Assembly (NCBI RefSeq): GCF_019443405.1
Contig: NZ_CP080376.1
Location: 558,001 to 622,000, forward strand
Direction of reading: 5' to 3'
Origin: Brevundimonas sp. PAMC22021
GTDB lineage: Bacteria; Pseudomonadota; Alphaproteobacteria; Caulobacterales; Caulobacteraceae
DNA length: 64,000 nucleotides
How positions within the stretch are numbered: the stretch's first letter is position 1; every line of letters begins with the position of its first letter. Below are positions 1-64,000 of the stretch, in pieces. The notes under the pieces are model-generated. The model ran no database searches. It saw only the letters and a list, made by a program, of their open reading frames with translations, and was not told where the DNA came from. The position numbers and the translations under genes were made by a program.

Positions 1-34
1 CTTGAAGACCGTGAACGGTGTGGCGCTTCGGCAT
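1..34 (-). CDS. start of an unidentified gene, cut by left edge
   Basis: An ATG on the minus strand lies 5 bases beyond the flgH stop codon and reads MPKRHTVHGLQ up to the window edge. The position suggests the next gene of the flgFGAH operon. Only eleven residues are visible, so nothing can be said about its product, and it may not be a real start. Confidence 0.3.
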   Translation of the reverse strand, partial: MPKRHTVHGLQ

Positions 35-39
35 CGCCG

Positions 40-783
40 TCAGAACGGGCTGAAACGCTCCACCAGGCTTTGCGCGGCCGGAGAGGCCTGGACCCGGCTG
101 ATGTCGCCGCGTCCGCCATAGGAGATGCGCGCCTCGGCGATCTGGGTGTGGGCGATGGTGTTGGCCGAGGAGATGTCCTCTGGCCGCACGATGCCGGCGA
201 CCGTCAGCTCGCGCACCTCGCGGTTGGTGCGGACCTCCTGGCGGCCCTGGATCACCAGATTGCCGTTGGACAGCACGTCGGTGACCACCGCCGCGATGGT
301 CAGCGACACCTTCTCCGAGCGGCTGACCGAGCCGGAGCCCGACGCGTTCAGTTCGCCCTCGATGCCGACCAGGCGGTTGGGATCAAAGGTGTCGGGGAAG
401 AATTTGCCGAGGTTGGATTCGAAGCCCAGGAAGTTCGACACGCCGGCCGAGGCGTCGTTGGACCGCTGGCGCTGGGTCGAGTTCTGCGTCTGGGCGCGAT
501 CGTCGATGTCGATCCGCACGGTCAGGATGTCGCCGATGTGGCGCGCGCGCTGATCGCCGAAAAAGGACCGGGCGCCGGTGCGCCACAGGCTGTTGGCGCT
601 GGCGGGCGTGGCTTCCGAGCGCACGGCGCTGGCGGGCAGATAGGCCTGGCTGACGGGCACCAGGGCGGCGGGATAGCCGATGGGCGCCAGTTCCGGCCCC
701 TTCACCGCCTCGATGGCGGTGGAGCAGGCGGCCAGCGGAGCGGCCGAGACGACCAGGGCGGCGAGAAAAGCGGTTTTGCGCAT
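40..783 (-). CDS. flgH: flagellar L-ring lipoprotein FlgH
   Basis: FlgH (247 aa) forms the outer-membrane L-ring through which the flagellar rod passes. The N-terminus is a lipoprotein signal peptide with lipobox LAAC, placing the lipidated cysteine at residue 20. The rest matches FlgH: a central stretch with GDILTVRIDIDD, a serine/glycine-rich loop (SGSGSVSRSEKVS), then LSNGNLVIQG and the C-terminal half containing EVRELTVAGIVRPEDI. Length is normal for the family. It is the last fully visible gene of the minus-strand flgF-flgG-flgA-flgH operon, 11 bases after flgA, and should be transcribed from the sigma-54 promoter ahead of flgF. Confidence 0.95.
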   Translation of the reverse strand: MRKTAFLAALVVSAAPLAACSTAIEAVKGPELAPIGYPAALVPVSQAYLPASAVRSEATPASANSLWRTGARSFFGDQRARHIGDILTVRIDIDDRAQTQNSTQRQRSNDASAGVSNFLGFESNLGKFFPDTFDPNRLVGIEGELNASGSGSVSRSEKVSLTIAAVVTDVLSNGNLVIQGRQEVRTNREVRELTVAGIVRPEDISSANTIAHTQIAEARISYGGRGDISRVQASPAAQSLVERFSPF

Positions 784-794
784 GCGAGAAATCC

Positions 795-1388
795 TCAGCG
801 GGACGCGAACTGTTGGGCGGCGCCGGCGGCCATGGCCGTGCCCGGCCCGGTGGCGACCGCGTCGATGGTGCGGTTGGAGGTAGTGTTCAGAACGGCTACG
901 GGCTCGCCGACGCGGGCGCTGCGCTGGGCCTTGCCCATGACGCTGAGCCGCACGCCGCCGACCTCGTAGGTGACGCGGACCATGTCGTTGCGGGCGATCA
1001 CCGGCTGGCCCGCCACAGCGCGCGGCCCGGGCTGGATCGACGCAGCGACCGGCGCGGGCTGGGACGCCTCGGCGGTGTTCTGGACGGCGCTCTGGACGGC
1101 GGCGGCGCGGCGCACGGCCACGCGGCGCAGGCCTGGGGGGTTGGACCAGTCGAGCCCCGCCTGGCGAGCCTGGGCCTGAAGCTGCCCGGCCTCCAGCACC
1201 ACGGACGGACCGGTGCGCTGGGCCACCGCCACGTCCGCCGCGGCGCCCGCGCCGTCAAAGATGTCGCCCAGGGTGACCCGGCCGTCGGCGTCCACGGGGT
1301 TCGGGCGAAGGGTGACTTCGCCGGCCAGGGCCGGCGCACCGCAGGCGAGCACGGCGACGGCCGCAAGGAGCGTGTGCAGCTTGGCCAT
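795..1388 (-). CDS. flgA: flagellar P-ring assembly chaperone FlgA
   Basis: FlgA (197 aa) is the periplasmic chaperone that assists P-ring (FlgI) assembly around the rod. A Sec signal peptide (about residues 1-22, ending AGAPALA-like) is followed by an SAF-type beta-clip region. The C-terminal half carries the family's recognisable tail with VMGKAQRSARVGEPVAVLN and a TIDAVATGPG end. It lies 4 bases downstream of flgG in the same operon. The sequence between residues 60 and 125 is alanine-rich and poorly conserved, as is common for FlgA. Confidence 0.9.
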   Translation of the reverse strand: MAKLHTLLAAVAVLACGAPALAGEVTLRPNPVDADGRVTLGDIFDGAGAAADVAVAQRTGPSVVLEAGQLQAQARQAGLDWSNPPGLRRVAVRRAAAVQSAVQNTAEASQPAPVAASIQPGPRAVAGQPVIARNDMVRVTYEVGGVRLSVMGKAQRSARVGEPVAVLNTTSNRTIDAVATGPGTAMAAGAAQQFASR

Positions 1389-1392
1389 GATC

Positions 1393-2181
1393 CTAGTTCT
1401 TCACCTGGGCGGCGACGGACAGCATCTCGTCGGCGGTGGAGATGACCTTTGAGTTCATCTCATAGGCGCGCTGGGCGACGATCAGGGCGCTGATTTCCGA
1501 TACGGCGTCGACGTTCGAAGCCTCGGTGTAGCCGTGCAGCAGCGAGCCGTAGCCGACGTCGCCGGGCGTGCCGACGGCGGCCGGACCCGATGCAGCGGTT
1601 TCCAGCAGCAGGTTGTCGCCAACCGCCTCGAGTCCCGCCTCGTTGAAGAAGGTGGCGAGCTCGAGCTGGCCCACGGTGGTCGGCTCGGTCGCGCCGTCGG
1701 TGGTGACCTGCACCAGGCCGGACTTGGAGACGGTGATGTCCACCATGTCCTGCGGCACGGTGATCGCCGGCTCGATCGCATAGCCGTCCTCGGTGACCAG
1801 CTGGCCTTCCTGGTTGACGGCGAAGTTGCCGGCCCGGGTGTAGGCCGTCTCGCCCGAAGGAAGGGTGACCTGAAAATAGCCCTTGCCGTCGATGGCCAGG
1901 TCGTAGCGACCGCCGGTCTGGGTCGGCGTGCCCTGTTCGGTGATGCGATAGACCGAGCCCGCCTTGACGCCCGCGCCGATCTGGATGCCGGTCGGCACCA
2001 CCGTGCCCTGGCTGGACGACTGCGCGCCCATGCGTTCGACGTTCTGGTACAGCAGGTCCTGGAACTCGGCGCGCTGCTTCTTGAAGCCCACCGTATTCAT
2101 GTTGGCGATGTTGTTGGAGATGACCTCCACGTTCAGCTGCTGGGCGGCCATGCCCGAGGCGGCGGTTCTGAGTGCGCGCAT
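1393..2181 (-). CDS. flgG: flagellar distal rod protein FlgG
   Basis: FlgG (262 aa) builds the distal rod of the flagellar basal body. The N-terminus MRALRTAASGMAAQQLNVE with NNIANMNTVGFK is the diagnostic rod/hook N-terminal motif, and the C-terminus has the matching coiled helix (EISALIVAQRAYEMNSKVI...DEMLSVAAQ). Length equals that of typical FlgG. An AGGA lies about 9 bases upstream of the ATG, in the 12-base gap after flgF. It is secreted by the flagellar type III apparatus, so no signal peptide is expected and none is seen. Confidence 0.96.
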   Translation of the reverse strand: MRALRTAASGMAAQQLNVEVISNNIANMNTVGFKKQRAEFQDLLYQNVERMGAQSSSQGTVVPTGIQIGAGVKAGSVYRITEQGTPTQTGGRYDLAIDGKGYFQVTLPSGETAYTRAGNFAVNQEGQLVTEDGYAIEPAITVPQDMVDITVSKSGLVQVTTDGATEPTTVGQLELATFFNEAGLEAVGDNLLLETAASGPAAVGTPGDVGYGSLLHGYTEASNVDAVSEISALIVAQRAYEMNSKVISTADEMLSVAAQVKN

Positions 2182-2193
2182 CTGTCAGGGTCC

Positions 2194-2934
2194 TTATGCG
2201 GCTCGGCCGAGGCGCTCGACGGCGCGGCGGCTGAGGTCGGTGGCGTTCTCGATCATCCGCGTCACGCTTTCGTAGGCGCGGCTGATCTCGACGAGATTGG
2301 TGATTTCGATCAACGCGTTGACGTTGGCCGATTCCAGCATGCCCTGCTGGATGCGGGCGTCCGGGGCGTCCATCGTCTGGGCGTTGGAGGTGTTGCGATA
2401 CAGGCCGTCGCCGCCCTTCTCGAGCACGCCCAGCGCCTCGAAGCGGACGACGGAAAGGCGGCCGGTGATCTGGCCGTTCTGGGTGATTGTGCCGTCCGAG
2501 CCGACGGACACGGGACCGAGCGCCGGGTTCAGCACGATCTCGCCGCCGTCGCCCATCACCGGGGCGCCCGCCTTGGTGGTCAGCCGGCCTTCGGGATCCA
2601 GGGTGAAGGCGCCGTCGCGGGTATAGGCCTCGCCGTTCGCGCCGTCGCCGACGGTGAAGAAGGCGCCTTCGCCGTCGATGGCGAAGTCCAGCGGTCGGCC
2701 GGTCTGCTGCATCGCGCCCTGGCCGAAGTCGCGCCCCACGCCCTTGTCCAGCACGAAGCTGACGCCCGGCCGCACCTGGTCGTTGCGCGCGCGCTCGCCG
2801 ACTTCGGTTCCCAGCATCAGCTGTTCGACCTTGAAGCCGGTGGTGTCCGCATTGGCGATGTTGTTGGCCACGATGTCGAGCTCGCGGCGCAGCGTCATCT
2901 GGCGGGACAGTCCGATGTAGGCGGCGTTTTCCAA
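2194..2934 (-). CDS. flgF: flagellar proximal rod protein FlgF, TTG start
   Basis: FlgF (246 aa) is a proximal rod subunit. The protein begins (M)ENAAYIGLSRQMTLRRELD followed by NNIANADTTGFK, and ends in ALIEITNLVEISRAYESVTRM, the rod-protein terminal helices. I place the start at a TTG because it gives the family N-terminus, has a strong GAAGGAG ribosome site at 2943-2949 (8 bases upstream) and lies about 17 bases downstream of the predicted sigma-54 transcription start. A longer frame open to 3150 would run across the promoter and the divergent fliL start and is unlikely. First gene of the flgFGAH operon. Confidence 0.93.
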   Translation of the reverse strand: MENAAYIGLSRQMTLRRELDIVANNIANADTTGFKVEQLMLGTEVGERARNDQVRPGVSFVLDKGVGRDFGQGAMQQTGRPLDFAIDGEGAFFTVGDGANGEAYTRDGAFTLDPEGRLTTKAGAPVMGDGGEIVLNPALGPVSVGSDGTITQNGQITGRLSVVRFEALGVLEKGGDGLYRNTSNAQTMDAPDARIQQGMLESANVNALIEITNLVEISRAYESVTRMIENATDLSRRAVERLGRAA

Positions 2935-2962
2935 AAGGGCGGCTCCTTCGCCCAGCCTTGTC

Positions 2963-2977
2963 GCAACCGCCGTGCCA
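2963..2977 (-). promoter_or_regulatory. sigma-54 promoter of flgF operon
   Basis: On the minus strand the sequence reads TGGCACGGCGGTTGC: GG and GC separated by exactly 10 bases with the consensus flanks TGGCAC and TTGC. The start site would fall near 2951, leaving a leader of about 17 bases that just holds the Shine-Dalgarno. Rod and ring genes of Caulobacter are class III sigma-54 genes, so type and place agree. Confidence 0.9.
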
Positions 2978-3029
2978 ACAGGGTTAATCCAGCCGTGGCG
3001 GGCTTTTGTCGCGGAGCGATGGGTTGCAG

Positions 3030-3047
3030 CCCGGCAAATCCTGCCGC
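3030..3047 (-). promoter_or_regulatory. ftr-like enhancer, candidate FlbD site
   Basis: CCCGGCAAATCCTGCCGC resembles the ftr elements bound by the sigma-54 activator FlbD in Caulobacter (CGGCAAA with a GCCG half). It sits about 80-95 bases upstream of the predicted flgF transcription start, the usual distance for such an enhancer, and next to the fliL CtrA-type box, so it could also repress fliL. FlbD itself is not in the window; the assignment is from memory of the motif. Confidence 0.6.
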
Positions 3048-3050
3048 TTC

Positions 3051-3067
3051 TAAACGGCGCGTTAACC
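3051..3067 (+). promoter_or_regulatory. CtrA-type box upstream of fliL
   Basis: TAAA-N7-TTAACC is one mismatch from the CtrA consensus TTAA-N7-TTAA and lies 47-63 bases upstream of the fliL ATG, where it would overlap a -35 region. In Caulobacter fliLM is a class II operon driven by CtrA in the late predivisional cell. A second lone TTAA is at 2984-2987. Confidence 0.65.
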
Positions 3068-3113
3068 AAACCGGGCCAGTGTTGCCGCGACATCCTGCGG
3101 GGCGAGTGCGGCC

Positions 3114-3770
3114 ATGTTGAAGCTGGGCAAGAAAAAGAAGGACGGCGCATCCGACGCCGCCAACCTGCCCGCCGTCGCGGAAGGCGAAGGCGGCGAAGGC
3201 GCGCCCAAGAAGAAGAAACTGCCGCTGCTGTTCATCGCCATCCCGGCGGCCCTTGTCGTGCTGGGCGGCGGCGGGGCGGCGGGCATGATCCTGATGAAGC
3301 CCAAGCCGGCCGAAGCGCACGGCGAAGAGGCCAAAGACGGGCACGGCGAGGAGAAGGCCGAAAAGGGCCACGGCAAGGAAAAGAAGGAAGAAAAGGGCGG
3401 CCACGGCGGCGGCAAGGAAGGCGAGGCCGATCCGGCGCTCGGCAAGATCTCCGATGGCCCGGACGGCGTGACCTTCTACACCCTGCCGAACATGGTGGTG
3501 AACATCCAGTCGCCGGACGGCAAGCCCACCTACCTGAAGCTGACGCTGACGCTGGAGATGAAGGACGCCGAGGTCGCGACCCATCTTCAGGAAGAGACCC
3601 CGCGCATGCAGGACATGTTCCAGGGCTTCCTGCGCGAACTGCGGCCTGAGGACCTAGCCGGATCGGCCGGATCGTACCAGCTGCGCGCCGAAATCCTGCG
3701 CCGGGTCAACCTGCTGGCCGAGCCGGGCAAGGTCGACGCCGTTCTGATCGAAGAGATGCTGGTTCAGTAG
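3114..3770 (+). CDS. fliL: flagellar basal body-associated protein FliL
   Basis: FliL (218 aa) is a single-pass inner-membrane protein that surrounds the stators and supports torque. Visible parts: a lysine-rich cytoplasmic N-terminus (KLGKKKKDG, then PKKKKLP), one transmembrane helix at about residues 38-60, a long Gly/His/Lys/Glu-rich periplasmic linker (about 68-108, GEEKAEKGHGKEKK), and the conserved FliL domain with YTLPNMVVNIQS and a C-terminal VDAVLIEEMLVQ. The charged linker is longer than in enteric FliL and typical of Caulobacterales. First gene of the plus-strand operon fliL-fliM-pflI-like. Confidence 0.93.
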   Translation: MLKLGKKKKDGASDAANLPAVAEGEGGEGAPKKKKLPLLFIAIPAALVVLGGGGAAGMILMKPKPAEAHGEEAKDGHGEEKAEKGHGKEKKEEKGGHGGGKEGEADPALGKISDGPDGVTFYTLPNMVVNIQSPDGKPTYLKLTLTLEMKDAEVATHLQEETPRMQDMFQGFLRELRPEDLAGSAGSYQLRAEILRRVNLLAEPGKVDAVLIEEMLVQ

Positions 3771-3773
3771 CCG

Positions 3774-4826
3774 ATGACCGACCCCCTGGCCGACATGGAC
3801 GCCTTTGGGGCGATGGGCGGCGACGCTGCCTCGACCATGATGGGCGAGCGCGTGCTGAACCAGGACGAGATCGACAGCCTGCTGGGCTTCGATCTTGGCG
3901 GGGACGACGGCTCTAACCGGTCCGGCATCCGGGCCATCATCAACTCGGCGCTGGTCTCGTATGAACGCCTGCCGATGCTGGAAATCGTCTTCGACCGCCT
4001 GGTGCGGTTGATGACGACGTCCTTGCGCAACTTCACCTCTGACAACGTCGAAGTCAGCCTGGACAACATCTCCTCGATCCGGTTCGGCGACTATCTGAAC
4101 TCGATCCCCCTGCCGGCGATCCTGGCGGTGTTCCGGGCGGAGGAGTTGGACAACTACGGCCTGCTGACGGTCGATTCCAACCTGATCTATTCGATCGTCG
4201 ACGTGCTGCTGGGCGGCCGTCGCGGCACGGCGGCGCTGCGTATCGAGGGGCGGCCCTACACCACCATCGAGCGGGTGCTGGTGCAGCGGATGGTCGAGGT
4301 GGTGCTGAACGACGCCCGTCAGGCGTTCGAGCCGCTGACCCCCGTCCACTTCAACCTGGACCGGCTGGAGACCAATCCGCGCTTCGCCGCCATCGCGCGT
4401 CCGGCCAATGCCGCCATCCTGATCAAGCTGCGGATCGACATGGAGGACCGCGGCGGGCGCATCGAACTGCTGCTGCCCTATGCGACGCTGGAGCCGATCC
4501 GCAAGATGCTGCTGCAGCAGTTCATGGGCGAGAAGTTCGGCCGCGACAACATCTGGGAAGGCCACCTGGCGACCGAGCTTTGGACCACCGAGACGGAGGT
4601 CCGGGCGGTGCTGGACGAGCAGCAGGCGCCGCTCAGCAAGGTGCTGGACTTCAAGGTGGGCGACACCCTGATGCTGAACGCGACCCCCGACAGCGAGGTG
4701 TCGATCCGCGCCGGCTCCATCCCGCTGACGACCGGTCGGATGGGCCGCAAGGGCCAGCACATCGCAATCCGCGTCGAGGCGCCGATCAGCGTCGAGGCCG
4801 CGCAAAGCATGAGGAGCAGGGCATGA
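3774..4826 (+). CDS. fliM: flagellar motor switch protein FliM
   Basis: FliM (350 aa) is the C-ring switch subunit that binds CheY-P and FliG. The N-terminal region has LNQDEIDSLLGF, the CheY-binding type segment, although it is preceded by about 25 extra residues. The middle domain has RLVRLMTTSLRNFTSDNVEVSL and GGRRGTA, and the C-terminal SpoA/FliN-like domain has VLDFKVGDTLMLN and RMGRKGQHIAIRVE. It starts 3 bases after the fliL stop and its stop overlaps the next start (ATGA). Confidence 0.95.
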   Translation: MTDPLADMDAFGAMGGDAASTMMGERVLNQDEIDSLLGFDLGGDDGSNRSGIRAIINSALVSYERLPMLEIVFDRLVRLMTTSLRNFTSDNVEVSLDNISSIRFGDYLNSIPLPAILAVFRAEELDNYGLLTVDSNLIYSIVDVLLGGRRGTAALRIEGRPYTTIERVLVQRMVEVVLNDARQAFEPLTPVHFNLDRLETNPRFAAIARPANAAILIKLRIDMEDRGGRIELLLPYATLEPIRKMLLQQFMGEKFGRDNIWEGHLATELWTTETEVRAVLDEQQAPLSKVLDFKVGDTLMLNATPDSEVSIRAGSIPLTTGRMGRKGQHIAIRVEAPISVEAAQSMRSRA

Positions 4827-5392
4827 CCGGGATCATCATGGACGGCGTGCTGATGCTGCTGCTGGTCGCGGCCGTCGGCTACGGGATCAAGCTGGAGCGC
4901 AAGTTGACGGCGTTGCGGGCCGGGCAGCTGGCGTTCGCGTCCGCCGTGACCGAGTTGAACTCCGCCGCGACCCGCGCCGAGGCAGCCCTGGCGACGCTGC
5001 GGGCGTCGGGCCAGGAAACGGACTTGCTGCACGACCGCATCATCAAGGCGCGCGAGGTCAAGGCGCAGCTGGAGACCCTGATCGCCCGCGCGCCGGCGGC
5101 TCAGGCCGCGCGTGCGGAGGATCGTCCGGTCGCGCGCACCGAGCCCGCGCCCCACCCGGCGCCGCCTGTCGAGGACGAAGACCGCGCGCGCCGCATGGCC
5201 GCCCTGGCCGAGCGTATTCAGGGTCTGGCCGGACCCGCGACCAGCCGCCGCGCCGCGACGTCGCATGCGGAGCAGACGCCGGGCGCCGGCAACGTCGCCG
5301 CCATCCTGCAGGCGATGACCGCTAACCAATCTGCCAAACAAAGCCTCAACGCCGCCCGGCGTAGCCTCGACGACGACCTGTTCGCCGCCTGA
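4823..5392 (+). CDS. DUF6468-type membrane protein, PflI-like flagellar positioning factor
   Basis: A 189-aa protein starting inside the fliM stop (ATGA) behind GAGGAGCAGG. It has one N-terminal membrane helix (about residues 3-20, GVLMLLLVAAVGYGI), then a long helical, probably coiled-coil segment (21-95, LERKLTALRAGQLAFASAV), a proline/alanine linker and a conserved C-terminus (SLNAARRSLDDDLFAA). A bitopic protein in this exact place after fliM is known in Caulobacter as PflI, needed to place the flagellum at the pole. Identity with PflI is inferred from position and architecture, not proven by alignment. Confidence 0.75.
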   Translation: MTGIIMDGVLMLLLVAAVGYGIKLERKLTALRAGQLAFASAVTELNSAATRAEAALATLRASGQETDLLHDRIIKAREVKAQLETLIARAPAAQAARAEDRPVARTEPAPHPAPPVEDEDRARRMAALAERIQGLAGPATSRRAATSHAEQTPGAGNVAAILQAMTANQSAKQSLNAARRSLDDDLFAA

Positions 5393-5462
5393 CCCATTTT
5401 TCCCGCCCAATGCTTCGCCGCGCGACGACGAAGCGGCTTGAGGGCGCCACGAGACCGAAGCC

Positions 5463-6347
5463 ATGGCCCGCATTCCCCGCCTGCTGCCCCTGATCGCCAT
5501 CGCCATCGGCGGGGTGGTCGCCGTGCGCGCGGTGGGCGTGGCGCCCGAGCTGTTCAGCGGCGCCAAGGCCTGGGCCGAGGAGGCCGCGCCCGCCGGCGCC
5601 GCCGCGCCCAAGCCGACACAGGCCGCCTGCGCCCTGTCGCCGGACCAGTTGGCGCAGCAGGCCGGCATTTCGCCCGCCGAGCTGAAGATCATCCAGTCGC
5701 TGTCGGCGCGCCGCACCGAGCTTGATGCGCGCGATCAGGACTTCGCCACCACCCTGCCGCTGATGGTCGCCGCCGAGCAGAAGATCGACGCCAAGGTCAA
5801 GGCGCTGGAGGCGCTGAAGGCCGAGATGAAGGGCCTGCTGGGTCAGGTGGACGAGCGCGAAAAGGCCGAGATCGACCGGCTGGTGCAGGTCTATTCCGCC
5901 ATGCGGCCCAAGGAGGCGGCGCCCGTGCTGGCCTCGCTGGATGACCGGGTGCGCCTGCCCGTCGCCGCCGCCATGCGTCCGCGCACCCTGGCCGCCATCA
6001 TGGCCCAGATGTCGCCGGCCCAGGCCAAGGAGCTTACGGAAAAGCTGGCCGCGCGCTTCCAGGCCCAGCAAATGGCCGCCCGCGCCGCCGCTGCCCAGGC
6101 CGCCGAGCCCGCGCCCGCGCCCGTCGCGGCTCCGGCTGCGACGCCGACCGCCCAGCCCGCCTCGACCGAGGCCAAACCGGCTGCGCCACGTCCCGCCGCG
6201 CGTCAGACCCCGCGCCCAGCGCCGCGTCCGCAGGCCGCGGCTCGCAGGACGGAAAGCGCGCCTCGGCCGGCTGCGGCGGCGCCCGCCGGTCCTCAGCCCT
6301 ACAATGCGGGCGACGCCGGCCAGCAGCCGCGCCAGTCGGTGCAGTAG
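5463..6347 (+). CDS. MotE/MgtE-N-domain family protein
   Basis: A 294-aa exported or membrane-anchored protein. Residues about 1-38 form a signal/anchor. Residues 60-130 are helical and probably coiled coil (ELDARDQDFATTLPL, EALKAEMKGLLGQV). Residues 135-200 carry the MgtE N-terminal-like domain typical of MotE proteins (VYSAMRPKEAAPVLASLDD, AAIMAQMSPAQAKELTEKL). The last 90 residues are a low-complexity proline/alanine tail. MotE is a chaperone for the MotC stator accessory protein in rhizobia; here the position after fliM and the pflI-like gene supports a motor or stator role, but the partner is unknown. The 70-base gap suggests it may belong to the fliL operon. Confidence 0.75.
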   Translation: MARIPRLLPLIAIAIGGVVAVRAVGVAPELFSGAKAWAEEAAPAGAAAPKPTQAACALSPDQLAQQAGISPAELKIIQSLSARRTELDARDQDFATTLPLMVAAEQKIDAKVKALEALKAEMKGLLGQVDEREKAEIDRLVQVYSAMRPKEAAPVLASLDDRVRLPVAAAMRPRTLAAIMAQMSPAQAKELTEKLAARFQAQQMAARAAAAQAAEPAPAPVAAPAATPTAQPASTEAKPAAPRPAARQTPRPAPRPQAAARRTESAPRPAAAAPAGPQPYNAGDAGQQPRQSVQ

Positions 6348-6348
6348 C

Positions 6349-7137
6349 TCAGGTCTCGGGCATCCAGGCCGGGCGGCGCGGGGTGACCGCCCGTCCATCG
6401 ACAGTCAGCTGACCCTCCAGCCTGTCCAGCCGCAGCAGCGCCATCGTCGCGCCGTCACGCCCGCTCAGCACCTCGCCGGCGCGCAGCTCTCCGTTCAGCA
6501 CCTCGGCGCCGAACGGAGGAGGGGGACCCTCAAAGGCGATCGGCAGCATGCGGTTTCGAATGGCACCGCGCCGCTTCATGCGCGAGGTCGTCTCCTGGCC
6601 GACGAAACACCCCTTGTGGAAGTCGATGCCGTTCAGCAGGTCGAAGTTGGCTTCGATCGGATAGGTCTTGTCCGACGGCGCGTCCGTCGCCGGATCGGGA
6701 AGGCCGACGGTCAGGCGATGGGCCTGATGTTCGTCTTCACCCGTGTTCGTCTCGAATTCTCCGCCGTAGGCCCGGCCGCCCAGTTCCGGCGTGCGCGGAT
6801 CGACAAGGAAGCCGGCCGCCTCGCCGTCCCAGGCGGCGAACACCCGGCGTTCGTCAGCGCCGATCTCCACCTTGGCTCGCAGCCGGTACATGGACAGCCG
6901 CATCAGCAGCGCCTCACGCCGGTTCGCCGCCACATCCAGCACGACGCCGCCGTCCTCGCCCAGGATGAACAGGTCGAACAGCAGCCGGCCCGGCGGCGAC
7001 AAAAGCGCGCCGAAGCGAAGCTCGCCGTCAGCCAGCGTCTCGACGTCTTGGGTCAGCAGGTTGTGCAGAAAGGGCTTGGCGTCCTCTCCCTTGACGGAAA
7101 TAAGGGCGCGGCTGTCCAAGCGGGCGGTGCGTGTCAT
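6349..7137 (-). CDS. ygfZ: tRNA-modifying folate-binding protein YgfZ
   Basis: A 262-aa GcvT-like folate-binding protein. The diagnostic YgfZ signature is present as KGCFVGQE (in DFHKGCFVGQETTSRMKRRG), with its conserved cysteine. YgfZ uses folate in maintenance of certain iron-sulfur enzymes such as MiaB. I chose the ATG at 7137, giving MTRTARLDSRALISVKG, rather than an upstream ATG at 7215 that would extend into the next gene's coding region. It is convergent with the motE-like gene (1 base between the two stop codons). Confidence 0.88.
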   Translation of the reverse strand: MTRTARLDSRALISVKGEDAKPFLHNLLTQDVETLADGELRFGALLSPPGRLLFDLFILGEDGGVVLDVAANRREALLMRLSMYRLRAKVEIGADERRVFAAWDGEAAGFLVDPRTPELGGRAYGGEFETNTGEDEHQAHRLTVGLPDPATDAPSDKTYPIEANFDLLNGIDFHKGCFVGQETTSRMKRRGAIRNRMLPIAFEGPPPPFGAEVLNGELRAGEVLSGRDGATMALLRLDRLEGQLTVDGRAVTPRRPAWMPET

Positions 7138-7168
7138 GCGGCCTAGATAGGCGCAGGCGACGCCCCTG

Positions 7169-7714
7169 TCAGGTGACGCGGTAGCGCGCCTCGATCCCGT
7201 CCGCCTGCCAGTCATGCTCGGCCAGCTTGTCCAGCGAACGCGCCACCAGCCGGTTGAACCGCTCAGCGTCGCCCGCTTCGACCGCCGGTCGCAGATAGTC
7301 CGTGACCACGGCCCGCGCCGGATAGGTCCCCACCGGGCCCGGAACGCTCAGCGCCACCGCTATGCCGCTGTCGATCCAGGCCGCGACCGTGTCGAACACC
7401 TCTTCGGACGACAGGAAGGGCGTGCGGCGCACCACGAACAGGGTGATTTCGCCGTGCTCCACCCCGTCAGGGCGTATGACAATCCCGCTGCGGTCGGGCC
7501 GCCAGTCGTCGGACAGCTCCACCGCCCGCCACAGGCAGAACCAGGTGCGACAGGTCTGCGGCCGGATCGCATGCACCGCGCATCCGGCGTCCGGCACGCA
7601 ATAGGCGCAAAGCTCGCCCGTCGGCTTGGCCAGATCCGGCAGGTCCAGCGGAATGACCCGGCAGCACTCGACGCAGCCGCCGCAGGTGCGGTCGGGGATC
7701 AGCGGCAGGGACAC
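7169..7714 (-). CDS. YkgJ-type cysteine-cluster protein
   Basis: A 181-aa protein with an N-terminal CGGCVECC cluster (residues 11-18) and further cysteines in LCAYC, GCAVH and RPQTCRTWFC. This pattern is that of the YkgJ/Fli-type zinc- or iron-binding cysteine cluster family, whose biochemical role is mostly unknown. The start is a GTG. It lies upstream of ygfZ on the same strand with a 31-base gap and is divergent from the dihydroorotase gene. I do not assign a function. Confidence 0.75.
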   Translation of the reverse strand: MSLPLIPDRTCGGCVECCRVIPLDLPDLAKPTGELCAYCVPDAGCAVHAIRPQTCRTWFCLWRAVELSDDWRPDRSGIVIRPDGVEHGEITLFVVRRTPFLSSEEVFDTVAAWIDSGIAVALSVPGPVGTYPARAVVTDYLRPAVEAGDAERFNRLVARSLDKLAEHDWQADGIEARYRVT

Positions 7715-7805
7715 GGGCGGGGCTCCATGGCGCGGGCCTTTAGCACAGCCCTTTTGGCTCTGGGGCGTCTTCTCGCCACGCGCGGGTGCGGCTACAGATC
7801 ACGGC

Positions 7806-9140
7806 ATGACCCAGACATTCGACCTGATCGTTCGTGGCGGCGAAGTGGTGAACCACGCGGGGCGCGGCTTGGCGGACGTGGGCGTGCGCGACGGACGCAT
7901 CGCCGCGATCGGCGACCTGTCCCAGGCCTCGGCCGGAGAGGTGCTGGACGCCGCCGGCCTGACCGTCCTGCCCGGCGTGATCGACACCCAGGTTCACTTC
8001 CGCGAGCCGGGTTTGGAGTGGAAGGAAGATCTGGAAACCGGATCGCGCGCCGCGGCGCTCGGCGGCGTGGTCGCGGTGTTCGAGATGCCGAACACCAATC
8101 CCAACACCACCGATCCGGACACCCTGGCGGACAAGCTGGCCCGCGCCCGAGATCGGATGTGGACCGACCACGCCTTTTACGTCGGCGGCACGCACGAGAA
8201 CGCGGCCTTTCTGGGCGAGCTTGAGCGGCTGCCTGGCTGCTGCGGCATCAAGGTGTTCATGGGCGCATCCACCGGCGACCTGCTGGTCGCCGACGACGAC
8301 GGCGTGCGCGAGGTGCTGAAGCACACCCAACGCCGCGCCACCTTCCATTCCGAGGACGAATACCGTCTGGCCGAGCGGCGCGAACTGGCCCGCCCCGGCG
8401 ACTGGACCAGCCACCCTGAGGTGCGCGACGCCGAAAGCGCCATCCAGTCCACCCGCCGCCTGGTACGACTGGCGCGCGAGGTGGGGCGGCGCATCCACAT
8501 CCTGCACGTCACCACCGCCGACGAGATCGCCTTTCTGGCCGACCACAAGGACGTGGCGACGGTGGAGGTCACGCCCCAGCACCTGACCCTGGTCGCGCCC
8601 GAGGCCTATCAACGGCTGAAGGGGCTGGCCCAGATGAACCCGCCGATCCGCTCGGCCGAGCATGTCGCGGGCCTGTGGCATGCCATTCAAGGCGGCGTTG
8701 CCGACGTGCTGGGCTCGGACCATGCGCCGCATACGCTGGAGGAAAAGGCCCGGCCCTATCCCGCCTCGCCCTCGGGCATGCCCGGGGTGCAGACGCTGGT
8801 GCCGGTCATGCTGACCCATGTGGCGAACGGCCGGCTCAGCCTGGAGCGGTTCGTGGACCTGACCTCGGCCGGGGCGCAGCGCATCTTCAACATCGCCGGC
8901 AAGGGGCGACTGGCCGAAGGCTATGACGCCGACCTGACGATCGTGGACCTCAATGCCCGCCGCACCATCAAGGCCGAGGATCAGGCCAGCCGCTGCGGCT
9001 GGACCCCCTTCGACGGCTTCGAGGCCACCGGCTGGCCGATGGTGACGGTGGTGCGCGGACGGGTGGTGATGCAGGACGGCGAACTGATCGGCCAGGCGCA
9101 CGGCCGGCCGGTGCGCTTTTCCGAGACCCTGGACGCCTGA
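7806..9140 (+). CDS. pyrC: dihydroorotase (class I, cyclic amidohydrolase)
   Basis: A 444-aa amidohydrolase that should convert carbamoyl-aspartate to dihydroorotate in pyrimidine synthesis. Seen: the beta-strand 1 motif DTQVHFREPG (residues 60-69), a candidate carbamylated lysine K149 in GIKVFMGASTG, metal-binding His in TFHSEDE and ILHVTTADE, and the catalytic Asp in LGSDHAPHTLEEK. Odd: the first histidine of the usual DxHxH motif is Gln62. The closely related allantoinases and hydantoinases keep HxH, so substrate is less certain than family. The start is the ATG at 7806, just after the divergent gene's promoter gap. Confidence 0.85.
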   Translation: MTQTFDLIVRGGEVVNHAGRGLADVGVRDGRIAAIGDLSQASAGEVLDAAGLTVLPGVIDTQVHFREPGLEWKEDLETGSRAAALGGVVAVFEMPNTNPNTTDPDTLADKLARARDRMWTDHAFYVGGTHENAAFLGELERLPGCCGIKVFMGASTGDLLVADDDGVREVLKHTQRRATFHSEDEYRLAERRELARPGDWTSHPEVRDAESAIQSTRRLVRLAREVGRRIHILHVTTADEIAFLADHKDVATVEVTPQHLTLVAPEAYQRLKGLAQMNPPIRSAEHVAGLWHAIQGGVADVLGSDHAPHTLEEKARPYPASPSGMPGVQTLVPVMLTHVANGRLSLERFVDLTSAGAQRIFNIAGKGRLAEGYDADLTIVDLNARRTIKAEDQASRCGWTPFDGFEATGWPMVTVVRGRVVMQDGELIGQAHGRPVRFSETLDA

Positions 9141-9144
9141 AGGC

Positions 9145-10077
9145 TCAGCGTGCGGGCGTATGCTCGCGGATAAAGGTCGCCACGTCTTCGGCCACGCCCG
9201 GCCCAAGCGGGAGGTCGGGCGCGACATAGGCGGCCATATTGGCCTGAGGGTCGGCCGGCGCGGTCTTCAGCACATGGTTGACGCCCGGCCAGATCACCAG
9301 CGTGGCGTCGGGCCGAGCCGCCTTCAGCGCCTGGGCGTCCGTCTCCCGGGTTTGCAGGTCGGTCTCGCCTTGGCCGATGAAGACCGGACCTCGGTAGCGG
9401 CTTAGCGCCTCGGCGGGGTCCAGCACCGCCCAGCTGGCGAGATAAGGCTGCACCGAGGGCCGAAAGGCGGAAGCCAGCGCAGGCGGCACGTCCGTGACCG
9501 TCTCGCCCCTTTCCAGCCGATCCAGGATCGACAGCGCCTGACCGCGCACCGGCTCGGGCGCCGCGCCGAACTGTTCGCGCATGACGGTCATCGCGGGGCG
9601 TCCCGCTCCCGACAGCAGCACCAGGCCGCAAATCTCGGAATTGTTCTCGGCCGCCAACGTCGCGACCAAGGCGCCTTCGCTGTGGCCGATCAGCCAGGCG
9701 CAGGGCCGGCCCGTCCGCCGCACGGCTTCGCTCGTCCAGGCGCGGGCGTCGGCGACATAGTCGTTGAAGCGCAGCTCGGCTTCGCTCCTGGCCGCCCCGG
9801 CGCTGGCGCCGATCCCACGCTTGTCGATGCGCAGGCTGACGATTCCCTCCGCCGCCAAGCCCTCGGCCAGCAGGCGATAGGTCGCCGCCCGGACGCCCAG
9901 CGGATTGTCGCCGTCCCGATCCGTCGGCCCCGATCCCGGCAGGATCACCGCCACGGCCGAGGCTTCGCCGTCCGGCGTCAGCAGCGTCCCGTGCAACGGC
10001 GCCGGCTGGGCGGGCAGGACGATGTCTTCGGCAGCGAGCCCCGCCATGAAGACGGCCGCCATGATCGATCCCAGCAT
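9145..10077 (-). CDS. secreted alpha/beta hydrolase
   Basis: A 310-aa alpha/beta-hydrolase. The start at 10077 has GGGAGGG nine bases upstream and gives an N-terminal hydrophobic signal (MLGSIMAAVFMAGLA). Visible hydrolase features: ILPGSGPTDRDGDNPLG near the oxyanion hole, IGHSEGA with the nucleophilic serine, and a C-terminal WPGVNHVLK with the likely catalytic histidine. The arrangement (PGSGPxDRDGN-like and RIDKRGIGxS) resembles YkfB/YqkD-type secreted esterases. Substrate is unknown. It is convergent with the dihydroorotase gene (4 bases between the ends). Confidence 0.78.
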   Translation of the reverse strand: MLGSIMAAVFMAGLAAEDIVLPAQPAPLHGTLLTPDGEASAVAVILPGSGPTDRDGDNPLGVRAATYRLLAEGLAAEGIVSLRIDKRGIGASAGAARSEAELRFNDYVADARAWTSEAVRRTGRPCAWLIGHSEGALVATLAAENNSEICGLVLLSGAGRPAMTVMREQFGAAPEPVRGQALSILDRLERGETVTDVPPALASAFRPSVQPYLASWAVLDPAEALSRYRGPVFIGQGETDLQTRETDAQALKAARPDATLVIWPGVNHVLKTAPADPQANMAAYVAPDLPLGPGVAEDVATFIREHTPAR

Positions 10078-10199
10078 TGCAAACCCTCCCGTTGCCGGCA
10101 GGAGCGGACCACAACGAGGCGAGGCAGACAAGGCTTGGCGGCGCCGGTGGAAGCGTCGCTCGACCGAGGGACTAGCGCTGCAGCCTGGGAGGCGCCGGC

Positions 10200-10586
10200 C
10201 TAGATCGAGAAGCTTACGCCGCAGCCGCAGGAGGAGGCTGCGTTGGGGTTGTTCACCACGAACTGGGCGCCGGCCAGTTCGTCGACAAAGGCGATCTCCG
10301 AGCCCTTCAGGAAGGGCACGGAGACGGGATCGACCAGGGCGGCCTGCCCGTCGGCTTCAATGCGCAGATCGTCGCCCTCGGCGCTCTCGACCAGCTCAAA
10401 GCGGTACTGGAAGCCCGAGCAGCCGCCGCCGTCCACCGCCACCCGCAGCATCAGGGCGCGGCCCTCGATCTGCGACAGCTTGGCCAGCCGCCTGGCCGCG
10501 CTGGACGCCAGGCGAATGCCTTCGGGCGCGCGTGCGGAGACGGCGAAGGCGGGTGTGGACGGTTCTGTGGATTGGACGCTGCTCAC
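10200..10586 (-). CDS. erpA: iron-sulfur cluster insertion protein ErpA
   Basis: A 128-aa A-type carrier that delivers Fe-S clusters to apoproteins. The three cluster cysteines are present: one in [12 protein letters not shown] and the pair in the C-terminal [11 protein letters not shown]. The extra 20 N-terminal residues are variable. Divergent from the dGTPase gene with only about 57 bases between starts. No other isc/suf gene is in the window, so it stands alone as often in this group. IscA and ErpA are hard to separate by eye; ErpA is favoured by the stand-alone position. Confidence 0.88.
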
Positions 10587-10643
10587 GGCGGTCTATATGA
10601 GGCGCAGGCGGGCGAGCGCCAAGGCCCGCGGCCATCACATTGC

Positions 10644-11846
10644 GTGCGTGACCCTTTGAGCCAGACGCCTCTCGCCCCCTATGCCGAACGCGCCGACGCC
10701 TCGCGCGGGCGACGTTTCCCCGAACCGCCCAGCCGCACCCGCACCGCCTTCGCGCGCGACCGCGACCGTATCATCCATGCGACGGCCTTTCGCCGGCTGA
10801 AGGAGAAGACCCAGGTCTTCGTGGCGCACGAGGGCGATCATTACCGCACCCGCCTGACGCACAGCCTGGAGGTGGCGCAGATCGCGCGGTCGCTGGCCCA
10901 CGCGCTGCGCCTCGACCACGACCTGGCCGAGACCATCGCCCTGGCGCACGACCTGGGCCATCCGCCTTTCGCCCACGCCGGTGAGGACGAGCTGGTGGTG
11001 CAGATGGTGGGCCACGGCGGCTTCGACCACAACGTCCAGAGCTTTCGCGTCGTCACCGAGCTCGAGCACCGCTATCCGCAATTCGTCGGCCTGAACCTGT
11101 CGTGGGAGACGGTGGAGGGGGTGATCAAGCACAACGGCCCGGTCACCCAGCGGCTGGACGAGCCGGCCTGGTCGTCGGTGCGCGCCTATGTCGAAGGCGG
11201 GGCGGCGGGATGGGACCTGCGGCTGGGCGGCTTCGCCTCGCTGGAAGCCCAGTGCGCGGCCATCGCCGACGACATCGCCTACAACAACCACGACGTGGAC
11301 GACGGGGTTCAGGCGGGGCTGATCACCCTGGGCGAGCTGGCGAGCGTGCCAATCATCGGCCCGATCCTCAGCGAGGTGCGGCGCGACTGGCCGGGCGTCG
11401 ACGACCGGATGCTGCGGCTGGAGGCGGTCCGGCGCATGATCGGCGTCATGGTCGAGGACGTGCTGAACGAAACGGCGCGGCGGATCGAGGAAGACCGCAT
11501 CGGCTCGGTGGAAGATGTGCGCACGGCCGGGCGCACGCTGGTGGACTTCTCGCCCGCGCTTAAGGCCGAGCTCGGCGTGCTGCGTCGCTTCCTGTTCGAG
11601 CGGATGTATCGCCATTACCGCGTCAACCGGACCCGCAGCCAGGCGCGGCGCATGCTGGCGCAGCTGTTTCAGCTGTTCATGGAGGAGCCGGAGGTCATGC
11701 CGCCGGAGTGGGGCGACCCCGCGCGCACCGAGGACCGCGACGCCCGCGCCCGCGCGATCTGCGACTACATCGCCGGCATGACCGACCGCTACGCCATCGA
11801 GGTCCACAAGAAGCTGTTCAGCCTCGACCTCGCGCTGGATCTGTGA
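10644..11846 (+). CDS. dgt: deoxyguanosinetriphosphate triphosphohydrolase-like protein
   Basis: A roughly 400-aa HD-domain phosphohydrolase of the dGTPase type 2 family, cleaving dNTP to nucleoside and triphosphate. The conserved regions are clear: [22 protein letters not shown], the metal ligands in [18 protein letters not shown] and [14 protein letters not shown], and [13 protein letters not shown]. No good ribosome site is visible; I used the GTG at 10644, while a TTG at 10656 ([14 protein letters not shown]) matches the usual N-terminus at least as well. It is followed by the SPOR protein gene after about 80 bases. Confidence 0.88.
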
Positions 11847-11925
11847 TTCGTAAGCGGGGGATGGCGGGCTAAACTGTGTGACCCCTGGCGCCGATTCGCG
11901 CGGGGGATCGAGGCGGAGCGCGACC

Positions 11926-12732
11926 ATGTCATTCGACGACAATTCCCGGAACCAGGATCGTGGCCAGGATCGTGAAAGGGGCGCCTATACGCCGCCGACG
12001 GACGATGACGACCTGCCGTTTCGCCGCAACGCCTTCGATCCGCGTCAGGAGCGCGGCTATACGACCGGCGCGCGCAAGGCGCCGCCCGTCACCCTGATCG
12101 TCAGCGCGGCGGTGCTGCTGCTGCTGATCGTGGCTGTGATCTTCTTCTATCGCTCGGGCCTGCGCTCCTCGACCGACGCGCCGCCGGCCGTGGGCCAGCC
12201 GGTCGGAGAGATGACCACCCCTGCGCCGGTCGAGGCCCAGCCGGTCGATCCGGCCGAGGGCGTGCGCGTCTATCGCGACGAGACCGAAGCGACCGACGCG
12301 GCCCCGACCTTCACGGCTCCGCCCGAGACGCCCCAGCCGCGCCCGACCGCGCCTGCTCCGGCGCCGGTCACCGGCCAGGGCCTGCCGCCCGCCGCCGCGC
12401 CGGCGAGGCCCGCGCCCGCGCGCCCGGCTGAGACCGCTCCGCGTCCGGCGCCGGCTCCGGCCGAAAAGGCCGCGCCTGCGACCGCCGCTACCGGATCGTC
12501 GGGCGTGCAGATCGGCGCCTTCTCCTCGACCGCCATCGCCGACCGGGAATACGCCGCCGTGGCCGCACGCTTCGGTTCTTATGCGTCCGGCGCGCAGAAG
12601 CGGGTGCAGGAGGTGACGGCCTCCAACGGCTCCACCGTCTATCGGACGACCTTCTCCGGCCTGTCGCGAGAGCGGGCGACCGCCCTCTGCAATGCGCTGA
12701 AGGCCGCGGGCCGCGACTGCATCGTCCGGTGA
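11926..12732 (+). CDS. SPOR-domain membrane protein
   Basis: A 268-aa bitopic protein. Order: charged cytoplasmic N-terminus (to about 45), transmembrane helix (about 51-72, LIVSAAVLLLLIVAVIFFY), a Pro/Ala-rich periplasmic linker (75-185), and a C-terminal SPOR domain starting at VQIGAFSSTAIADREYAA and ending ALCNALKAAGRDCIVR. SPOR domains bind denuded peptidoglycan glycan strands at division sites. Start at ATG 11926 with GGAG nine bases upstream. It overlaps the next gene by GTGA, and that gene is the glucosaminidase NagZ, which fits a peptidoglycan role. Confidence 0.85.
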   Translation: MSFDDNSRNQDRGQDRERGAYTPPTDDDDLPFRRNAFDPRQERGYTTGARKAPPVTLIVSAAVLLLLIVAVIFFYRSGLRSSTDAPPAVGQPVGEMTTPAPVEAQPVDPAEGVRVYRDETEATDAAPTFTAPPETPQPRPTAPAPAPVTGQGLPPAAAPARPAPARPAETAPRPAPAPAEKAAPATAATGSSGVQIGAFSSTAIADREYAAVAARFGSYASGAQKRVQEVTASNGSTVYRTTFSGLSRERATALCNALKAAGRDCIVR

Positions 12733-13778
12733 CCACCGCCGCCGTCTACGGCTGTTCCGGGCCTCGGCTGACGGAGGCCGAGCGCGCCTTTTTCGCCGAG
12801 GCGCGACCGTGGGGCTTTATCCTGTTCCGGCGCAACATCGAGACGCCGGAACAGGTGCGGGCGTTGACCGACGACCTGCGCGCCGCGATCGGCGACCGCG
12901 ACGCGCCCGTCCTGATCGATCAGGAAGGCGGCCGGGTCCAGCGCATGGGCCCGCCGCACTGGCCGAAGTACCCGCCCGGCGCCGCCTATCTGCAGGCGGC
13001 CCACGATCCGCTGAAGGCCCGCGCGCTGGTGCGGCTGGGCGCCCGGCTGATGGCGCATGACCTGCGCGAGGTCGGCGTCACGGTGGATTGCGCGCCGATC
13101 GTCGATGTTCCGGTGCCCGGCGCCCACGACATCATCGGCGACCGCGCCTATGCGTCCGATCCTGCGATGGTGGCGCAGCTCGCGCGCGCGGCGGCGGAGG
13201 GACTGCTGGCCGGCGGCGTCCTGCCGGTGATCAAGCACATGCCCGGCCATGGGCGCGCGTTCGCCGACAGCCACAAGGCGCTGCCGGTGGTGCATGCCGA
13301 CCTGGAGACGCTGGACGCCTGGGACTTCGCGCCGTTCAGGGCGCTGTCGGACATGCCGGTCGCCATGACCGCGCACGTCGTCTTCACCGCCATCGACAGG
13401 AAACGCCCGGCCACCACGTCCAGAAAGGCCCTACGGCTGATGCGAGAGCGGCTGGGCTTTTCCGGCCTGATCCTGTCGGACGATCTGTCGATGCAGGCCC
13501 TGTCCGGCGGCCTGGACGAGCGGGCGCATGCGGCGCTAAAGGCCGGGTGCGACATCGTCCTGCACTGCAACGGCGACATGGCCGAGATGCAGGCGGTGGC
13601 CTCGTCCGTCGGCAAGCTGAAGGGCCGGGCGAGGGCGCGGGCCGAAGCCGCCCTGGCCCGCATCGTTCGATCGCCCGAGCCGCTGGACGCCTCCGCCGCC
13701 CACGCCCGATTCCACCAGGCCATGGTCGGCCGGACCGAGGCCGCATCCGGCCCGGACGTGGGGGAGGCCCCGGCGTGA
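12729..13778 (+). CDS. nagZ: beta-N-acetylhexosaminidase NagZ (GH3)
   Basis: NagZ (349 aa) removes N-acetylglucosamine from recycled muropeptides in the cytoplasm. GH3 signatures are clear: LIDQEGGRVQRM, then the catalytic His/Asp loop KHMPGHGRAFADSHKALPVV, and LILSDDLSMQALSGG containing the nucleophilic aspartate. No signal peptide, as expected. The GTG start overlaps the SPOR gene stop (GTGA). Its own stop is overlapped by a possible small repeat-encoded frame, then scpA. Confidence 0.93.
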   Translation: MTTAAVYGCSGPRLTEAERAFFAEARPWGFILFRRNIETPEQVRALTDDLRAAIGDRDAPVLIDQEGGRVQRMGPPHWPKYPPGAAYLQAAHDPLKARALVRLGARLMAHDLREVGVTVDCAPIVDVPVPGAHDIIGDRAYASDPAMVAQLARAAAEGLLAGGVLPVIKHMPGHGRAFADSHKALPVVHADLETLDAWDFAPFRALSDMPVAMTAHVVFTAIDRKRPATTSRKALRLMRERLGFSGLILSDDLSMQALSGGLDERAHAALKAGCDIVLHCNGDMAEMQAVASSVGKLKGRARARAEAALARIVRSPEPLDASAAHARFHQAMVGRTEAASGPDVGEAPA

Positions 13779-13891
13779 CCGCCGACCAGACCGGCCTCAA
13801 GCAGCGCGACGCGAAGCAGGCCACCCTCGGCCTCAAGCAGCACGACGCGAGGCAGGCCACCTTCGGCCTCAAGCAGCGCGACGCGCGGTAG
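13775..13891 (+). CDS. possible 38-aa repeat peptide between nagZ and scpA
   Basis: A GTG overlapping the nagZ stop (GTGA) opens a frame of 38 codons, MTADQT followed by GLKQRDAKQATL, GLKQHDARQATF and GLKQRDAR, ending in TAG 11 bases before scpA. The three near-identical 12-residue units come from a 36-bp tandem repeat. In-frame repeat length and the tight junction favour translation, but there is no independent evidence that a protein is made. I do not recognise the peptide. Confidence 0.3.
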   Translation: MTADQTGLKQRDAKQATLGLKQHDARQATFGLKQRDAR

Positions 13892-13894
13892 GCC
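13793..13894 (+). repeat. 36-bp tandem repeat, 2.8 copies
   Basis: Units at 13793-13828, 13829-13864 and a partial one at 13865-13894, each starting GGCCTCAAGCAGC and differing at only a few positions. It occupies most of the nagZ-scpA spacer. A multiple of three keeps one frame open through all copies. No spacers between units, so it is not a CRISPR array. Confidence 0.9.
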
Positions 13895-13902
13895 AAAGAA
13901 GA

Positions 13903-14721
13903 ATGCAGCCGTTCCAGCCCGATCTCGACTTCTCGGCCGCCGAACAGGCCGCGCCGAAGGAGGCGTTCGTGGTCGATCTCGACGGCTATGAAGGACCGCT
14001 GCACGTGCTGCTCGAGCTGGCGCGGCATCAGCGGGTCGATCTGCTGAAGCTGTCGATCACCGAACTGGCCGAACAGTATCTGCGGTTCGTTCATGAGGCG
14101 CGCCGGCGCAACTTCGCCCTGGCCGCGGACTACCTCGTGATGGCGTCGTGGCTCGCTTATCTGAAGTCGCGCCTGCTGCTGCCCCGCACCGAGCCCGGCA
14201 AGCCCGAGGAGCCGCCGGCCGAAGAAATGGCGGCCGCGCTCGCCTATCGGCTGAGAAAGCTGGAGGCGATCCGGCGCGGGGCCGACGCCCTGGTGGAGCG
14301 GCCGCAGCTGAAGCGGGACGTCTTTACCCGCGGCGATCCGGAGCAGATCGTCATCACGCCCTCCGACCGGATCGAGGCCAGCCTGTATGAGCTGATGACC
14401 GCCTATGTCTCACAGCGCGAGAAGCAGGCCCGGCGCCGCTACGCCCCGACCGCCAGGGTCGAGGCCTTTGCGCTGGAGGCGGCGCGCGACTGGCTGCGCG
14501 AGGTCATGCCGCGCCTGTCCGACTGGACGCCGCTGGATCGGGTCGCGCCCAGGCGCACCGAAGAGGACGGTCCCACCCAGGCCAGCTACGTCGCCTCGAC
14601 CCTGTCGGCCAGCCTGGAACTGGTCAAGGAGGGCGCCATGGACGTGCGCCAGTCGCGGCCGTTCGACGACTTGTTGCTGAAGCGGCGGCAAGCGGGGCAG
14701 CCGCTGGAGCTGACGCCGTGA
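13903..14721 (+). CDS. scpA: segregation and condensation protein A
   Basis: ScpA (272 aa) is the kleisin subunit of the SMC-ScpAB condensin complex. Seen: the N-terminal kleisin start FVVDLDGYEGPLHVLLELAR, then VDLLKLSITELAEQYLRFV and ADYLVMASWLAYLKSRLLLP, all family hallmarks; the C-terminal winged helix includes VASTLSASLELVKEGAMDVRQ and FDDLLLKRR. An AAAGAAGA precedes the ATG. Its stop overlaps the scpB start (GTGA), the normal pairing. Confidence 0.95.
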   Translation: MQPFQPDLDFSAAEQAAPKEAFVVDLDGYEGPLHVLLELARHQRVDLLKLSITELAEQYLRFVHEARRRNFALAADYLVMASWLAYLKSRLLLPRTEPGKPEEPPAEEMAAALAYRLRKLEAIRRGADALVERPQLKRDVFTRGDPEQIVITPSDRIEASLYELMTAYVSQREKQARRRYAPTARVEAFALEAARDWLREVMPRLSDWTPLDRVAPRRTEEDGPTQASYVASTLSASLELVKEGAMDVRQSRPFDDLLLKRRQAGQPLELTP

Positions 14722-15362
14722 CGACCGCCCACGAAATCGAGCGCAGGGTGGAGGCCCTGCTGTTCGCTGCGTCTGCGCCGCTCAGCACGGCGGAACTCGC
14801 CGCCCGCCTGCCGGACGGCGCCGACGTGGACGCCGCCATCGCCGCCCTGCGCAAACGCTACACCGGGCGCGGCGTCGAGCTGGATCAGGTGGCCGGCCGC
14901 TGGCGGTTCCGCACGGCCGAGAACCTCGGCTTCCTGATGACGGAGCAGCGGGAGGAGCCGCGCCGCCTTTCGCGCGCGGCGCTGGAGACGCTGGCGATCA
15001 TCGCCTATCACCAGCCCGTCACCCGCGCCGAGATCGAGAGCGTGCGCGGCGTGTCCTTGTCGCGCGGCACCTTGGACGTGCTGCTGGAGATGGGGTTCGT
15101 GCGGCTGCGCGGCCGCAGGCGCACCCCCGGCCGGCCCGTGACCTACGCCACCGCCGACCGCTTCCTTGAGCATTTCGGCCTGGCTGCGCTCTCCGACATG
15201 CCGGGCCTGGCGGAGATGAAGGCGGCCGGACTTCTGGACCTGTCGATGCCGGCCGGCTTCGACGTGCCCGATCCCGGCCGCATGGGCGACGCCGACGAAG
15301 ACCCGCTGGAGCCCGACGACGCGCCCGAGTTCGCCCAGGACTTCGTCGGCGAGGACCGCTAG
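14718..15362 (+). CDS. scpB: segregation and condensation protein B
   Basis: ScpB (214 aa) is the dimeric winged-helix partner of ScpA in condensin. Seen: [22 protein letters not shown], the core [30 protein letters not shown] and [23 protein letters not shown]. The C-terminus after about residue 155 is acidic and variable. GTG start overlapping scpA. Its stop and the stop of convergent ispH share the sequence CTAG. Confidence 0.95.
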
Positions 15363-16327
15363 GCGGTCAGAACGCGCGGCAGCTTGAAGGTCACGGTCTC
15401 GCGCGCGCCGTCGTCTTCGGTCACGGTAGCGTCGAAGCGGTCGCGCACGGCGTCGATCAGCGCCTCGATCAGCGGTTCGGGGGCTGAGGCGCCGGCGGTG
15501 ACGCCCAGCGTGTCGACACCGTCGAACCAGGCCCAGTCGACCTGGGACGCATCATCGACCAGCCGGGCGTCGCGCGCGCCCGCCCGCATCGCCACCTCGA
15601 CCAGCCGCGCCGAGTTGGACGAGTTCTTGGACCCCACCACCAGCACCAGGTCGCAGTCGGCGCCGAGCCGCTTCACCGCCTCCTGCCGGTTGGTGGTGGC
15701 GTAGCAGATGTCTTCCTTGTGCGGGTCCGGCAGTTCGGGGAAACGCCGCTTCAGGATCGCCAGTATGCCGGCTGTATCGTCCACCGACAGCGTGGTCTGG
15801 GTGGCGTAGGCGAGAGGCGCGTCGCCCGGCCGCTGAACCGTCTCCGCATCCTCTTCGGTCTCGACCAGGGTGATGGCGCCGGGCGGCAGCTGGCCCATGG
15901 TGCCGACCACTTCCGGATGGCCGGCATGGCCGATCAGCAGGATGTGCCGCCCCGCCGCATGGTGCCGCTCGGCCTCCACATGGACCTTGGAGACCAGCGG
16001 GCAGGTGGCGTCCAGGAACAGCATCTCGCGCGAGCGGGCGGTCGCCGGCACCGACTTGGGCACGCCGTGCGCCGAGAACACCACCGGGCGGTCGTCCGGG
16101 CACTCGTCCAGTTCCTTGACGAAAACGGCGCCCAAGCCCTTCAGCCGCTCGACCACATGGCGGTTGTGGACGATCTCGTGCCGGACGAAGACGGGCGCGC
16201 CATACTTCTCCAGCGCCCGCTCGACGATCTGGATCGCCCGGTCCACCCCGGCGCAGAAGCCGCGCGGCGTGGCCAGCCGCACATGCAGCGGACGGCGAGG
16301 CGATGGGGGCGGGACGTGGAGGTTCAT
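15359..16327 (-). CDS. ispH: 4-hydroxy-3-methylbut-2-enyl diphosphate reductase IspH
   Basis: IspH (322 aa) carries out the last step of the MEP isoprenoid pathway, making IPP and DMAPP with a [4Fe-4S] cluster. The three cluster cysteines are in [23 protein letters not shown] and [11 protein letters not shown]. Substrate histidines are in [12 protein letters not shown] and [10 protein letters not shown], and [10 protein letters not shown] is present. Convergent with scpB, the two ends overlapping by the tetranucleotide CTAG. Confidence 0.96.
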
Positions 16328-16472
16328 GACCGCGAACCTAGTCGCTCGCGCGCCCGGCCGCCACCGATCCGCATCGACTCAGGGATACGCAGGCGCGGCC
16401 CTTCGCCACGGCGCTTGATCGCACAAGAAATAGGCGAGCCGCCGCAACAACTTAGCGCCCGATCACGCAGCC

Positions 16473-16501
16473 TTGACCTTCTACGCCCTCGCGGATAGGT
16501 T
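16473..16501 (+). promoter_or_regulatory. candidate promoter of F0 atp operon
   Basis: TTGACC at 16473-16478 followed after 17 bases by TAGGTT resembles a housekeeping promoter with a poor -10. It lies in the 230-base gap between divergent ispH and atpI, which holds no gene I can support. Weak evidence only. Confidence 0.3.
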
Positions 16502-16557
16502 CCGCGCCGAATTCAGACCCGTTCCCGGCGGTTGTCGGGCGCTGATCGTTCAAAGGC

Positions 16558-16926
16558 ATGTCCCCGATGCAGGAATCGCGCGAAGAGGCCATCAAGCGCC
16601 TCACCGAAAGCGCATCCTCGCTCGAGGCGCGCACCGCGCCGCAGGAGTCTGCGGATCTGGCCGCCCACAAGGTGACCGGGGAGGCCTACAAGATCATCGC
16701 CGACCTGATCGGCGGGGTGCTGGTGGGCCTGGGGCTGGGCTTTCTCGCGGACCGGTTCCTTGGAACCACTCCGTGGGGCATCATCGGCGGAGTCCTTCTG
16801 GGCTTCGCCTTGTCGATTTACATGGCGCGCCGCACGGCCAACCGGCTGATGGCGCAGGCGAAGGCGGCGGGGGTCACGGCAAAGCCGATCCCGTTCGAGG
16901 AAGCCGGGGAAGACGAGGACCGATAG
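16558..16926 (+). CDS. atpI: ATP synthase accessory protein AtpI
   Basis: A 122-aa small membrane protein with a charged N-terminus and two transmembrane helices (about residues 48-66 GVLVGLGLGFLADRF and 72-90 GIIGGVLLGFALSIYMA). This is the AtpI/AtpZ architecture that helps c-ring assembly or ion uptake at F-type synthases. Located 4 bases before atpB. An internal ATG three codons downstream is an alternative start. Confidence 0.88.
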   Translation: MSPMQESREEAIKRLTESASSLEARTAPQESADLAAHKVTGEAYKIIADLIGGVLVGLGLGFLADRFLGTTPWGIIGGVLLGFALSIYMARRTANRLMAQAKAAGVTAKPIPFEEAGEDEDR

Positions 16927-16930
16927 GCCC

Positions 16931-17719
16931 ATGGCCGATCCGATTCATCAGTTTCAGATCCAGAAGATCGTCGACTTCCCCGACGTGGTCCTGCCCGTGC
17001 TCGGCCCGGTGGACCTGGCGATCACCAACTCGCACCTCGCCATGACCATCGTCTTCGCCGTGGTTGTGCTGTTCCTGACGGCAGTGACCTCGTCGCCCAA
17101 GGTGGTGCCGGGGCGCCTGCAGACGGCGGGCGAGCAGATGTTCGGCATGATCGACAACCTGACCGGCTCGATCATCGGCCACGAGGGGCGTCGCTACTTC
17201 CCGTTCGTCTTCACCCTGTTCGCCCTGATCCTGGGCATGAACATCCTGGGTCTGCTGCTGACCTTCACCGCCACCTCTCAGCTGGCCATCACCGCGACCT
17301 TCGCCGCCCTGACCATCGTGCTGGTGATCGGCGTCGGCTTTGCGCGCAACGGCCTGGGCTTCTTCAAGCTGTTCTGGCCGACCAGCGCGCCGCTGGTGCT
17401 GCGCCCGATCGTCGGCGCGATCGAGTTCCTGTCGTTCCTGCTGCGTCCGGTGACGCTGGCGCTTCGTCTGTTCGGCAACATGCTGGGCGGCCACGTCGCG
17501 CTGAAGATCTTCGCCGGCTTCGTGGTGTCGCTCGGCGCCTACGCCTTCGCCAATGGCGGCATCGGTCTGGCCACCCTGCCGGTGGCCGGCCTGTCGCTGG
17601 CCATGGTGGTCGCGCTGACCGCGCTGGAGTTCCTGGTGGCCTTCCTCCAGGCCTTTGTCTTTGCCGTTCTGACCTGCATCTACCTCAATGATGTGGTCAA
17701 CCTGGACCACGCCCACTAA
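16931..17719 (+). CDS. atpB: F0F1 ATP synthase subunit a
   Basis: Subunit a (262 aa) forms the proton half-channels beside the c-ring. It is strongly hydrophobic with about five or six membrane helices. The essential arginine lies in LALRLFGNMLGGH. The C-terminal helix AFLQAFVFAVLTCIYLNDVVNLDHAH is typical of alphaproteobacterial AtpB. Second gene of the atpI-B-E-F'-F operon. Confidence 0.96.
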   Translation: MADPIHQFQIQKIVDFPDVVLPVLGPVDLAITNSHLAMTIVFAVVVLFLTAVTSSPKVVPGRLQTAGEQMFGMIDNLTGSIIGHEGRRYFPFVFTLFALILGMNILGLLLTFTATSQLAITATFAALTIVLVIGVGFARNGLGFFKLFWPTSAPLVLRPIVGAIEFLSFLLRPVTLALRLFGNMLGGHVALKIFAGFVVSLGAYAFANGGIGLATLPVAGLSLAMVVALTALEFLVAFLQAFVFAVLTCIYLNDVVNLDHAH

Positions 17720-17773
17720 GGCTGGGTTCAGTTCTTCACCCCGACTTCCAACACCTGACTAGGATTGAAAACC

Positions 17774-17998
17774 ATGGAACCTGAAGCCGCGAAGTTCATC
17801 GGCGCCGGCCTCGCCACCCTCGGCATGATCGGCTCGGCCCTCGGCGTGGGCAACATCTTCGGCCAATTCCTGGCCGGCGCCCTGCGCAACCCGTCGGCGG
17901 CCGCTTCGCAAGTCGGCAACCTGTTCGTGGGCGCGGCTCTGGCTGAAGCCCTGGGCATCCTGGCCTTCGTGCTCGGCATCCTGATCTGGCTCGGCTGA
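17774..17998 (+). CDS. atpE: F0F1 ATP synthase subunit c
   Basis: Subunit c (74 aa) is the ring-forming proteolipid: two membrane helices joined by a polar RNPSA loop. The ion-carrying carboxylate is the glutamate in [15 protein letters not shown]. The ATG at 17774 gives [12 protein letters not shown] and has TAGGA upstream; a TTG three codons before is unlikely. The N-terminal helix has the usual glycine/alanine-rich face ([14 protein letters not shown]). Confidence 0.95.
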
Positions 17999-18076
17999 TC
18001 CCGAGACGCTGATCTTCGCGGCGGCGCGCCCTGAGAGGGGCTTGCGCCGCCGCTTTCGCTTTCACCACGGACGACC

Positions 18077-18676
18077 ATGGCCGCACACTCTTCATCCCCG
18101 CCCCCGGTCCTGCCGGTGGAAGAGGCCGTCGAACACGCGGCCGAAACCGGGCACGTGCCCAACAACACCGCCGCCGAGGTCGCCGGACACGGCGAGGGCG
18201 GCCTGCCCCAGTTCGCCTTTGAGCACTGGGCCGGACAGATCGCCTATCTGCTGATCCTGTTCGCCATCCTGCTTTTCCTGGTGTCCAAGGTCTTCGCCCC
18301 ACGCCTGCGACGCGTGATGGACGAGCGCGCCGACACCATCTCGACCGCCGTCGCCACGGCGCGGCAGGTCCAGGCCGAGGCCGCTGATCAAGCCGCCGCC
18401 GCCCAGGCCGAGGTCGCCAAGGCTCGCGCCGATGCTCGCGCCACCGCCGCCGCCGCCAAGGCCCGCGTGACCGAAGAGGCCAACGCCCGCCAGGCCGCCG
18501 AGGAGGCCGTCGTCGACGCCCGCATCGCCGACGCTGAGGGCCAGATCGCGGTGACGCGCGACGCCGCCATGGCGAACGTCGCCGCCATCGCCTCGGACAC
18601 CGCCCGCGCCATGGTCGAGCGCCTGACGGGTCAGGGCGCCACCGACGCCGAACTGGCCACGGCCAAGGGAGCCTGA
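18077..18676 (+). CDS. atpF': F0F1 ATP synthase subunit b'
   Basis: The first of two b-type stator genes (199 aa). An N-terminal polar extension of about 50 residues rich in Glu/His, a single transmembrane helix (about 55-73, IAYLLILFAILLFLVSKVF), then a long alanine-rich amphipathic helix (VMDERADTISTAVATARQVQ onward). Paired b'/b genes are typical of alphaproteobacteria and phototrophs. It ends 1 base before atpF. Confidence 0.92.
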   Translation: MAAHSSSPPPVLPVEEAVEHAAETGHVPNNTAAEVAGHGEGGLPQFAFEHWAGQIAYLLILFAILLFLVSKVFAPRLRRVMDERADTISTAVATARQVQAEAADQAAAAQAEVAKARADARATAAAAKARVTEEANARQAAEEAVVDARIADAEGQIAVTRDAAMANVAAIASDTARAMVERLTGQGATDAELATAKGA

Positions 18677-18677
18677 G

Positions 18678-19193
18678 ATGCCCGCCTTTTTCGACGCTCA
18701 CCTCTATGACCTGGCCAACGCCGAACTGTGGGTCGGCATTGGTCTGCTGATCTTCCTCGGCATCCTGGTCGCCGCCGGCGTGCCCAAGCTGGCCGCGCGC
18801 GCCCTCGACGCCAAGGCCCTGAAGATCCAGTCCGACCTGGACGAGGCCGCCCGCCTGCGCGCCGAGGCCGAAGCCCTGCTGGCCCAGATCCGCCAGGAAA
18901 AGGCCGAAGCCGAGGCTCAGGCCGCCGAGATGATGGCTCAGGCCGAGGCCGACGCCCGCCGCATGGAGGCCGAGACCAAGGTCCGACTCGAGGAAACCCT
19001 GGTTCGCCGCCAGCAGATGGCCGAGCGGCGCATCGCCCAGGCGGAAGCGCAGGCCTCGGCGGAGGTCAAGGCCGCCGCCGCTGACCTGGCCGCCAGGCAG
19101 GCCGAGGCCGTTCTCGCCGCGCGTCTGGCCGGACAGGCCAAGGACCCGCTGGTCGACCAGGCCATTGCTCAGATCGGCGGCCGCCTGAACTGA
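18678..19193 (+). CDS. atpF: F0F1 ATP synthase subunit b
   Basis: Second stator gene (171 aa): transmembrane helix at about residues 14-33 (ELWVGIGLLIFLGILVAAG) followed by a continuous Ala/Glu/Arg-rich helix (DEAARLRAEAEALLAQIRQEKAEAEA). The C-terminus VDQAIAQIGGRLN is common in this family. It closes the F0 operon; the F1 genes (atpHAGDC) are elsewhere, as usual for the group. A strong terminator follows within 25 bases. Confidence 0.93.
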   Translation: MPAFFDAHLYDLANAELWVGIGLLIFLGILVAAGVPKLAARALDAKALKIQSDLDEAARLRAEAEALLAQIRQEKAEAEAQAAEMMAQAEADARRMEAETKVRLEETLVRRQQMAERRIAQAEAQASAEVKAAAADLAARQAEAVLAARLAGQAKDPLVDQAIAQIGGRLN

Positions 19194-19215
19194 GGTGCGC
19201 CTATCGCAGACGAAG

Positions 19216-19249
19216 AAAGGGCCCCGTGGATCACCGCGGGGCCCTTTTT
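19216..19249 (+). terminator. rho-independent terminator of atp operon
   Basis: A perfect stem GGGCCCCG (19219-19226) with CGGGGCCC (19237-19244), extended by AAA/TTT, closes a 10-base loop and is followed by five T. It lies 23 bases after the atpF stop. Confidence 0.93.
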
Positions 19250-19273
19250 CGTGCTCGACGGTGTGTGCTGGAC

Positions 19274-19744
19274 TTAGTGCGCCGCCGCCATGCCGCTCAT
19301 CGCGCGGGCACGCTGGCGGTCCCGCTGGATCAGGCGGCCATAGACGTTGCCCATGACAATGCCGAACACGACGTTGGTGATCAGCATCCAGGCCACCGCG
19401 CCAAAGCCCGTGCCGCTGGTGAAGGTGCTTTGATCGCCGAACATGAAGACAACCAGCATCATCAGCACAAAGGCGCCGACCGCGAAGGCGATGCCCTTGG
19501 TCTCGGGCGTGTCCGTCGGCAAGCGCGGGCAGAGATAGCCGAAGGCGGGGCCGAGCAGCAGCACGCCGATGGCCAGGTGCAGGGCCCAACCCACCGCCAT
19601 GTTGCCGTCCATGCCGATGACATGGGCGATGACCGCAGGCGTTGGGTCAAACCAGTTCAGGAAGATGTTGGGCAACTCCAGCAGGGACACCGCCACTGTC
19701 CCGGCCACACCCGCCACAAGACCCTTTTTTACGCGTGACATCAT
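19274..19744 (-). CDS. small four-helix membrane protein (DUF6789-like)
   Basis: A 156-aa integral membrane protein with about four hydrophobic helices (GLVAGVAGTVAVSLLELP, MAVGWALHLAIGVLLLGPAFGY, GIAFAVGAFVLMMLVVFMFG, VAWMLITNVVFGIVMGNVYG). It resembles the DUF6789 family seen in many proteobacteria, function unknown. The start could be either of two adjacent ATG codons; GGGAGG lies about 10 bases upstream of the first. Convergent with the atp operon, and the strong atp terminator separates them. Confidence 0.75.
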   Translation of the reverse strand: MMSRVKKGLVAGVAGTVAVSLLELPNIFLNWFDPTPAVIAHVIGMDGNMAVGWALHLAIGVLLLGPAFGYLCPRLPTDTPETKGIAFAVGAFVLMMLVVFMFGDQSTFTSGTGFGAVAWMLITNVVFGIVMGNVYGRLIQRDRQRARAMSGMAAAH

Positions 19745-19867
19745 GACCGAAGCGCCTCCCAACGCCTTAGGTGGTTCTCTGATAACGCGAGAGGGAGGAT
19801 ACGCTCGCCGCCGGCGAACGGCGGTCACAACTGTGTGGTTAGCACTTGCGAAGCCGCAACCGCGAAA

Positions 19868-20269
19868 TCAGCGGAAGACCTTCCGGCCATAGCGACGCAA
19901 ACCCTTGCGGGTGCGGATCAAACGGCGATGTGTGCGGCGCAGCATCATCCGCTCTGTCCGCAGCGCGGACTGCCAGAAGACCGGGGCGAACTCCGGCTTC
20001 TTTCGCAGCAATCGACGAAACGGATACACCCAGCGCGGCCGCGCATGCTGGGCGCGGATGAACTGGCGCTTGGCCCAGAAGGAGCTGCGCAGAATCAGCA
20101 CCAGCCCCAGCGCGATCACCGGAATGCCGCCTGGACCCGGCAGGGGCGCGATCAGCACCCCCAGCAGAACCACCACCAACCCGGCCGCCATTAAGGCCCA
20201 GCGCTTCAGGATCCTCAGACGAGGGCGCGGGGCGGAGGAGGCGATAGAGGGCAGGCTCACAAAGGTCAC
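19868..20269 (-). CDS. PGPGW-type small transmembrane protein
   Basis: A protein of about 133 aa with a hydrophobic hairpin containing the motif APLPGPGGIPVIALGLVLIL and a highly basic C-terminal half (RTERMMLRRTHRRLIRTRKGLRRYGRK). The PGPG turn between two membrane helices is the signature of a family of putative transmembrane proteins of unknown function. The start is uncertain: I used a GTG (VTFVSLPSIASS); an upstream ATG at 20410 would add an unlikely arginine/cysteine-rich stretch. Confidence 0.65.
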   Translation of the reverse strand: MTFVSLPSIASSAPRPRLRILKRWALMAAGLVVVLLGVLIAPLPGPGGIPVIALGLVLILRSSFWAKRQFIRAQHARPRWVYPFRRLLRKKPEFAPVFWQSALRTERMMLRRTHRRLIRTRKGLRRYGRKVFR

Positions 20270-20482
20270 GGCGAACGCCAGAGGAGAACAGGGAGGGGAG
20301 ACGATCCAAACGATCCCGCCGGCCACCCGATCCTTGCCGTTGCAACGAAAAGGCGGCCGTGACGCGATCGCCACAGCCGCCTGTTCACACCCGCGTGATG
20401 GCCGATCCATGTCCGCGGCGTGAAGCTTTGGTCATGATCAACCGAATGACCGGGCGCTGTGGCCCGGGCGCGACAGCCGGGC

Positions 20483-22075
20483 TCACGCGGCCTGGTTGGA
20501 GCCCTCCGGCGCGGTCCACCGCAGGCGCGGCGAGCGGGCCGCACGCGTCTCGTCGAGGCGACGCAGGGGCGCGTGGAAAGGCGCGCCCTTGAACCGCTCC
20601 ACGTCGCTGGGGCCGTCCTTGGTGTCCAGGGCCGCCTGGGCCAGCAGGCGCATGGCGTCGATGAACCGGTCCAGCTCCGCCTTGGATTCCGTCTCCGTCG
20701 GCTCGATCAGCATGGCGCCGTGCACGACCAGCGGAAAATACATGGTCATGGGGTGGAAGCCTTCGTCGATCATCGCCTTGGCGAAATCGAGCGTGGTGAC
20801 CTCGGTGCCCTTCAGCCACTCGTCGTCGAACAGGGCCTCGTGCATGCACGGCCCGTCGGGGAAGGCGGCGCTCATCAGGTCCGACAGCCGGGCCTTGATG
20901 TAGTTGGCGTTCAGCACCGCGTCCTCGGCGACCTGGCGCAGGCCGTCCGAGCCATGGCTCATCATGTAGGACAGGGCGCGCACATACATGCCCATCTGGC
21001 CCTGGAAGGCGCACAGACGGCCGAACGCCTGCGCGGCGTCGCCTTCCTCGCGTTCGATCAGCTGGTAGCCCTCGCCGTCCGACACGACCCAGGGCGCGGG
21101 CGCGAACGGCGCCAGGGCCTCGGACAGCACCACCGGCCCTGCGCCCGGACCGCCGCCGCCGTGCGGCGTCGAGAAGGTCTTGTGCAGGTTGATGTGCATG
21201 GCGTCGACGCCCAGGTCGCCAGGGCGCACCCGGCCGACGATGGCGTTGAAGTTGGCCCCGTCGCAGTAGAAGTAGGCGCCGGCCTTGTGCGTCAGCCGGC
21301 TGATCTCCAGGATGTCGCGCTCGAACAGGCCGCAGGTGTTCGGGTTGGTCACCATGATGGCGGCCACGTCCGGCCCCAGCTTGGAGGCAAGGTCGGCCAC
21401 ATCGACGCGGCCGTCCTCGGTCTGTGCGACCTCCACCACCGAATAGCCGACAAAGGCGGCCGTCGCCGGGTTGGTCCCGTGCGCAGAGGTGGGCACCAGC
21501 ACCTTGCGGCGCTGGGCGTGCTCGCCCTTGGCCTCATGCGCGGCGCGAATGGCCATCAGGCCGCACAGCTCGCCGTGCGCGCCGGCCTTGGGCGACAGGG
21601 CCACCGCGGGCATGCCGGTCAGGGTCTTCAGCCAGTGCGCCAGCTGGTCCATCAACTCCAGCGCGCCCTGCACCGTCGACTGGGGCTGCAGCGGGTGGAT
21701 GTCGGAGAAGCCGGGCAAGCGCGCCATCTTCTCGTTCAGGCGCGGGTTGTGCTTCATCGTGCACGAGCCCAGCGGATAGATGGCCAGGTCGATGGCGTGG
21801 TTCTTCTGGCTCAGGCGCACATAGTGGCGCATCGCCTCGGGCTCGCTGAGACCCGGCAGGCCGATCGGGTCGCGCCGGACGAGATCGCCCAAGTCGGACG
21901 CATCGGTCTTCGGCTCCGGCAGGTCGACGCCGGTCTTGCCCCAGCCCTCGCCCTCGAAGATCAGCTTTTCGTCCTGCAACAGGCCGCGCCCGCCCGTCAG
22001 GGTCGGGTGCTTGTAGTCGTGATCGACTACATTCGGCGTGGTCGGGCGGCCGACGGTGTTCATGGTGCTGGTCAT
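20483..22075 (-). CDS. gcvPB: glycine dehydrogenase (decarboxylating) subunit 2
   Basis: The C-terminal half of P-protein (530 aa), carrying the PLP site of the glycine cleavage system. The PLP lysine is in NLHKTFSTPHGGGGPG. Also visible: SCTMKHNPRLNEKMARLPGF, SAHGTNPATA and CDGANFNAIVG. It works with GcvPA, lipoyl GcvH and GcvT to release CO2 and ammonia from glycine. It starts at an ATG overlapping the stop of the inserted membrane-protein gene (ATGA), and is the last gene of the riboswitch-controlled operon. Confidence 0.96.
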   Translation of the reverse strand: MTSTMNTVGRPTTPNVVDHDYKHPTLTGGRGLLQDEKLIFEGEGWGKTGVDLPEPKTDASDLGDLVRRDPIGLPGLSEPEAMRHYVRLSQKNHAIDLAIYPLGSCTMKHNPRLNEKMARLPGFSDIHPLQPQSTVQGALELMDQLAHWLKTLTGMPAVALSPKAGAHGELCGLMAIRAAHEAKGEHAQRRKVLVPTSAHGTNPATAAFVGYSVVEVAQTEDGRVDVADLASKLGPDVAAIMVTNPNTCGLFERDILEISRLTHKAGAYFYCDGANFNAIVGRVRPGDLGVDAMHINLHKTFSTPHGGGGPGAGPVVLSEALAPFAPAPWVVSDGEGYQLIEREEGDAAQAFGRLCAFQGQMGMYVRALSYMMSHGSDGLRQVAEDAVLNANYIKARLSDLMSAAFPDGPCMHEALFDDEWLKGTEVTTLDFAKAMIDEGFHPMTMYFPLVVHGAMLIEPTETESKAELDRFIDAMRLLAQAALDTKDGPSDVERFKGAPFHAPLRRLDETRAARSPRLRWTAPEGSNQAA

Positions 22076-22599
22076 CGAGCGAAGTCTTTCTCGAACGGGA
22101 ATTCAATACCGAACAGTCGTTTGGCGATGGCATACTTTGGGTTCATGTGACGGCTTGTTGCCGACCAAAGCCACATTCCGATGGTCAAGAAGCTAGCAAG
22201 ACCGATGGCATCGAGCCCGGTAAATATCGCGACTGCAATGCGACCTTCGACGAAAGCCCAAACAGCAAGCGCGATATGGATCAGCATGCCGATCCATCCA
22301 GCATACAGAAAGCTGGCCGCAACAAGAGGCTTCGCAGGCGCGCGACTGGCGATCAGCCAAGCGATCGCAGAGAACGCAGTGGCGACCCCGTAAGCGACCC
22401 AAAAATTTTGATCGAACACCAGGGCCGTTACTACCAGCGGATAGGCAAAAATGCCGATTGGAAACTGCCAGACGGCTTCAACCTGAGCCTTCTGCCATCG
22501 CGACAGGTAGGTGTTGTTCAGCGAGTAAACGGAAGCCTCAGCGTGCGCTGATGCCTGCTTGTGGATTCGATCCCGCGTTTCAGTCAGATCATCAATCAT
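22072..22599 (-). CDS. unknown membrane protein inserted between gcvPA and gcvPB
   Basis: A 175-aa protein I do not recognise. The first 40 residues are polar and helical ([20 protein letters not shown]). Then come about four membrane helices ([82 protein letters not shown]) and a cytoplasmic tail with [21 protein letters not shown]. It overlaps gcvPA upstream and gcvPB downstream by ATGA, so all three should be translationally coupled. Its base composition is visibly lower in GC and richer in A/T codons than its neighbours, which suggests later acquisition. Transporter or regulatory function would be a guess. Confidence 0.8.
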
Positions 22600-23942
22600 T
22601 CCGCCAACACCTTCTCCAGCATCTTCGCCAGGATCTTGATGTCGGCGTCCAGCGTCGTCTCCGTCGCGGCCACCAGCAGCACGTCGTCCATGCCCCCCTC
22701 AGGGTTCAGGCGGCTGTAGGGGACGCCCGCCAAGATGCGGTGCTCGGCCAGCTGCTCCACCACCTCGGCGGCGTTCCTGGGCAGGCGGACGGCGAACTCG
22801 TTGAAGAAGCGCGGGGTCAGCACCTCGACGCCCGGAACGGCCGCCAGCGCATCGCACGTCGCCACCGCCTTTTCGTGATTCAGCAGGGCCAGCCTACGCA
22901 GGCCCGCCTCGCCCAACAGGCTCATGTGGATGGTGAAGGCCAGGGTGCAGAGGCCGGAGTTGGTGCAGATGTTCGATGTCGCCTTGTCGCGGCGGATATG
23001 CTGCTCGCGCGTCGACAGGGTCAGAACAAAGCCCCGCTCGCCGTCGGCGTCCACCGTCTCGCCGGTCAGGCGGCCGGGCATCTGGCGGATCAGCTTCTCG
23101 CGCGTGGCGAACAGGCCGACATAGGGGCCGCCGAAGTTCAGGGCGTTGCCGATCGACTGGCCCTCGGCCGCGACAATGTCGGCGCCCATCTCTCCCGGTG
23201 ACTTCAGCAGGCCCATCGACACGGCCTCGGTGACCACCACGATCAAGAGGGCGCCGGCGGCGTGGGCGGCTTCGGCGATCTTCGACACGTCCGTCGCCGT
23301 GCCGAAGACATTGGGGGTCTGGACGACGACGCAGGCGGTGTCCGGCCCGATGGCTTCGATCACGGCGGCCTCGGCGTCGATGGCGGGCTGGAGCGCCTGC
23401 GTCTCTACGCCCACGGCATGCACCACCGTCTCGGTCGCCTTGACGTAGTGCGGATGCACCCCGCCCGAGATCACCGCCTTGTTGCGGCGCGTCACCCGCG
23501 TCGCCATCAGTACGCCCTCGGCCATGGCGGTCGAGCCGTCATACAGCGAGGCGTTGGCCACCGGCATGCCGGTCAGGTTCGCGACCTGGGTCTGGAACTC
23601 GTACAGGTACTGCAGCGTGCCTTGCGCGATTTCCGGCTGATAGGGGGTGTAGCTGGTCAGGAACTCCGATCGCTGGATGATGTGATCCACCGTCGCCGGC
23701 ACATGGTGCTTGTAGGCGCCCCCGCCGCAGAAGAAGGGCGTGGTTCCCGCCGTCGCGTTCTTGCCCGCCATGGCCGACAGCGCCCGCTCGACCTCAAGCT
23801 CGCCCTGCACGCGCGGCAGGTCCACGGGGCCGTCCAGGCGCGCGGCCTCGGGCACGTCCACGAACAGGTCGTCGATCGACTGGGCCCCGATGGCGGACAG
23901 CATCGCCGTACGGTCGTCGGGCGTCAGGGGGAGGTAGCGCAT
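22596..23942 (-). CDS. gcvPA: glycine dehydrogenase (decarboxylating) subunit 1
   Basis: The N-terminal half of P-protein (448 aa), partner of GcvPB in a split glycine decarboxylase. Visible family features: [15 protein letters not shown] start, [37 protein letters not shown] region (ly starting [14 protein letters not shown]), [14 protein letters not shown] and [12 protein letters not shown]. The split P-protein form is common in alphaproteobacteria. Its stop overlaps the inserted membrane-protein gene. A palindromic repeat element lies immediately upstream, between it and gcvH. Confidence 0.95.
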
Positions 23943-23949
23943 GTTTCGA

Positions 23950-24074
23950 TCCGCTCATCCCCGCGAAGGCGGGGACCTAGTGCTTTGGGCGACGGATGTC
24001 GCCGACATAACGATGCCGCTCATCCAGTGCTCTTGCGAACGATCTGGGTCCCCGCCTTCGCGGGGATGAGCGGA
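23950..24074. repeat. inverted repeat element between gcvH and gcvPA
   Basis: Two arms of about 30 bases, the left with CTCATCCCCGCGAAGGCGGG (23955-23974) and its reverse complement near 24050-24069, enclose about 65 bases. Each arm also contains its own small hairpin (CCCCGCGAAGGCGGGG). It looks like a dispersed REP/MITE-like intergenic element and would form a long stem in the gcv transcript. Confidence 0.85.
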
Positions 24075-24086
24075 CGAGAGGGGCGC

Positions 24087-24452
24087 TCAGAGCGTCTTCA
24101 GGTAATCGTCGTAGGCCGCCTGATCCATCAGGGCGTCCAGCTGCGAGGCGTCCGACACCTTGATGCGGGCGAACCAGCCTTCGCCTTCCGGATCGGCGTT
24201 GACGGTCTCGGGCGCGGTCGAGAGGGCGTCGTTGGCCTCGACCACTTCGCCGGACACGGGGGCGTAGACGTCGGACGCCGCCTTGACGCTCTCGACCACG
24301 GCGAAGCTGTCCTTCGCCGATAGGGTCTTGCCGGTCTCGGGCACTTCGACGAACACCACGTCGCCCAGAGCATCGGCGGCGTGCTTGGAAATGCCGACGG
24401 TGGCGACCTCGCCGTCGAGGCGGACCCACTCGTGTTCCTTGGTGAACTTCAT
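24087..24452 (-). CDS. gcvH: glycine cleavage system H protein
   Basis: GcvH (121 aa) carries the lipoyl arm between P- and T-proteins. Lipoylated lysine is in [18 protein letters not shown], and the start [14 protein letters not shown] is classical. AAAGGAGA sits at the right distance before the ATG. A larger in-frame read-through from gcvT is excluded by this start. It is flanked on both sides by inverted-repeat elements, so the operon's intercistronic regions are unusually long and structured. Confidence 0.96.
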
Positions 24453-24470
24453 TGCGCTTCTCTCCTTTGC

Positions 24471-24578
24471 CGTCACCTCGGGCTTGACCCGAGGATCGGA
24501 TGTTGTGCGGTTCGTGCGCCGATGTCTTCGCACGAGCGGTTGAAGGCCCGGCCCTCGGGTCGAGCCCGAGGGTGACGG
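24471..24578. repeat. dispersed inverted repeat, type II copy A
   Basis: Arms at 24471-24500 (CGTCACCTCGGGCTTGACCC start) and about 24550-24578 are near reverse complements and enclose about 50 bases. The same arm sequence recurs at 28155-28263 and, in altered form, at 58996-59120. Located between gcvT and gcvH. Confidence 0.85.
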
Positions 24579-24586
24579 GATGAATG

Positions 24587-25711
24587 TTACGCCTTCGGTT
24601 TCCGGTAATAGCGTTGGGCCACGAACGGCATGGCGACGACCTCGGCGGCTGCGGGCTTGCCGCGCACGATGACCTTCAGCTCCGTGCCCAGCTCCGCCAG
24701 GCGGGCGGGGACATAGGCCATGGCGATGTTCCGGCCCAGGGTGGGGGAGGGGCCGCCGGAGGTGACCTTGCCGATGACCTGGCCATCCGCGTCGGCGACC
24801 TCGGCGCCTTCGCGCGCCGGGGCGCCTTCCTTGACGTGCAGGCCGACGCGGACGCGGGCGGGACCATCGGCGATGTCCCTGGCGACGCGTTCGGCGCCGT
24901 TGAAGTTTGCAGCCTCCCGCCGCGACTTGGACAGGGCGAAACCCAGGGCCGCCTCGACCGGGCTGGTGAAGGCGTCGATGTCGTGGCCGTGCAGCGGCAG
25001 CCCGGCCTCCATCCGCAGCGAATCGCGCGCGCCCAGGCCGATCGGCTTGACCCGCGCATCCTCCAGCAGCGTATTCCAGATGCGCCCGGCCTCTTCGGCT
25101 GGAACCGAGATTTCGTAGCCGTCCTCGCCGGTGTAGCCCGAGCGCGACACAAAGCAGTCGCAGCCGAACAGCATCAGCCGCGCGCATTCCATGAAGCCCA
25201 TCTCGGCCAGCACCGGCTCGTGAGCGGCCATGACCTCGGCGGCTTCCGGCCCCTGGATCGCCAGCAGCGCGCGGTTGTCGAGGCGCATCAGGAAGGCCGA
25301 GCCCTCCAGATTGTTCTTCAGGTATTCGAAGTCGGCTTCCTTGTTGCCGGCGTTGACCACGACGAACAGGCCGTCGTGGTCCGGGCGGCCGGCCATCAGG
25401 TCGTCCATGATGCCGCCGTCCTGGTTCAGCAGCAGCGAATACTTCTGCTTGCCGGTCTTCAGCGCCTGGTAGTCGCCTGGCACGAACCGCTCGAACTGCT
25501 CAAACGCGTCCTTGCCGGTGATGCGGCACTGGCCCATGTGCGAGACGTCGAACAGGCCGGCGTGTTCGCGCGTCCAGCGGTGCTCGGCCAGCACGCCCTC
25601 GTACTGGATGGGCATGTCATAGCCGCTGAAGGCCGCCATGCGGGCGCCGAGCGCCTTGTGCGCGGCATGCAGCGGCGTGGTCTTCAGGGCGTCGGCGGCC
25701 TGTTCAGCCAT
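24587..25711 (-). CDS. gcvT: glycine cleavage system T protein (aminomethyltransferase)
   Basis: GcvT (374 aa) transfers the methylene unit from the aminomethyl-lipoyl H protein to tetrahydrofolate. Seen: [36 protein letters not shown], the folate-site region [15 protein letters not shown] and [22 protein letters not shown]. First gene of the gcv operon, directly behind the tandem glycine riboswitch. Neighbouring gcvH follows after a repeat element. Confidence 0.96.
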
Positions 25712-25769
25712 GGGGTGGAGCCTTTCGCGGTCGCGTCTCGGGGCGGTCGCCCGCCGGTTCTCGCGCCCC

Positions 25770-25940
25770 CGCTGTCCTGAAGCCTGAGAGATTCCGACCG
25801 CTGGTGCGGCCTTGCTCCGTCGGCGCGCCCGAACTGGGCGACTTTCCAGCGTCCGTGTGCTTCGCGGTCCGTTTGCCTGAGCGTTTCCGGGGCGGTTGCG
25901 CCTTCGGCGTCGGGTCGGCGAACCGCCCGATCTCTCCCGC
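25770..25940 (-). promoter_or_regulatory. tandem glycine riboswitch upstream of gcvT
   Basis: On the minus strand two glycine aptamers lie in series. Aptamer I (about 25940 to 25862) has GCGGGAGAGA, CGCCGAAGGCGCAA and ACGCTCAGGCAAACGGACCG; aptamer II (about 25852 to 25770) has GACGCTGGAAAG, CGCCGACGGAGCAAGG and TCTCTCAGGCTTCAGGACAG. These are the conserved core segments of the family. The GGCAAACGGAC / GGCTTCAGGAC ends close each aptamer. It should turn on the gcv operon when glycine is abundant. The expression platform lies between 25769 and the gcvT start; I see no clear terminator there. The rest of the 350-base gap to the plus-strand esterase holds no gene. Confidence 0.95.
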
Positions 25941-26061
25941 GAGAGCGCGCGACCTTAGCGCCCGACTCTTGTTCGAAGTCAAGCGGAGCGGAACAAGGCC
26001 GCGCACCGGGGATTGCTTTCGGCACGGCTGTCACTCCCCCTATCCGATAGACGAGGAAACC

Positions 26062-27093
26062 ATGTCCATCATCGACAAGATTTTCGGCGACTCCGGCAAG
26101 CAGCGCACCCATCCCGCCAAGCCAGACGCGCCGATGCAAAAGGTGCTGGACGCGCTGGCCGGCCTGAATCCCGAGCCGATCGAGACGCTGAGCCCGCAAG
26201 AGGCGCGTCTGCAGCCCACGCCCGCCGACGCCGTCAAGACGCTGCTGGGCTCCAGCCGCGAGAGCGAAGATCCGACGCTGGGCGTCCTGACCCAGGACAT
26301 CACCATTCCTGGCGCCGAGGGGGCGCTGCAGGCGCGGGTCTATCGACCCAAGAGCGATGATGCCGACATCAAGCCGGTGGTGCTGTATTTCCATGGCGGC
26401 GGCTTCGTGATCGCCGACCTCGACGTCTACGATTCCGGACCGCGCAGCATCGCCCGCTTCGCCGATTGCGTGGTGGTATCGGTTCACTATCGCCAGGCGC
26501 CTGAGCACAAGTTCCCGGCCGCCCACGACGACGCCGTGGCCGCCTGGCGCTGGATCGTCGACAACGCCGCCTCGCTGAAGGGCGACCCCGACAGGATCGC
26601 CATCATGGGCGAAAGCGCCGGCGGCAACCTGGCCTGCGCCACCGCCATCGCCGCGCGCGACCAGGGCCTGCAGGCGCCCTGCCACATGGTGCTGGTCTAT
26701 CCGATCGCCGGCGCCGACATGCAGACGCCGTCCTATATCGAGAACGCGACGGCCAAGCCGTTGAACAAGCCGATGATGGAATGGTTCGTGAAGCATACCT
26801 TTGACGATCCGTCCCAGACCGCCGACCCTCGGATCAACCTGGTGGAGGCGGACCTGATCGGCCTGCCTGGCGCCACCGTGATCTGCGCCGAGATCGATCC
26901 GCTGCGGACCGACGGCGAACTGCTGGCCGAGCGTCTGGAGCAGGCCGGCGTGGAGGTGCGGCAAAAGACCTTCCATGGCTCCACGCACGAGTTCTTCGGC
27001 ATGGGCCTGGTGGTGCCGGACGCCGCCGCCGCCGAGACCCTCGCCGCGCACGAGCTGAAGCGCGCCTTCGGCACGGCCATCCTGCCGATCTGA
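26062..27093 (+). CDS. HSL-family alpha/beta hydrolase (carboxylesterase)
   Basis: A 343-aa cytoplasmic esterase of the hormone-sensitive lipase family. Oxyanion-hole motif YFHGGGFV, nucleophile in GESAGGN, acid in EIDPLRTDGE and histidine in GSTHEFFGM, all in the right order. Residues 1-75 form a variable cap. The ATG at 26062 has GAGGAA upstream. Substrate is unknown; such enzymes hydrolyse short-chain esters. Divergent from the gcv operon. Confidence 0.88.
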   Translation: MSIIDKIFGDSGKQRTHPAKPDAPMQKVLDALAGLNPEPIETLSPQEARLQPTPADAVKTLLGSSRESEDPTLGVLTQDITIPGAEGALQARVYRPKSDDADIKPVVLYFHGGGFVIADLDVYDSGPRSIARFADCVVVSVHYRQAPEHKFPAAHDDAVAAWRWIVDNAASLKGDPDRIAIMGESAGGNLACATAIAARDQGLQAPCHMVLVYPIAGADMQTPSYIENATAKPLNKPMMEWFVKHTFDDPSQTADPRINLVEADLIGLPGATVICAEIDPLRTDGELLAERLEQAGVEVRQKTFHGSTHEFFGMGLVVPDAAAAETLAAHELKRAFGTAILPI

Positions 27094-27102
27094 CTGCACG
27101 CC

Positions 27103-27126
27103 GCCGCCGGGCTTGCCCCCGGCGGC
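27103..27126. other. hairpin after esterase gene
   Basis: Nine-base perfect stem GCCGCCGGG/CCCGGCGGC with a 6-base loop, 10 bases after the esterase stop. There is no T-tract, so it is at best a weak or Rho-assisted terminator, or an RNA-stability hairpin. Confidence 0.5.
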
Positions 27127-27171
27127 CTCGCCCGCCAAGAACGGCGCACACCGCCTCATGGAGCGCCGCCG

Positions 27172-28143
27172 ATGACCGCCCACGTCCGCCTGAACGACCA
27201 CATCGGCGCGCTGGATACGCCGGAGGGCCTGCCGGCCGTGCTGGCGGTGCTGGGCGAAACCTGCGCCGCGATCAGCCGCACGGTCGCGGGCGGGGCCCTG
27301 GTCGGGGCGCTGGGCGCCTCGGGCCAGGTGAACGTCCAGGACGAGGAACAGAAGAAGCTCGACGTCATCACCAACGACATGCTGCGCGAGGCGCTGGCGG
27401 CCTGCGCCCCCGTGTTCGGCGTCGCCTCTGAAGAGCTGGATACGGTCGAGCCGACCGGCCGCACCGGCGACCACGGCTATCTGGTGCTGTTCGATCCGCT
27501 GGACGGCTCGTCCAACATCGACATCAACGCGCCGGTGGGCACCATCTTCTCGGTGTTGCCGGCGTCGTCCGGACAGATCGATGAAGCCGCCTTTCTCCAG
27601 CCGGGCCGGAATCAGGTCGCGGCCGGCTACGCCCTCTACGGCGCGCAGTCCATGCTGGTGCTGACGACGGGGCAGGGCGTGGCCGCCTTCACCCTGGACG
27701 TCGACGGCCAGTGGCTGCGCACCGGCGAGGATCTCGCCATTCCGGCCGACACGCGGGAGTTCGCCATCAACATGTCGAACCAGCGGCACTGGGCCGAGCC
27801 GGTGCGCCGCTACATCGAAGGCTGCCTGGAGGGCAAGGACGGCCCGCGCGGCAAGGACTTCAACATGCGCTGGGTCGCGGCCATGGTGGCGGACGTGCAC
27901 CGCATCCTGATGCGTGGCGGCGTCTTCCTCTATCCCTGGGACGCGCGCGAGCCGGACCGCGCGGGCAAGCTGAGGCTGATGTACGAAGGCAACCCGATGG
28001 CCCTGCTGATCGAACAGGCGGGCGGCAAGGCGACCACCGACGGCAAGCAGCCCATTCTGGACGTCCGGCCGACCGAACTGCATCAACGCATCGCCGTGGC
28101 GCTGGGCTCGGCCAAGGAGATCGACGCCTTCGCGGAAGCTTGA
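27172..28143 (+). CDS. fbp: fructose-1,6-bisphosphatase class I
   Basis: A 323-aa gluconeogenic phosphatase hydrolysing fructose 1,6-bisphosphate. Class I signature [21 protein letters not shown] is present, as are [14 protein letters not shown] and the C-terminal [22 protein letters not shown]. The ATG at 27172 follows GGAGCGCCG. A short, probably separate transcription unit after the esterase; followed by a dispersed repeat. Confidence 0.95.
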
Positions 28144-28154
28144 GACCCTGACCG

Positions 28155-28263
28155 CGTCATCCTTGGGCTTGACCCGAGGATCGGACGGTCAGCGAACTGT
28201 GCGCCTGCCCGTTCGCACTCGCGGCGGACAATCTGGCCCTCGGGTCAAGCCCGAGGGTGACGG
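28155..28263. repeat. dispersed inverted repeat, type II copy B
   Basis: Left arm 28155-28186 (CGTCATCCTTGGGCTTGACC) and right arm about 28234-28263 are near reverse complements, enclosing about 45 bases. The arms closely match those of the copy at 24471-24578, while the central loop differs. It fills the gap between convergent fbp and the deaminase gene. Confidence 0.85.
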
Positions 28264-28281
28264 TGGCAGGGCGGGGGAACG

Positions 28282-29313
28282 TCAGCCCGCCGCGCGAGCG
28301 TAGGCTTCCACCTCCGCGATCCTGGCCGTCTTGTCCGCTTCGCTCAGGAACGACCCCTCGAAGCTGTTCTTCGCCATCTGCGTCAGCTGCTGGCGTGTCA
28401 GCCCGACCGCGTGCGCCAGTTCGCGGTAGTTGTCGTTCACATAGCCGCCGAAATAGGCCGGGTCGTCCGAGTTCAGGGTGACGTGCAGCCCCTGCCTCAG
28501 CATCTCGGGCACGGGGTGGTCCTTCAGGTCATCGACCACGCACAGCTTCAGGTTCGACAACGGGCACACTGTCAGCGTCATGCGCTCGGCCGCCAGACGC
28601 TGCACTAGGGCCTCGTCCTCCATGGAGCGGTTGCCGTGGTCCATGCGGTCGATGTGCAACAGGTCCAGCGCCTCGTGCACATAGGCGGGCGGCCCTTCCT
28701 CGCCGGCATGGGCGACGCGCTTCAGGCCCAGGGTGCCCGCACGCTCGAACACGCGCTGGAACTTGGACGGCGGATGGCCGACCTCCGACGAATCCAGCCC
28801 AACGCCCGCGATCCGGTCCAGCCACGGCTCGGCCGCCTCCAGCGTCGCAAACGCCGCCGCCTCGTCCAGGTGGCGCAGGAAGCACAGGATCAGCCGGGAG
28901 GTGACGCCCAGCTCCGCCTCCGCCCGCGCCATGCCCGCCAGCAGCCCCTCGATCACCTCCGCCATCGCCACGCCGCGGTCCGTATGGGTCTGGGGATCGA
29001 AAAAGATTTCCGCGTGCCGCACAGTGTCCGCCGCCGCCCGCTGGAAATAGGCGAAGGCCAGGTCCTCGAAGTCGCGCCGCGTCAGCAGCACCGCCGCGCC
29101 GGCGTAATAGATGTCCAGGAAGTCCTGCAGGTTCGAGAAGTCATAGGCCGCCCGCACCGCCTCGACGCTGTCGAACGGAATCTCCACCCCGTTGCGCCGC
29201 GCCAGCTCGAACATCAGCTCGGGCTCCAGCGAACCCTCGATGTGCAGATGCAGCTCCGCCTTCGGCAGGCCGGCGATGAAGGCGTCGATGTCGGCCCCGA
29301 TGTCGATGCTCAT
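28282..29313 (-). CDS. adenine deaminase (ADA-like superfamily)
   Basis: A 343-aa metal-dependent purine deaminase. Metal ligands HLHIEGSLEPELMFELARRNG at the N-terminus, HAGEEG, and LNSDDPAYFGGY are visible. The string IEGSLEPELMFELA and the FSNLQDFLDIYYAG segment match the adenine-deaminase branch (Pseudomonas PA0148/yeast Aah1 type) better than classical adenosine deaminases, which have LDGSLRP. It would convert adenine to hypoxanthine for salvage. The ATG start overlaps the stop of the upstream vapC (ATGA), implying translation coupled to a toxin gene. Confidence 0.85.
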   Translation of the reverse strand: MSIDIGADIDAFIAGLPKAELHLHIEGSLEPELMFELARRNGVEIPFDSVEAVRAAYDFSNLQDFLDIYYAGAAVLLTRRDFEDLAFAYFQRAAADTVRHAEIFFDPQTHTDRGVAMAEVIEGLLAGMARAEAELGVTSRLILCFLRHLDEAAAFATLEAAEPWLDRIAGVGLDSSEVGHPPSKFQRVFERAGTLGLKRVAHAGEEGPPAYVHEALDLLHIDRMDHGNRSMEDEALVQRLAAERMTLTVCPLSNLKLCVVDDLKDHPVPEMLRQGLHVTLNSDDPAYFGGYVNDNYRELAHAVGLTRQQLTQMAKNSFEGSFLSEADKTARIAEVEAYARAAG

Positions 29314-29741
29314 ACGTCGTTCTCCTGAGCATAATCGCCCAGACTCATGATTTTGACGCCCGTCGCATCCGACGCTCGCACCGTGGCGATGAGCTTCCTA
29401 TCCGCGGTCAGGAGAGCGGCGTCCAGTTGTTCGGCGTGGGCTACGTAGAAGCAATCATAGGCTGGATGGTCAAAAGCGACCGAAAGCTGGACTGCGCGAC
29501 TGAACAGCCTTCGGCAAGGCTCGACATAAAGGTTCATCGTCTCGATCAACTCAACGGCCTGGATCGCCTGCTCGTGAGTGATGTCGCCCATCCGGCGTCG
29601 CTTCCAGATGATGTTGGCGCATTCGGGAAAGATCAGATCGGGCGCCGACCAAGACTGCGCGCGCAGTGCCGCTACGGCGATAGGACTGTCGGGTTCATGC
29701 AAGGCGACCTTGATCGCCACGCTCGCATCCACCACGATCAA
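29310..29741 (-). CDS. vapC: PIN-domain toxin VapC
   Basis: A 143-aa PIN ribonuclease, toxin of a VapBC pair. I start it at a TTG that overlaps the antitoxin stop (TTGA) because it gives the classical MIVVDASVAIKVALHEPD with the first active-site aspartate at residue 5. Further acidic residues: the Glu in LIFPECANIIWK and the Asp pair in HPAYDCFYVAHAEQLD and LLTADRKL. A longer frame from 29834 would overlap the antitoxin in a different frame and is rejected. Its stop overlaps the adenine deaminase start. Confidence 0.88.
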   Translation of the reverse strand: MIVVDASVAIKVALHEPDSPIAVAALRAQSWSAPDLIFPECANIIWKRRRMGDITHEQAIQAVELIETMNLYVEPCRRLFSRAVQLSVAFDHPAYDCFYVAHAEQLDAALLTADRKLIATVRASDATGVKIMSLGDYAQENDV

Positions 29742-29977
29742 CGGAAATCTCTGTCTTCGCGGATCAAAATCTCGGAAGGGGTGGTGAGCTTGCCCTTCGT
29801 GGCCTCTCGTAGGGCTGCGGCGCGGCGTTCCCACTCCGCGTCCAAGCGAGGCTTCAAGGCGCTGCGAAGAATTTCACGGTGCTCCGCCTCGGCCGAGCGA
29901 TTGTTCTGGCGAGCACGCTTCTTCAGGGCGACGGCGAGGTCATCCTCGACATTACGGACATGGAGGCTAACCGGCAT
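29738..29977 (-). CDS. vapB: VapB/FitA-type ribbon-helix-helix antitoxin
   Basis: A 79-aa antitoxin. Residues 1-40 (MPVSLHVRNVEDDLAVALKKRA, then NNRSAEAEHREILRSAL) form the ribbon-helix-helix DNA-binding fold of FitA type. The C-terminal half, rich in Arg/Glu with LTTPSEILIREDRDF, is the typical toxin-binding tail. It stands directly before vapC and directly behind a perfect palindrome, its likely operator. Confidence 0.88.
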   Translation of the reverse strand: MPVSLHVRNVEDDLAVALKKRARQNNRSAEAEHREILRSALKPRLDAEWERRAAALREATKGKLTTPSEILIREDRDFR

Positions 29978-29990
29978 CTTCGATCTCCTG

Positions 29991-30009
29991 GTGCTATCAA
30001 ATATAGCAC
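29991..30009. promoter_or_regulatory. vapBC operator palindrome
   Basis: GTGCTAT-CAAAT-ATAGCAC is a perfect 7-base inverted repeat 14-32 bases before the vapB ATG, with an additional GTGCTA half-site at 30023-30028. Its AT-rich centre stands out from the local GC-rich sequence. The position fits autoregulation by VapB or the VapBC complex, and it overlaps the likely -10 region. Confidence 0.8.
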
Positions 30010-30025
30010 GCGAAGATGCCGGGTG

Positions 30026-31840
30026 CTACATCCGCTCCGGCGTCTCGATGCCCAGAAGGTCCAACGCGGTCTCCAGCTGGCGCAACGCCGCGGCCGATAG
30101 CGTCAGCCGCGATCCACGCGTCGCCTCGTCCGGCGCGGCCAGGACCGGGCAGGCGGCGTAGAACTTCGAGAACGACTGGGCGATGCGATAGGCGTGCTCG
30201 GCCAGCAGGTGAGGCATGCGCTTGTCGTAGGCGTCGGCTACGGCGGACGAGAAGGCGTCCAGCGTCAGGGCGAGGTCACGCTCGGCTGGGTCGGCGATCA
30301 TGATCGGGCCGGGCGCCGCGCCCTGGTCCTCGGCCTTGCGCAGCAGGGATTTGATCCGAACCGCCTGGTACAGCAGATACGGGCCCGTCTTGCCCTCGAA
30401 ACTGGTGAAGCGGTCCAGGTCGAAGACGTAGCTGGTGGTGCGCGCGTTCGACAGGTCGGCGAACTTCAGGGCCGCGATGGCGACCTTGTGGGCGATGGCT
30501 TCGAACTCGTCGGACGGCAGGTCGTCGCCCAACCTGGCTTCCTGCAGCCGCTCGCGCGCCTTGTCGGTCGCCATGTCGATCAGGTCGCGCAGCTTCAGCA
30601 CCCCGCCGGCGCGCGTCTTGAACGGCTTGCCGTCCGCACCGTTCATGGTGCCGAAGCCGAGGTGCTCCAGCGAGCCTTCCGGGGCATAGCCGACCAGATA
30701 GGCGGCGCGGAACACCTGCTGGAAATGCTCCGCCTGGCGCTCGTCGACGACGTACAGGACCAGGTCGGGGCCGATGGCCTGCTTCCGGTCCAGAATGGTC
30801 GCCAGGTCGGTCGTGCCGTACATGGCCGAGCCTTCCGAGCTGATGACCAGGAGCGGCGGCGGGCTGGGCGCCTCGATCACCGAGCCGTCCGGCAGCTTCT
30901 TCTTGCGGGTCTCGCCGGGTTTGGCGACGTGGACCACCTGGGCGCCGTCGTCCTCGACCAGCAGGCCCGTGTCGCGCAGGTGCGCGATCATCTGGTCCAT
31001 CAGGGGATGGGCGTCGCTTTCGCCGTTCCACAGATCGAAATCGACCGACAGGGCGGCGTATTCCCGTTCCAGCGCCTCGCGGCTGACGATCACGAAATGG
31101 CGCCACAGGGCGCGATAGCCGGCGCGGCCGGACTGAAGCTCGGCCGTCGCCCTGCGCGCGCGGTCGCGGAACGCCGGGTCTTCCTTGGCGCGTCCGGCCG
31201 CCAGCGGATACAGCCGGTCCAGGTCGGCCAGCGTGACGGGGCTGTCCTCGGGGAAAGGACCGTCGCCTTCGGCCATGAAGGCGTCGGCCCCTGGAAGATT
31301 CTGGCCCTCGTCGCCGCAGGCGACGATCAGCAGGCCCATCTGGAAGCCCCAGTCGCCGAAATGGGCGTCGCCCGTCACCTTGTCGCCCCGGAAACGGAAG
31401 ATGCGCTTCAGGCTTTCGCCGATGATGGCGCTGCGCAGGTGGCCGACGTGCATGGGCTTGGCGACGTTCGGACCGCCGTAGTCGATCACCACCTGGCGCG
31501 GAGAAGCGACGATGGCCGCGCCCGCATGATCCGCATCGGCCGCGATCTCTTGGGCCCGAGCGGATAGGGCGTCGTCCGCCACCTTCAGGTTGATGAAGCC
31601 GGGGCCGGCGACCTCGACCGACAGCAGGCGTGCATCGTCCTTCAGCCGCTCGGCCACGCGCGCGGCCAAGTCGCGGGGATTGGCCTTGAGCGCCTTGGCG
31701 GCCGCCAGCGCGCCATTGGACTGGAAGTCGGCCAGGTCCGGGCGGTCGGACGGGGTCACGGCGGCGCGCGCTGCATCCACGCCTTCGGCGGCGAAGGCGG
31801 CGGCGACCGCTTCGCTGAGGGTCGTCTTGAGGTCGGTCAT
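30026..31840 (-). CDS. argS: arginyl-tRNA synthetase
   Basis: ArgS (604 aa) charges tRNA-Arg. The class I HIGH motif is in [19 protein letters not shown]. The N-terminal Add1 domain (about 1-110) and the C-terminal DALR anticodon domain (from about 475, [18 protein letters not shown] to the end) are recognisable. Also present: [15 protein letters not shown] and [15 protein letters not shown]. It lies upstream of vapBC on the same strand; 16 bases separate its stop from the vapBC palindrome, so read-through is possible. Confidence 0.96.
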
Positions 31841-31841
31841 C

Positions 31842-32531
31842 TTATTGCGCGGGCGGGGTCGCGGCGGGGGCTTCGGCCGCCGGGGCCTGCGCGCCGGCGT
31901 TGACGCGGAAGCGGCTGCCCGAGCGGTTGAACTCGGCCATCTGCGGCGTGATCTCGAAGCCGACCAGGACCTCGAAGTTGCCGCCGCTGGTGGTGGCCTC
32001 CGCGCGCGGAATGACGATGGTGCGCTCTTCGGTCACCGTGGCGGTGCGCTGGCCGTCGAAGTTCACGGGCAGGTCGAAATATTCCTTGGCCAGCACGGCC
32101 TTGTTCCGCTCGGTCACCGCGACCCAGTAGCGATAGGTCTTCTGCCCGTCGGTCGCCTGAGCGCCGCGGCCCAGGTTGAACAGGATGTTCATGTCCAGCC
32201 GGATCGGGTCTTCGCCGCGATAGGTGCAGTCGGCGTTCAGCCCCTCGATCTCGCCGGTGTAGCCCACGGCGCTGACGGCCGCGCGGTTGTCTTCCAGCTC
32301 CACATAGCGGGCGGCGTCGTACAGCACCTTGACGAAGGGGCAGGGGCCGGCGTTGGCGCGACGGCTGAGCGGCGCGATGCGCGGAGCGCGGGACTGGCCG
32401 CTCCGTTCCTCCTGCTGAGCGCCGGCGCTTTGTTCACGCTGCTGGCGGTTGGACGACTGCGCCTCGGCCGCGGCGGGAAGCATCGCCGCCGTCAGGGCCG
32501 CGGCGATCATGAGATGGGAGACGCGACGCAT
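31842..32531 (-). CDS. unknown periplasmic protein
   Basis: A 229-aa exported protein: Sec signal peptide at residues 1-24 ([13 protein letters not shown]), a glutamine/arginine-rich segment, then a mature domain with two cysteines ([19 protein letters not shown] and [17 protein letters not shown]) that could form a disulfide, and a proline/alanine C-terminal tail. I do not recognise a named domain. It ends 1 base before argS and follows the BamF-like lipoprotein gene, so it may belong to an envelope-related operon. Confidence 0.8.
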
Positions 32532-32577
32532 CAGGCAGGGTTCCGATCGTGGGGCAGGGAGGACGACGGCGTCGTTC

Positions 32578-33141
32578 TTAGAGGCCCGGCAGCTTGAAGC
32601 CGCCGCTGCGGCGCGGGGTGATGGCGATGCCCTGTTGACCGCCGGTCAGGGCCTGCAGGCGCGCCGCCTCGCTGGCCGGGTCGATGGTCACCGCGCCCTC
32701 GGCGGTCTGGCTGACGGTGGGCGCTTGCGTCGCCGCATCGTCCTTGCGCCAGAACAGGATGCGGTTGGCGAAGCTTTCTTCCTTGTGCGCCAGGTCGCCG
32801 AACTCGTCATCGACGACGTAGCGCGCCAGCGGGTCCGCGTTCTCGCCACCGGCTTGCGCCACCAGGGCCTGTTCGCCCGGCGTGCGGGTCACGGCCTGGC
32901 GCTGGCCCAGCAGGATCTGACGGGCGGCGCTCTCGGGGGCCAGCTCCTGCGGGCGCGGCTGGCCGGGCGACGGCGGACGCAGGCCGTATTCCGGGGGCAC
33001 GCTGAGCGGCGCGGTCGAAACGGTCAGGAACTCGTCGGGCGTGACGCGGCCGAGGCCGGCGCGATCACGCAGGGTCCCGCAGGCGCCCAACGCAAGCGTG
33101 GAGGCGGCGAGGGTCAGGACGGCGACGCTTCGGATACGCAT
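32578..33141 (-). CDS. DUF3035 lipoprotein, BamF-like
   Basis: A 187-aa lipoprotein: signal peptide ends in lipobox LGAC, lipidated Cys21. The mature N-terminus (LGRVTPDEFLTVSTAPLSVPPEYGLRPPSPG) is the conserved DUF3035 segment. In Caulobacter the protein of this type, BamF, is a subunit of the beta-barrel assembly complex and carries a BamC-like N-terminal strand. Assignment to BamF is from family memory. Directly downstream of lspA, which would process its signal peptide. Confidence 0.78.
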   Translation of the reverse strand: MRIRSVAVLTLAASTLALGACGTLRDRAGLGRVTPDEFLTVSTAPLSVPPEYGLRPPSPGQPRPQELAPESAARQILLGQRQAVTRTPGEQALVAQAGGENADPLARYVVDDEFGDLAHKEESFANRILFWRKDDAATQAPTVSQTAEGAVTIDPASEAARLQALTGGQQGIAITPRRSGGFKLPGL

Positions 33142-33208
33142 GGGTCAGCTCAGGCTTTGCAGGCGCCGTGCGAGGGGCGCGAAGATGGGCGTAGTGAAGA
33201 GCGGGTGA

Positions 33209-33715
33209 TTACGACTTTTCGGGGGCCACGCCAACCTTGGCCGCCCGCTCGGACAGGATGCTGTCCAGGATCAGCAGGACGACGCCGATCGTGATGGCGC
33301 TGTCGGCGATGTTGAACACCCAGGGAAACACGCCGGTGCCCGAGAAATCGACGAAATCGACCACATAGCCGAAGCGGATCCGGTCGATGACGTTGCCGAT
33401 CGCGCCGCCCATGACCAGGCCGATCGCGGCGATCAGCAGCTTGCGGTCCGCCTTCAGCGCCCAGACGCCCAGCGCGCCGGACACGACGATCGAGAAGACG
33501 CTCAGCACCCAGCGCGCTTCGCCGCCGCCGAACAGGCCAAACGACACGCCCCGGTTCTCGACCCACGAGAAGTTCAGGATCGGCGGCAGGACGGGGACGC
33601 GGCCGACCTCCTGCAGCGACAGGCCGCCGATGATCCAGGCCTTGCTCAGCTGGTCCAGCACGATGATCGCAAGAGCGAGCGCGAAGGCGACATAGGCGGT
33701 GCGGCGGACGGTCAT
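33209..33715 (-). CDS. lspA: lipoprotein signal peptidase II
   Basis: LspA (168 aa) cleaves prolipoprotein signal peptides in the inner membrane. Four membrane helices are evident. The catalytic aspartates lie in GNVIDRIRFGYVVDFVDF and FNIADSAITIG, and the conserved NRGVSFGLF segment is present. Its partner lgt/ileS is not in view; xseA is upstream instead. Followed on the same strand by the BamF-like lipoprotein gene. Confidence 0.95.
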   Translation of the reverse strand: MTVRRTAYVAFALALAIIVLDQLSKAWIIGGLSLQEVGRVPVLPPILNFSWVENRGVSFGLFGGGEARWVLSVFSIVVSGALGVWALKADRKLLIAAIGLVMGGAIGNVIDRIRFGYVVDFVDFSGTGVFPWVFNIADSAITIGVVLLILDSILSERAAKVGVAPEKS

Positions 33716-33810
33716 GCGATCTCGGCTTGGCCTTGGGGCGGCGGATGGGCGCGCTTAGCAGGAAGCGGAGGCAAGCTCCAACCCCAAGCGGCCGCGGCGG
33801 CATGAGGCGA

Positions 33811-35427
33811 TCAGAACAGGCTGCCCTGGCCGGGCGCCGGCGGCTTGGCGCGCGGCGCGGGCCTGGCCGGGGCGGGAGGCGCGGCGGGGGCCGGGGCGGG
33901 GCGAGGCTCGCCCTCGACCACGGCGTCTCTCGACCCGTCGCCGAACACAAGGCGCACCGACTGGCCCGACGCCAGGGCGGCGGCCGAGGTCAGCCAGCGG
34001 CCGTCGGCGTCCTCCACCTTGGCGAAGCCGGGCTTGGGACGACCCGGATCCAGGGTGGTCAGCGCCCGCGACAGGGAGGCCAGGCGATCCTCCGCCCGCT
34101 CCAATCGGCGCGGCAGCACGGGCGTCAGCCGGGCGACGACGGCGTCCAGGCGCGCGGCCCGTTGGTCCAGCCGCCGATGCAGCGGCTCGGGAGACAGACG
34201 GGCGGAGACGCGGATCAGCCGCCGCTCGTGCGCCGCGGTGTTCGCTGACAGCGACGACGCCAACCGTCCCGCCGCGCTCGTCAGACGGTCGCCGCGTCGT
34301 TCGATGGCGCGCTCCAGCAGGGCCGGGTTCAAGCGTCCGCCGATCAGCGTCGCCCGCCGTTCGTGCACCGCGACATTGCGAAGCAAGGCGCCTTCCAGCC
34401 GGCTGGAGGCGCCGTCCAGCCGCTGTTGCGCCAAGGCCAGCAGGTCCTCCGGTCGAGCCGGCAAGCCTCGCGCCACCGAGCGCAGACGCGTACGGCGATC
34501 CTCGATCAGCCGCCCGCCCGCCTGCGTCAGCCGCCGGTCCATGTCGCCGACGGCGTATCGCAGGTCCGCGAGCACCGGCGTCGCCATCTCGGCCGCGCCG
34601 GTCGGCGTGGGCGCGCGCCGGTCCGACACGAAGTCGATCAGGGTGGTGTCCGTCTCGTGCCCGACCGCCGAGATGATCGGGATGGTGGCCGCCGCGACCG
34701 TGCGGGCCAGCCCCTCGTCGTTGAAGCACCACAGGTCCTCGACCGAGCCGCCGCCGCGCGCCACGATCAGCAGATCGGGGCGGGGGATCGGCCCGCCGGG
34801 CGTCAGGGTCTCGAACCCTCGGATCGCCGCCGACACCTGACCGCAGGCGCTTTCGCCCTGCACCACCACCGGCCAGACGATCACGCGGCACGGCCAGCGC
34901 TCCTCGATCCGGTGCAGGATGTCGCGGATCACCGCGCCCGTCGGGCTGGTGATGACGCCGATCACCGCTGGGAAGGCGGGCAGGGGCTTTTTCAGCGCCG
35001 GATCGAACAGCCCTTCGCCGCGCAGCCGGACCTTGAGCCGCTCGAGCTGCGCCAGCAGGGCGCCGGCGCCCGCCGCCTCCATGGTCTCGATCACGATCTG
35101 GTAAGAGGACCGCGCCGGATAGGAGGTGATCTTGCCGGTGACGATGACCTCCAGCCCGGTCTCCGGCTGGACCCCCAGCCCGCGCGCCTGACCCTTCCAC
35201 ACCACGCCGTCGATGCAGGCCTTGTCGTCCTTCAGAGTCAGATAGACGTGACCCGAGCCGTGCCGATTAACCTTGGAGATCTCTCCGCGCAGCCGCACAT
35301 GGCCGAAGCGATCCTCCAGCGTCCGCTTCAGCGCGAACGAGAGCTCCGAGATCGACAGGGGCGGATTGTTGTCGCGGGGCGCGGGCGGCGCCTCCACGGC
35401 GCTTTCGAAGACATAGTCGTCGCTCAT
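33811..35427 (-). CDS. xseA: exodeoxyribonuclease VII large subunit
   Basis: XseA (538 aa) is the catalytic subunit of a single-strand exonuclease. N-terminal OB-fold (about 20-120, [28 protein letters not shown]), central nuclease domain ([60 protein letters not shown]), then a long arginine-rich coiled-coil region and a proline-rich tail after about 500. ATG at 35427 gives [15 protein letters not shown]; an upstream in-frame extension to 35508 is unlikely. Divergent from a tiny membrane-protein gene. XseB is not in the window. Confidence 0.94.
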
Positions 35428-35492
35428 CGTCCGATCATAGCCTGCGTCGATGCGCGCGGGAACGCACCTCGAGCGGCGCCGTTGGATCACAC

Positions 35493-35654
35493 ATGGCGCC
35501 GAACACACCCCTCGGGGGCGATTCCGAAGATCCCGATCCGGGCGAGCGCGAGCTGTCGCGCCGCAGCGGCGGGCCGGCGATCAGCCTGTGGCTGGTGATC
35601 GGCGCGATCGTGCTGCTGGGGCTGCTCGTCTACGCCGTGTCGGCCCTGTTCTGA
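35493..35654 (+). CDS. 53-aa single-pass membrane protein
   Basis: A short frame starting [15 protein letters not shown] with a polar, acidic N-terminus of about 28 residues, then one hydrophobic helix ([24 protein letters not shown]) running to the C-terminal end. Short frames of this type (polar head, C-terminal anchor) are often missed. It lies between divergent xseA and the next lipoprotein gene, 21 bases before it, so both may be co-transcribed. Function unknown. Confidence 0.65.
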
Positions 35655-35675
35655 CCTCTTGCTGAAGGATGTGAC

Positions 35676-36107
35676 ATGAACCGACTGACCCTGACCGCCG
35701 TCGCCGCCCTGGCCGTGCTGGGCGCCGCCGCCTGCTCCGACCGCGAGGACGACGTGGTCCAGCCGCCGGCCGCCGGCGCCGCGCCCGAGCCGGTCACCGA
35801 GACCCAGGCCCAGGTCGCCCAGACCCAGGCTGCCGTCGCCTTCGGCATGACCCGCCAGCAGCTGGAGGACGCCGACCTGTTGTCGGCCCAGGGCAACACC
35901 GACCTCGGCGATGTCGAGACCCTGGTTTTGGACGCGAACGGCGCCCTGACCGGCATCGTGGTCGAGCTGGAAGGCCCCGGCGATCCCAAGGTCGTGGTGC
36001 CCGTCGCGCAAGTCAGTTCGGTCGATCAGAACAGCGAAAAGGACCTGACCACCACCCTGACCGCCGCCCAGCTTCAGGCTCTCCCCGCCTGGACGCCGCA
36101 GGGCTGA
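35676..36107 (+). CDS. small lipoprotein with PRC-barrel-like domain
   Basis: A 143-aa secreted protein. Signal peptide with lipobox AAAC, lipidated Cys20. After an Ala/Pro/Glu linker, residues about 60-125 (LLSAQGNTDLGDVETLVLDANGALTGIVVELEG) resemble the PRC-barrel fold (recurrent strand pattern, G-x-V-E-D-L-hydrophobic). AAGGA seven bases before the ATG. Function unknown; possibly envelope-stress related. Confidence 0.75.
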   Translation: MNRLTLTAVAALAVLGAAACSDREDDVVQPPAAGAAPEPVTETQAQVAQTQAAVAFGMTRQQLEDADLLSAQGNTDLGDVETLVLDANGALTGIVVELEGPGDPKVVVPVAQVSSVDQNSEKDLTTTLTAAQLQALPAWTPQG

Positions 36108-36179
36108 GGATGGGTTAAGGCGGGTGTAAGCTTGTCGGCCGCTTGACCGCTCCTCACCGGGCGGTCATTGCCGCTGATC

Positions 36180-37454
<1,275 letters not shown>

Positions 37455-37517
37455 CGCGTCAGTCCAACGACGCGGCGGCGCTCCCTGTCTTGTCCACGGC
37501 GCTCGCTTGCCTGATGA

Positions 37518-38312
37518 TCAGTGTCGCGTAACCATGGTGCGGCGCATCTCCACCGCTTCCAATCTGTCGATGCCCTTCAACAGAACGATCCAGGACCGCC
37601 CATCCGGCGCGGAATAGTCGAAGCTTATCTCCGCTTCCGGCCAGCGATTGTCGATGACGGGCTGCATGGTGCGCACCTGAACGCCGTTGCGCACGGGCTC
37701 ATTGCGGAAGACTGTGTTCTGCAGATTGATCGCCAGCAGCTGATCCAACGGCAGATTGGCCAAGGCTCTTCGATGATTGGAGCAGGCGCCGCGTGTCTCG
37801 GAAGTGCAGCTGATCTCGAAACCCAGCCGCCTGCGCCCCGCAGCCTGCTTCATCGCGTCCGTCAGTCGCGTGAGCATTAGCAACGTCGCTTCGGTCTGGG
37901 CGTGGCTCGACCCGATCCATCCCTTGACCGACTGGCAGGTCTCGTCGGTCGCTTGCTGAGGGTAGGTCGGCGCGTAATGGGCGGTGGTGGTGAACGTCTC
38001 CAGCTGCAGCAAGGTGTCATCGGGAGCGTAGTTGGTGTCAGCCTTGGGGGCGCTCGCACCACCGATGTGAACCGTACGCCGGCACAATCCTGCAGCATGT
38101 ACGACAGGGCGTTCCCACAGTCCGATGAAGTATCTCTGGCCGGGGCTCCATTTCTTGCGGATATATCCGTCGGTGATCCGGCCGGCCACGTCCGGGGGAA
38201 GCACGCGTGGAGCCAGTACAACGGGGTCCGCGTTCCTGACCTCACCGAGGGGCAGGGTTTCCGTCGCCTGCGTCGAAGCGCCAAGAACAAGAGCGGCCAT
38301 GAAGCCAAGCAT
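37518..38312 (-). CDS. unknown secreted protein
   Basis: A 264-aa protein with an N-terminal signal (MLGFMAALVLGASTQATE). The mature part contains several cysteines (GLCRRTVHIGG, DETCQSVKGW, EISCTSETRGACSNHR), suggesting disulfides, and ends with SFDYSAPDGRSWIVLLKGIDRLEAVEMRR. I do not recognise a domain. Its base composition is a little lower in GC than the neighbours. It lies alone between convergent purD and the L,D-transpeptidase gene. Confidence 0.75.
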   Translation of the reverse strand: MLGFMAALVLGASTQATETLPLGEVRNADPVVLAPRVLPPDVAGRITDGYIRKKWSPGQRYFIGLWERPVVHAAGLCRRTVHIGGASAPKADTNYAPDDTLLQLETFTTTAHYAPTYPQQATDETCQSVKGWIGSSHAQTEATLLMLTRLTDAMKQAAGRRRLGFEISCTSETRGACSNHRRALANLPLDQLLAINLQNTVFRNEPVRNGVQVRTMQPVIDNRWPEAEISFDYSAPDGRSWIVLLKGIDRLEAVEMRRTMVTRH

Positions 38313-38416
38313 GCGGTTCTCCTGCTACCCGAGGCAGGGTCGCATGGAGCCGCAAGGCTGACAATCGGGGTTCATTTCGCCGGAACAGCGGAGATCAATC
38401 CCGGCCGGTCTCCGGC

Positions 38417-39112
38417 CTACGCCCAGGCGAACAGCAATCGGCCTTCGCCCATGCGCTCGCGCAGGGCCGGCAGGTCGGCGTGGGCGACGGAGAAGCAGCC
38501 GTAGGAGCGGCCGAGCTTGCCTTCGCGGGCCAGGAAGCCGGGATCGGCGTAGTCGGCGCCGTGGATGATGATGGCGCGTTCGCGGGCGCGGTCGTTGGAA
38601 TACTCCAGGCCGTCCAGCAGCACGTTCGGCCCCTGTTGCGAACCCCAACTGGCGCCGGCGGTGGCGAAGGCGCCGACCGAGGACATGTTGCTGTCCGGCG
38701 TGTTGGAGAAGCGCTGGGCGTAGCCCGAGTGCGCCGGGTCCGATCCCCGCCCGTGGCAGGTGCGCAGCACCGTGACCTGGCCGCCGACCATGTCGACCTC
38801 GTACAGCCGCTCGTCGCCCGAGTATTTCTGGAAATCGACCAGATACATCCGGTCGCGCAGGGGAATGCGCTTGTGGTGGACGTCCAGGGCGGCGACCGCG
38901 CGCTCCATCAGTTCCTTGCGGACCTGTCCACGCGGGTCGAGCGGCGGCGCGGGCGTATGCGAGACGACGATGGAGGCGGGAGCCTGCGGAACCACGACAG
39001 GCGGCGCGACCGGCGCCTGGGCCTGGGTGATCAGCGGGGTGGCCTGTCCGGTGGCGCAGCCCGCCAGCATGGCCGATCCGCCCAGGATCAGCCCTCGTCT
39101 CGATAGCCGCAT
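38417..39112 (-). CDS. L,D-transpeptidase catalytic-domain lipoprotein (YkuD_2 family)
   Basis: A 231-aa protein. N-terminus MRLSRRGLILGGSAMLAGC combines a twin-arginine-like start and a lipobox, so it is probably a lipoprotein at the envelope. The catalytic segment AIIIHGADYADPGFLAREGK...RSYGCFSVAHAD holds the His and the Cys (SxGCF) typical of murein L,D-transpeptidase catalytic-domain (YkuD_2) proteins. Such enzymes cross-link or modify peptidoglycan. ATG at 39112 with GAGGG six bases upstream; an 18-codon upstream extension is rejected. Confidence 0.85.
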   Translation of the reverse strand: MRLSRRGLILGGSAMLAGCATGQATPLITQAQAPVAPPVVVPQAPASIVVSHTPAPPLDPRGQVRKELMERAVAALDVHHKRIPLRDRMYLVDFQKYSGDERLYEVDMVGGQVTVLRTCHGRGSDPAHSGYAQRFSNTPDSNMSSVGAFATAGASWGSQQGPNVLLDGLEYSNDRARERAIIIHGADYADPGFLAREGKLGRSYGCFSVAHADLPALRERMGEGRLLFAWA

Positions 39113-39318
39113 GCGACGCCCTCGTTGCGGTTGTTCTTGGGCGTGTTGTTTCAAACAGTCGCCCACGGAGCAACCTGAGCCATAGTCCCAGTCGGCGCGC
39201 CAAGGCCTTGAATACCGTCACAATCTTGCCGATCGCGCGTCATGCTGCGCTGAAGCTTCCGATCAGCGAACTGACACCTCTCACGCCGAAACTCAGCAAT
39301 GCCGGGCTTTGGTGTAGG

Positions 39319-40440
39319 TCACCGCGCGTGGACATCGACGCGCGAATACGGCGGGCTCGCCATCCCGGACGCCGGGCGCTGACCAGATAAAACTTTCGTG
39401 AGCGGGGAACTTTTTGCGGTTTTTAGCGGTGCGGCAGCCAGGTTGGCGAGCAGGAAGCGGATGAACGCCGGCTCGTTTTCGAAGCACGCCACGACCGGCC
39501 AGGCGGTGACGCTCTGGCGTTGATCGGCATCGAGCCGCACCCAATCCTTTTCGGTGGTGATCAGGCCGGCGTCGAACGCAGCCGCGCGGTCGTGCAGAAA
39601 GGCGATGTCCTCGCCTCGATAGGGCGCGTGGTCGGGAAAGGGGACAAAGTCCACAAGGTCGGCGCCGGCGGCCTTCAGCGCCCGCTCGACCTTCCAGGGC
39701 TTGGCGATGCCCGCGAAGCCGACCAAGGGACCGGGAGGCGGCGGATCGACGGCCCGCAGCTGCGCAACGAAGACGGGCAGATCGCCGAAGCCGGCCAGCA
39801 GTTCGCCGCTGACCTCGTCTGCGTCCGTCGGCGCGATCACGATCACAGCGTCCGCGCGGGCGAGGCCGGCCGCCAGCGGCTCTCGCATCGGCCCCGACGG
39901 AAACACCGAGCCGTCGCCGAACGGCCATTCGTCGCCCCGCGTCTCGCCGTCCACGACGACGAGGCTGACGGTCTTCTTCAGCGTCGGGTTCTGGTGGCCG
40001 TCGTCCAGGACCACGACATCAGCCCCGCTGTCCGCCGCCGCGCGCGCTCCGGCCGCCCGGTCGCGCGCGATCCAGGCGGGCGATCCTTGCGCCAGCATCA
40101 GCGGCTCGTCGCCGACGTCGGCGGCCGAATGGCGTTGCAGATCGACCCGCACCGGCCCCGCCAGCCGACCGCCATGGCCGCGCGACAGCGCCTGCGCCTC
40201 GACGCGCTGCTCGCGCAGCAGGCGCAGCACCTCGCGCGCGATCGGGGTCTTGCCCGACCCGCCAACCGTCAGATTGCCGACCGAGATCACGGCGCAACCG
40301 GGATCGATGGGCGCGGCGTTCCGGATGCGCCGCGCCGTCTCGGCCGCCCAGATCCAGCCCAGCGGCTTCAGCAAAAATCGCGTCACCGGCGCATGGCTGC
40401 GGTCGCGGCGATACCACCACTCGGGCGTCTTCAGCTTCAC
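39319..40440 (-). CDS. lpxK: tetraacyldisaccharide 4'-kinase LpxK
   Basis: LpxK (373 aa) phosphorylates the lipid A disaccharide at the 4' position on the cytoplasmic face of the inner membrane. Walker A VGNLTVGGSGKTP and the DVVVLDDGHQNP motif are clear; ITTEKDWVRLDAD follows. The GTG start overlaps the waaA stop. Odd: the recognisable domain ends at about residue 335 (IRFLLANLA) and is followed by some 35 residues with no family resemblance (serine/proline-rich, ending SRVDVHAR), perhaps from loss of the original stop. Last gene of the lipid A operon. Confidence 0.9.
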   Translation of the reverse strand: MKLKTPEWWYRRDRSHAPVTRFLLKPLGWIWAAETARRIRNAAPIDPGCAVISVGNLTVGGSGKTPIAREVLRLLREQRVEAQALSRGHGGRLAGPVRVDLQRHSAADVGDEPLMLAQGSPAWIARDRAAGARAAADSGADVVVLDDGHQNPTLKKTVSLVVVDGETRGDEWPFGDGSVFPSGPMREPLAAGLARADAVIVIAPTDADEVSGELLAGFGDLPVFVAQLRAVDPPPPGPLVGFAGIAKPWKVERALKAAGADLVDFVPFPDHAPYRGEDIAFLHDRAAAFDAGLITTEKDWVRLDADQRQSVTAWPVVACFENEPAFIRFLLANLAAAPLKTAKSSPLTKVLSGQRPASGMASPPYSRVDVHAR

Positions 40441-41732
40441 AGCCGGCCCCTCGCGGGCGGGGGCGGCAGCAGCGGCTGCAGCACGGCCCACAACCGGTCC
40501 AGCCCCGACGCCGCATCGGCCGCCGCACGCCGGGCGCGCTCGCCCATGGCCTTGGCCGCCGGCGGATTGGCGAGCAGCGGCGCGATGACGCCGGGCAGGT
40601 CGTCGAAGCCGCCGATCTGGATCAGGCCGCCCGCCTCGACCATGGCCGCATTCACCGCCGTCCAGTTGGCTCCGTCCGGCCCCGTGACCACCGGCTTGCC
40701 CAGCCGCGCGGGCTCCAGAGGATTGTGCCCGCCCAGCGTCAGCCGTCCCAGCACCGGCCCGAACGATCCGCCCAGCACCACCACATCCGCCAGCCGAAGA
40801 AACAGCCCCATCTCGTTCAGCGTATCGGCGATGTAGACGCCGGCGCCCTCGATAGCTTCGCCGCGCGAGCGCAGGCCCGCCTGGTGACCGCGCATTCGCA
40901 GGGTCTCGACGATGTCGGCGCCGCGCTCGGGATGGCGCGGCAGGACGATCAGGCAGGGTTGGCCGGGCAGGGCGCTCAGGGCCTCGACCATCGCGACCTC
41001 CTCGTCCTCATGGGTGCTGGCGGCCAGCACCACCGGCCGGTCGCCGATGGCGGCGCTGAGGCGGCTGAAGACGGCGGCGTCGTGGGGCAGGGGCGCGCCG
41101 GCGAGCTTCAGATTGGCGAGGCCGTCGACATGGGCGCCGAGCCCCCGCAGGCGCTCGGCCGAGACCTCGTCCTGCGGCAGGACGGCGTCGAACGCGCCCA
41201 GGAGATGGGCCGCCGACCGCGGAAAGCGCGCCCAGCCGTCCGCCGTCTTCTGCGTGATCCGCGCCGACACAAGCGCGAGCCGCACGCCGCGCGCCCGCGC
41301 CCTCAGCAGCAGGTTGGGCCACAGCTCGCTTTCGACGAACACGCCCAGCAACGGTCGCCAGTGATCCAGGAAGGCGTCCACGGCGCCCGGCGCATCAACC
41401 GGCGGGAACTGGTGGATGACCGCTGTCGGCATTCGTTCGCGCAGGATGGCGGCCGAGGTCACGGTGCCGGACGTGACCAGCAGGCGCAGGTCCGGCCGAT
41501 CGCGCGACAGCCGCTCGATCAGAGGCAGCAGCGACAGGGTCTCGCCGACGCTGGCGCCGTGTAGCCAGACCAGATCGCCGCTCGGTCGCGCGACCGTGGC
41601 GATCCCCAGCCGCTCGTCCACCCGCGCCTGGTCCTCCTTGCCCCGCCGCACGCGCGCGTCCAGCAGGCGCGGCGCCAAGGGCTCCAGCATCCGCGTCAGC
41701 CAGCGATAGGCGATCAGCGGCAGCGGCGTCAT
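40437..41732 (-). CDS. waaA: 3-deoxy-D-manno-octulosonic acid transferase WaaA
   Basis: WaaA/KdtA (431 aa, GT30) adds KDO to lipid A precursor. N-terminal anchor (MTPLPLIAYRWLTRMLEPLAP), then WLHGASVGETLSLLPLIERL with the catalytic glutamate, VESELWPNLLLRA, VVLAASTHEDEE and the nucleotide-site region GGHNPLEPARLGKPVVTGP. ATG at 41732 overlaps the previous gene's stop (ATGA); its own stop overlaps lpxK (GTGA), so the operon is tightly coupled. Confidence 0.95.
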   Translation of the reverse strand: MTPLPLIAYRWLTRMLEPLAPRLLDARVRRGKEDQARVDERLGIATVARPSGDLVWLHGASVGETLSLLPLIERLSRDRPDLRLLVTSGTVTSAAILRERMPTAVIHQFPPVDAPGAVDAFLDHWRPLLGVFVESELWPNLLLRARARGVRLALVSARITQKTADGWARFPRSAAHLLGAFDAVLPQDEVSAERLRGLGAHVDGLANLKLAGAPLPHDAAVFSRLSAAIGDRPVVLAASTHEDEEVAMVEALSALPGQPCLIVLPRHPERGADIVETLRMRGHQAGLRSRGEAIEGAGVYIADTLNEMGLFLRLADVVVLGGSFGPVLGRLTLGGHNPLEPARLGKPVVTGPDGANWTAVNAAMVEAGGLIQIGGFDDLPGVIAPLLANPPAAKAMGERARRAAADAASGLDRLWAVLQPLLPPPPARGRL

Positions 41733-42412
41733 GGCTTCAGCCCGGTGATGGCGTCGGCCCGCGCCTCGACCGCGTTCAGGCGCCGGGTCCAGTCGGCGAC
41801 CACCGCCTCCATGTCGCCGTTCCCGGGAAAGCGGTCGCGGTCCCAGACGATGGCGCCGCGCCCGAACGGCAGGGGCAGCACCGCGCGGTCCCAGCTGTTC
41901 AGCCGAATCGCGGGCGAACAGCTCATGCCGATGAACAGCACGGGCGCCTTGGACATCCGCGCCATCAGCGGCAGGCCCTCTCCCATCTGGTTGGCCGGAC
42001 CGCGCGGACCGTCCGGCGTGACGGCCAGGCCGCCGTTCTTCAGCTGGCGCAGCGCCTCGCGGAAGGCCTGCGCGCCGCCCTTGGCGCGTTCGGGCGCGTC
42101 CTTGCGGCCGGTTGAGCCATGGATGGCGGGAAAGCCCTGGCGCGCCACGGCCTTGGCGATGAACTGCCCGTCGGGGCTGAGCGAGATCAGCGCCTTGGCC
42201 GGCGTCGCTCGGTCCAGCGGCCAGCAGGCGGGCGACAGGCCGATGCGCGAATGCCAGAACACGGCGAGCACGCCGCCGTCCCGCGCCCACACCTCTTCGG
42301 CGACGTCCTGGTTCTCGTAGGTCCAGCGGATGGTGCGAAAGCAGAACCGCATCCATGCGGCCAGCACAAAGGACAGCGTCGCCTGGACGGCGCGTATGCG
42401 CAGCGGCCGCAT
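41729..42412 (-). CDS. DUF374 lysophospholipid acyltransferase-like protein
   Basis: A 227-aa protein of the lysophospholipid-acyltransferase-like DUF374 family. The N-terminus is hydrophobic (about 8-26). The family core is VLAVFWHSRIGLSPACW, ISLSPDGQFIAKAVARQGFPAIHGSTGRKD, and LAVTPDGPRGP, with H in FWHSR as the likely catalytic base. In this operon it probably acts on lipid A or a related acyl chain. It starts 4 bases after the ABC transporter gene. Confidence 0.85.
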   Translation of the reverse strand: MRPLRIRAVQATLSFVLAAWMRFCFRTIRWTYENQDVAEEVWARDGGVLAVFWHSRIGLSPACWPLDRATPAKALISLSPDGQFIAKAVARQGFPAIHGSTGRKDAPERAKGGAQAFREALRQLKNGGLAVTPDGPRGPANQMGEGLPLMARMSKAPVLFIGMSCSPAIRLNSWDRAVLPLPFGRGAIVWDRDRFPGNGDMEAVVADWTRRLNAVEARADAITGLKP

Positions 42413-42415
42413 GGC

Positions 42416-44266
42416 TCAGGCCACCACAGCCACGGTCGGCCGCTCGCCGTCCAGCGACTGCTGGCGCGCCAGGCGCGAATAAAGGCCGCCGCGCAGGACC
42501 AGGGCGTCGTGCGTCCCTTCCTCGACCACGCGGCCGGCCTCCAGCACATAGATGCGGTCGGCGTTGCGCACGGTGGACAGGCGGTGGGCGATCATCAGGG
42601 TGGCGCGCCCCTGCATCAGCCGCTCGAGCGCCGCCTGGACCAGCGCCTCGCTTTCGGTGTCCAGCGCGCTGGTCGCCTCGTCCAGCAGCAGGATCGGCGC
42701 GTCCTTCAGAAAGGCGCGCGCGATGGCGATGCGCTGGCGCTGTCCGCCCGACAGCCGCACGCCGGCCTCGCCCGCGCGGGTCTCATAGCCCTGGGGCAGG
42801 GCCGTGATGAAGTCGTGCGCCGCCGCCGCGCGGGCCGCCGCCTCGATCTCGTCCTGGCTGGCGCCGTCGCGTCCATAGCCGATATTGGCCGCGATGGTGT
42901 CGTCGAACAGGAACGGCTCCTGCGTCACCAGGGCGATGCGGTCGCGCAGGTCCACGGTTTTCAGCGCGCGCACGTCGCGCCCGTTCACCGTCACCGCCCC
43001 GTCCGTCACGTCGTAGAAGCGCGGCAACAGCGACAAGACCGTGCTCTTGCCCCCGCCGGAAGGCCCGACCAGCGCCACCGTCTCGCCCGGCGCGACGCGG
43101 ATCGACACATCGCTCAGGGTCGGCGCGCCTGACGGGGCATAGGCGAACGAGACCCGGTCAAAGCTCACCGTGGTCGGCCCGGCGGGCAGGGGGGCGGCGT
43201 CCGCCGCCTCGCGGATTTCGGGCTGGATATCGAGCGAGGCGAACAGGCGACGCGCTGCGGTCAGGCCCTCGCTCATGATGGTGGACAGGTTGGTGACCTG
43301 CCGCAGCGACTGGCCGGCGGCGAGCAGCAGGCCGATGAAGGCGGCGAACTCGCCCACGTTCATCACGCCCTGGCGCGCCTGCCAGCCGGCGAAGGTGATC
43401 ACGGCGGCGACGACGCAATAGGCCACCATGTCGCTGACGGGGCCGGCCAGGGCGCGGGCGTTGGCGCCCTTGATGACGTGGCGCTGGCGGCGGCGAACGA
43501 CCTCGGCCACGCGCGCCTCCTCGGCCGCCTCGCGGTTCTCGATCTTGATCAGGCGGACCCCGTCCAGATTCTCCATCAGGGCGGTGGACAGGGCCTCGCT
43601 TTCGACCATGGCGCCCGCGGCGGCCTTGCGGGTGCGCTTGCCGAAGGTCCGCAGCACCAGCGACACGACGGGAATGGCCAGCAGCACCACCGCCGTCAGC
43701 CGCCAGTCGATCCACGCCATGTAGAGCAGCACGGCGATCAGCGTCAGCCCGTGCTGGGTGTAGCTGACCACGCCGGTCGTAAACGCCTCTCGCACCAGGT
43801 TGGCGTCGTAAAGGACGGTGGAGACAAAGGCGCCGGAATGCTGGCTGCGCAGGCGCGCCAAGTCGGCCCGGATCATGGCCGCGAACAGCCGCACCTGAAT
43901 GTCGCCGACGATGCCATGGCCGATCCGGTTGACCAGCCGCGCCTGGGTCGACGTCGCCAGCGTCCTCAGCATCGCCGTGCCGACAATGGCGATAGGGATC
44001 CACAGCAGCGCCTGGTTCTCGGTCAGGCTGATCAGGTTGAACAGCCGCACCGACCCGCCGCCCGGCACGAACAGGCCGTTGATCGCCGGCTCCAGCAACC
44101 CCAGCAGCGCGGCCGACAGTCCCCCCGCCGCCGCCGCGCACGCCATGCCGGTCAGCAGGGCGGCCTTGTTGTCGGACAGATACTCGCGCCAGATGCGCGC
44201 GATCAGCGCCCACAAGGGCGCGTCCGCCGGCGTTCCGGCAGGGGTTGAAGGAGAAGCCGCACTCAT
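42416..44266 (-). CDS. ABC transporter ATPase-permease, MsbA-like
   Basis: A 616-aa fused transporter: six transmembrane helices in residues about 30-320, then the ATPase domain (from about 360). Walker A VGPSGGGKST, Q-loop LVTQEPFLFDD, signature LSGGQRQRIAIARAFL, Walker B ILLLDEATSALD, H-loop MIAHRLS. In front of the acyltransferase, waaA and lpxK it should be the lipid A-core flippase MsbA. The start at 44266 gives MSAASPSTPAG; an extension to 44314 is rejected. First gene of the lipid A operon. Confidence 0.92.
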   Translation of the reverse strand: MSAASPSTPAGTPADAPLWALIARIWREYLSDNKAALLTGMACAAAAGGLSAALLGLLEPAINGLFVPGGGSVRLFNLISLTENQALLWIPIAIVGTAMLRTLATSTQARLVNRIGHGIVGDIQVRLFAAMIRADLARLRSQHSGAFVSTVLYDANLVREAFTTGVVSYTQHGLTLIAVLLYMAWIDWRLTAVVLLAIPVVSLVLRTFGKRTRKAAAGAMVESEALSTALMENLDGVRLIKIENREAAEEARVAEVVRRRQRHVIKGANARALAGPVSDMVAYCVVAAVITFAGWQARQGVMNVGEFAAFIGLLLAAGQSLRQVTNLSTIMSEGLTAARRLFASLDIQPEIREAADAAPLPAGPTTVSFDRVSFAYAPSGAPTLSDVSIRVAPGETVALVGPSGGGKSTVLSLLPRFYDVTDGAVTVNGRDVRALKTVDLRDRIALVTQEPFLFDDTIAANIGYGRDGASQDEIEAAARAAAAHDFITALPQGYETRAGEAGVRLSGGQRQRIAIARAFLKDAPILLLDEATSALDTESEALVQAALERLMQGRATLMIAHRLSTVRNADRIYVLEAGRVVEEGTHDALVLRGGLYSRLARQQSLDGERPTVAVVA

Positions 44267-44332
44267 TGGCCTTCGGTCGGACGGTCCGCCGTCCAAGTCA
44301 ACCCGTGGCGACAACGGCGCAGGATGACTGCA

Positions 44333-44551
44333 TCAGCCCCACGGTCCCTTGCGCGCCGCCGGATCGACCGGCGGCTCTGGCGGCGCGGGCTTGCGTTCGG
44401 CAGGTGTCTTCGCGCGCCCGTCCCACTGCTTGAACCAGCGCGCATAGGCGGAGTGGCCTCGCAACGAGGCGACCAGCAGCACCAGCACCAGCAGCAGGCT
44501 GACCAGGCTCATGATCTGGCCGCCGTCGATAGGCTGTCCGAACAGGGTCAT
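44333..44551 (-). CDS. small membrane protein of unknown function
   Basis: A 72-aa protein with one hydrophobic helix (about residues 13-30, IMSLVSLLLVLVLLVASLRG), followed by a basic tail (ARWFKQWDGRAKTPAERKPAPPEPPVDPAARKGPWG). It stands 66 bases before the MsbA-like gene on the same strand and could be the first gene of its transcript. No known domain. Confidence 0.7.
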   Translation of the reverse strand: MTLFGQPIDGGQIMSLVSLLLVLVLLVASLRGHSAYARWFKQWDGRAKTPAERKPAPPEPPVDPAARKGPWG

Positions 44552-44615
44552 GGGCGAGGGTCTCCGGCGGGCGTCGATCCGAACCCAGCGCGCGCCGGGG
44601 CCGGCGGGTTCCCGA

Positions 44616-44858
44616 TCAGCCTTCCGCGTGCGGATCGATCAGCTTGTGCGCCGGCAGGATGAAGAAGCGCATGTGGGCGTTGTCGACCGTCGCCTGGGCG
44701 CGGGCCTTCCACACGCTCTTGGCCTCGTCATAGCTGCCGTAGACGCCGACATATTCCACCTGCGACAGGTCGCGGAAGACGTTCTCGTTCAGGGTGCGCA
44801 ACTCGCCGCCGAGGACGATGTAGAGCTCCTTGGCGGGAACGGTGTTCTGGGCGGTCAT
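44616..44858 (-). CDS. DUF4170 protein
   Basis: An 80-aa soluble protein with the DUF4170 pattern: LYIVLGGELRTLNENVFRDLSQVEYVGVYGSYDEAKSVWKARAQ and MRFFILPAHKLIDP. Function unknown; in Caulobacterales it often stands next to inositol-monophosphatase-like and lipid A genes, as here. No signal peptide or membrane helix. Confidence 0.85.
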   Translation of the reverse strand: MTAQNTVPAKELYIVLGGELRTLNENVFRDLSQVEYVGVYGSYDEAKSVWKARAQATVDNAHMRFFILPAHKLIDPHAEG

Positions 44859-44951
44859 GCGGAGGCGTCCTTGCAGGGGAGGGGCTTTTGGCGGGCGGCA
44901 TAGGCCCAGACGGCGAAAGGATCAACGCCGTGCGCGCCTATTCGCCTCGGT

Positions 44952-45746
44952 TCACGCCTGACCGCTCAGGTCCCCGCACCGTCGAATGATCTCCGCATGC
45001 AGGCCCGGCGCCGCGCAGACCAGGCTGTTCTGGCGCGGATCGGCCCGGTTGAAGCGCCAGGCGGCGCCGCGATGATCGCTGACGACCGCCCCCGCCTCCT
45101 CCGCGATCAGGGCGCCCGCCGCGACGTCCCAGTCCCACTTCGGCGCTAAGGCCAGGGCGGCGTCAAACGCGCCCGCCGCCACCAGCGCCATGCGATAGGC
45201 CAAGGCATTGCGGCTTTCGTAGCGCATCTCGGGCCACGGCTCGGCCCAGCGCGCGTCGCGGAAGATGCGGGCGTCGGCGAGAACGCGCGCATCCTCGAGC
45301 ATGCACGTCTGCGACGCGCGGATCGGCTGGTCGTTCAGGCGCGCGCCGCCGCCCCGCGTCGCCTCAAACGTCTCGTTCAGCGCGGGCGCATGGATGACCG
45401 CCGCGATCGGCTGGCCGTCTTCGATCACGGCGATGGGCACGCACCACCACGGCTTGCCTTTCATATAGGCCACGGTGCCGTCCACGGGATCGACCACGAA
45501 GATGCGCCGCTTGTTCAGACGCTCGGCCGAGTCCGCCGTCTCTTCCGACAGCCAGCCGTAGTCGGGTCGCGCCTCCAGCAGCCGCGCGCGCAGCATGGCG
45601 TCCACCTTCAGGTCGCCGCTGGTGACCGGCGACCCGCCGGCCTTGTTGTGGATCTTCAGCCCCCGCGCGCGCTCGGCCACCGCCAGGGCGCCCGCATCCA
45701 GCGCCGCCTGCCGGATCAGCTCAAGGTCAGCGTGAGCGTCCGTCAT
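44952..45746 (-). CDS. inositol monophosphatase family protein, CysQ-like
   Basis: A 264-aa metal-dependent phosphatase of the FIG superfamily, most likely 3'(2'),5'-bisphosphate nucleotidase (CysQ). Seen: GWLSEETADS, the metal-binding VDPVDGTVAYMKG and KWDWDVAAGALIAEEAGAVVSDH. The start overlaps the pmbA stop (ATGA), coupling them. Substrate (3'-phosphoadenosine phosphate or inositol phosphate) cannot be told by eye. Confidence 0.85.
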   Translation of the reverse strand: MTDAHADLELIRQAALDAGALAVAERARGLKIHNKAGGSPVTSGDLKVDAMLRARLLEARPDYGWLSEETADSAERLNKRRIFVVDPVDGTVAYMKGKPWWCVPIAVIEDGQPIAAVIHAPALNETFEATRGGGARLNDQPIRASQTCMLEDARVLADARIFRDARWAEPWPEMRYESRNALAYRMALVAAGAFDAALALAPKWDWDVAAGALIAEEAGAVVSDHRGAAWRFNRADPRQNSLVCAAPGLHAEIIRRCGDLSGQA

Positions 45747-47107
45747 TTACCCGCGATGGCGACGGCGTCGAACAGCAGGCTGGGGCTGTTGAACCCGCCG
45801 CGGAACTGCAGGTCCGACCCGCGCTCCATTCGGGCGTAGAGGTCGGTCAGCCGCCCGGCCACCGTGACCTCCGAGACCGGATAGGCGACGGCGCCGTTCT
45901 CGAACCAGAAGCCGGACACCCCGGCGGACCAGTCGCCGGTGTTCCCGTTCAGCGACGGTCCGAACATCGAGGTGATCAGAAGCCCCGCGCCCGCATCGCG
46001 CATCAGCGCGTCCAGATCGCGTTCGCCAGGGCCCAGGTGCAGGTTGTGGGTCGACACGCCGGACGGACCGGCGAGGCCGCGCGAGGCGTGGCCGGTGGAG
46101 CGCAGGCCCAGCTGCGCCGCGGACGCCGTGTTCAGCAGCCAGGTGGTCAGAACGCCGTCTTCGACCAGCGCCCGACGCTCGACCCGCACGCCTTCGTCGT
46201 CGAAGGGGGTGGAGCCGAGGCCGCGCAGGCGGAACGGATCATCGATCAGGTCCACGCCCTGCGGCAGCACCCGCTCGCCCAGCCGATCCTTCAGGAACGA
46301 GGTGCCGCGCGCGATCGAGGGCCCGGCGATGGCGCCGACCAGCGGCGAAAGCACCTGGGTCGCGACGCGGTTCTCAAAGATCACCGGCGCGGTGGTCGAG
46401 CCGATCTTGCGCGGCCCGGTGCGGGCGACGGCGCGCCGGCCGCCCTCCAGGCCGATGCTTTCGGCGTCCGGCAGGTCGGACATGTGGCGGGTGGTGCGGC
46501 TCTCGCCACCGCGCTCCATGGCCCCGTCCTTTTCGGCGATGACGCCGACGCCGAGCGAAAAGGCCGTGCCGCGATAACGCCCATCGAAGCCGTGCGAGGT
46601 GACGAGACGCCAGTCGCTGGACGACCAGGAGGCGTGCCCGCCCTCGGATCGCGCGACGCCCGGCACGCCGAGCGCCGCCGCTTCCGCCGCGACGGAGACC
46701 GCTTCCAGATCCGCGGCGCTGCGTTCGGTGGGGTCGAACAGGTCCAGGTCGGCCAAGGCGCCGCGCGCCAGCTGCTCTTCGGGCGCGAGGCCCGCGAATG
46801 GGTCCTCGGGGGCCAGCTGCGCCATCGCCACCGCCCGCTCCACCAAGCGCGCCCGCGTGGCGGCCGAAAGGTCGGAGGCCGACACCGTCGCCTGACGCTT
46901 GCCGATAAAGACGCGCAGGCCCAGGTCGCGGGACTCCTCGCGTTCCACGTCCTCCAGCTTGCCGTTGCGGACGCCGATCGACAGGGCGCGCCGGTCGGCG
47001 GACACCGCTTCTGCGGCGTCGGCGCCCGCCCTCAGCGCCGCCTGCACCACATCGTTCAGCAGGTCCTCGGAGGCGGCGGCGGGAACGGCGTCAAGCGTTT
47101 CGGTCAT
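45743..47107 (-). CDS. pmbA: TldD/PmbA family metalloprotease component
   Basis: A 454-aa PmbA (TldE) subunit, which with TldD forms a metalloprotease acting on modified peptides. Domain features: N-terminal VVQAALRAGADAAEAVSADRRALSIGVRNGKLEDVEREESRDLGLRVF, and C-terminal VERRALVEDGVLTTWLLNTASAAQLGLRSTGHA and FENGAVAYPVSEVTVAGRLTDL. No HExxxH, as expected for PmbA rather than TldD. TldD is not in the window. Overlaps the CysQ-like gene. Confidence 0.92.
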   Translation of the reverse strand: MTETLDAVPAAASEDLLNDVVQAALRAGADAAEAVSADRRALSIGVRNGKLEDVEREESRDLGLRVFIGKRQATVSASDLSAATRARLVERAVAMAQLAPEDPFAGLAPEEQLARGALADLDLFDPTERSAADLEAVSVAAEAAALGVPGVARSEGGHASWSSSDWRLVTSHGFDGRYRGTAFSLGVGVIAEKDGAMERGGESRTTRHMSDLPDAESIGLEGGRRAVARTGPRKIGSTTAPVIFENRVATQVLSPLVGAIAGPSIARGTSFLKDRLGERVLPQGVDLIDDPFRLRGLGSTPFDDEGVRVERRALVEDGVLTTWLLNTASAAQLGLRSTGHASRGLAGPSGVSTHNLHLGPGERDLDALMRDAGAGLLITSMFGPSLNGNTGDWSAGVSGFWFENGAVAYPVSEVTVAGRLTDLYARMERGSDLQFRGGFNSPSLLFDAVAIAGK

Positions 47108-47146
47108 GCCCCGATATGGCGGACGCGCCTGTCCGTCGCAACGGCC

Positions 47147-48994
47147 TCAGTCCTCGCGCGCCACCGGATAGAGCAGGTAGCGGTCGTCGTAGAAGGGCGT
47201 GCGTTCGTAGAACCACTGCAGCCGCGCATCGCCGTTGGCGGCGAAGGCGGGATCGCCGGCCAGCGTCTTCTCGAACTCGGCCTTCAGCGCAGGATCGGCC
47301 GCCATCATCCGCTCGGCCAAGGGCGCGATGGCGTATCCCTCGATGTATTCGACGCGGCTCAGCACCTCGGGGAACATGCCCCAGGCAAAGAAGCTCTCGC
47401 TCGACTGCGGCTCCAGCAACAGCACGGCGATGTCGCCGAGCGGCTGGTCAGTCGAGACGCGCACCGAGCCGACCGGCCAGGTCCAGTCCCGCCGCTCGAC
47501 CTCCACCGTCTCGACCGAGATCGGCACATGACCCTCGTTCGGGCGCGTCGCCAGCTTGGGCTCGACCAGGCGCAGCATGGACACGGCCTGCACGCGCGGC
47601 TCGGCCAGCGTCTCCATCTCGATCCCGTGCGCCCGCAGGCGCTCGATGATGTCCGTGCGATACGACGGGACCCAATAGGCGGTCGGTCGCTTCAGCGTCA
47701 GCGTCGGCTGCGAGCCGTAAAAGGGCATGCGCCACGTTTCGGGATCGGCCCGGCCCAGCCAGCGGATCTCGCGCCGTCCCGACGCCGGACTGTCATAGGT
47801 TTCGTAGAGAATGCCCTTGAAGTCGCGCGTGGACGACGGCCGGTCTTCGGCCTCGAAGTTCGCGAGGATTTCGGCGGGGCGCAGCGCCAGATCGCTCTGC
47901 GTCGCCGCACGCAGATCCCCGCCGCGTTCGGCCAGCAGCCGAATGGCCTCTTCCATGAACACATAAGTCCCCAGCACCCGCTGCTCGTGGGGCTTCAGGC
48001 TATGGTTCTCGATCAGGATGGTCGGCACGTGCGCCGCCGCCCCCCAGCCGTTGGAGAAGCGTTCGCCCAAACCTCCATCCGACAGCCCCTTCTTCGGATC
48101 GCTGTCGTCGACGCCGAACACCAGTTCGCCCGGGATGTGGCCCTCCCGCTCCAGCGCCGTGTTCATCGCCGGCTTGAACACGGCGTCCAGCCAGCGCGAG
48201 CTCGCGGGCGAGCGGCTGAACGTCCCGTTCTCGCCATTGAAGCCGTAGGTGACGTCGTATTGGTAATCCATGCCGTCGGTGACGTGGACGTCGACATAGA
48301 GATCGGGCCGGTACTTCAGGATCAGGCCGCGCACAGCCCGCATCTCCGGCTGGTCCAGCTTCAGATAGTCGCGGTTCAGGTTCTGGTTGGTCGCGGTGTT
48401 GCGCCAGCCCTGGATGCGCGGCCCCCGCTGGTTGGGGCGAGAGTAGCGGCTCGCCCGCTCATGCCCGTCCACGCTCAGGATCGGGATCAGGATCAGGTTG
48501 ACGCGGTCCAGCAGCCCGTCCTTGCCGTAGAAGGCGATGTCGCGCAGCAGCATCATGCCTGCGTCCTTGCCGTCGATCTCGCCCGGATGGATGCCGGCCT
48601 GGACCATCAGCACGGGCTTGGCCGGATCAAAGGTCGTCCCGTCCTTTGACGCGATCACCGCATGGATGGGCCGCCCCTCCGGCGAGACGCCGAACGGTTC
48701 GAGGCGGATCAGGTCGGAGGCTTGGTCCAGCCGCTCGAACCAGGCGCGGGTGTCGGCGTAGTCGGGGCTGAAGTCATGCGCCGCATCCGCCTCGAACGCC
48801 GTCGCCCACGGGTCATTGGCGTCGCGCAGCAACGCCCTCGACCCGCCGCTCCAGGCTGGCGCCGGCGGCAGAAACGGCCGGTCCCAAGGCGCGGCGTTGG
48901 GGACGGCAGGCGAGGCGAGATCAAGGTCTTGGGACATTGTCGGAGTTGCGATTACGAAGGCGGTGAGTGCTGTAAGTGAGACGAGGCGGAGCAT
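47147..48994 (-). CDS. secreted M14-family zinc carboxypeptidase
   Basis: A 615-aa secreted peptidase. Signal peptide 1-21 (LVSLTALTAFVIATPTMS). The M14 zinc site: VQAGIHPGEIDGKDAG (HxxE) and DVHVTDG (third ligand). NLNRDYLKLDQPEMRAVRGLI is the substrate-binding arginine region. The C-terminal half (from about 420) is an accessory domain. The start at 48994 is chosen over an upstream ATG that runs into mazF. Substrate unknown. Confidence 0.88.
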   Translation of the reverse strand: MLRLVSLTALTAFVIATPTMSQDLDLASPAVPNAAPWDRPFLPPAPAWSGGSRALLRDANDPWATAFEADAAHDFSPDYADTRAWFERLDQASDLIRLEPFGVSPEGRPIHAVIASKDGTTFDPAKPVLMVQAGIHPGEIDGKDAGMMLLRDIAFYGKDGLLDRVNLILIPILSVDGHERASRYSRPNQRGPRIQGWRNTATNQNLNRDYLKLDQPEMRAVRGLILKYRPDLYVDVHVTDGMDYQYDVTYGFNGENGTFSRSPASSRWLDAVFKPAMNTALEREGHIPGELVFGVDDSDPKKGLSDGGLGERFSNGWGAAAHVPTILIENHSLKPHEQRVLGTYVFMEEAIRLLAERGGDLRAATQSDLALRPAEILANFEAEDRPSSTRDFKGILYETYDSPASGRREIRWLGRADPETWRMPFYGSQPTLTLKRPTAYWVPSYRTDIIERLRAHGIEMETLAEPRVQAVSMLRLVEPKLATRPNEGHVPISVETVEVERRDWTWPVGSVRVSTDQPLGDIAVLLLEPQSSESFFAWGMFPEVLSRVEYIEGYAIAPLAERMMAADPALKAEFEKTLAGDPAFAANGDARLQWFYERTPFYDDRYLLYPVARED

Positions 48995-48998
48995 GGCG

Positions 48999-49313
48999 TC
49001 AGTCTTCGAACATTTCGCGCAGAATGGCGAGGACGCCGGCCAGAATGCTCGGCTCCGCATCGCCGATACGCCGACTCAGACGAGCGTGATCAATCGTGCG
49101 AACCTGATCCGCCGCGGCGGCTCCCGGCTTTTCGGCTACGGATGTGGGGAATCGGAAGCGCCGATGGCCGCCACCGGTTAGAGGCACGATGATCGATGTT
49201 CCGCTCCGGTTCATCTGGTCGGGCGAAACGATCAGGCAGGGGCGGGTCTTACGGATCTCATGGCCTATGGTCGGGTCGAGGCGGACCCACCAGATTTCGC
49301 CGCGCCTGACCAC
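48999..49313 (-). CDS. mazF: MazF/PemK-type toxin
   Basis: A 104-aa ribonuclease toxin. It has the MazF/PemK fold: VRRGEIWWVRLDPTIGHEIRKTRPCLIVSP, then SIIVPLTGG and DQVRTIDHARLSRRIG with the characteristic TID-R pair. The GTG start follows the antitoxin stop directly (TAG then GTG). Ends 4 bases before the M14 peptidase start. Confidence 0.92.
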   Translation of the reverse strand: MVRRGEIWWVRLDPTIGHEIRKTRPCLIVSPDQMNRSGTSIIVPLTGGGHRRFRFPTSVAEKPGAAAADQVRTIDHARLSRRIGDAEPSILAGVLAILREMFED

Positions 49314-49643
49314 CTAAGCTTTCACCACGCCATCGGCGCGAAGTTGCGCTTCGATACGCGCCATGTCCTCTTCCGAAAATGCGTCCCATTCGTCTTGCGA
49401 ATCGGGCGTCAGATCCGCCTCCAGCCATTCCCGATCCTCAACGGCCAGTCCCTCGGCCGCGAGCGCCGCGAAATCGTCGGCCCAGCCTTCACGAACCTCA
49501 CGCCGGGCGGGCGTGATGCTGACTTTGCCCGGCTCATAGACGAACTCCACAGCCGCGCCCTCGCTCACGCCAAGCGCCGCAAGTGCGGATTTGGGCAGGA
49601 TGACGCCCGCCGAGTTGCCGATCTTTCGGACCTTGCTGGCCAT
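49314..49643 (-). CDS. mazE: MazE/AbrB-type antitoxin
   Basis: A 109-aa antitoxin. Residues 1-48 are the swapped-hairpin AbrB domain (SKVRKIGNSAGVILPKSALAALGVSEGAAVEF). The tail is acidic (DDFAALAAEGLAVEDREWLEADL, SEEDMARIEAQL), likely toxin binding. ATG at 49643 with GGAGA upstream; an extension to 49733 would run through the operator and into ubiD. Directly upstream of mazF. Confidence 0.9.
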   Translation of the reverse strand: MASKVRKIGNSAGVILPKSALAALGVSEGAAVEFVYEPGKVSITPARREVREGWADDFAALAAEGLAVEDREWLEADLTPDSQDEWDAFSEEDMARIEAQLRADGVVKA

Positions 49644-49653
49644 CGCCGTCTCC

Positions 49654-49672
49654 GTTGCAACAAAGTTATAAC
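49654..49672. promoter_or_regulatory. double palindrome, candidate MazE operator
   Basis: GTTGCAAC (49654-49661) and GTTATAAC (49665-49672) are perfect palindromes with the shared form GTTNNAAC, 11 bases centre to centre, in the 41-base gap between ubiD and mazE. This is one turn of helix, suiting cooperative binding by dimers. The second also gives a TATAAC-like -10. Confidence 0.7.
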
Positions 49673-49684
49673 GCGACCTTCGCG

Positions 49685-51214
49685 CTACTTCCAGATCGGC
49701 TTGCTGTCGCCCGGCAAGCCGAGCCGCCCCCACATCTCGCTGACCCGCTCAACCACCGCCTCGTCCATGCGGATTTCCTCGCCCCACTCCCGCTTGGTCT
49801 CGGGCGGCCATTTGTCGGTGGCGTCCAGGCCGATCTTGGAGCCCAGGCCGCTCTCCGGGCTGGCGAAATCCAGATAGTCGATGGGCGTCGACTCGATCAC
49901 GGTGATGTCGCGCGCCGGGTCCATCTTGGTGGAGATGGCCCACATCACGTCCTTCCAATCGCGGGCGTCGATGTCGTGGTCCACGACGATCACCCACTTG
50001 GTGTACATGAACTGGCGCAGGTAGCTCCACACGCCCAGCATCACTCGCTTGGCGTGGCCGGGATAGGCCTTCTTCATCGACACCACGGCGATGCGGTAGC
50101 TGCACCCCTCGGGCGGTAGCCAGAAGTCCGTGATCTCGGGGAACTGCTGGCGCAGCAGGGGAATGAACACCTCGTTCAGCGCCTCGCCCAGCACACTGGG
50201 CTCATCCGGCGGACGGCCGGTGAAGGTGGTCAGATAGATCGGGTCCTTGCGCATGGTGACGGCGCTGACCTGGAACACCGGGAACTTCTCGACCGAGTTG
50301 TAATAGCCGGTGTGGTCGCCGTAGGGGCCTTCGTCCTCGAACGCGTCCAGCAGGACGTGGCCCTCCAGCACGATCTCGGCCTGCGCCGGCACCATCAGCG
50401 GCACGGTCTTGCACGGGGCCAGTTCGGCCTTGGCGCCGCGCATCAGGCCGGCGAACTGGTATTCCGACAGGGTGTCCGGCACCGGCGTCACCGCCGCCAG
50501 GATCGTGCCCGGATCGGCCCCAAGCACGACGGCGCAGGGCAGGGGCTCCTTCGGCCGGACCTTTTTGTGCCGGGCGTAGTGCTGGGCCCCGCCCCGATGG
50601 GCCAGCCAGCGCATTATCGCCCGATCCTTGCCCAGCACCTGCATGCGATAGATGCCGAGGTTGAAGTCGTCCTCACGATCCTCGCTCGGCCCCTTGGTCA
50701 CCACCAAGCCCCAGGTGATCAGCGGCGCGGGCTCTCCGGGCCAGCATGACTGCACCGGCAGGGCGGTCAGATCGATCCGGTCGCCGGTCAGCACCACCTC
50801 CTGCACCGGCGCACGCCCCACGGTCTTGGGCCGCATCGACATCACCGTCTTGGCCAGCGGCAGCATCTCCATGGCGTCGGCGAAGCCGCGCGGCGGCGTC
50901 GGATTGCGCAAAAAGGCCAGCAGTTCGCCGACCTCGCGAAGTTCGCCGGTGGTGGTGCGATCCTTGCCCTCCAGCGTCACGCCCATGGCGACCCGTTTCA
51001 CCGTGCCGAACAGATTGGCCAGGCACGGGATCGGGCTGATCGAGCCGTCCGGCATCACCGGCTTTTCAAACAGCACGGCCGGTCCGCCGTTGCGCAGCAG
51101 CCGCGTCTGGATTTCCGTCATCTCAAGCACGGTGGACACGGGCTCGGACACCCGCACCAGCTCCCCTTGCGCCTCCAGTTTCGCCATGAACTCGCGCAGG
51201 GATCGGTAGGCCAT
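49685..51214 (-). CDS. ubiD: UbiD family decarboxylase
   Basis: A 509-aa decarboxylase that acts on 3-octaprenyl-4-hydroxybenzoate in ubiquinone synthesis using prenylated FMN. Seen: [60 protein letters not shown] and [22 protein letters not shown], with the E-R-E triad region. Last part ends [10 protein letters not shown]. UbiX is not in the window. Upstream neighbour of mazEF, same strand. Confidence 0.93.
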
Positions 51215-51241
51215 CGGTCGCTCCAGGTCTCGGTCGCTGGC

Positions 51242-51892
51242 CTAAAGGGCGGACGGCGCGCTGTCACGCCTCGCGCGGCGAGACAGAACCCGGTCCATGG
51301 CCACGATCAGCAGGCCCAGGGCGTAGAAGAAGGCGGCGAAGGCCAACAGGCTGACGCCCAGTCCGCCCCATCCGATCCGGTCCGGATCAACGAAGCCATA
51401 GGGCCACCAGCCGGAGACGAGGCCGTGCGCCACCGTCCAGACGCCGTAGACCAGCGGAAAGCCCAGCCACTTGGCCGCATCGATCCACCTCAGCCGACCC
51501 TTGGGCGTGAACAACAGCCAGTCGAGCACAAAGGCTGTGGGCGTGACGGTGTGCAGCACGACGTTGACCACCAGCAACCATCCCGTCGGGTTCCAGTAGG
51601 GCGCCAGCAGCAGGTGATAGATGACGCCGACCACGGTGATGTACATGGCCACCGAGGCCCGCACGCCTTCGCTGGCGCTCCAGCGCGCCAGCCGCCGGTG
51701 GTCTCTCAGCAGCGGCCCGGTGAAGGCCAGCGCCACCAGCAGATTGGTCAGGATGGTGAAGAAGCTGAACAGCCGGACGATGGCGGCCGCGACATCCCAA
51801 CCGGCCTTGCCATCGACGGCAAGCGCGACCTGAACGGCCAGCGCCAGCCAGGCGACAACGGCGAACAGCCCGCGATACATACGCGCGCTCAT
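51242..51892 (-). CDS. Pr6Pr family membrane protein
   Basis: A 216-aa protein with about six membrane helices (LFAVVAWLALAVQVALAV, FFTILTNLLVALAFTG, AMYITVVGVIYHLLLAPYWN, LVVNVVLHTVTPTAFVLDWLLF, FPLVYGVWTVAHGLVSGWWPYGF, ALGLLIVAMDRVL). FSFFTILTNLLVA, LHTVTPTAFVLDWLLF and WWPYGFVDP are the Pr6Pr family signature. Function unknown. Followed 28 bases later by ubiD, same strand. Confidence 0.82.
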   Translation of the reverse strand: MSARMYRGLFAVVAWLALAVQVALAVDGKAGWDVAAAIVRLFSFFTILTNLLVALAFTGPLLRDHRRLARWSASEGVRASVAMYITVVGVIYHLLLAPYWNPTGWLLVVNVVLHTVTPTAFVLDWLLFTPKGRLRWIDAAKWLGFPLVYGVWTVAHGLVSGWWPYGFVDPDRIGWGGLGVSLLAFAAFFYALGLLIVAMDRVLSRRARRDSAPSAL

Positions 51893-51908
51893 CGGGCGCG
51901 CCGCCGCG

Positions 51909-52157
51909 TCAGTAGGCGCGCGTATCCGACACCAGCGCCCAGACCGGCAGATGCAGGGCGCGGGTCGCGGCGTCGACCTGGAGCATGCTGAGATGCTCCC
52001 GTCCCGCCTCCATCCGGCGCAGGGCCTCCGGCGTGACGCCGAGATCGCGCGCCAGGACCTCGGGCGCCATGCCGCGCTGATCCCGCCATCGCTTCAACCG
52101 CGCGCCGATCGCCGCATCCGTCGGATCGACGCCGGGAAAACCCAGAACAGAGCCCAT
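51909..52157 (-). CDS. small XRE-type helix-turn-helix protein
   Basis: An 82-aa DNA-binding protein. The HTH is at about residues 18-60 (IGARLKRWRDQRGMAPEVLARDLGVTPEALRRMEAGREHLSM), the Cro/C1 pattern with a helix on each side of the turn. No partner domain. It sits between the Pr6Pr gene and a convergent-unrelated aldo/keto reductase, all on the same strand, and may be a local regulator. Confidence 0.75.
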   Translation of the reverse strand: MGSVLGFPGVDPTDAAIGARLKRWRDQRGMAPEVLARDLGVTPEALRRMEAGREHLSMLQVDAATRALHLPVWALVSDTRAY

Positions 52158-52198
52158 GGCCGCACTCCCTGGCTGGGGCTCTGTCGGGCGACGGCCCC

Positions 52199-53044
52199 TT
52201 ATGCGGCAACATCATCCCATTGGAAGGCCGGGTCAATCCAGTCGCCGAGACGGCCATCGGGACGCGCCAGGCCATGGATGCGCGCCACCTCTTCGTTCGA
52301 CAGCTCGAAATCGAAGATGTCGAAATTCTCGCGCGCGCGGCCTTCCTTGGTGGTGCGGGGAATGGCGATGACATTCTGCTGGATCAGCCAGCGCAGCGTG
52401 ACCTGGCCGTTGGTCTTGCCGTGCGCCCGGGCGATCTCGCTGATCGCGGCGTCGTCGGCGATCTTGCCCTGGGCCAGCGGCGACCAGGCGGTGATCGACG
52501 AGCCCAGCGCCTTGGCCGTCTCCAGCAGCGGCGTCAGCTTCAGATAGGGGTGATACTCGACCTGGTTGGTCAGCAGTCTCGACTCCGACAGGTCCTGCGC
52601 CTGACGGAACTCCTTTGACGGAAAGTTGGACAGGCCGATGTCGCGTGTCAGGCCCTGGGCGCGGGCGTCGTTCAACGCCTCCAGCGTCTCCTCGAACGAC
52701 GGCTGCACCTTGGGCCAGTGCAGCAGCAGCAGGTCGGGGGTGAAGCCCAGCCGCTCCACCGATCCTTGCGCCGCGCGCTGCAGATCGCCGTTCGCGAAGT
52801 CCTCGACCCAGATCTTGGTGGTCAGGAAGATGTCGTCGCGGTTGACGCCCGAGTCCCGGATGCCTTGGCCGACGGCTTCCTCGTTGTTGTAGATTTTCGC
52901 CGTGTCGATGTGGCGATAGCCGATGCGCAGGGCCTCGGCGACCATGCGGCGCGCGTCCTCCGGCTCCAGCTGCCAGGTGCCGAAGCCCAGCAGGGGAATC
53001 TGCACGTCGCCGGCGGTGAGGGTGGGCTGGTCGCCATAGGCCAT
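52199..53044 (-). CDS. aldo/keto reductase
   Basis: A 281-aa NADPH-dependent reductase of the AKR superfamily (2,5-diketo-gluconate reductase type). Catalytic residues visible: Asp and Tyr in HIDTAKIYNNEEAVG, Lys in FLTTKIWVEDF, His in LLLHWPK. C-terminal cofactor loop AIPRTTKEGRARENFDIFDFEL. Cytoplasmic; real substrate cannot be predicted. Confidence 0.92.
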   Translation of the reverse strand: MAYGDQPTLTAGDVQIPLLGFGTWQLEPEDARRMVAEALRIGYRHIDTAKIYNNEEAVGQGIRDSGVNRDDIFLTTKIWVEDFANGDLQRAAQGSVERLGFTPDLLLLHWPKVQPSFEETLEALNDARAQGLTRDIGLSNFPSKEFRQAQDLSESRLLTNQVEYHPYLKLTPLLETAKALGSSITAWSPLAQGKIADDAAISEIARAHGKTNGQVTLRWLIQQNVIAIPRTTKEGRARENFDIFDFELSNEEVARIHGLARPDGRLGDWIDPAFQWDDVAA

Positions 53045-53074
53045 GGAAAGCTCCTTTGTCGGGGAAGGGTGCAG

Positions 53075-53437
53075 TTAGGCGTCCGGTTCCTCCGGCGTAA
53101 GGGCCGGATGCGCTTTCCGCAGCGACGCAGGCGCGATCTTGCGCCAGCGTCGGGTCAGCGCCGAGCGCAGCCAGGCGGGATCGACGCTTTCGATGCGCGC
53201 CAGCAGAATAGGATGCGGCCGGTGGTGATCGGTGACCACAAAGGTGTCAGGCTCCGCCTCGGCCAGCATGTCGCGCTGGTCGAGGCTGTCCAGCTGGACC
53301 ACCAGGCAGTCGGGCGCGTCGGGCCAGAACCAGGTAAAGAACTTGCCCCGCACCTTGTACGAGGGATGACCATAGGAGACCGCCGTCTCCGCGCCCGGAA
53401 AGGACATCAGCAGGGCGTGGACATCGTCCCGTGTCAC
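53075..53437 (-). CDS. MmcQ/YjbR family protein
   Basis: A 120-aa protein of the MmcQ/YjbR (CyaY-like fold) family: SFPGAETAVSYGHPSYKVRGKFFTWFWPDAPDCLVVQLD and WLRSALTRRWRKIAPASLRKA. Function unknown. The GTG start overlaps the upstream vapC stop (GTGA), giving another housekeeping-like gene coupled to a toxin. Confidence 0.85.
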   Translation of the reverse strand: MTRDDVHALLMSFPGAETAVSYGHPSYKVRGKFFTWFWPDAPDCLVVQLDSLDQRDMLAEAEPDTFVVTDHHRPHPILLARIESVDPAWLRSALTRRWRKIAPASLRKAHPALTPEEPDA

Positions 53438-53832
53438 GGCGCGATCAGCTCCACCTCGGGGAAATAGGTCCTGTAGCGTGCTGCGTCGCGCGTCAGCAGC
53501 CGGTGGCCGCGGACCAGCGCGTGCGCGCCGATGAAGAAGTCGGGCAGGGGCGCGCTGCGGGCGCCGCCTCGGCGACGATAGGTCTGGAACGCCTTGCCGG
53601 CCGCGAACGCGGCCTCGAACGGCAGGGCTTCGCGCTCCAACAGCGCAAGCATGGCGTCCACGTCGGCTGGATCGGTGAACGGGATCGACACTTCCGCATA
53701 GATGATCGGGTCGATCAGCAGGACTTCGCCTCCGTCGACGAGTCGTTCCACCTGTTCGATCGACCAAACCCGCCAGTCCGACGTGCGGTCGATCAGGTCG
53801 ATAAGGACATTGCTGTCGACAAGAACGCTCAT
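53434..53832 (-). CDS. vapC: PIN-domain toxin VapC (second)
   Basis: A 132-aa PIN nuclease: MSVLVDSNVLIDLIDRTSDW with the active-site aspartate, VLLIDPIIYAEVSIPF with the Glu, and PDFFIGAHALVRGHRLLTRDAARYRTYFPEVELI with the Asp pair. Preceded by its antitoxin, whose stop it overlaps by ATGA. Its stop overlaps the MmcQ/YjbR gene. Confidence 0.9.
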   Translation of the reverse strand: MSVLVDSNVLIDLIDRTSDWRVWSIEQVERLVDGGEVLLIDPIIYAEVSIPFTDPADVDAMLALLEREALPFEAAFAAGKAFQTYRRRGGARSAPLPDFFIGAHALVRGHRLLTRDAARYRTYFPEVELIAP

Positions 53833-54062
53833 TCGCCGCGCGTCAGCGCCATGACTTCGTCGGCGCTCATCGTGAGCCGGTCACCGAAACCGGCCATGTG
53901 CTCGGTCAACCGCCTGCCGCGACCGCCAGTCCGTTCGCCGCTGCGCACCACGGTCACGACGTTGCCGTCGTAGTGAAAGTCCACTTCGGTATGCGGCAGC
54001 AGCCCCGCCTGTGCGCGGATGTCGGCGGGGATGGTGACCTGGCCTTTCGACGTGATGCGCAT
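53829..54062 (-). CDS. vapB: AbrB/VapB-type antitoxin (second)
   Basis: A 77-aa antitoxin. AbrB hairpin MRITSKGQVTIPADIRAQAGLLPHTEVDF with the classical KGQVTIP motif, followed by a C-terminal segment (LTEHMAGFGDRLTMSADEVMALTRGE) for VapC binding. ATG at 54062 with GAGAGG nine bases upstream inside the palindrome. A longer upstream frame is rejected because it covers the operator. Confidence 0.9.
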   Translation of the reverse strand: MRITSKGQVTIPADIRAQAGLLPHTEVDFHYDGNVVTVVRSGERTGGRGRRLTEHMAGFGDRLTMSADEVMALTRGE

Positions 54063-54063
54063 T

Positions 54064-54092
54064 GTATTACCTCTCGGTCGAGAAGGTAATAC
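54064..54092. promoter_or_regulatory. vapBC (second) operator palindrome
   Basis: GTATTACC at 54064-54071 and GGTAATAC at 54085-54092 are exact inverted repeats, with a TCTC/GAGA pair inside, immediately upstream of the antitoxin ATG and covering its ribosome site. This is a classic autoregulatory site for an AbrB-type antitoxin. It also separates the module from the gamma-glutamyltransferase gene ending at 54113. Confidence 0.85.
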
Positions 54093-54112
54093 TCCCCGCC
54101 TCAACCCGCAAC

Positions 54113-55963
54113 TCAGTAAGCCAGCGCGATCCCATCCTTGCGCATCTCGGTGGCGGCGCCGTAGGTCCAGCGGCCGTCCGGGTTCTGCTGGCGCATGACA
54201 TTCTGGTAGCCGCCGAAGCCGCCGTCCGGCGGTCCCAGCGTCCAGCCCATGGCGCGCAGCTGCGCCTTGGTCGCTTCCGGCACGCCGCTCTCGAGGTGCA
54301 GCACGCCCGCGCCTTCCTGCGGCTGGCCGGTTGGTTCGGACGAGCCGTAGTGCTGCCAGCGCGGGGCGTCCCCGGCCTCCTGCGCATCGAGGCCGTAATC
54401 CACCATGTTGATGACGATTTGCGCCTGGCCCTGCGGCTGCATGCCGCCGCCCATGACGCCGAACGCCATCCACGGCTCGCCATCCTTGACCGTGAAGCCG
54501 GGAATGATGGTCTGGAACGGCCGCTTGCCCGGCGCATAGACGTTCGGGTGACCGTCGGTCAGGGCGAACAGCTCGCCCCTGTCCTGGAACATGAAGCCCA
54601 GCGGCTGGCCCTGGCCGTCATCCGGAACCAGGCCCGAGCCCATGCCGCGATAGTTGGACTGGATCCAGCTGACCATCATCCCGTCCTTGTCGGCCACGCT
54701 GAAATAGGTGGTGTCCCCGTGGTGCGGGGCGTCGCCGGGCATGACGCGATCCATGATCCGGTCGGGCCGGATCAGCCGCGCCCGCTCGGCCGCATAGGCC
54801 TTGGAGTTCAGCCACTCGACCGGAATGTCGGAAAAGCGCGGATCGGCGAAGTAGCGGGCGCGGTCCTCGAACGCCAGCCGCTTGGCCTCGGCCTGGACGT
54901 GCAGCGACGCCGCCGACTGGAACCCCATGCCCTTCAGGTCGAACTGCTCGCAGATGTTCAGGATCTGGTTGGTCGACAGCCCTTGCGTGTTCGGTCCCAG
55001 CCCATAGACCTCGACCCCGCGATAGTCGGTGCGGATCGGCTCGACCCATTCGGTGCTGTGTGCGGCCAAGTCGGCGCGGGTCAGCCAGCCGCCGATGCGG
55101 CGGAAGTAGCCCTCCATCTGCTCGGCCAGCGGCCCCTCGTAGAAGGCGTCGCGCCCGCCCTCGGCGATCATCCTCAGCGTCTTGCCGAGGAACGGGTTGG
55201 CGAACATCTGCCCGACCTTGGGCGTCGCCCCGCCGGGCGCATAGACGCGCTTTCGGTTGTCGTTCTCCTCGATCGGGATGCGGCCGCGGTCAAAGGCGGC
55301 CATGTTGCGTTCGAGGTAGTAGGCGATGACCTGCGGGACGGGCGCGCCCTGTTCGCACAACTCGGCCACCGGCAGCAGCACCTCCTTCCACGGCAGCTTG
55401 CCGTAGCGCTGGTGCGCGCTCCACCAGGCGTCCACCGTGCCCGGCACGTTGACGGTGACGGCGCCGTAGCGCGGCAAATAGCCGTCGATGGCCCTGGACC
55501 GCGCGGTCTCCAGGCTCAAACCGCGCGGGCTGTTCCCCGAACCGTTGAAGCCGACGACCTTTCGCAGCTTCGGGTCCCACAGCATGCAGAAGGCGTCGCC
55601 GCCGATGCCGTTGGCCACGGGCTCCAGAAAGCCCAGGGCCGCATTGATGGCGATGGCCGCATCGATGGCCGAGCCTCCGCGCCGGAGGGTGTCGATTCCG
55701 ATCAGCGTCGCCGTCGGGTGCGCGGTCGCCGCCGCGCCGTTCGCACCCCAGACGGTGGAGCGACCGGCGAACTTCGGTCCGGTTATCCGGTCGCCGATGC
55801 CGATGCCGGCGTAAGGATCGGGGCGGGCCGGAGCCGGTGCGGCCTCGGTCGGACGGCCGGGCGCGGGCGGTTGTCCCGTCTGAGCCTTCGCAGCCCCGGT
55901 GGACAGCGCACCGGCCGCCAGGGCGCTGGAGGGCAGGGCGGACAAAAAGGTGCGGCGATGCAT
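54113..55963 (-). CDS. gamma-glutamyltransferase family protein
   Basis: A 616-aa exported NTN-hydrolase of the gamma-glutamyltranspeptidase family. A Tat-like signal MHRRTFLSALPSSALAAGAL and AKAQ cleavage; large subunit from about 50; the autocatalytic Thr is in HGDTTYFSVADKDG, followed by the substrate region MGSGLVPDD and GGGMQPQGQAQIV. ATG at 55963; extension to 55996 is unlikely. Acts probably on glutathione or gamma-glutamyl peptides. Confidence 0.9.
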   Translation of the reverse strand: MHRRTFLSALPSSALAAGALSTGAAKAQTGQPPAPGRPTEAAPAPARPDPYAGIGIGDRITGPKFAGRSTVWGANGAAATAHPTATLIGIDTLRRGGSAIDAAIAINAALGFLEPVANGIGGDAFCMLWDPKLRKVVGFNGSGNSPRGLSLETARSRAIDGYLPRYGAVTVNVPGTVDAWWSAHQRYGKLPWKEVLLPVAELCEQGAPVPQVIAYYLERNMAAFDRGRIPIEENDNRKRVYAPGGATPKVGQMFANPFLGKTLRMIAEGGRDAFYEGPLAEQMEGYFRRIGGWLTRADLAAHSTEWVEPIRTDYRGVEVYGLGPNTQGLSTNQILNICEQFDLKGMGFQSAASLHVQAEAKRLAFEDRARYFADPRFSDIPVEWLNSKAYAAERARLIRPDRIMDRVMPGDAPHHGDTTYFSVADKDGMMVSWIQSNYRGMGSGLVPDDGQGQPLGFMFQDRGELFALTDGHPNVYAPGKRPFQTIIPGFTVKDGEPWMAFGVMGGGMQPQGQAQIVINMVDYGLDAQEAGDAPRWQHYGSSEPTGQPQEGAGVLHLESGVPEATKAQLRAMGWTLGPPDGGFGGYQNVMRQQNPDGRWTYGAATEMRKDGIALAY

Positions 55964-56035
55964 GGCGGGCTCCTCAAGGCGGCAAGGGGCCATCAAGAAC
56001 CGGATGCGTCCTCTCCGGCAAGGCTGCGGGCAAAG

Positions 56036-56066
56036 AAAAAGGCCGCGTCCCGAAAGGAACGCGGCC
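56036..56066 (-). terminator. rho-independent terminator after exbD
   Basis: On the minus strand GGCCGCGT (56066-56059) pairs with ACGCGGCC (56048-56041), loop 10 bases, followed by five T at 56040-56036. Located 27 bases past the exbD stop and before the gamma-glutamyltransferase gene. Confidence 0.9.
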
Positions 56067-56092
56067 CTGATCCTTGGAGAAGAGGCGAGAGC

Positions 56093-56530
<438 letters not shown>

Positions 56531-56649
56531 GTCGTGACGTCTCCGAAATCTGTGGCCGGCCTGATCGGCTGGCGCTGAAACAATCCTCGAACCGTGTCTT
56601 GGCGTCCCTTAACCGGCTTGTAAAGCGGTCTCGTCGCCGCGCCGGAGAT

Positions 56650-57267
56650 TCAGCCGCGCGCCAGCTTCAGGAACCGGTCGGCCAGCTGCGGATCGGCCTT
56701 GAACGCCCCGGTGAAGCGCGTCGTCAGGGTCGAGACATGCCGGTGATGCACCCCGCGCGTCGTCATGCACTGGTGCGCCGCATCGACCAGCACCGCCACG
56801 CCGCGCGGCTGCAGGTGCGATTCGATGGCGTCCACGATGTCGTTGGTCAGGGTTTCCTGGTTCTGCAGGCGCCGCGCGAAGATCTCCACCACCCGCGCCA
56901 GCTTGGAGATGCCCACGACCTTCTCGCCCGGCAGATAGGCGACATAGGCCTTGCCCAGGAACGGGGCGAGGTGGTGCTCGCAATGGCTTTCCACCTCGAT
57001 GTCGCGCAGGATGACCATGTCGTCATAGCCCTGCACGTCCTCGAACGTCCGGCTCAGTTCCTTGCCCGCATCGGCCGCATAGCCGTCGAACCATTCGCCA
57101 TAGGCGTCGACCACCCGCTTGGGCGTGTCGATCAGGCCGGGGCGCGCGGGGTCGTCGCCGGCCCATGCGATCAGCGTCCGCACCGCCTCCAGCGCCTGCT
57201 CGCGGGTGGGGCGCTGGACCGGGCTGTCGGTGCTGACCAGAACGGGCTTGGCGGGAACAGGGGTCAT
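56650..57267 (-). CDS. folE: GTP cyclohydrolase I FolE
   Basis: FolE (205 aa) makes dihydroneopterin triphosphate for folate. Zn ligands: Cys and His in ESHCEHHLAPFLGKA and Cys in HQCMTTRGV; also GISKLARVVEIFARRLQNQE. ATG at 57267 gives MTPVPAKPVLVS; extension to 57294 is rejected. Divergent from cysS with a 131-base shared promoter gap in which I see no clear signals. Confidence 0.95.
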   Translation of the reverse strand: MTPVPAKPVLVSTDSPVQRPTREQALEAVRTLIAWAGDDPARPGLIDTPKRVVDAYGEWFDGYAADAGKELSRTFEDVQGYDDMVILRDIEVESHCEHHLAPFLGKAYVAYLPGEKVVGISKLARVVEIFARRLQNQETLTNDIVDAIESHLQPRGVAVLVDAAHQCMTTRGVHHRHVSTLTTRFTGAFKADPQLADRFLKLARG

Positions 57268-57398
57268 GCGACGATCCAGACGCGCGGGGCCCAAAAAGCG
57301 CCCGCCGCTTGCGGTTTCACAATCCGACGGGACTGTTTATCAGGCCGCTATATGGGACAGAGCCTCCGTCCCGCAAGAAAACGCAAAGCCGTTCCTCG

Positions 57399-58802
57399 AT
57401 GCCGCTGCACATCCACGACACCCTGCGCCGTGAAAAGCGCCCCTTCGAACCGCGCGATCCGAGCCGGGTGACCCTCTATGTCTGCGGCCCCACGGTCTAC
57501 GACTACGCCCACATCGGCAATGCGCGGCCGCCGGTCGTGTTCGACGTTCTGGTGCGGCTGCTGCGCCGCACCTATCCGCAGGTGATCTACGCCCGCAACG
57601 TCACCGACGTGGACGACAAGATCAATCAAAAGGCCTCGCGCGAGGGCGTCCCGATAGGCGAGGTCACGGCCCGCTACGAGGCGGCCTATCTGGAGGACAT
57701 GAAGCGGCTGAACGTGTCCCCGCCGGACATCACGCCTCATGTGACCGACTACATCCCCGCCATCGTCGATCAGATCGGGGCCATCATCGACGCCGGCTGC
57801 GCCTATGCGGCCGAGGGGCATGTGCTGTTCGACGTCTCCTCCTATCCGTCCTACGGCGCGCTGTCGGGCCGGAACCTGGACGACATGATCGCCGGCGCCC
57901 GCGTCGAGGTGGCGCCCTACAAGAAGAACCCGCACGATTTCGTGCTGTGGAAGCCGTCCAAGGCTGACGAGCCGTCGTGGCCTTCCCCCTGGGGCGAGGG
58001 TCGCCCCGGCTGGCACATCGAATGCTCGGCCATGATCGAACAGACGCTGGGCCTGCCCATCGACATTCACGGCGGCGGCATCGACCTGGTGTTCCCGCAC
58101 CACGAGAACGAGATCGCTCAAGGCGTCTGCGCCCACGGCTGCGCCACGAAAGACCAGGCGCACGACGAATACGCCCGCTACTGGATGCACAACGGCTTTC
58201 TGACCGTGGACGCCGAGAAGATGTCCAAGTCGGTCGGCAACGTCCTGTTGCTACACGATCTGGTGCAGGCGATGCCGGGCGAGGTGGTGCGCTGGGCGCT
58301 GCTGTCCGCTCACTATCGACAGCCGCTGGACTGGAACCAGGCTCTGCTGGACCAGAGCCGCAAGGCGCTGGACCGGCTGTATGGAGCGCTGCACCGTTCG
58401 GCGGACGTGCAGGCGGCGGAGGTCGGTCCGCCGGCCGACTTCCTGAAATCCGTCGAGGACGACCTGAACACGCCGGGCGCCATGGCCAGCCTGTTCGCCC
58501 TGTCCAGCGAGATCGAACGCGGCATGACGGCCGGCGACCATGCGTCGGTGGCGGAGGCCAAGGGGCGGCTGATCGCCTGCGCCGCCATCCTGGGCGTGTT
58601 GCAGTCCGATCCGGCCGCCTGGTTGGAAGGCCAGGTCTCCGATGACCTGCGCGCCGAGGTCGAGGTGCTGCTGGAGCAACGCGCCTCAGCCCGCGCCGCC
58701 AAGGACTGGCCCGAAGCCGACCGCATCCGCGACCGCCTGAACGCCCTGAACGTCGTCGTCATGGACGGCCCACAAGGCGCGACCTGGCGGATGAAGGGGT
58801 AG
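57399..58802 (+). CDS. cysS: cysteinyl-tRNA synthetase
   Basis: CysS (467 aa). HIGH motif in CGPTVYDYAHIGNARP, which includes the first zinc Cys; other zinc ligands are in GWHIECSAM and FPHHENEIAQ; KMSKS in AEKMSKSVGN. The C-terminal anticodon part ends at NVVVMDGPQGATWRMKG. ATG at 57399 used; an in-frame extension upstream to 57309 lacks support. Followed by a repeat-rich non-coding region. Confidence 0.96.
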   Translation: MPLHIHDTLRREKRPFEPRDPSRVTLYVCGPTVYDYAHIGNARPPVVFDVLVRLLRRTYPQVIYARNVTDVDDKINQKASREGVPIGEVTARYEAAYLEDMKRLNVSPPDITPHVTDYIPAIVDQIGAIIDAGCAYAAEGHVLFDVSSYPSYGALSGRNLDDMIAGARVEVAPYKKNPHDFVLWKPSKADEPSWPSPWGEGRPGWHIECSAMIEQTLGLPIDIHGGGIDLVFPHHENEIAQGVCAHGCATKDQAHDEYARYWMHNGFLTVDAEKMSKSVGNVLLLHDLVQAMPGEVVRWALLSAHYRQPLDWNQALLDQSRKALDRLYGALHRSADVQAAEVGPPADFLKSVEDDLNTPGAMASLFALSSEIERGMTAGDHASVAEAKGRLIACAAILGVLQSDPAAWLEGQVSDDLRAEVEVLLEQRASARAAKDWPEADRIRDRLNALNVVVMDGPQGATWRMKG

Positions 58803-58811
58803 GGCGTCTTT

Positions 58812-58932
58812 CTCCTCCCCATGCAATGGGGAGGGGGACCGCGCAGCGGTGGAGGGGTTGTTGCCGCCGCGCCACCCCCTCCGTCACGGCGCAAGCGCGC
58901 CGCGCCACCTCCCCATCGCCGATGGGGAGGAG
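58812..58932. repeat. cloverleaf-like inverted repeat, type III
   Basis: Outer arms CTCCTCCCCAT (from 58812) and ATGGGGAGGAG (to about 58932) enclose internal hairpins CCCCATGCAATGGGG, CCGCGCAGCGG and CCCCATCGCCGATGGGG. No open frame of interest. It begins 10 bases after the cysS stop and looks like a dispersed structured element rather than a terminator (no T-tract). Confidence 0.75.
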
Positions 58933-58943
58933 AGGAGACCAGC

Positions 58944-58973
58944 CTTCTCCCTCCCCGAACGGGGAGGGAGAAG
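58944..58973. repeat. 30-base perfect hairpin
   Basis: CTTCTCCCTCCCCG, two A, and its exact reverse complement: a 14-base perfect stem with a 2-base centre as DNA. It lies between two larger structured repeats. No T-tract. Confidence 0.85.
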
Positions 58974-58995
58974 CTCCCCATACCTCCCACTCTCC

Positions 58996-59120
58996 CCGTC
59001 ACCCTCGGGCCGTCGCGTCGCTCGCACGCGAGCTTTGTCTCCACCCGAGGGTCCAGACTCCCGGTCTCGGCCGGTTCGCACCGGGAGTCTGGATCCTCGC
59101 CACAAGGGCGAGGATGACGG
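58996..59120. repeat. cloverleaf-like repeat related to type II
   Basis: Outer CCGTCA/TGACGG (58996-59001, 59115-59120) encloses three hairpins: CCCTCGGG/CCCGAGGG (59002-59009, 59044-59051), CCAGACTCCCGGT with exact complement (59053-59065, 59080-59092), and ATCCTCGCC/GGCGAGGAT (59093-59101, 59107-59115). The outer arms resemble type II copies at 24471 and 28155. tRNA features (anticodon, T-loop, CCA) are absent. Confidence 0.75.
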
Positions 59121-59605
59121 GAATAAAGTCGCAGGCAGCGCATCAGCGGTGACGAACGCCACGGAAACAATGGCCTACGCCTTCCTCTCCCCGACTTCCC
59201 CGCCTGGGTTCAAACTCGTGCCACCCTGCATCGGTCTCGTCGCACTGGAGGGCTCGCCTGGCCTGCGACCTTGCGAGCGGCGGGAGCGGATGGAGCGGGA
59301 GGGGTTCGGTCTTGTCGGCCGGACCCCGCCGGCGTCGGGGATCGCCCCGAAGTCGGAGGGTCGGGGGGATACTCGGCCGGTCCGGGGACAGCCTCGCAGG
59401 GCTGCCTGCCCGCCGCAGGCTTATGGGGTTAGGCGATAAGACCGCCACCATCCTCCGCCCCGAGCTTGCAGCCAACCACCCGCGCGGGGCGTCAGCTTTC
59501 GTCGAAACGGTAACCACTACCCACACTCCGGGCGAAGGCCCGGCGCTCCGCCCGCCCTCCAACCTCGCACCGGCCTCGGCCGCTGCGGGGCCGAAGTCGT
59601 GGCCG
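59121..59605. other. 485-base non-coding gap, content unidentified
   Basis: Very GC-rich sequence without a supportable gene on either strand. Several short inverted repeats are visible, for example around GGCCGGACCCCGCCGG (about 59320) and GCCTCGCAGGGCTGC (about 59390). No tRNA, RNase P, tmRNA, 6S or SRP RNA signature was recognised. Frames that are open here have no family resemblance. It could hold an RNA gene or repeat remnants. Confidence 0.5.
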
Positions 59606-61543
<1,938 letters not shown>

Positions 61544-61630
61544 GATCCTCACCTTCATCGACATCGACCAACATCCGCAACGGTTGAAAAGCTGCAAGAG
61601 CCCGCAGGTCGCCTTTGGTGCGGCCGCTCG

Positions 61631-62722
61631 TCAGTTCGGTTCGGCCGCCGTGTCGATGCGCGCCACCACCGACATGCCGGGGCTGAGGCGCTCGGCCAGC
61701 GGCTGGTTCGGCTCGATCCGGACGCGCACCGGGATGCGCTGGGCCACCTTGGTGAAATTGCCGGTGGCGTTGTCCGGCCGGATCACGCTGAACTCCGACC
61801 CTGTCGCCGGCGAGATGCGCTCGACCCGACCACGCAGCGCCTGACGACCCAGCGCATCTATGCTGAGCTCGACCGGCTGGCCGACGCGGATGTTGCGCAT
61901 CTGGGTCTCCTTCATGTTGGCGACCACCCAGACCGCGTCGGGCACCAGGCCCATCAGCTGGGTCCCGGCGGTGACGTACTGGCCCTGGCGCACGCCGATT
62001 TCGCCCAGCCGGCCGGCTCTGGGCGCGGTGATGCGGGTGTTGGCCAGGTCGATCTCGGCCAGGCGCACGGCGGCGCGCGCGTTCTCGACCGCCGCGACCA
62101 GGCTTTCGCGGCTTACCACGGCCGAGGTGACGCCGGTCTCTGCGATGCTTTCGGCGGCGCGAGCTTGGGCGACTTGGGCCTGGGCCGAGCGCAGGGCGGC
62201 CTCGGCGATGTCGACATTGGCCTGGGCGACCCAGCCGCCGGCCTTCAGGGTGCGGGCGCGGTTGGCGTCGGCCTGGGCTCTCGCCAGCGTCGCCTCGGCC
62301 CCGGCGATGGAGGCGCGCTGCTGGGCCACCGAGCCGCGCGCCGAGGCCTGGCTCTGCGCCGAGTTGGACAGCGCGGCTTGAGCCGAATGCAGCGAGGCCT
62401 GCGCCTGCTCCAGCCGCTGGCGATAGATGCGGTCGTCGATCTGGACCAGCACCTGACCCGCCTGCACGACCTGATAATCCTGAACCGCCACCTCGGTCGC
62501 ATAGCCGGCGACCTGCGGGCTGATCAGCGTCACCTGGCCGCGCACATAGGCGTTGTCGGTGGTCTGCACCCCGCTGGCGAAGGGCGGCAGCTTCCAGGCG
62601 TAGAGCACCAGCAGGACGCCAACGACGGCCACGCCGGCGATGATGGCGGTCCAGAGGATGCGCTTTTTCGGTTCCGGCGTGGTGGCGGCAGGAGCGGGAG
62701 CAGGAGGGGCGGTGTCGGTCAT
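61631..62722 (-). CDS. HlyD/EmrA-family membrane fusion protein
   Basis: A 363-aa periplasmic adaptor for a tripartite efflux pump. N-terminal membrane helix (about 21-43, ILWTAIIAGVAVVGVLLVLYAW), the first barrel half VQTTDNAYVRGQVTLISPQVAGYATEVAV, long alpha-helical hairpin (ALSNSAQSQASARGSVAQQRA), then lipoyl/beta-barrel half DLANTRITAPRAGRLGEIGVRQGQYV and MKETQMRNIRVGQPVELSID. ATG at 62722. It follows the MFS gene by 11 bases as in emrAB operons (gene order B-A here). Confidence 0.92.
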   Translation of the reverse strand: MTDTAPPAPAPAATTPEPKKRILWTAIIAGVAVVGVLLVLYAWKLPPFASGVQTTDNAYVRGQVTLISPQVAGYATEVAVQDYQVVQAGQVLVQIDDRIYRQRLEQAQASLHSAQAALSNSAQSQASARGSVAQQRASIAGAEATLARAQADANRARTLKAGGWVAQANVDIAEAALRSAQAQVAQARAAESIAETGVTSAVVSRESLVAAVENARAAVRLAEIDLANTRITAPRAGRLGEIGVRQGQYVTAGTQLMGLVPDAVWVVANMKETQMRNIRVGQPVELSIDALGRQALRGRVERISPATGSEFSVIRPDNATGNFTKVAQRIPVRVRIEPNQPLAERLSPGMSVVARIDTAAEPN

Positions 62723-62733
62723 GGCGGGCTCGT

Positions 62734-64000
62734 TCAGTCGGCGGCGGCGACGGCCGCGGCTTGCGCGGCCTCGTCGTTGCGGGCGGCGCGTCGCGCCTTC
62801 CAGCGCGGACGCAGATGGTTGATCGTCACCCACAGGCATCCCAAGGCGGCCAGCGCCGAGATCATCAGGAAGACGTCGTTGTAGGCGAGGACATTGGCCT
62901 GCTGCGCCACCTGCTGGCTCAACAGCTGCACCCCCTCGGCCTGACGCAGGGCGGGGTCGGTCAGGGTGCGGCCATAGGCGGCCGACAGTTGCTGGAGGCG
63001 CTGCACCACCTGAGGATCCGTCAGGGTGATCCCTTCCGCCAACTGGCTGGAGTGAAACTTCTCGCGCATGACCTGAACGGTTCCGGTCAGGGCCGAGCCG
63101 GCCAGCCCGCCCACGTTCTGAAGCAGCGAGAACATGACAATGAAGCTGATGAAGTGCTGCTTGCCCTGCTGAAGCACCTTGGTGATGCCGATCATCAGCG
63201 CCGGTCCGATGAACATGGCCGAGGCGAAGCCGATCAGGGCCTGGCTGAAATAGAGGTTCACCGGCCGCGTCAGCCCGGTGGAATGGCTGTCGATAAAGGC
63301 GCCGACGGCGATCAGGGCGAGAGCGATGGCGATCGGCTTGTTCAGCTTGTTGAGGTTCAGGGTGAAGGCGCTGACCAGGGTGCCCGCTGCGACCGAGATC
63401 AGGATAACGACAAACAGGCCGTGCAGCTGATCCGGTCCGAGCCCCACCACCTGAAGAAAGCCCACCGCGCCCGCCGTTTGTTCGGACAGGACGATGCGCA
63501 GCAGCAGAACGGCGCCCAGCAACCGCAACAGGTCTGCGCCCGCCAGCCAGCGGGTGTTGATCAGCGGCGTACGCCGGTTGTGCTCCACGATCACCGCCAG
63601 CGTCAGCAGCACAATGGCGCCGACCAGCGCCCAGCCGATCCAGGCGGCCTGCGTCCACCAGACGATGCGGCCGAGGCCCAGCACCGCGCACAGCAGCGCC
63701 ACGCCCGGCGCGAACAGGGCGAAGGTGACGAAGTCCAGCCGGTCGAACACTCTGAACCGCTGCGACAGCGGGAGCTTCAGAAGGATCGTCGCGGCCCAGC
63801 ACATCAGGGCCAGGCCCATCTCGAGCAGATACACCGCCCGCCATTCGCCGATCTGCAGCAGGTGCGGAACCGTCAGGCGAGCCAGCGGCACGGCGAAACC
63901 CGCCAGGCCGATGCCGAGGATCAGTCCCTTCAGCCGATGGGCCGGAGGAAAGGCCTGGATCAGATAAAGAAATCCCAGACTGGTCAGCGGCGCGGCCGCT
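62734..64000 (-). CDS. MFS efflux transporter, DHA2/EmrB-like, truncated by right edge
   Basis: The visible 422 codons encode the C-terminal part of a drug:H+ antiporter with many membrane helices (GLALMCWAATILLKLPL, LFAPGVALLCAVLGLGRIVWW, WIGWALVGAIVLLTLAVIVEH, LGLGPDQLHGLFVVILISVAAGTLVS). The frame stays open to the right edge, so the N-terminus with the TM1-4 motifs is outside. C-terminal motif LNKPIAIALALIAVGAF and PALMIGITKVLQQGKQHF match EmrB/DHA2. It is paired with the EmrA-like gene downstream. Confidence 0.9.
   Translation of the reverse strand, partial: AAAPLTSLGFLYLIQAFPPAHRLKGLILGIGLAGFAVPLARLTVPHLLQIGEWRAVYLLEMGLALMCWAATILLKLPLSQRFRVFDRLDFVTFALFAPGVALLCAVLGLGRIVWWTQAAWIGWALVGAIVLLTLAVIVEHNRRTPLINTRWLAGADLLRLLGAVLLLRIVLSEQTAGAVGFLQVVGLGPDQLHGLFVVILISVAAGTLVSAFTLNLNKLNKPIAIALALIAVGAFIDSHSTGLTRPVNLYFSQALIGFASAMFIGPALMIGITKVLQQGKQHFISFIVMFSLLQNVGGLAGSALTGTVQVMREKFHSSQLAEGITLTDPQVVQRLQQLSAAYGRTLTDPALRQAEGVQLLSQQVAQQANVLAYNDVFLMISALAALGCLWVTINHLRPRWKARRAARNDEAAQAAAVAAAD

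Follow-up and report, generated by a model that had tools for sequence, protein, structure and literature searches.

An unnamed membrane-protein gene at a recurrent insertion site between gcvPA and gcvPB

The gcv operon and its additional gene

The window (a 64,000-nucleotide stretch of the Brevundimonas sp. PAMC22021 genome) contains a glycine cleavage operon on the reverse strand. Tandem glycine riboswitch aptamers (RF00504, gathering score 32), the 5' one at 25855..25949 (60.3 bits) and the 3' one at 25770..25851 (49.8 bits), lie directly upstream of gcvT on the same strand, and gcvT (24587..25711; PF01571 and PF08669) and gcvH (24087..24452; PF01597) precede gcvPA (22596..23942), encoding glycine dehydrogenase subunit 1 (448 aa; NF001696, 603 bits against a cut-off of 364). 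Subunit 2 (530 aa) is encoded by gcvPB at 20483..22075 (NF003346, 700 bits, cut-off 441); both models are NCBIfam equivalogs, and the two products form one enzyme. The junction between the two genes is filled exactly by a 175-codon open reading frame on the same strand (22072..22599; ATG start, TGA stop) for a 175-aa membrane protein of an unnamed family, called the guest below. Its start codon overlaps the gcvPA stop codon in the sequence ATGA (22596..22599), and its stop codon overlaps the gcvPB start codon in a second ATGA (22072..22075): the arrangement described in an earlier sequence-only reading, and at both ends the position expected of a coupled gene pair. Given that position, the guest may share the operon's riboswitch-controlled transcript and be translated through coupling to its neighbors.

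The low GC remarked on in the same reading is also evident: 0.54 in total and 0.60 at third codon positions (GC3), compared with 0.69 and 0.94 for gcvPB and 0.69 and 0.93 for gcvPA. The guest gene is compositionally foreign. Between gcvPA and gcvH, two palindromic repeat units of the ccccgcgaaggcgggg type in inverted orientation are visible by eye (23949-24080); this type of unit also makes up the arms of a repeat insert at the gcvPA-gcvPB junction of another genome (G047).

An AlphaFold2 model of the guest protein, with a mean pLDDT of 92.2, consists entirely of helices, has polar tails at both termini and in our reading contains four predicted membrane helices; the protein most likely resides in the inner membrane, with four hydrophobic helices and both tails cytoplasmic. 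The tails are conserved in a 27-row alignment of the family, so the frame is more than a chance ORF, a possibility rejected on the grounds of the conserved family and the confident structural model together. A database search, which the sequence-only reading had proposed, found relatives of the family and gave it no name in Pfam or NCBIfam, nor any link to glycine or ammonia in searches of these two collections. DUF2919 (PF11143) is weakly similar, over guest residues 64-147 only (E 0.084; 13.7 bits, under the cut-off of 27.2), and an EccD-like match was rejected as being below cut-off or confined to one of the 27 family members. The protein had no match among PADLOC models up to E 1, in phage or plasmid collections (E 0.01) or in viral contigs; PHROG gave weak matches only (best 21.6 bits), and a viral fold search nothing at E up to 0.001. 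That it is accessory stress- or defense-type cargo rather than a transporter is a weakly held and rather doubtful guess.

The guest family is rare and patchy. The gene is present in 1 of 101 relatives and in 2 of 131 genomes of the genus; a sample of 398 genomes from the order, which may or may not include the genome of the second genus copy (G141), yielded the window genome and a single further match that is weak and partial (48 positions, E 0.0018), and in a class sample of 385 the gene is found only in the window genome itself. A collection of 5.8 billion proteins holds at least 97 homologues; those of named origin come from Desulfobulbaceae, Flavobacteriales, Ca. Yanofskybacteria and a cyanobacterial MAG. 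In the cyanobacterial MAG (L006, 3409-4338) the membrane domain of the family is fused behind TPR repeats, with another unnamed gene directly after it; in Ca. Yanofskybacteria (L007, 7808-8480) the homologue begins just downstream of a tRNA-Pro gene, and tRNA genes are classic insertion points.

The second genus copy, which shares 46% identity over the matched stretch, has an amidohydrolase gene on one side and obgE on the other. A genome whose amidohydrolase is 98% identical to that of G141 (G059) has no gene at the corresponding site, suggesting that G141 acquired this single gene recently; the gcvPA-gcvPB junction of G141 itself (L055) is tight. Outside the window genome, the guest is unlinked to gcv in the genomes whose context can be read, and the conserved association with gcv across genomes expected of a glycine cleavage accessory was not found. 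This is the scattered distribution that the sequence-only reading had named as an argument against a functional role, as far as context is readable, which in nearly all of the metagenomic cases it is not.

Recurrent single-gene insertion at the gcvPA-gcvPB junction

Of the 248 genomes of the order in which the junction is readable, 51 carry an insert between gcvPA and gcvPB: 42 of the inserts are genes, and nine are short repeat-like stretches. Within the genus, where inspection of the junctions had been suggested from the window alone, 12 of the 120 readable among 131 carry an insert (a gene in eight, a repeat-like stretch in four) and the other 108 are tight, the remainder being unreadable because of contig ends, fragmentation or lack of a match (G005, G006, G023, G030, G042, G057, G058, G101, G123, G133, G154). 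Family f2, which belongs to the same order, has 75 readable junctions out of 81 (excepting G453, G461, G862, G863, G866 and G867), 27 with a gene and three with a repeat-like insert. In the order sample, there is one repeat-like insert among the 16 readable of 17 in f3 (G203 being unreadable), gene inserts in 3 of 14 in f4, and four genes and one repeat-like insert among 15 junctions in f5; f1, the family of the window itself, has none in eight genomes from its other genera. In the rest of the class an insert is present at only one of 43 readable junctions, and it is uncoupled (Fisher p 0.002 relative to the order, with class-sample gaps taken by eye from coordinates). Many tight junctions were called from match coordinates rather than from sequence; in f2, 24 of 45 tight ones were read as sequence. 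Shared descent inflates the insert counts, so that the 42 guests represent fewer than 42 insertions, and the 17 families into which they fall (all-against-all BLASTP, E 1e-3) are a lower bound.

The window guest is the sole copy of its gene among the 120 readable junctions of the genus, and none of the other gcvPA-gcvPB inserts clusters with it in the all-against-all comparison. In a tree of gcvPA, gcvPB and gcvT from 61 genus genomes, the 12 inserts are scattered; those of G000, G009, G017, G026, G031 and G049 each have a sister genome or clade with tight junctions only, and G120, sister to the window genome, has TGATG at its junction. These data show that single genes have inserted repeatedly between gcvPA and gcvPB in this order, and the suggestion that the window's gene had been fitted into the operon with its overlaps kept holds up as one instance of this wider pattern.

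The guests named by Pfam include an alpha/beta hydrolase, DUF6968, TIR, DUF2513, a member of the PD-(D/E)XK nuclease superfamily and surface-adhesin protein E. In overall GC, 39 of 42 guests lie below the gcvPA stretch next to them (G387, G434 and G179 are level with it), and GC3 is lower than in gcvPA in 35, six of the seven exceptions belonging to a single 103-aa family of f2. Two families recur in separate branches of the genus: an adhesin-like family (G017 and G109, 52% identical in protein) and one of 147-150 aa (G009 and G031, 41% identical). The 103-aa family, which is unnamed, occupies the junction in ten genomes of one f2 genus, g8 (L141, L143, L146, L150-L152, L154, L157, L159 and L170). 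Its dN/dS is 0.02-0.08 in five close pairs and 0.26 and 0.31 in two more distant ones. Purifying selection is thus strong in the close pairs, and this guest is a working gene maintained by selection. A PADLOC scan of four other guests produced weak matches for two (TIR and PDC-S26 models). This weak phage-defense resemblance, of PD-(D/E)XK to PDC-S26 and of TIR to SAVED-TIR, concerns loci L056 and L131 (G049) and L149 (G465).

Control junctions behave differently. Of 60 genus windows, 11 have more than 100 nt between gcvPA and gcvPB, as compared with 0 of 51 for atpI-atpB (Fisher p 8e-4) and 0 of 53 for atpF'-atpF (p 7e-4). In f2, pmbA-cysQ, a pair with an ATGA overlap in the window, has no insert of any kind in 67 junctions (gaps taken by eye from coordinates) versus 30 of 75 for gcvPA-gcvPB (p 2.7e-10). 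Within the gcv operon, gcvH-gcvPA gaps of 428-626 nt containing ORFs occur in six of the 60 genus windows, with two more gaps of 233 and 244 nt, and gcvT-gcvH gaps reach 171 nt. None of the six gcvH-gcvPA ORFs overlaps its neighbors, three ending 0, 1 and 7 nt before gcvPA. By our reading of the translations, three of these ORFs are OsmC-like (L116, L128, L133) and one is DoxX-like. Given these guests, the gcvPA-gcvPB excess may stem in part from an operon that tolerates insertion in general. Some such permissiveness is evident, and it is the overlapping fit that distinguishes the gcvPA-gcvPB inserts.

The scpA-scpB junction likewise separates subunits of one complex. It has a repeat-like insert of about 150-190 nt in 8 of 22 genus windows (L089, L090, L102, L108, L111, L113, L125, L137), and all eight are open from the scpA stop (GTGA in seven, TTGA in one) to just past the scpB start. 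In f2, the largest separation of aligned parts seen by inspection at scpA-scpB was about 274 nt, smaller than any gene guest. Repeat-like inserts also occur at nagZ-scpA (1/16) and at the junction before nagZ (1/16).

Frames and overlaps of the inserts

A strict script, following one frame from the gcvPA stop (with the gcvPB starts of G230 and G475 set by hand), found that 45 of the 51 inserts form a single frame from gcvPA stop to gcvPB start: 36 of 42 gene guests and all nine repeat-like inserts. The gene guests that fail are G387, G296, G291, G243, G187 and G096, yet three of these (G387, G296 and G243) end in ATGA with gcvPB. Taken separately, 40 of the 42 gene guests begin between -4 and +2 nt from the gcvPA stop (the exceptions are G296 and G187), and 39 have their stop no more than 4 nt from the gcvPB start (ATGA in 31). 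Of the 42, 27 have a Shine-Dalgarno-like motif (GGAG, GAGG or AGGA) before the gcvPB start; the background for such motifs inside guests is 0.11.

Gap length is 1 modulo 3 in 35 of the 42 gene guests and in all nine repeat-like inserts; the latter has a chance probability of about 5e-5 if the inserts are independent, which those of related genomes are not. The frame-0 alternative is closed in eight of the nine. The repeat-like label of these nine, and of the eight scpA-scpB inserts, was at first our own reading. In seven of the nine (G015, G047, G102, G149, G367, G286 and G475) the inverted arms were unmatched by 200 shuffles, and in G199 and G183 they are weaker (1 and 4 of 200 shuffles, respectively); with the exception of G475, the seven also recur elsewhere among the fetched loci. 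Restricted to these seven firm cases, the chance of the 1-modulo-3 rule is about 5e-4.

Overlap is not obligatory for gcvPB. Of 93 genus junctions read, 54 are at +7 to +60 nt, 12 at 0 to +6, 12 at -1 and four at -4, with inserts in 11; the gaps of +7 to +60 nt leave enough space for a separate ribosome-binding site, which can replace overlap, so gcvPB can live without it. Of the f2 tight junctions read as sequence, 21 of 24 overlap by -1 or -4, a share that would fit the heavier guest load there.

Explanations for the inserts

The window guest is probably a horizontally acquired single gene, not a part of the glycine cleavage system, at a junction where selection for coupling would keep those inserts that bridge it. 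Transcription would proceed as a gcvT-gcvH-gcvPA-guest-gcvPB unit under the glycine riboswitch; by termination-reinitiation, ribosomes finishing gcvPA would restart at the guest ATG, and those finishing the guest would restart on gcvPB. Such a hand-over would be favored because the two P-protein subunits, GcvPA and GcvPB, make up a single heteromeric enzyme, and, judging from the pattern of survivors, an insert may survive best as one open frame from gcvPA stop to gcvPB start. The guest would obtain expression without a promoter or ribosome-binding site of its own. The frame filter would work alike on true genes and on short repeat-like stretches, and the repeats are the strongest part of the case for coupling because they have no evident protein function to protect. 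Candidate routes of arrival are illegitimate recombination and homologous exchange across the conserved gcv flanks.

Another possibility, and the one raised by the sequence-only reading, is that the membrane protein was recruited as a partner of glycine cleavage, for example as a glycine or ammonia channel or a membrane anchor for the P-protein. Its location behind a glycine riboswitch and its overlap with both P subunits are what such a partner might have, but relatives hold unrelated proteins at the same spot (17 families in all), the window's junction alone among those readable in the genus has this gene, the second genus copy lies away from gcv, and the family searches gave no match connected with glycine or ammonia. 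A partner role was rejected because of the unrelated guests sharing the site and the unlinked second copy, and is in our judgment very unlikely. The concentration of inserts at a single junction (51 of 248), together with the recurrence of the same gene families there in separate branches, might instead point to a dedicated recombination system, as for integrons at attI, or to guests being swapped through the conserved gcvPA and gcvPB flanks. Against this, the insert is coding throughout, with no non-coding element of attC size, and where one guest family occurs in two branches of the genus, protein identity is just 41 and 52%, so that a recent swap is not seen in those two pairs; we regard this explanation as unlikely.

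A third reading, neutral hitch-hiking, would have the guests be chance arrivals, with ATGA reflecting nothing more than the commonest distance between bacterial genes and no selection for coupling. Huber et al. (2023, PMC10666635) give -4 as the most frequent spacing of same-strand prokaryotic gene pairs, with -1 also among the most frequent, so ATGA by itself is no rarity; the unusual feature is the frequency with which unrelated inserts at a single junction overlap the genes on both sides. Neutrality is at odds with the bridging of non-gene-like repeats as well as genes (9/9 at gcvPA-gcvPB and 8/8 at scpA-scpB) and with the purifying selection on the 103-aa family, one of the older guest families, whose dN/dS means that the guests are not all neutral. 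We consider it quite improbable.

Coupling selection on acquired guests, the preferred explanation, shares features with several known systems. Integron cassettes are promoterless single genes, diverse and mostly of unknown function, that share one site, and in this they resemble the guests of the gcv junction. The junction differs in having neither an attC-sized element nor an array, and in being located within a housekeeping operon; no attC was found downstream of the guest, and there is no room for one beside it, because the ORF spans the insert with 4-nt overlaps at both ends. An integron cassette was therefore rejected for lack of a non-coding recombination site beside the guest. Rickettsia palindromic elements, repeats read in frame inside genes, are likewise non-gene repeats tolerated when the frame stays open, but the repeats here are between genes and have a bridging frame of their own with overlapped start and stop. 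Foreign or orphan genes inserted into existing operons gain expression from the resident operon; here, in contrast, insertion is recurrent, with 17 sampled families at one junction, mostly overlapped at both ends.

The closest parallel is with termination-reinitiation gene pairs (Huber et al., 2019, PMC6728339; 2023, PMC10666635), which, in the parts of these papers available, share ATGA or TGATG overlaps, a need for short distances and enrichment in heteromers: in reporters in Haloferax and E. coli, reinitiation drops steeply with distance, and heteromeric complexes supply more than their share of the short-overlap pairs (PMC10666635). As far as the accessible text goes, those pairs are native, whereas here foreign genes lie between two subunits, with overlaps at both new ends; the terms insertion, inserted and horizontal are absent from the main text of the 2023 paper. 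Searches of open-licence papers, judged by title and the start of the abstract, brought up no description of this junction or of coupled junctions as insertion hot spots; one may be published elsewhere.

The main result is the site, rather than the membrane protein. For annotation, the warning is that a gene within a conserved operon may have a different function; the window guest family, DUF2513, DUF6968 and the 103-aa family are candidate families of mobile cargo. A broader idea, held tentatively as possible but short of probable, is that the junction is an integrase-free landing pad at which guests are gained, lost and replaced singly while coupling proofreads the frame, and that junctions within heteromers generally shelter new small genes, as scpA-scpB already illustrates in the case of repeats. 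Guests would then be expressed solely via termination-reinitiation in the host operon, and coupling of the P subunits would make a coupled gene of any surviving insert, palindromic repeats included. If selection for coupling is the right explanation, the expression of promoterless foreign genes would be connected with the persistence of 4-nt overlaps in operons, and the junction would amount to a natural experiment with dozens of unrelated inserts, whose main common property is a potential hand-over of ribosomes between subunits. On the broader idea, bridging frames at the junctions between heteromer subunits would be a general birthplace and shelter for foreign and new small genes.
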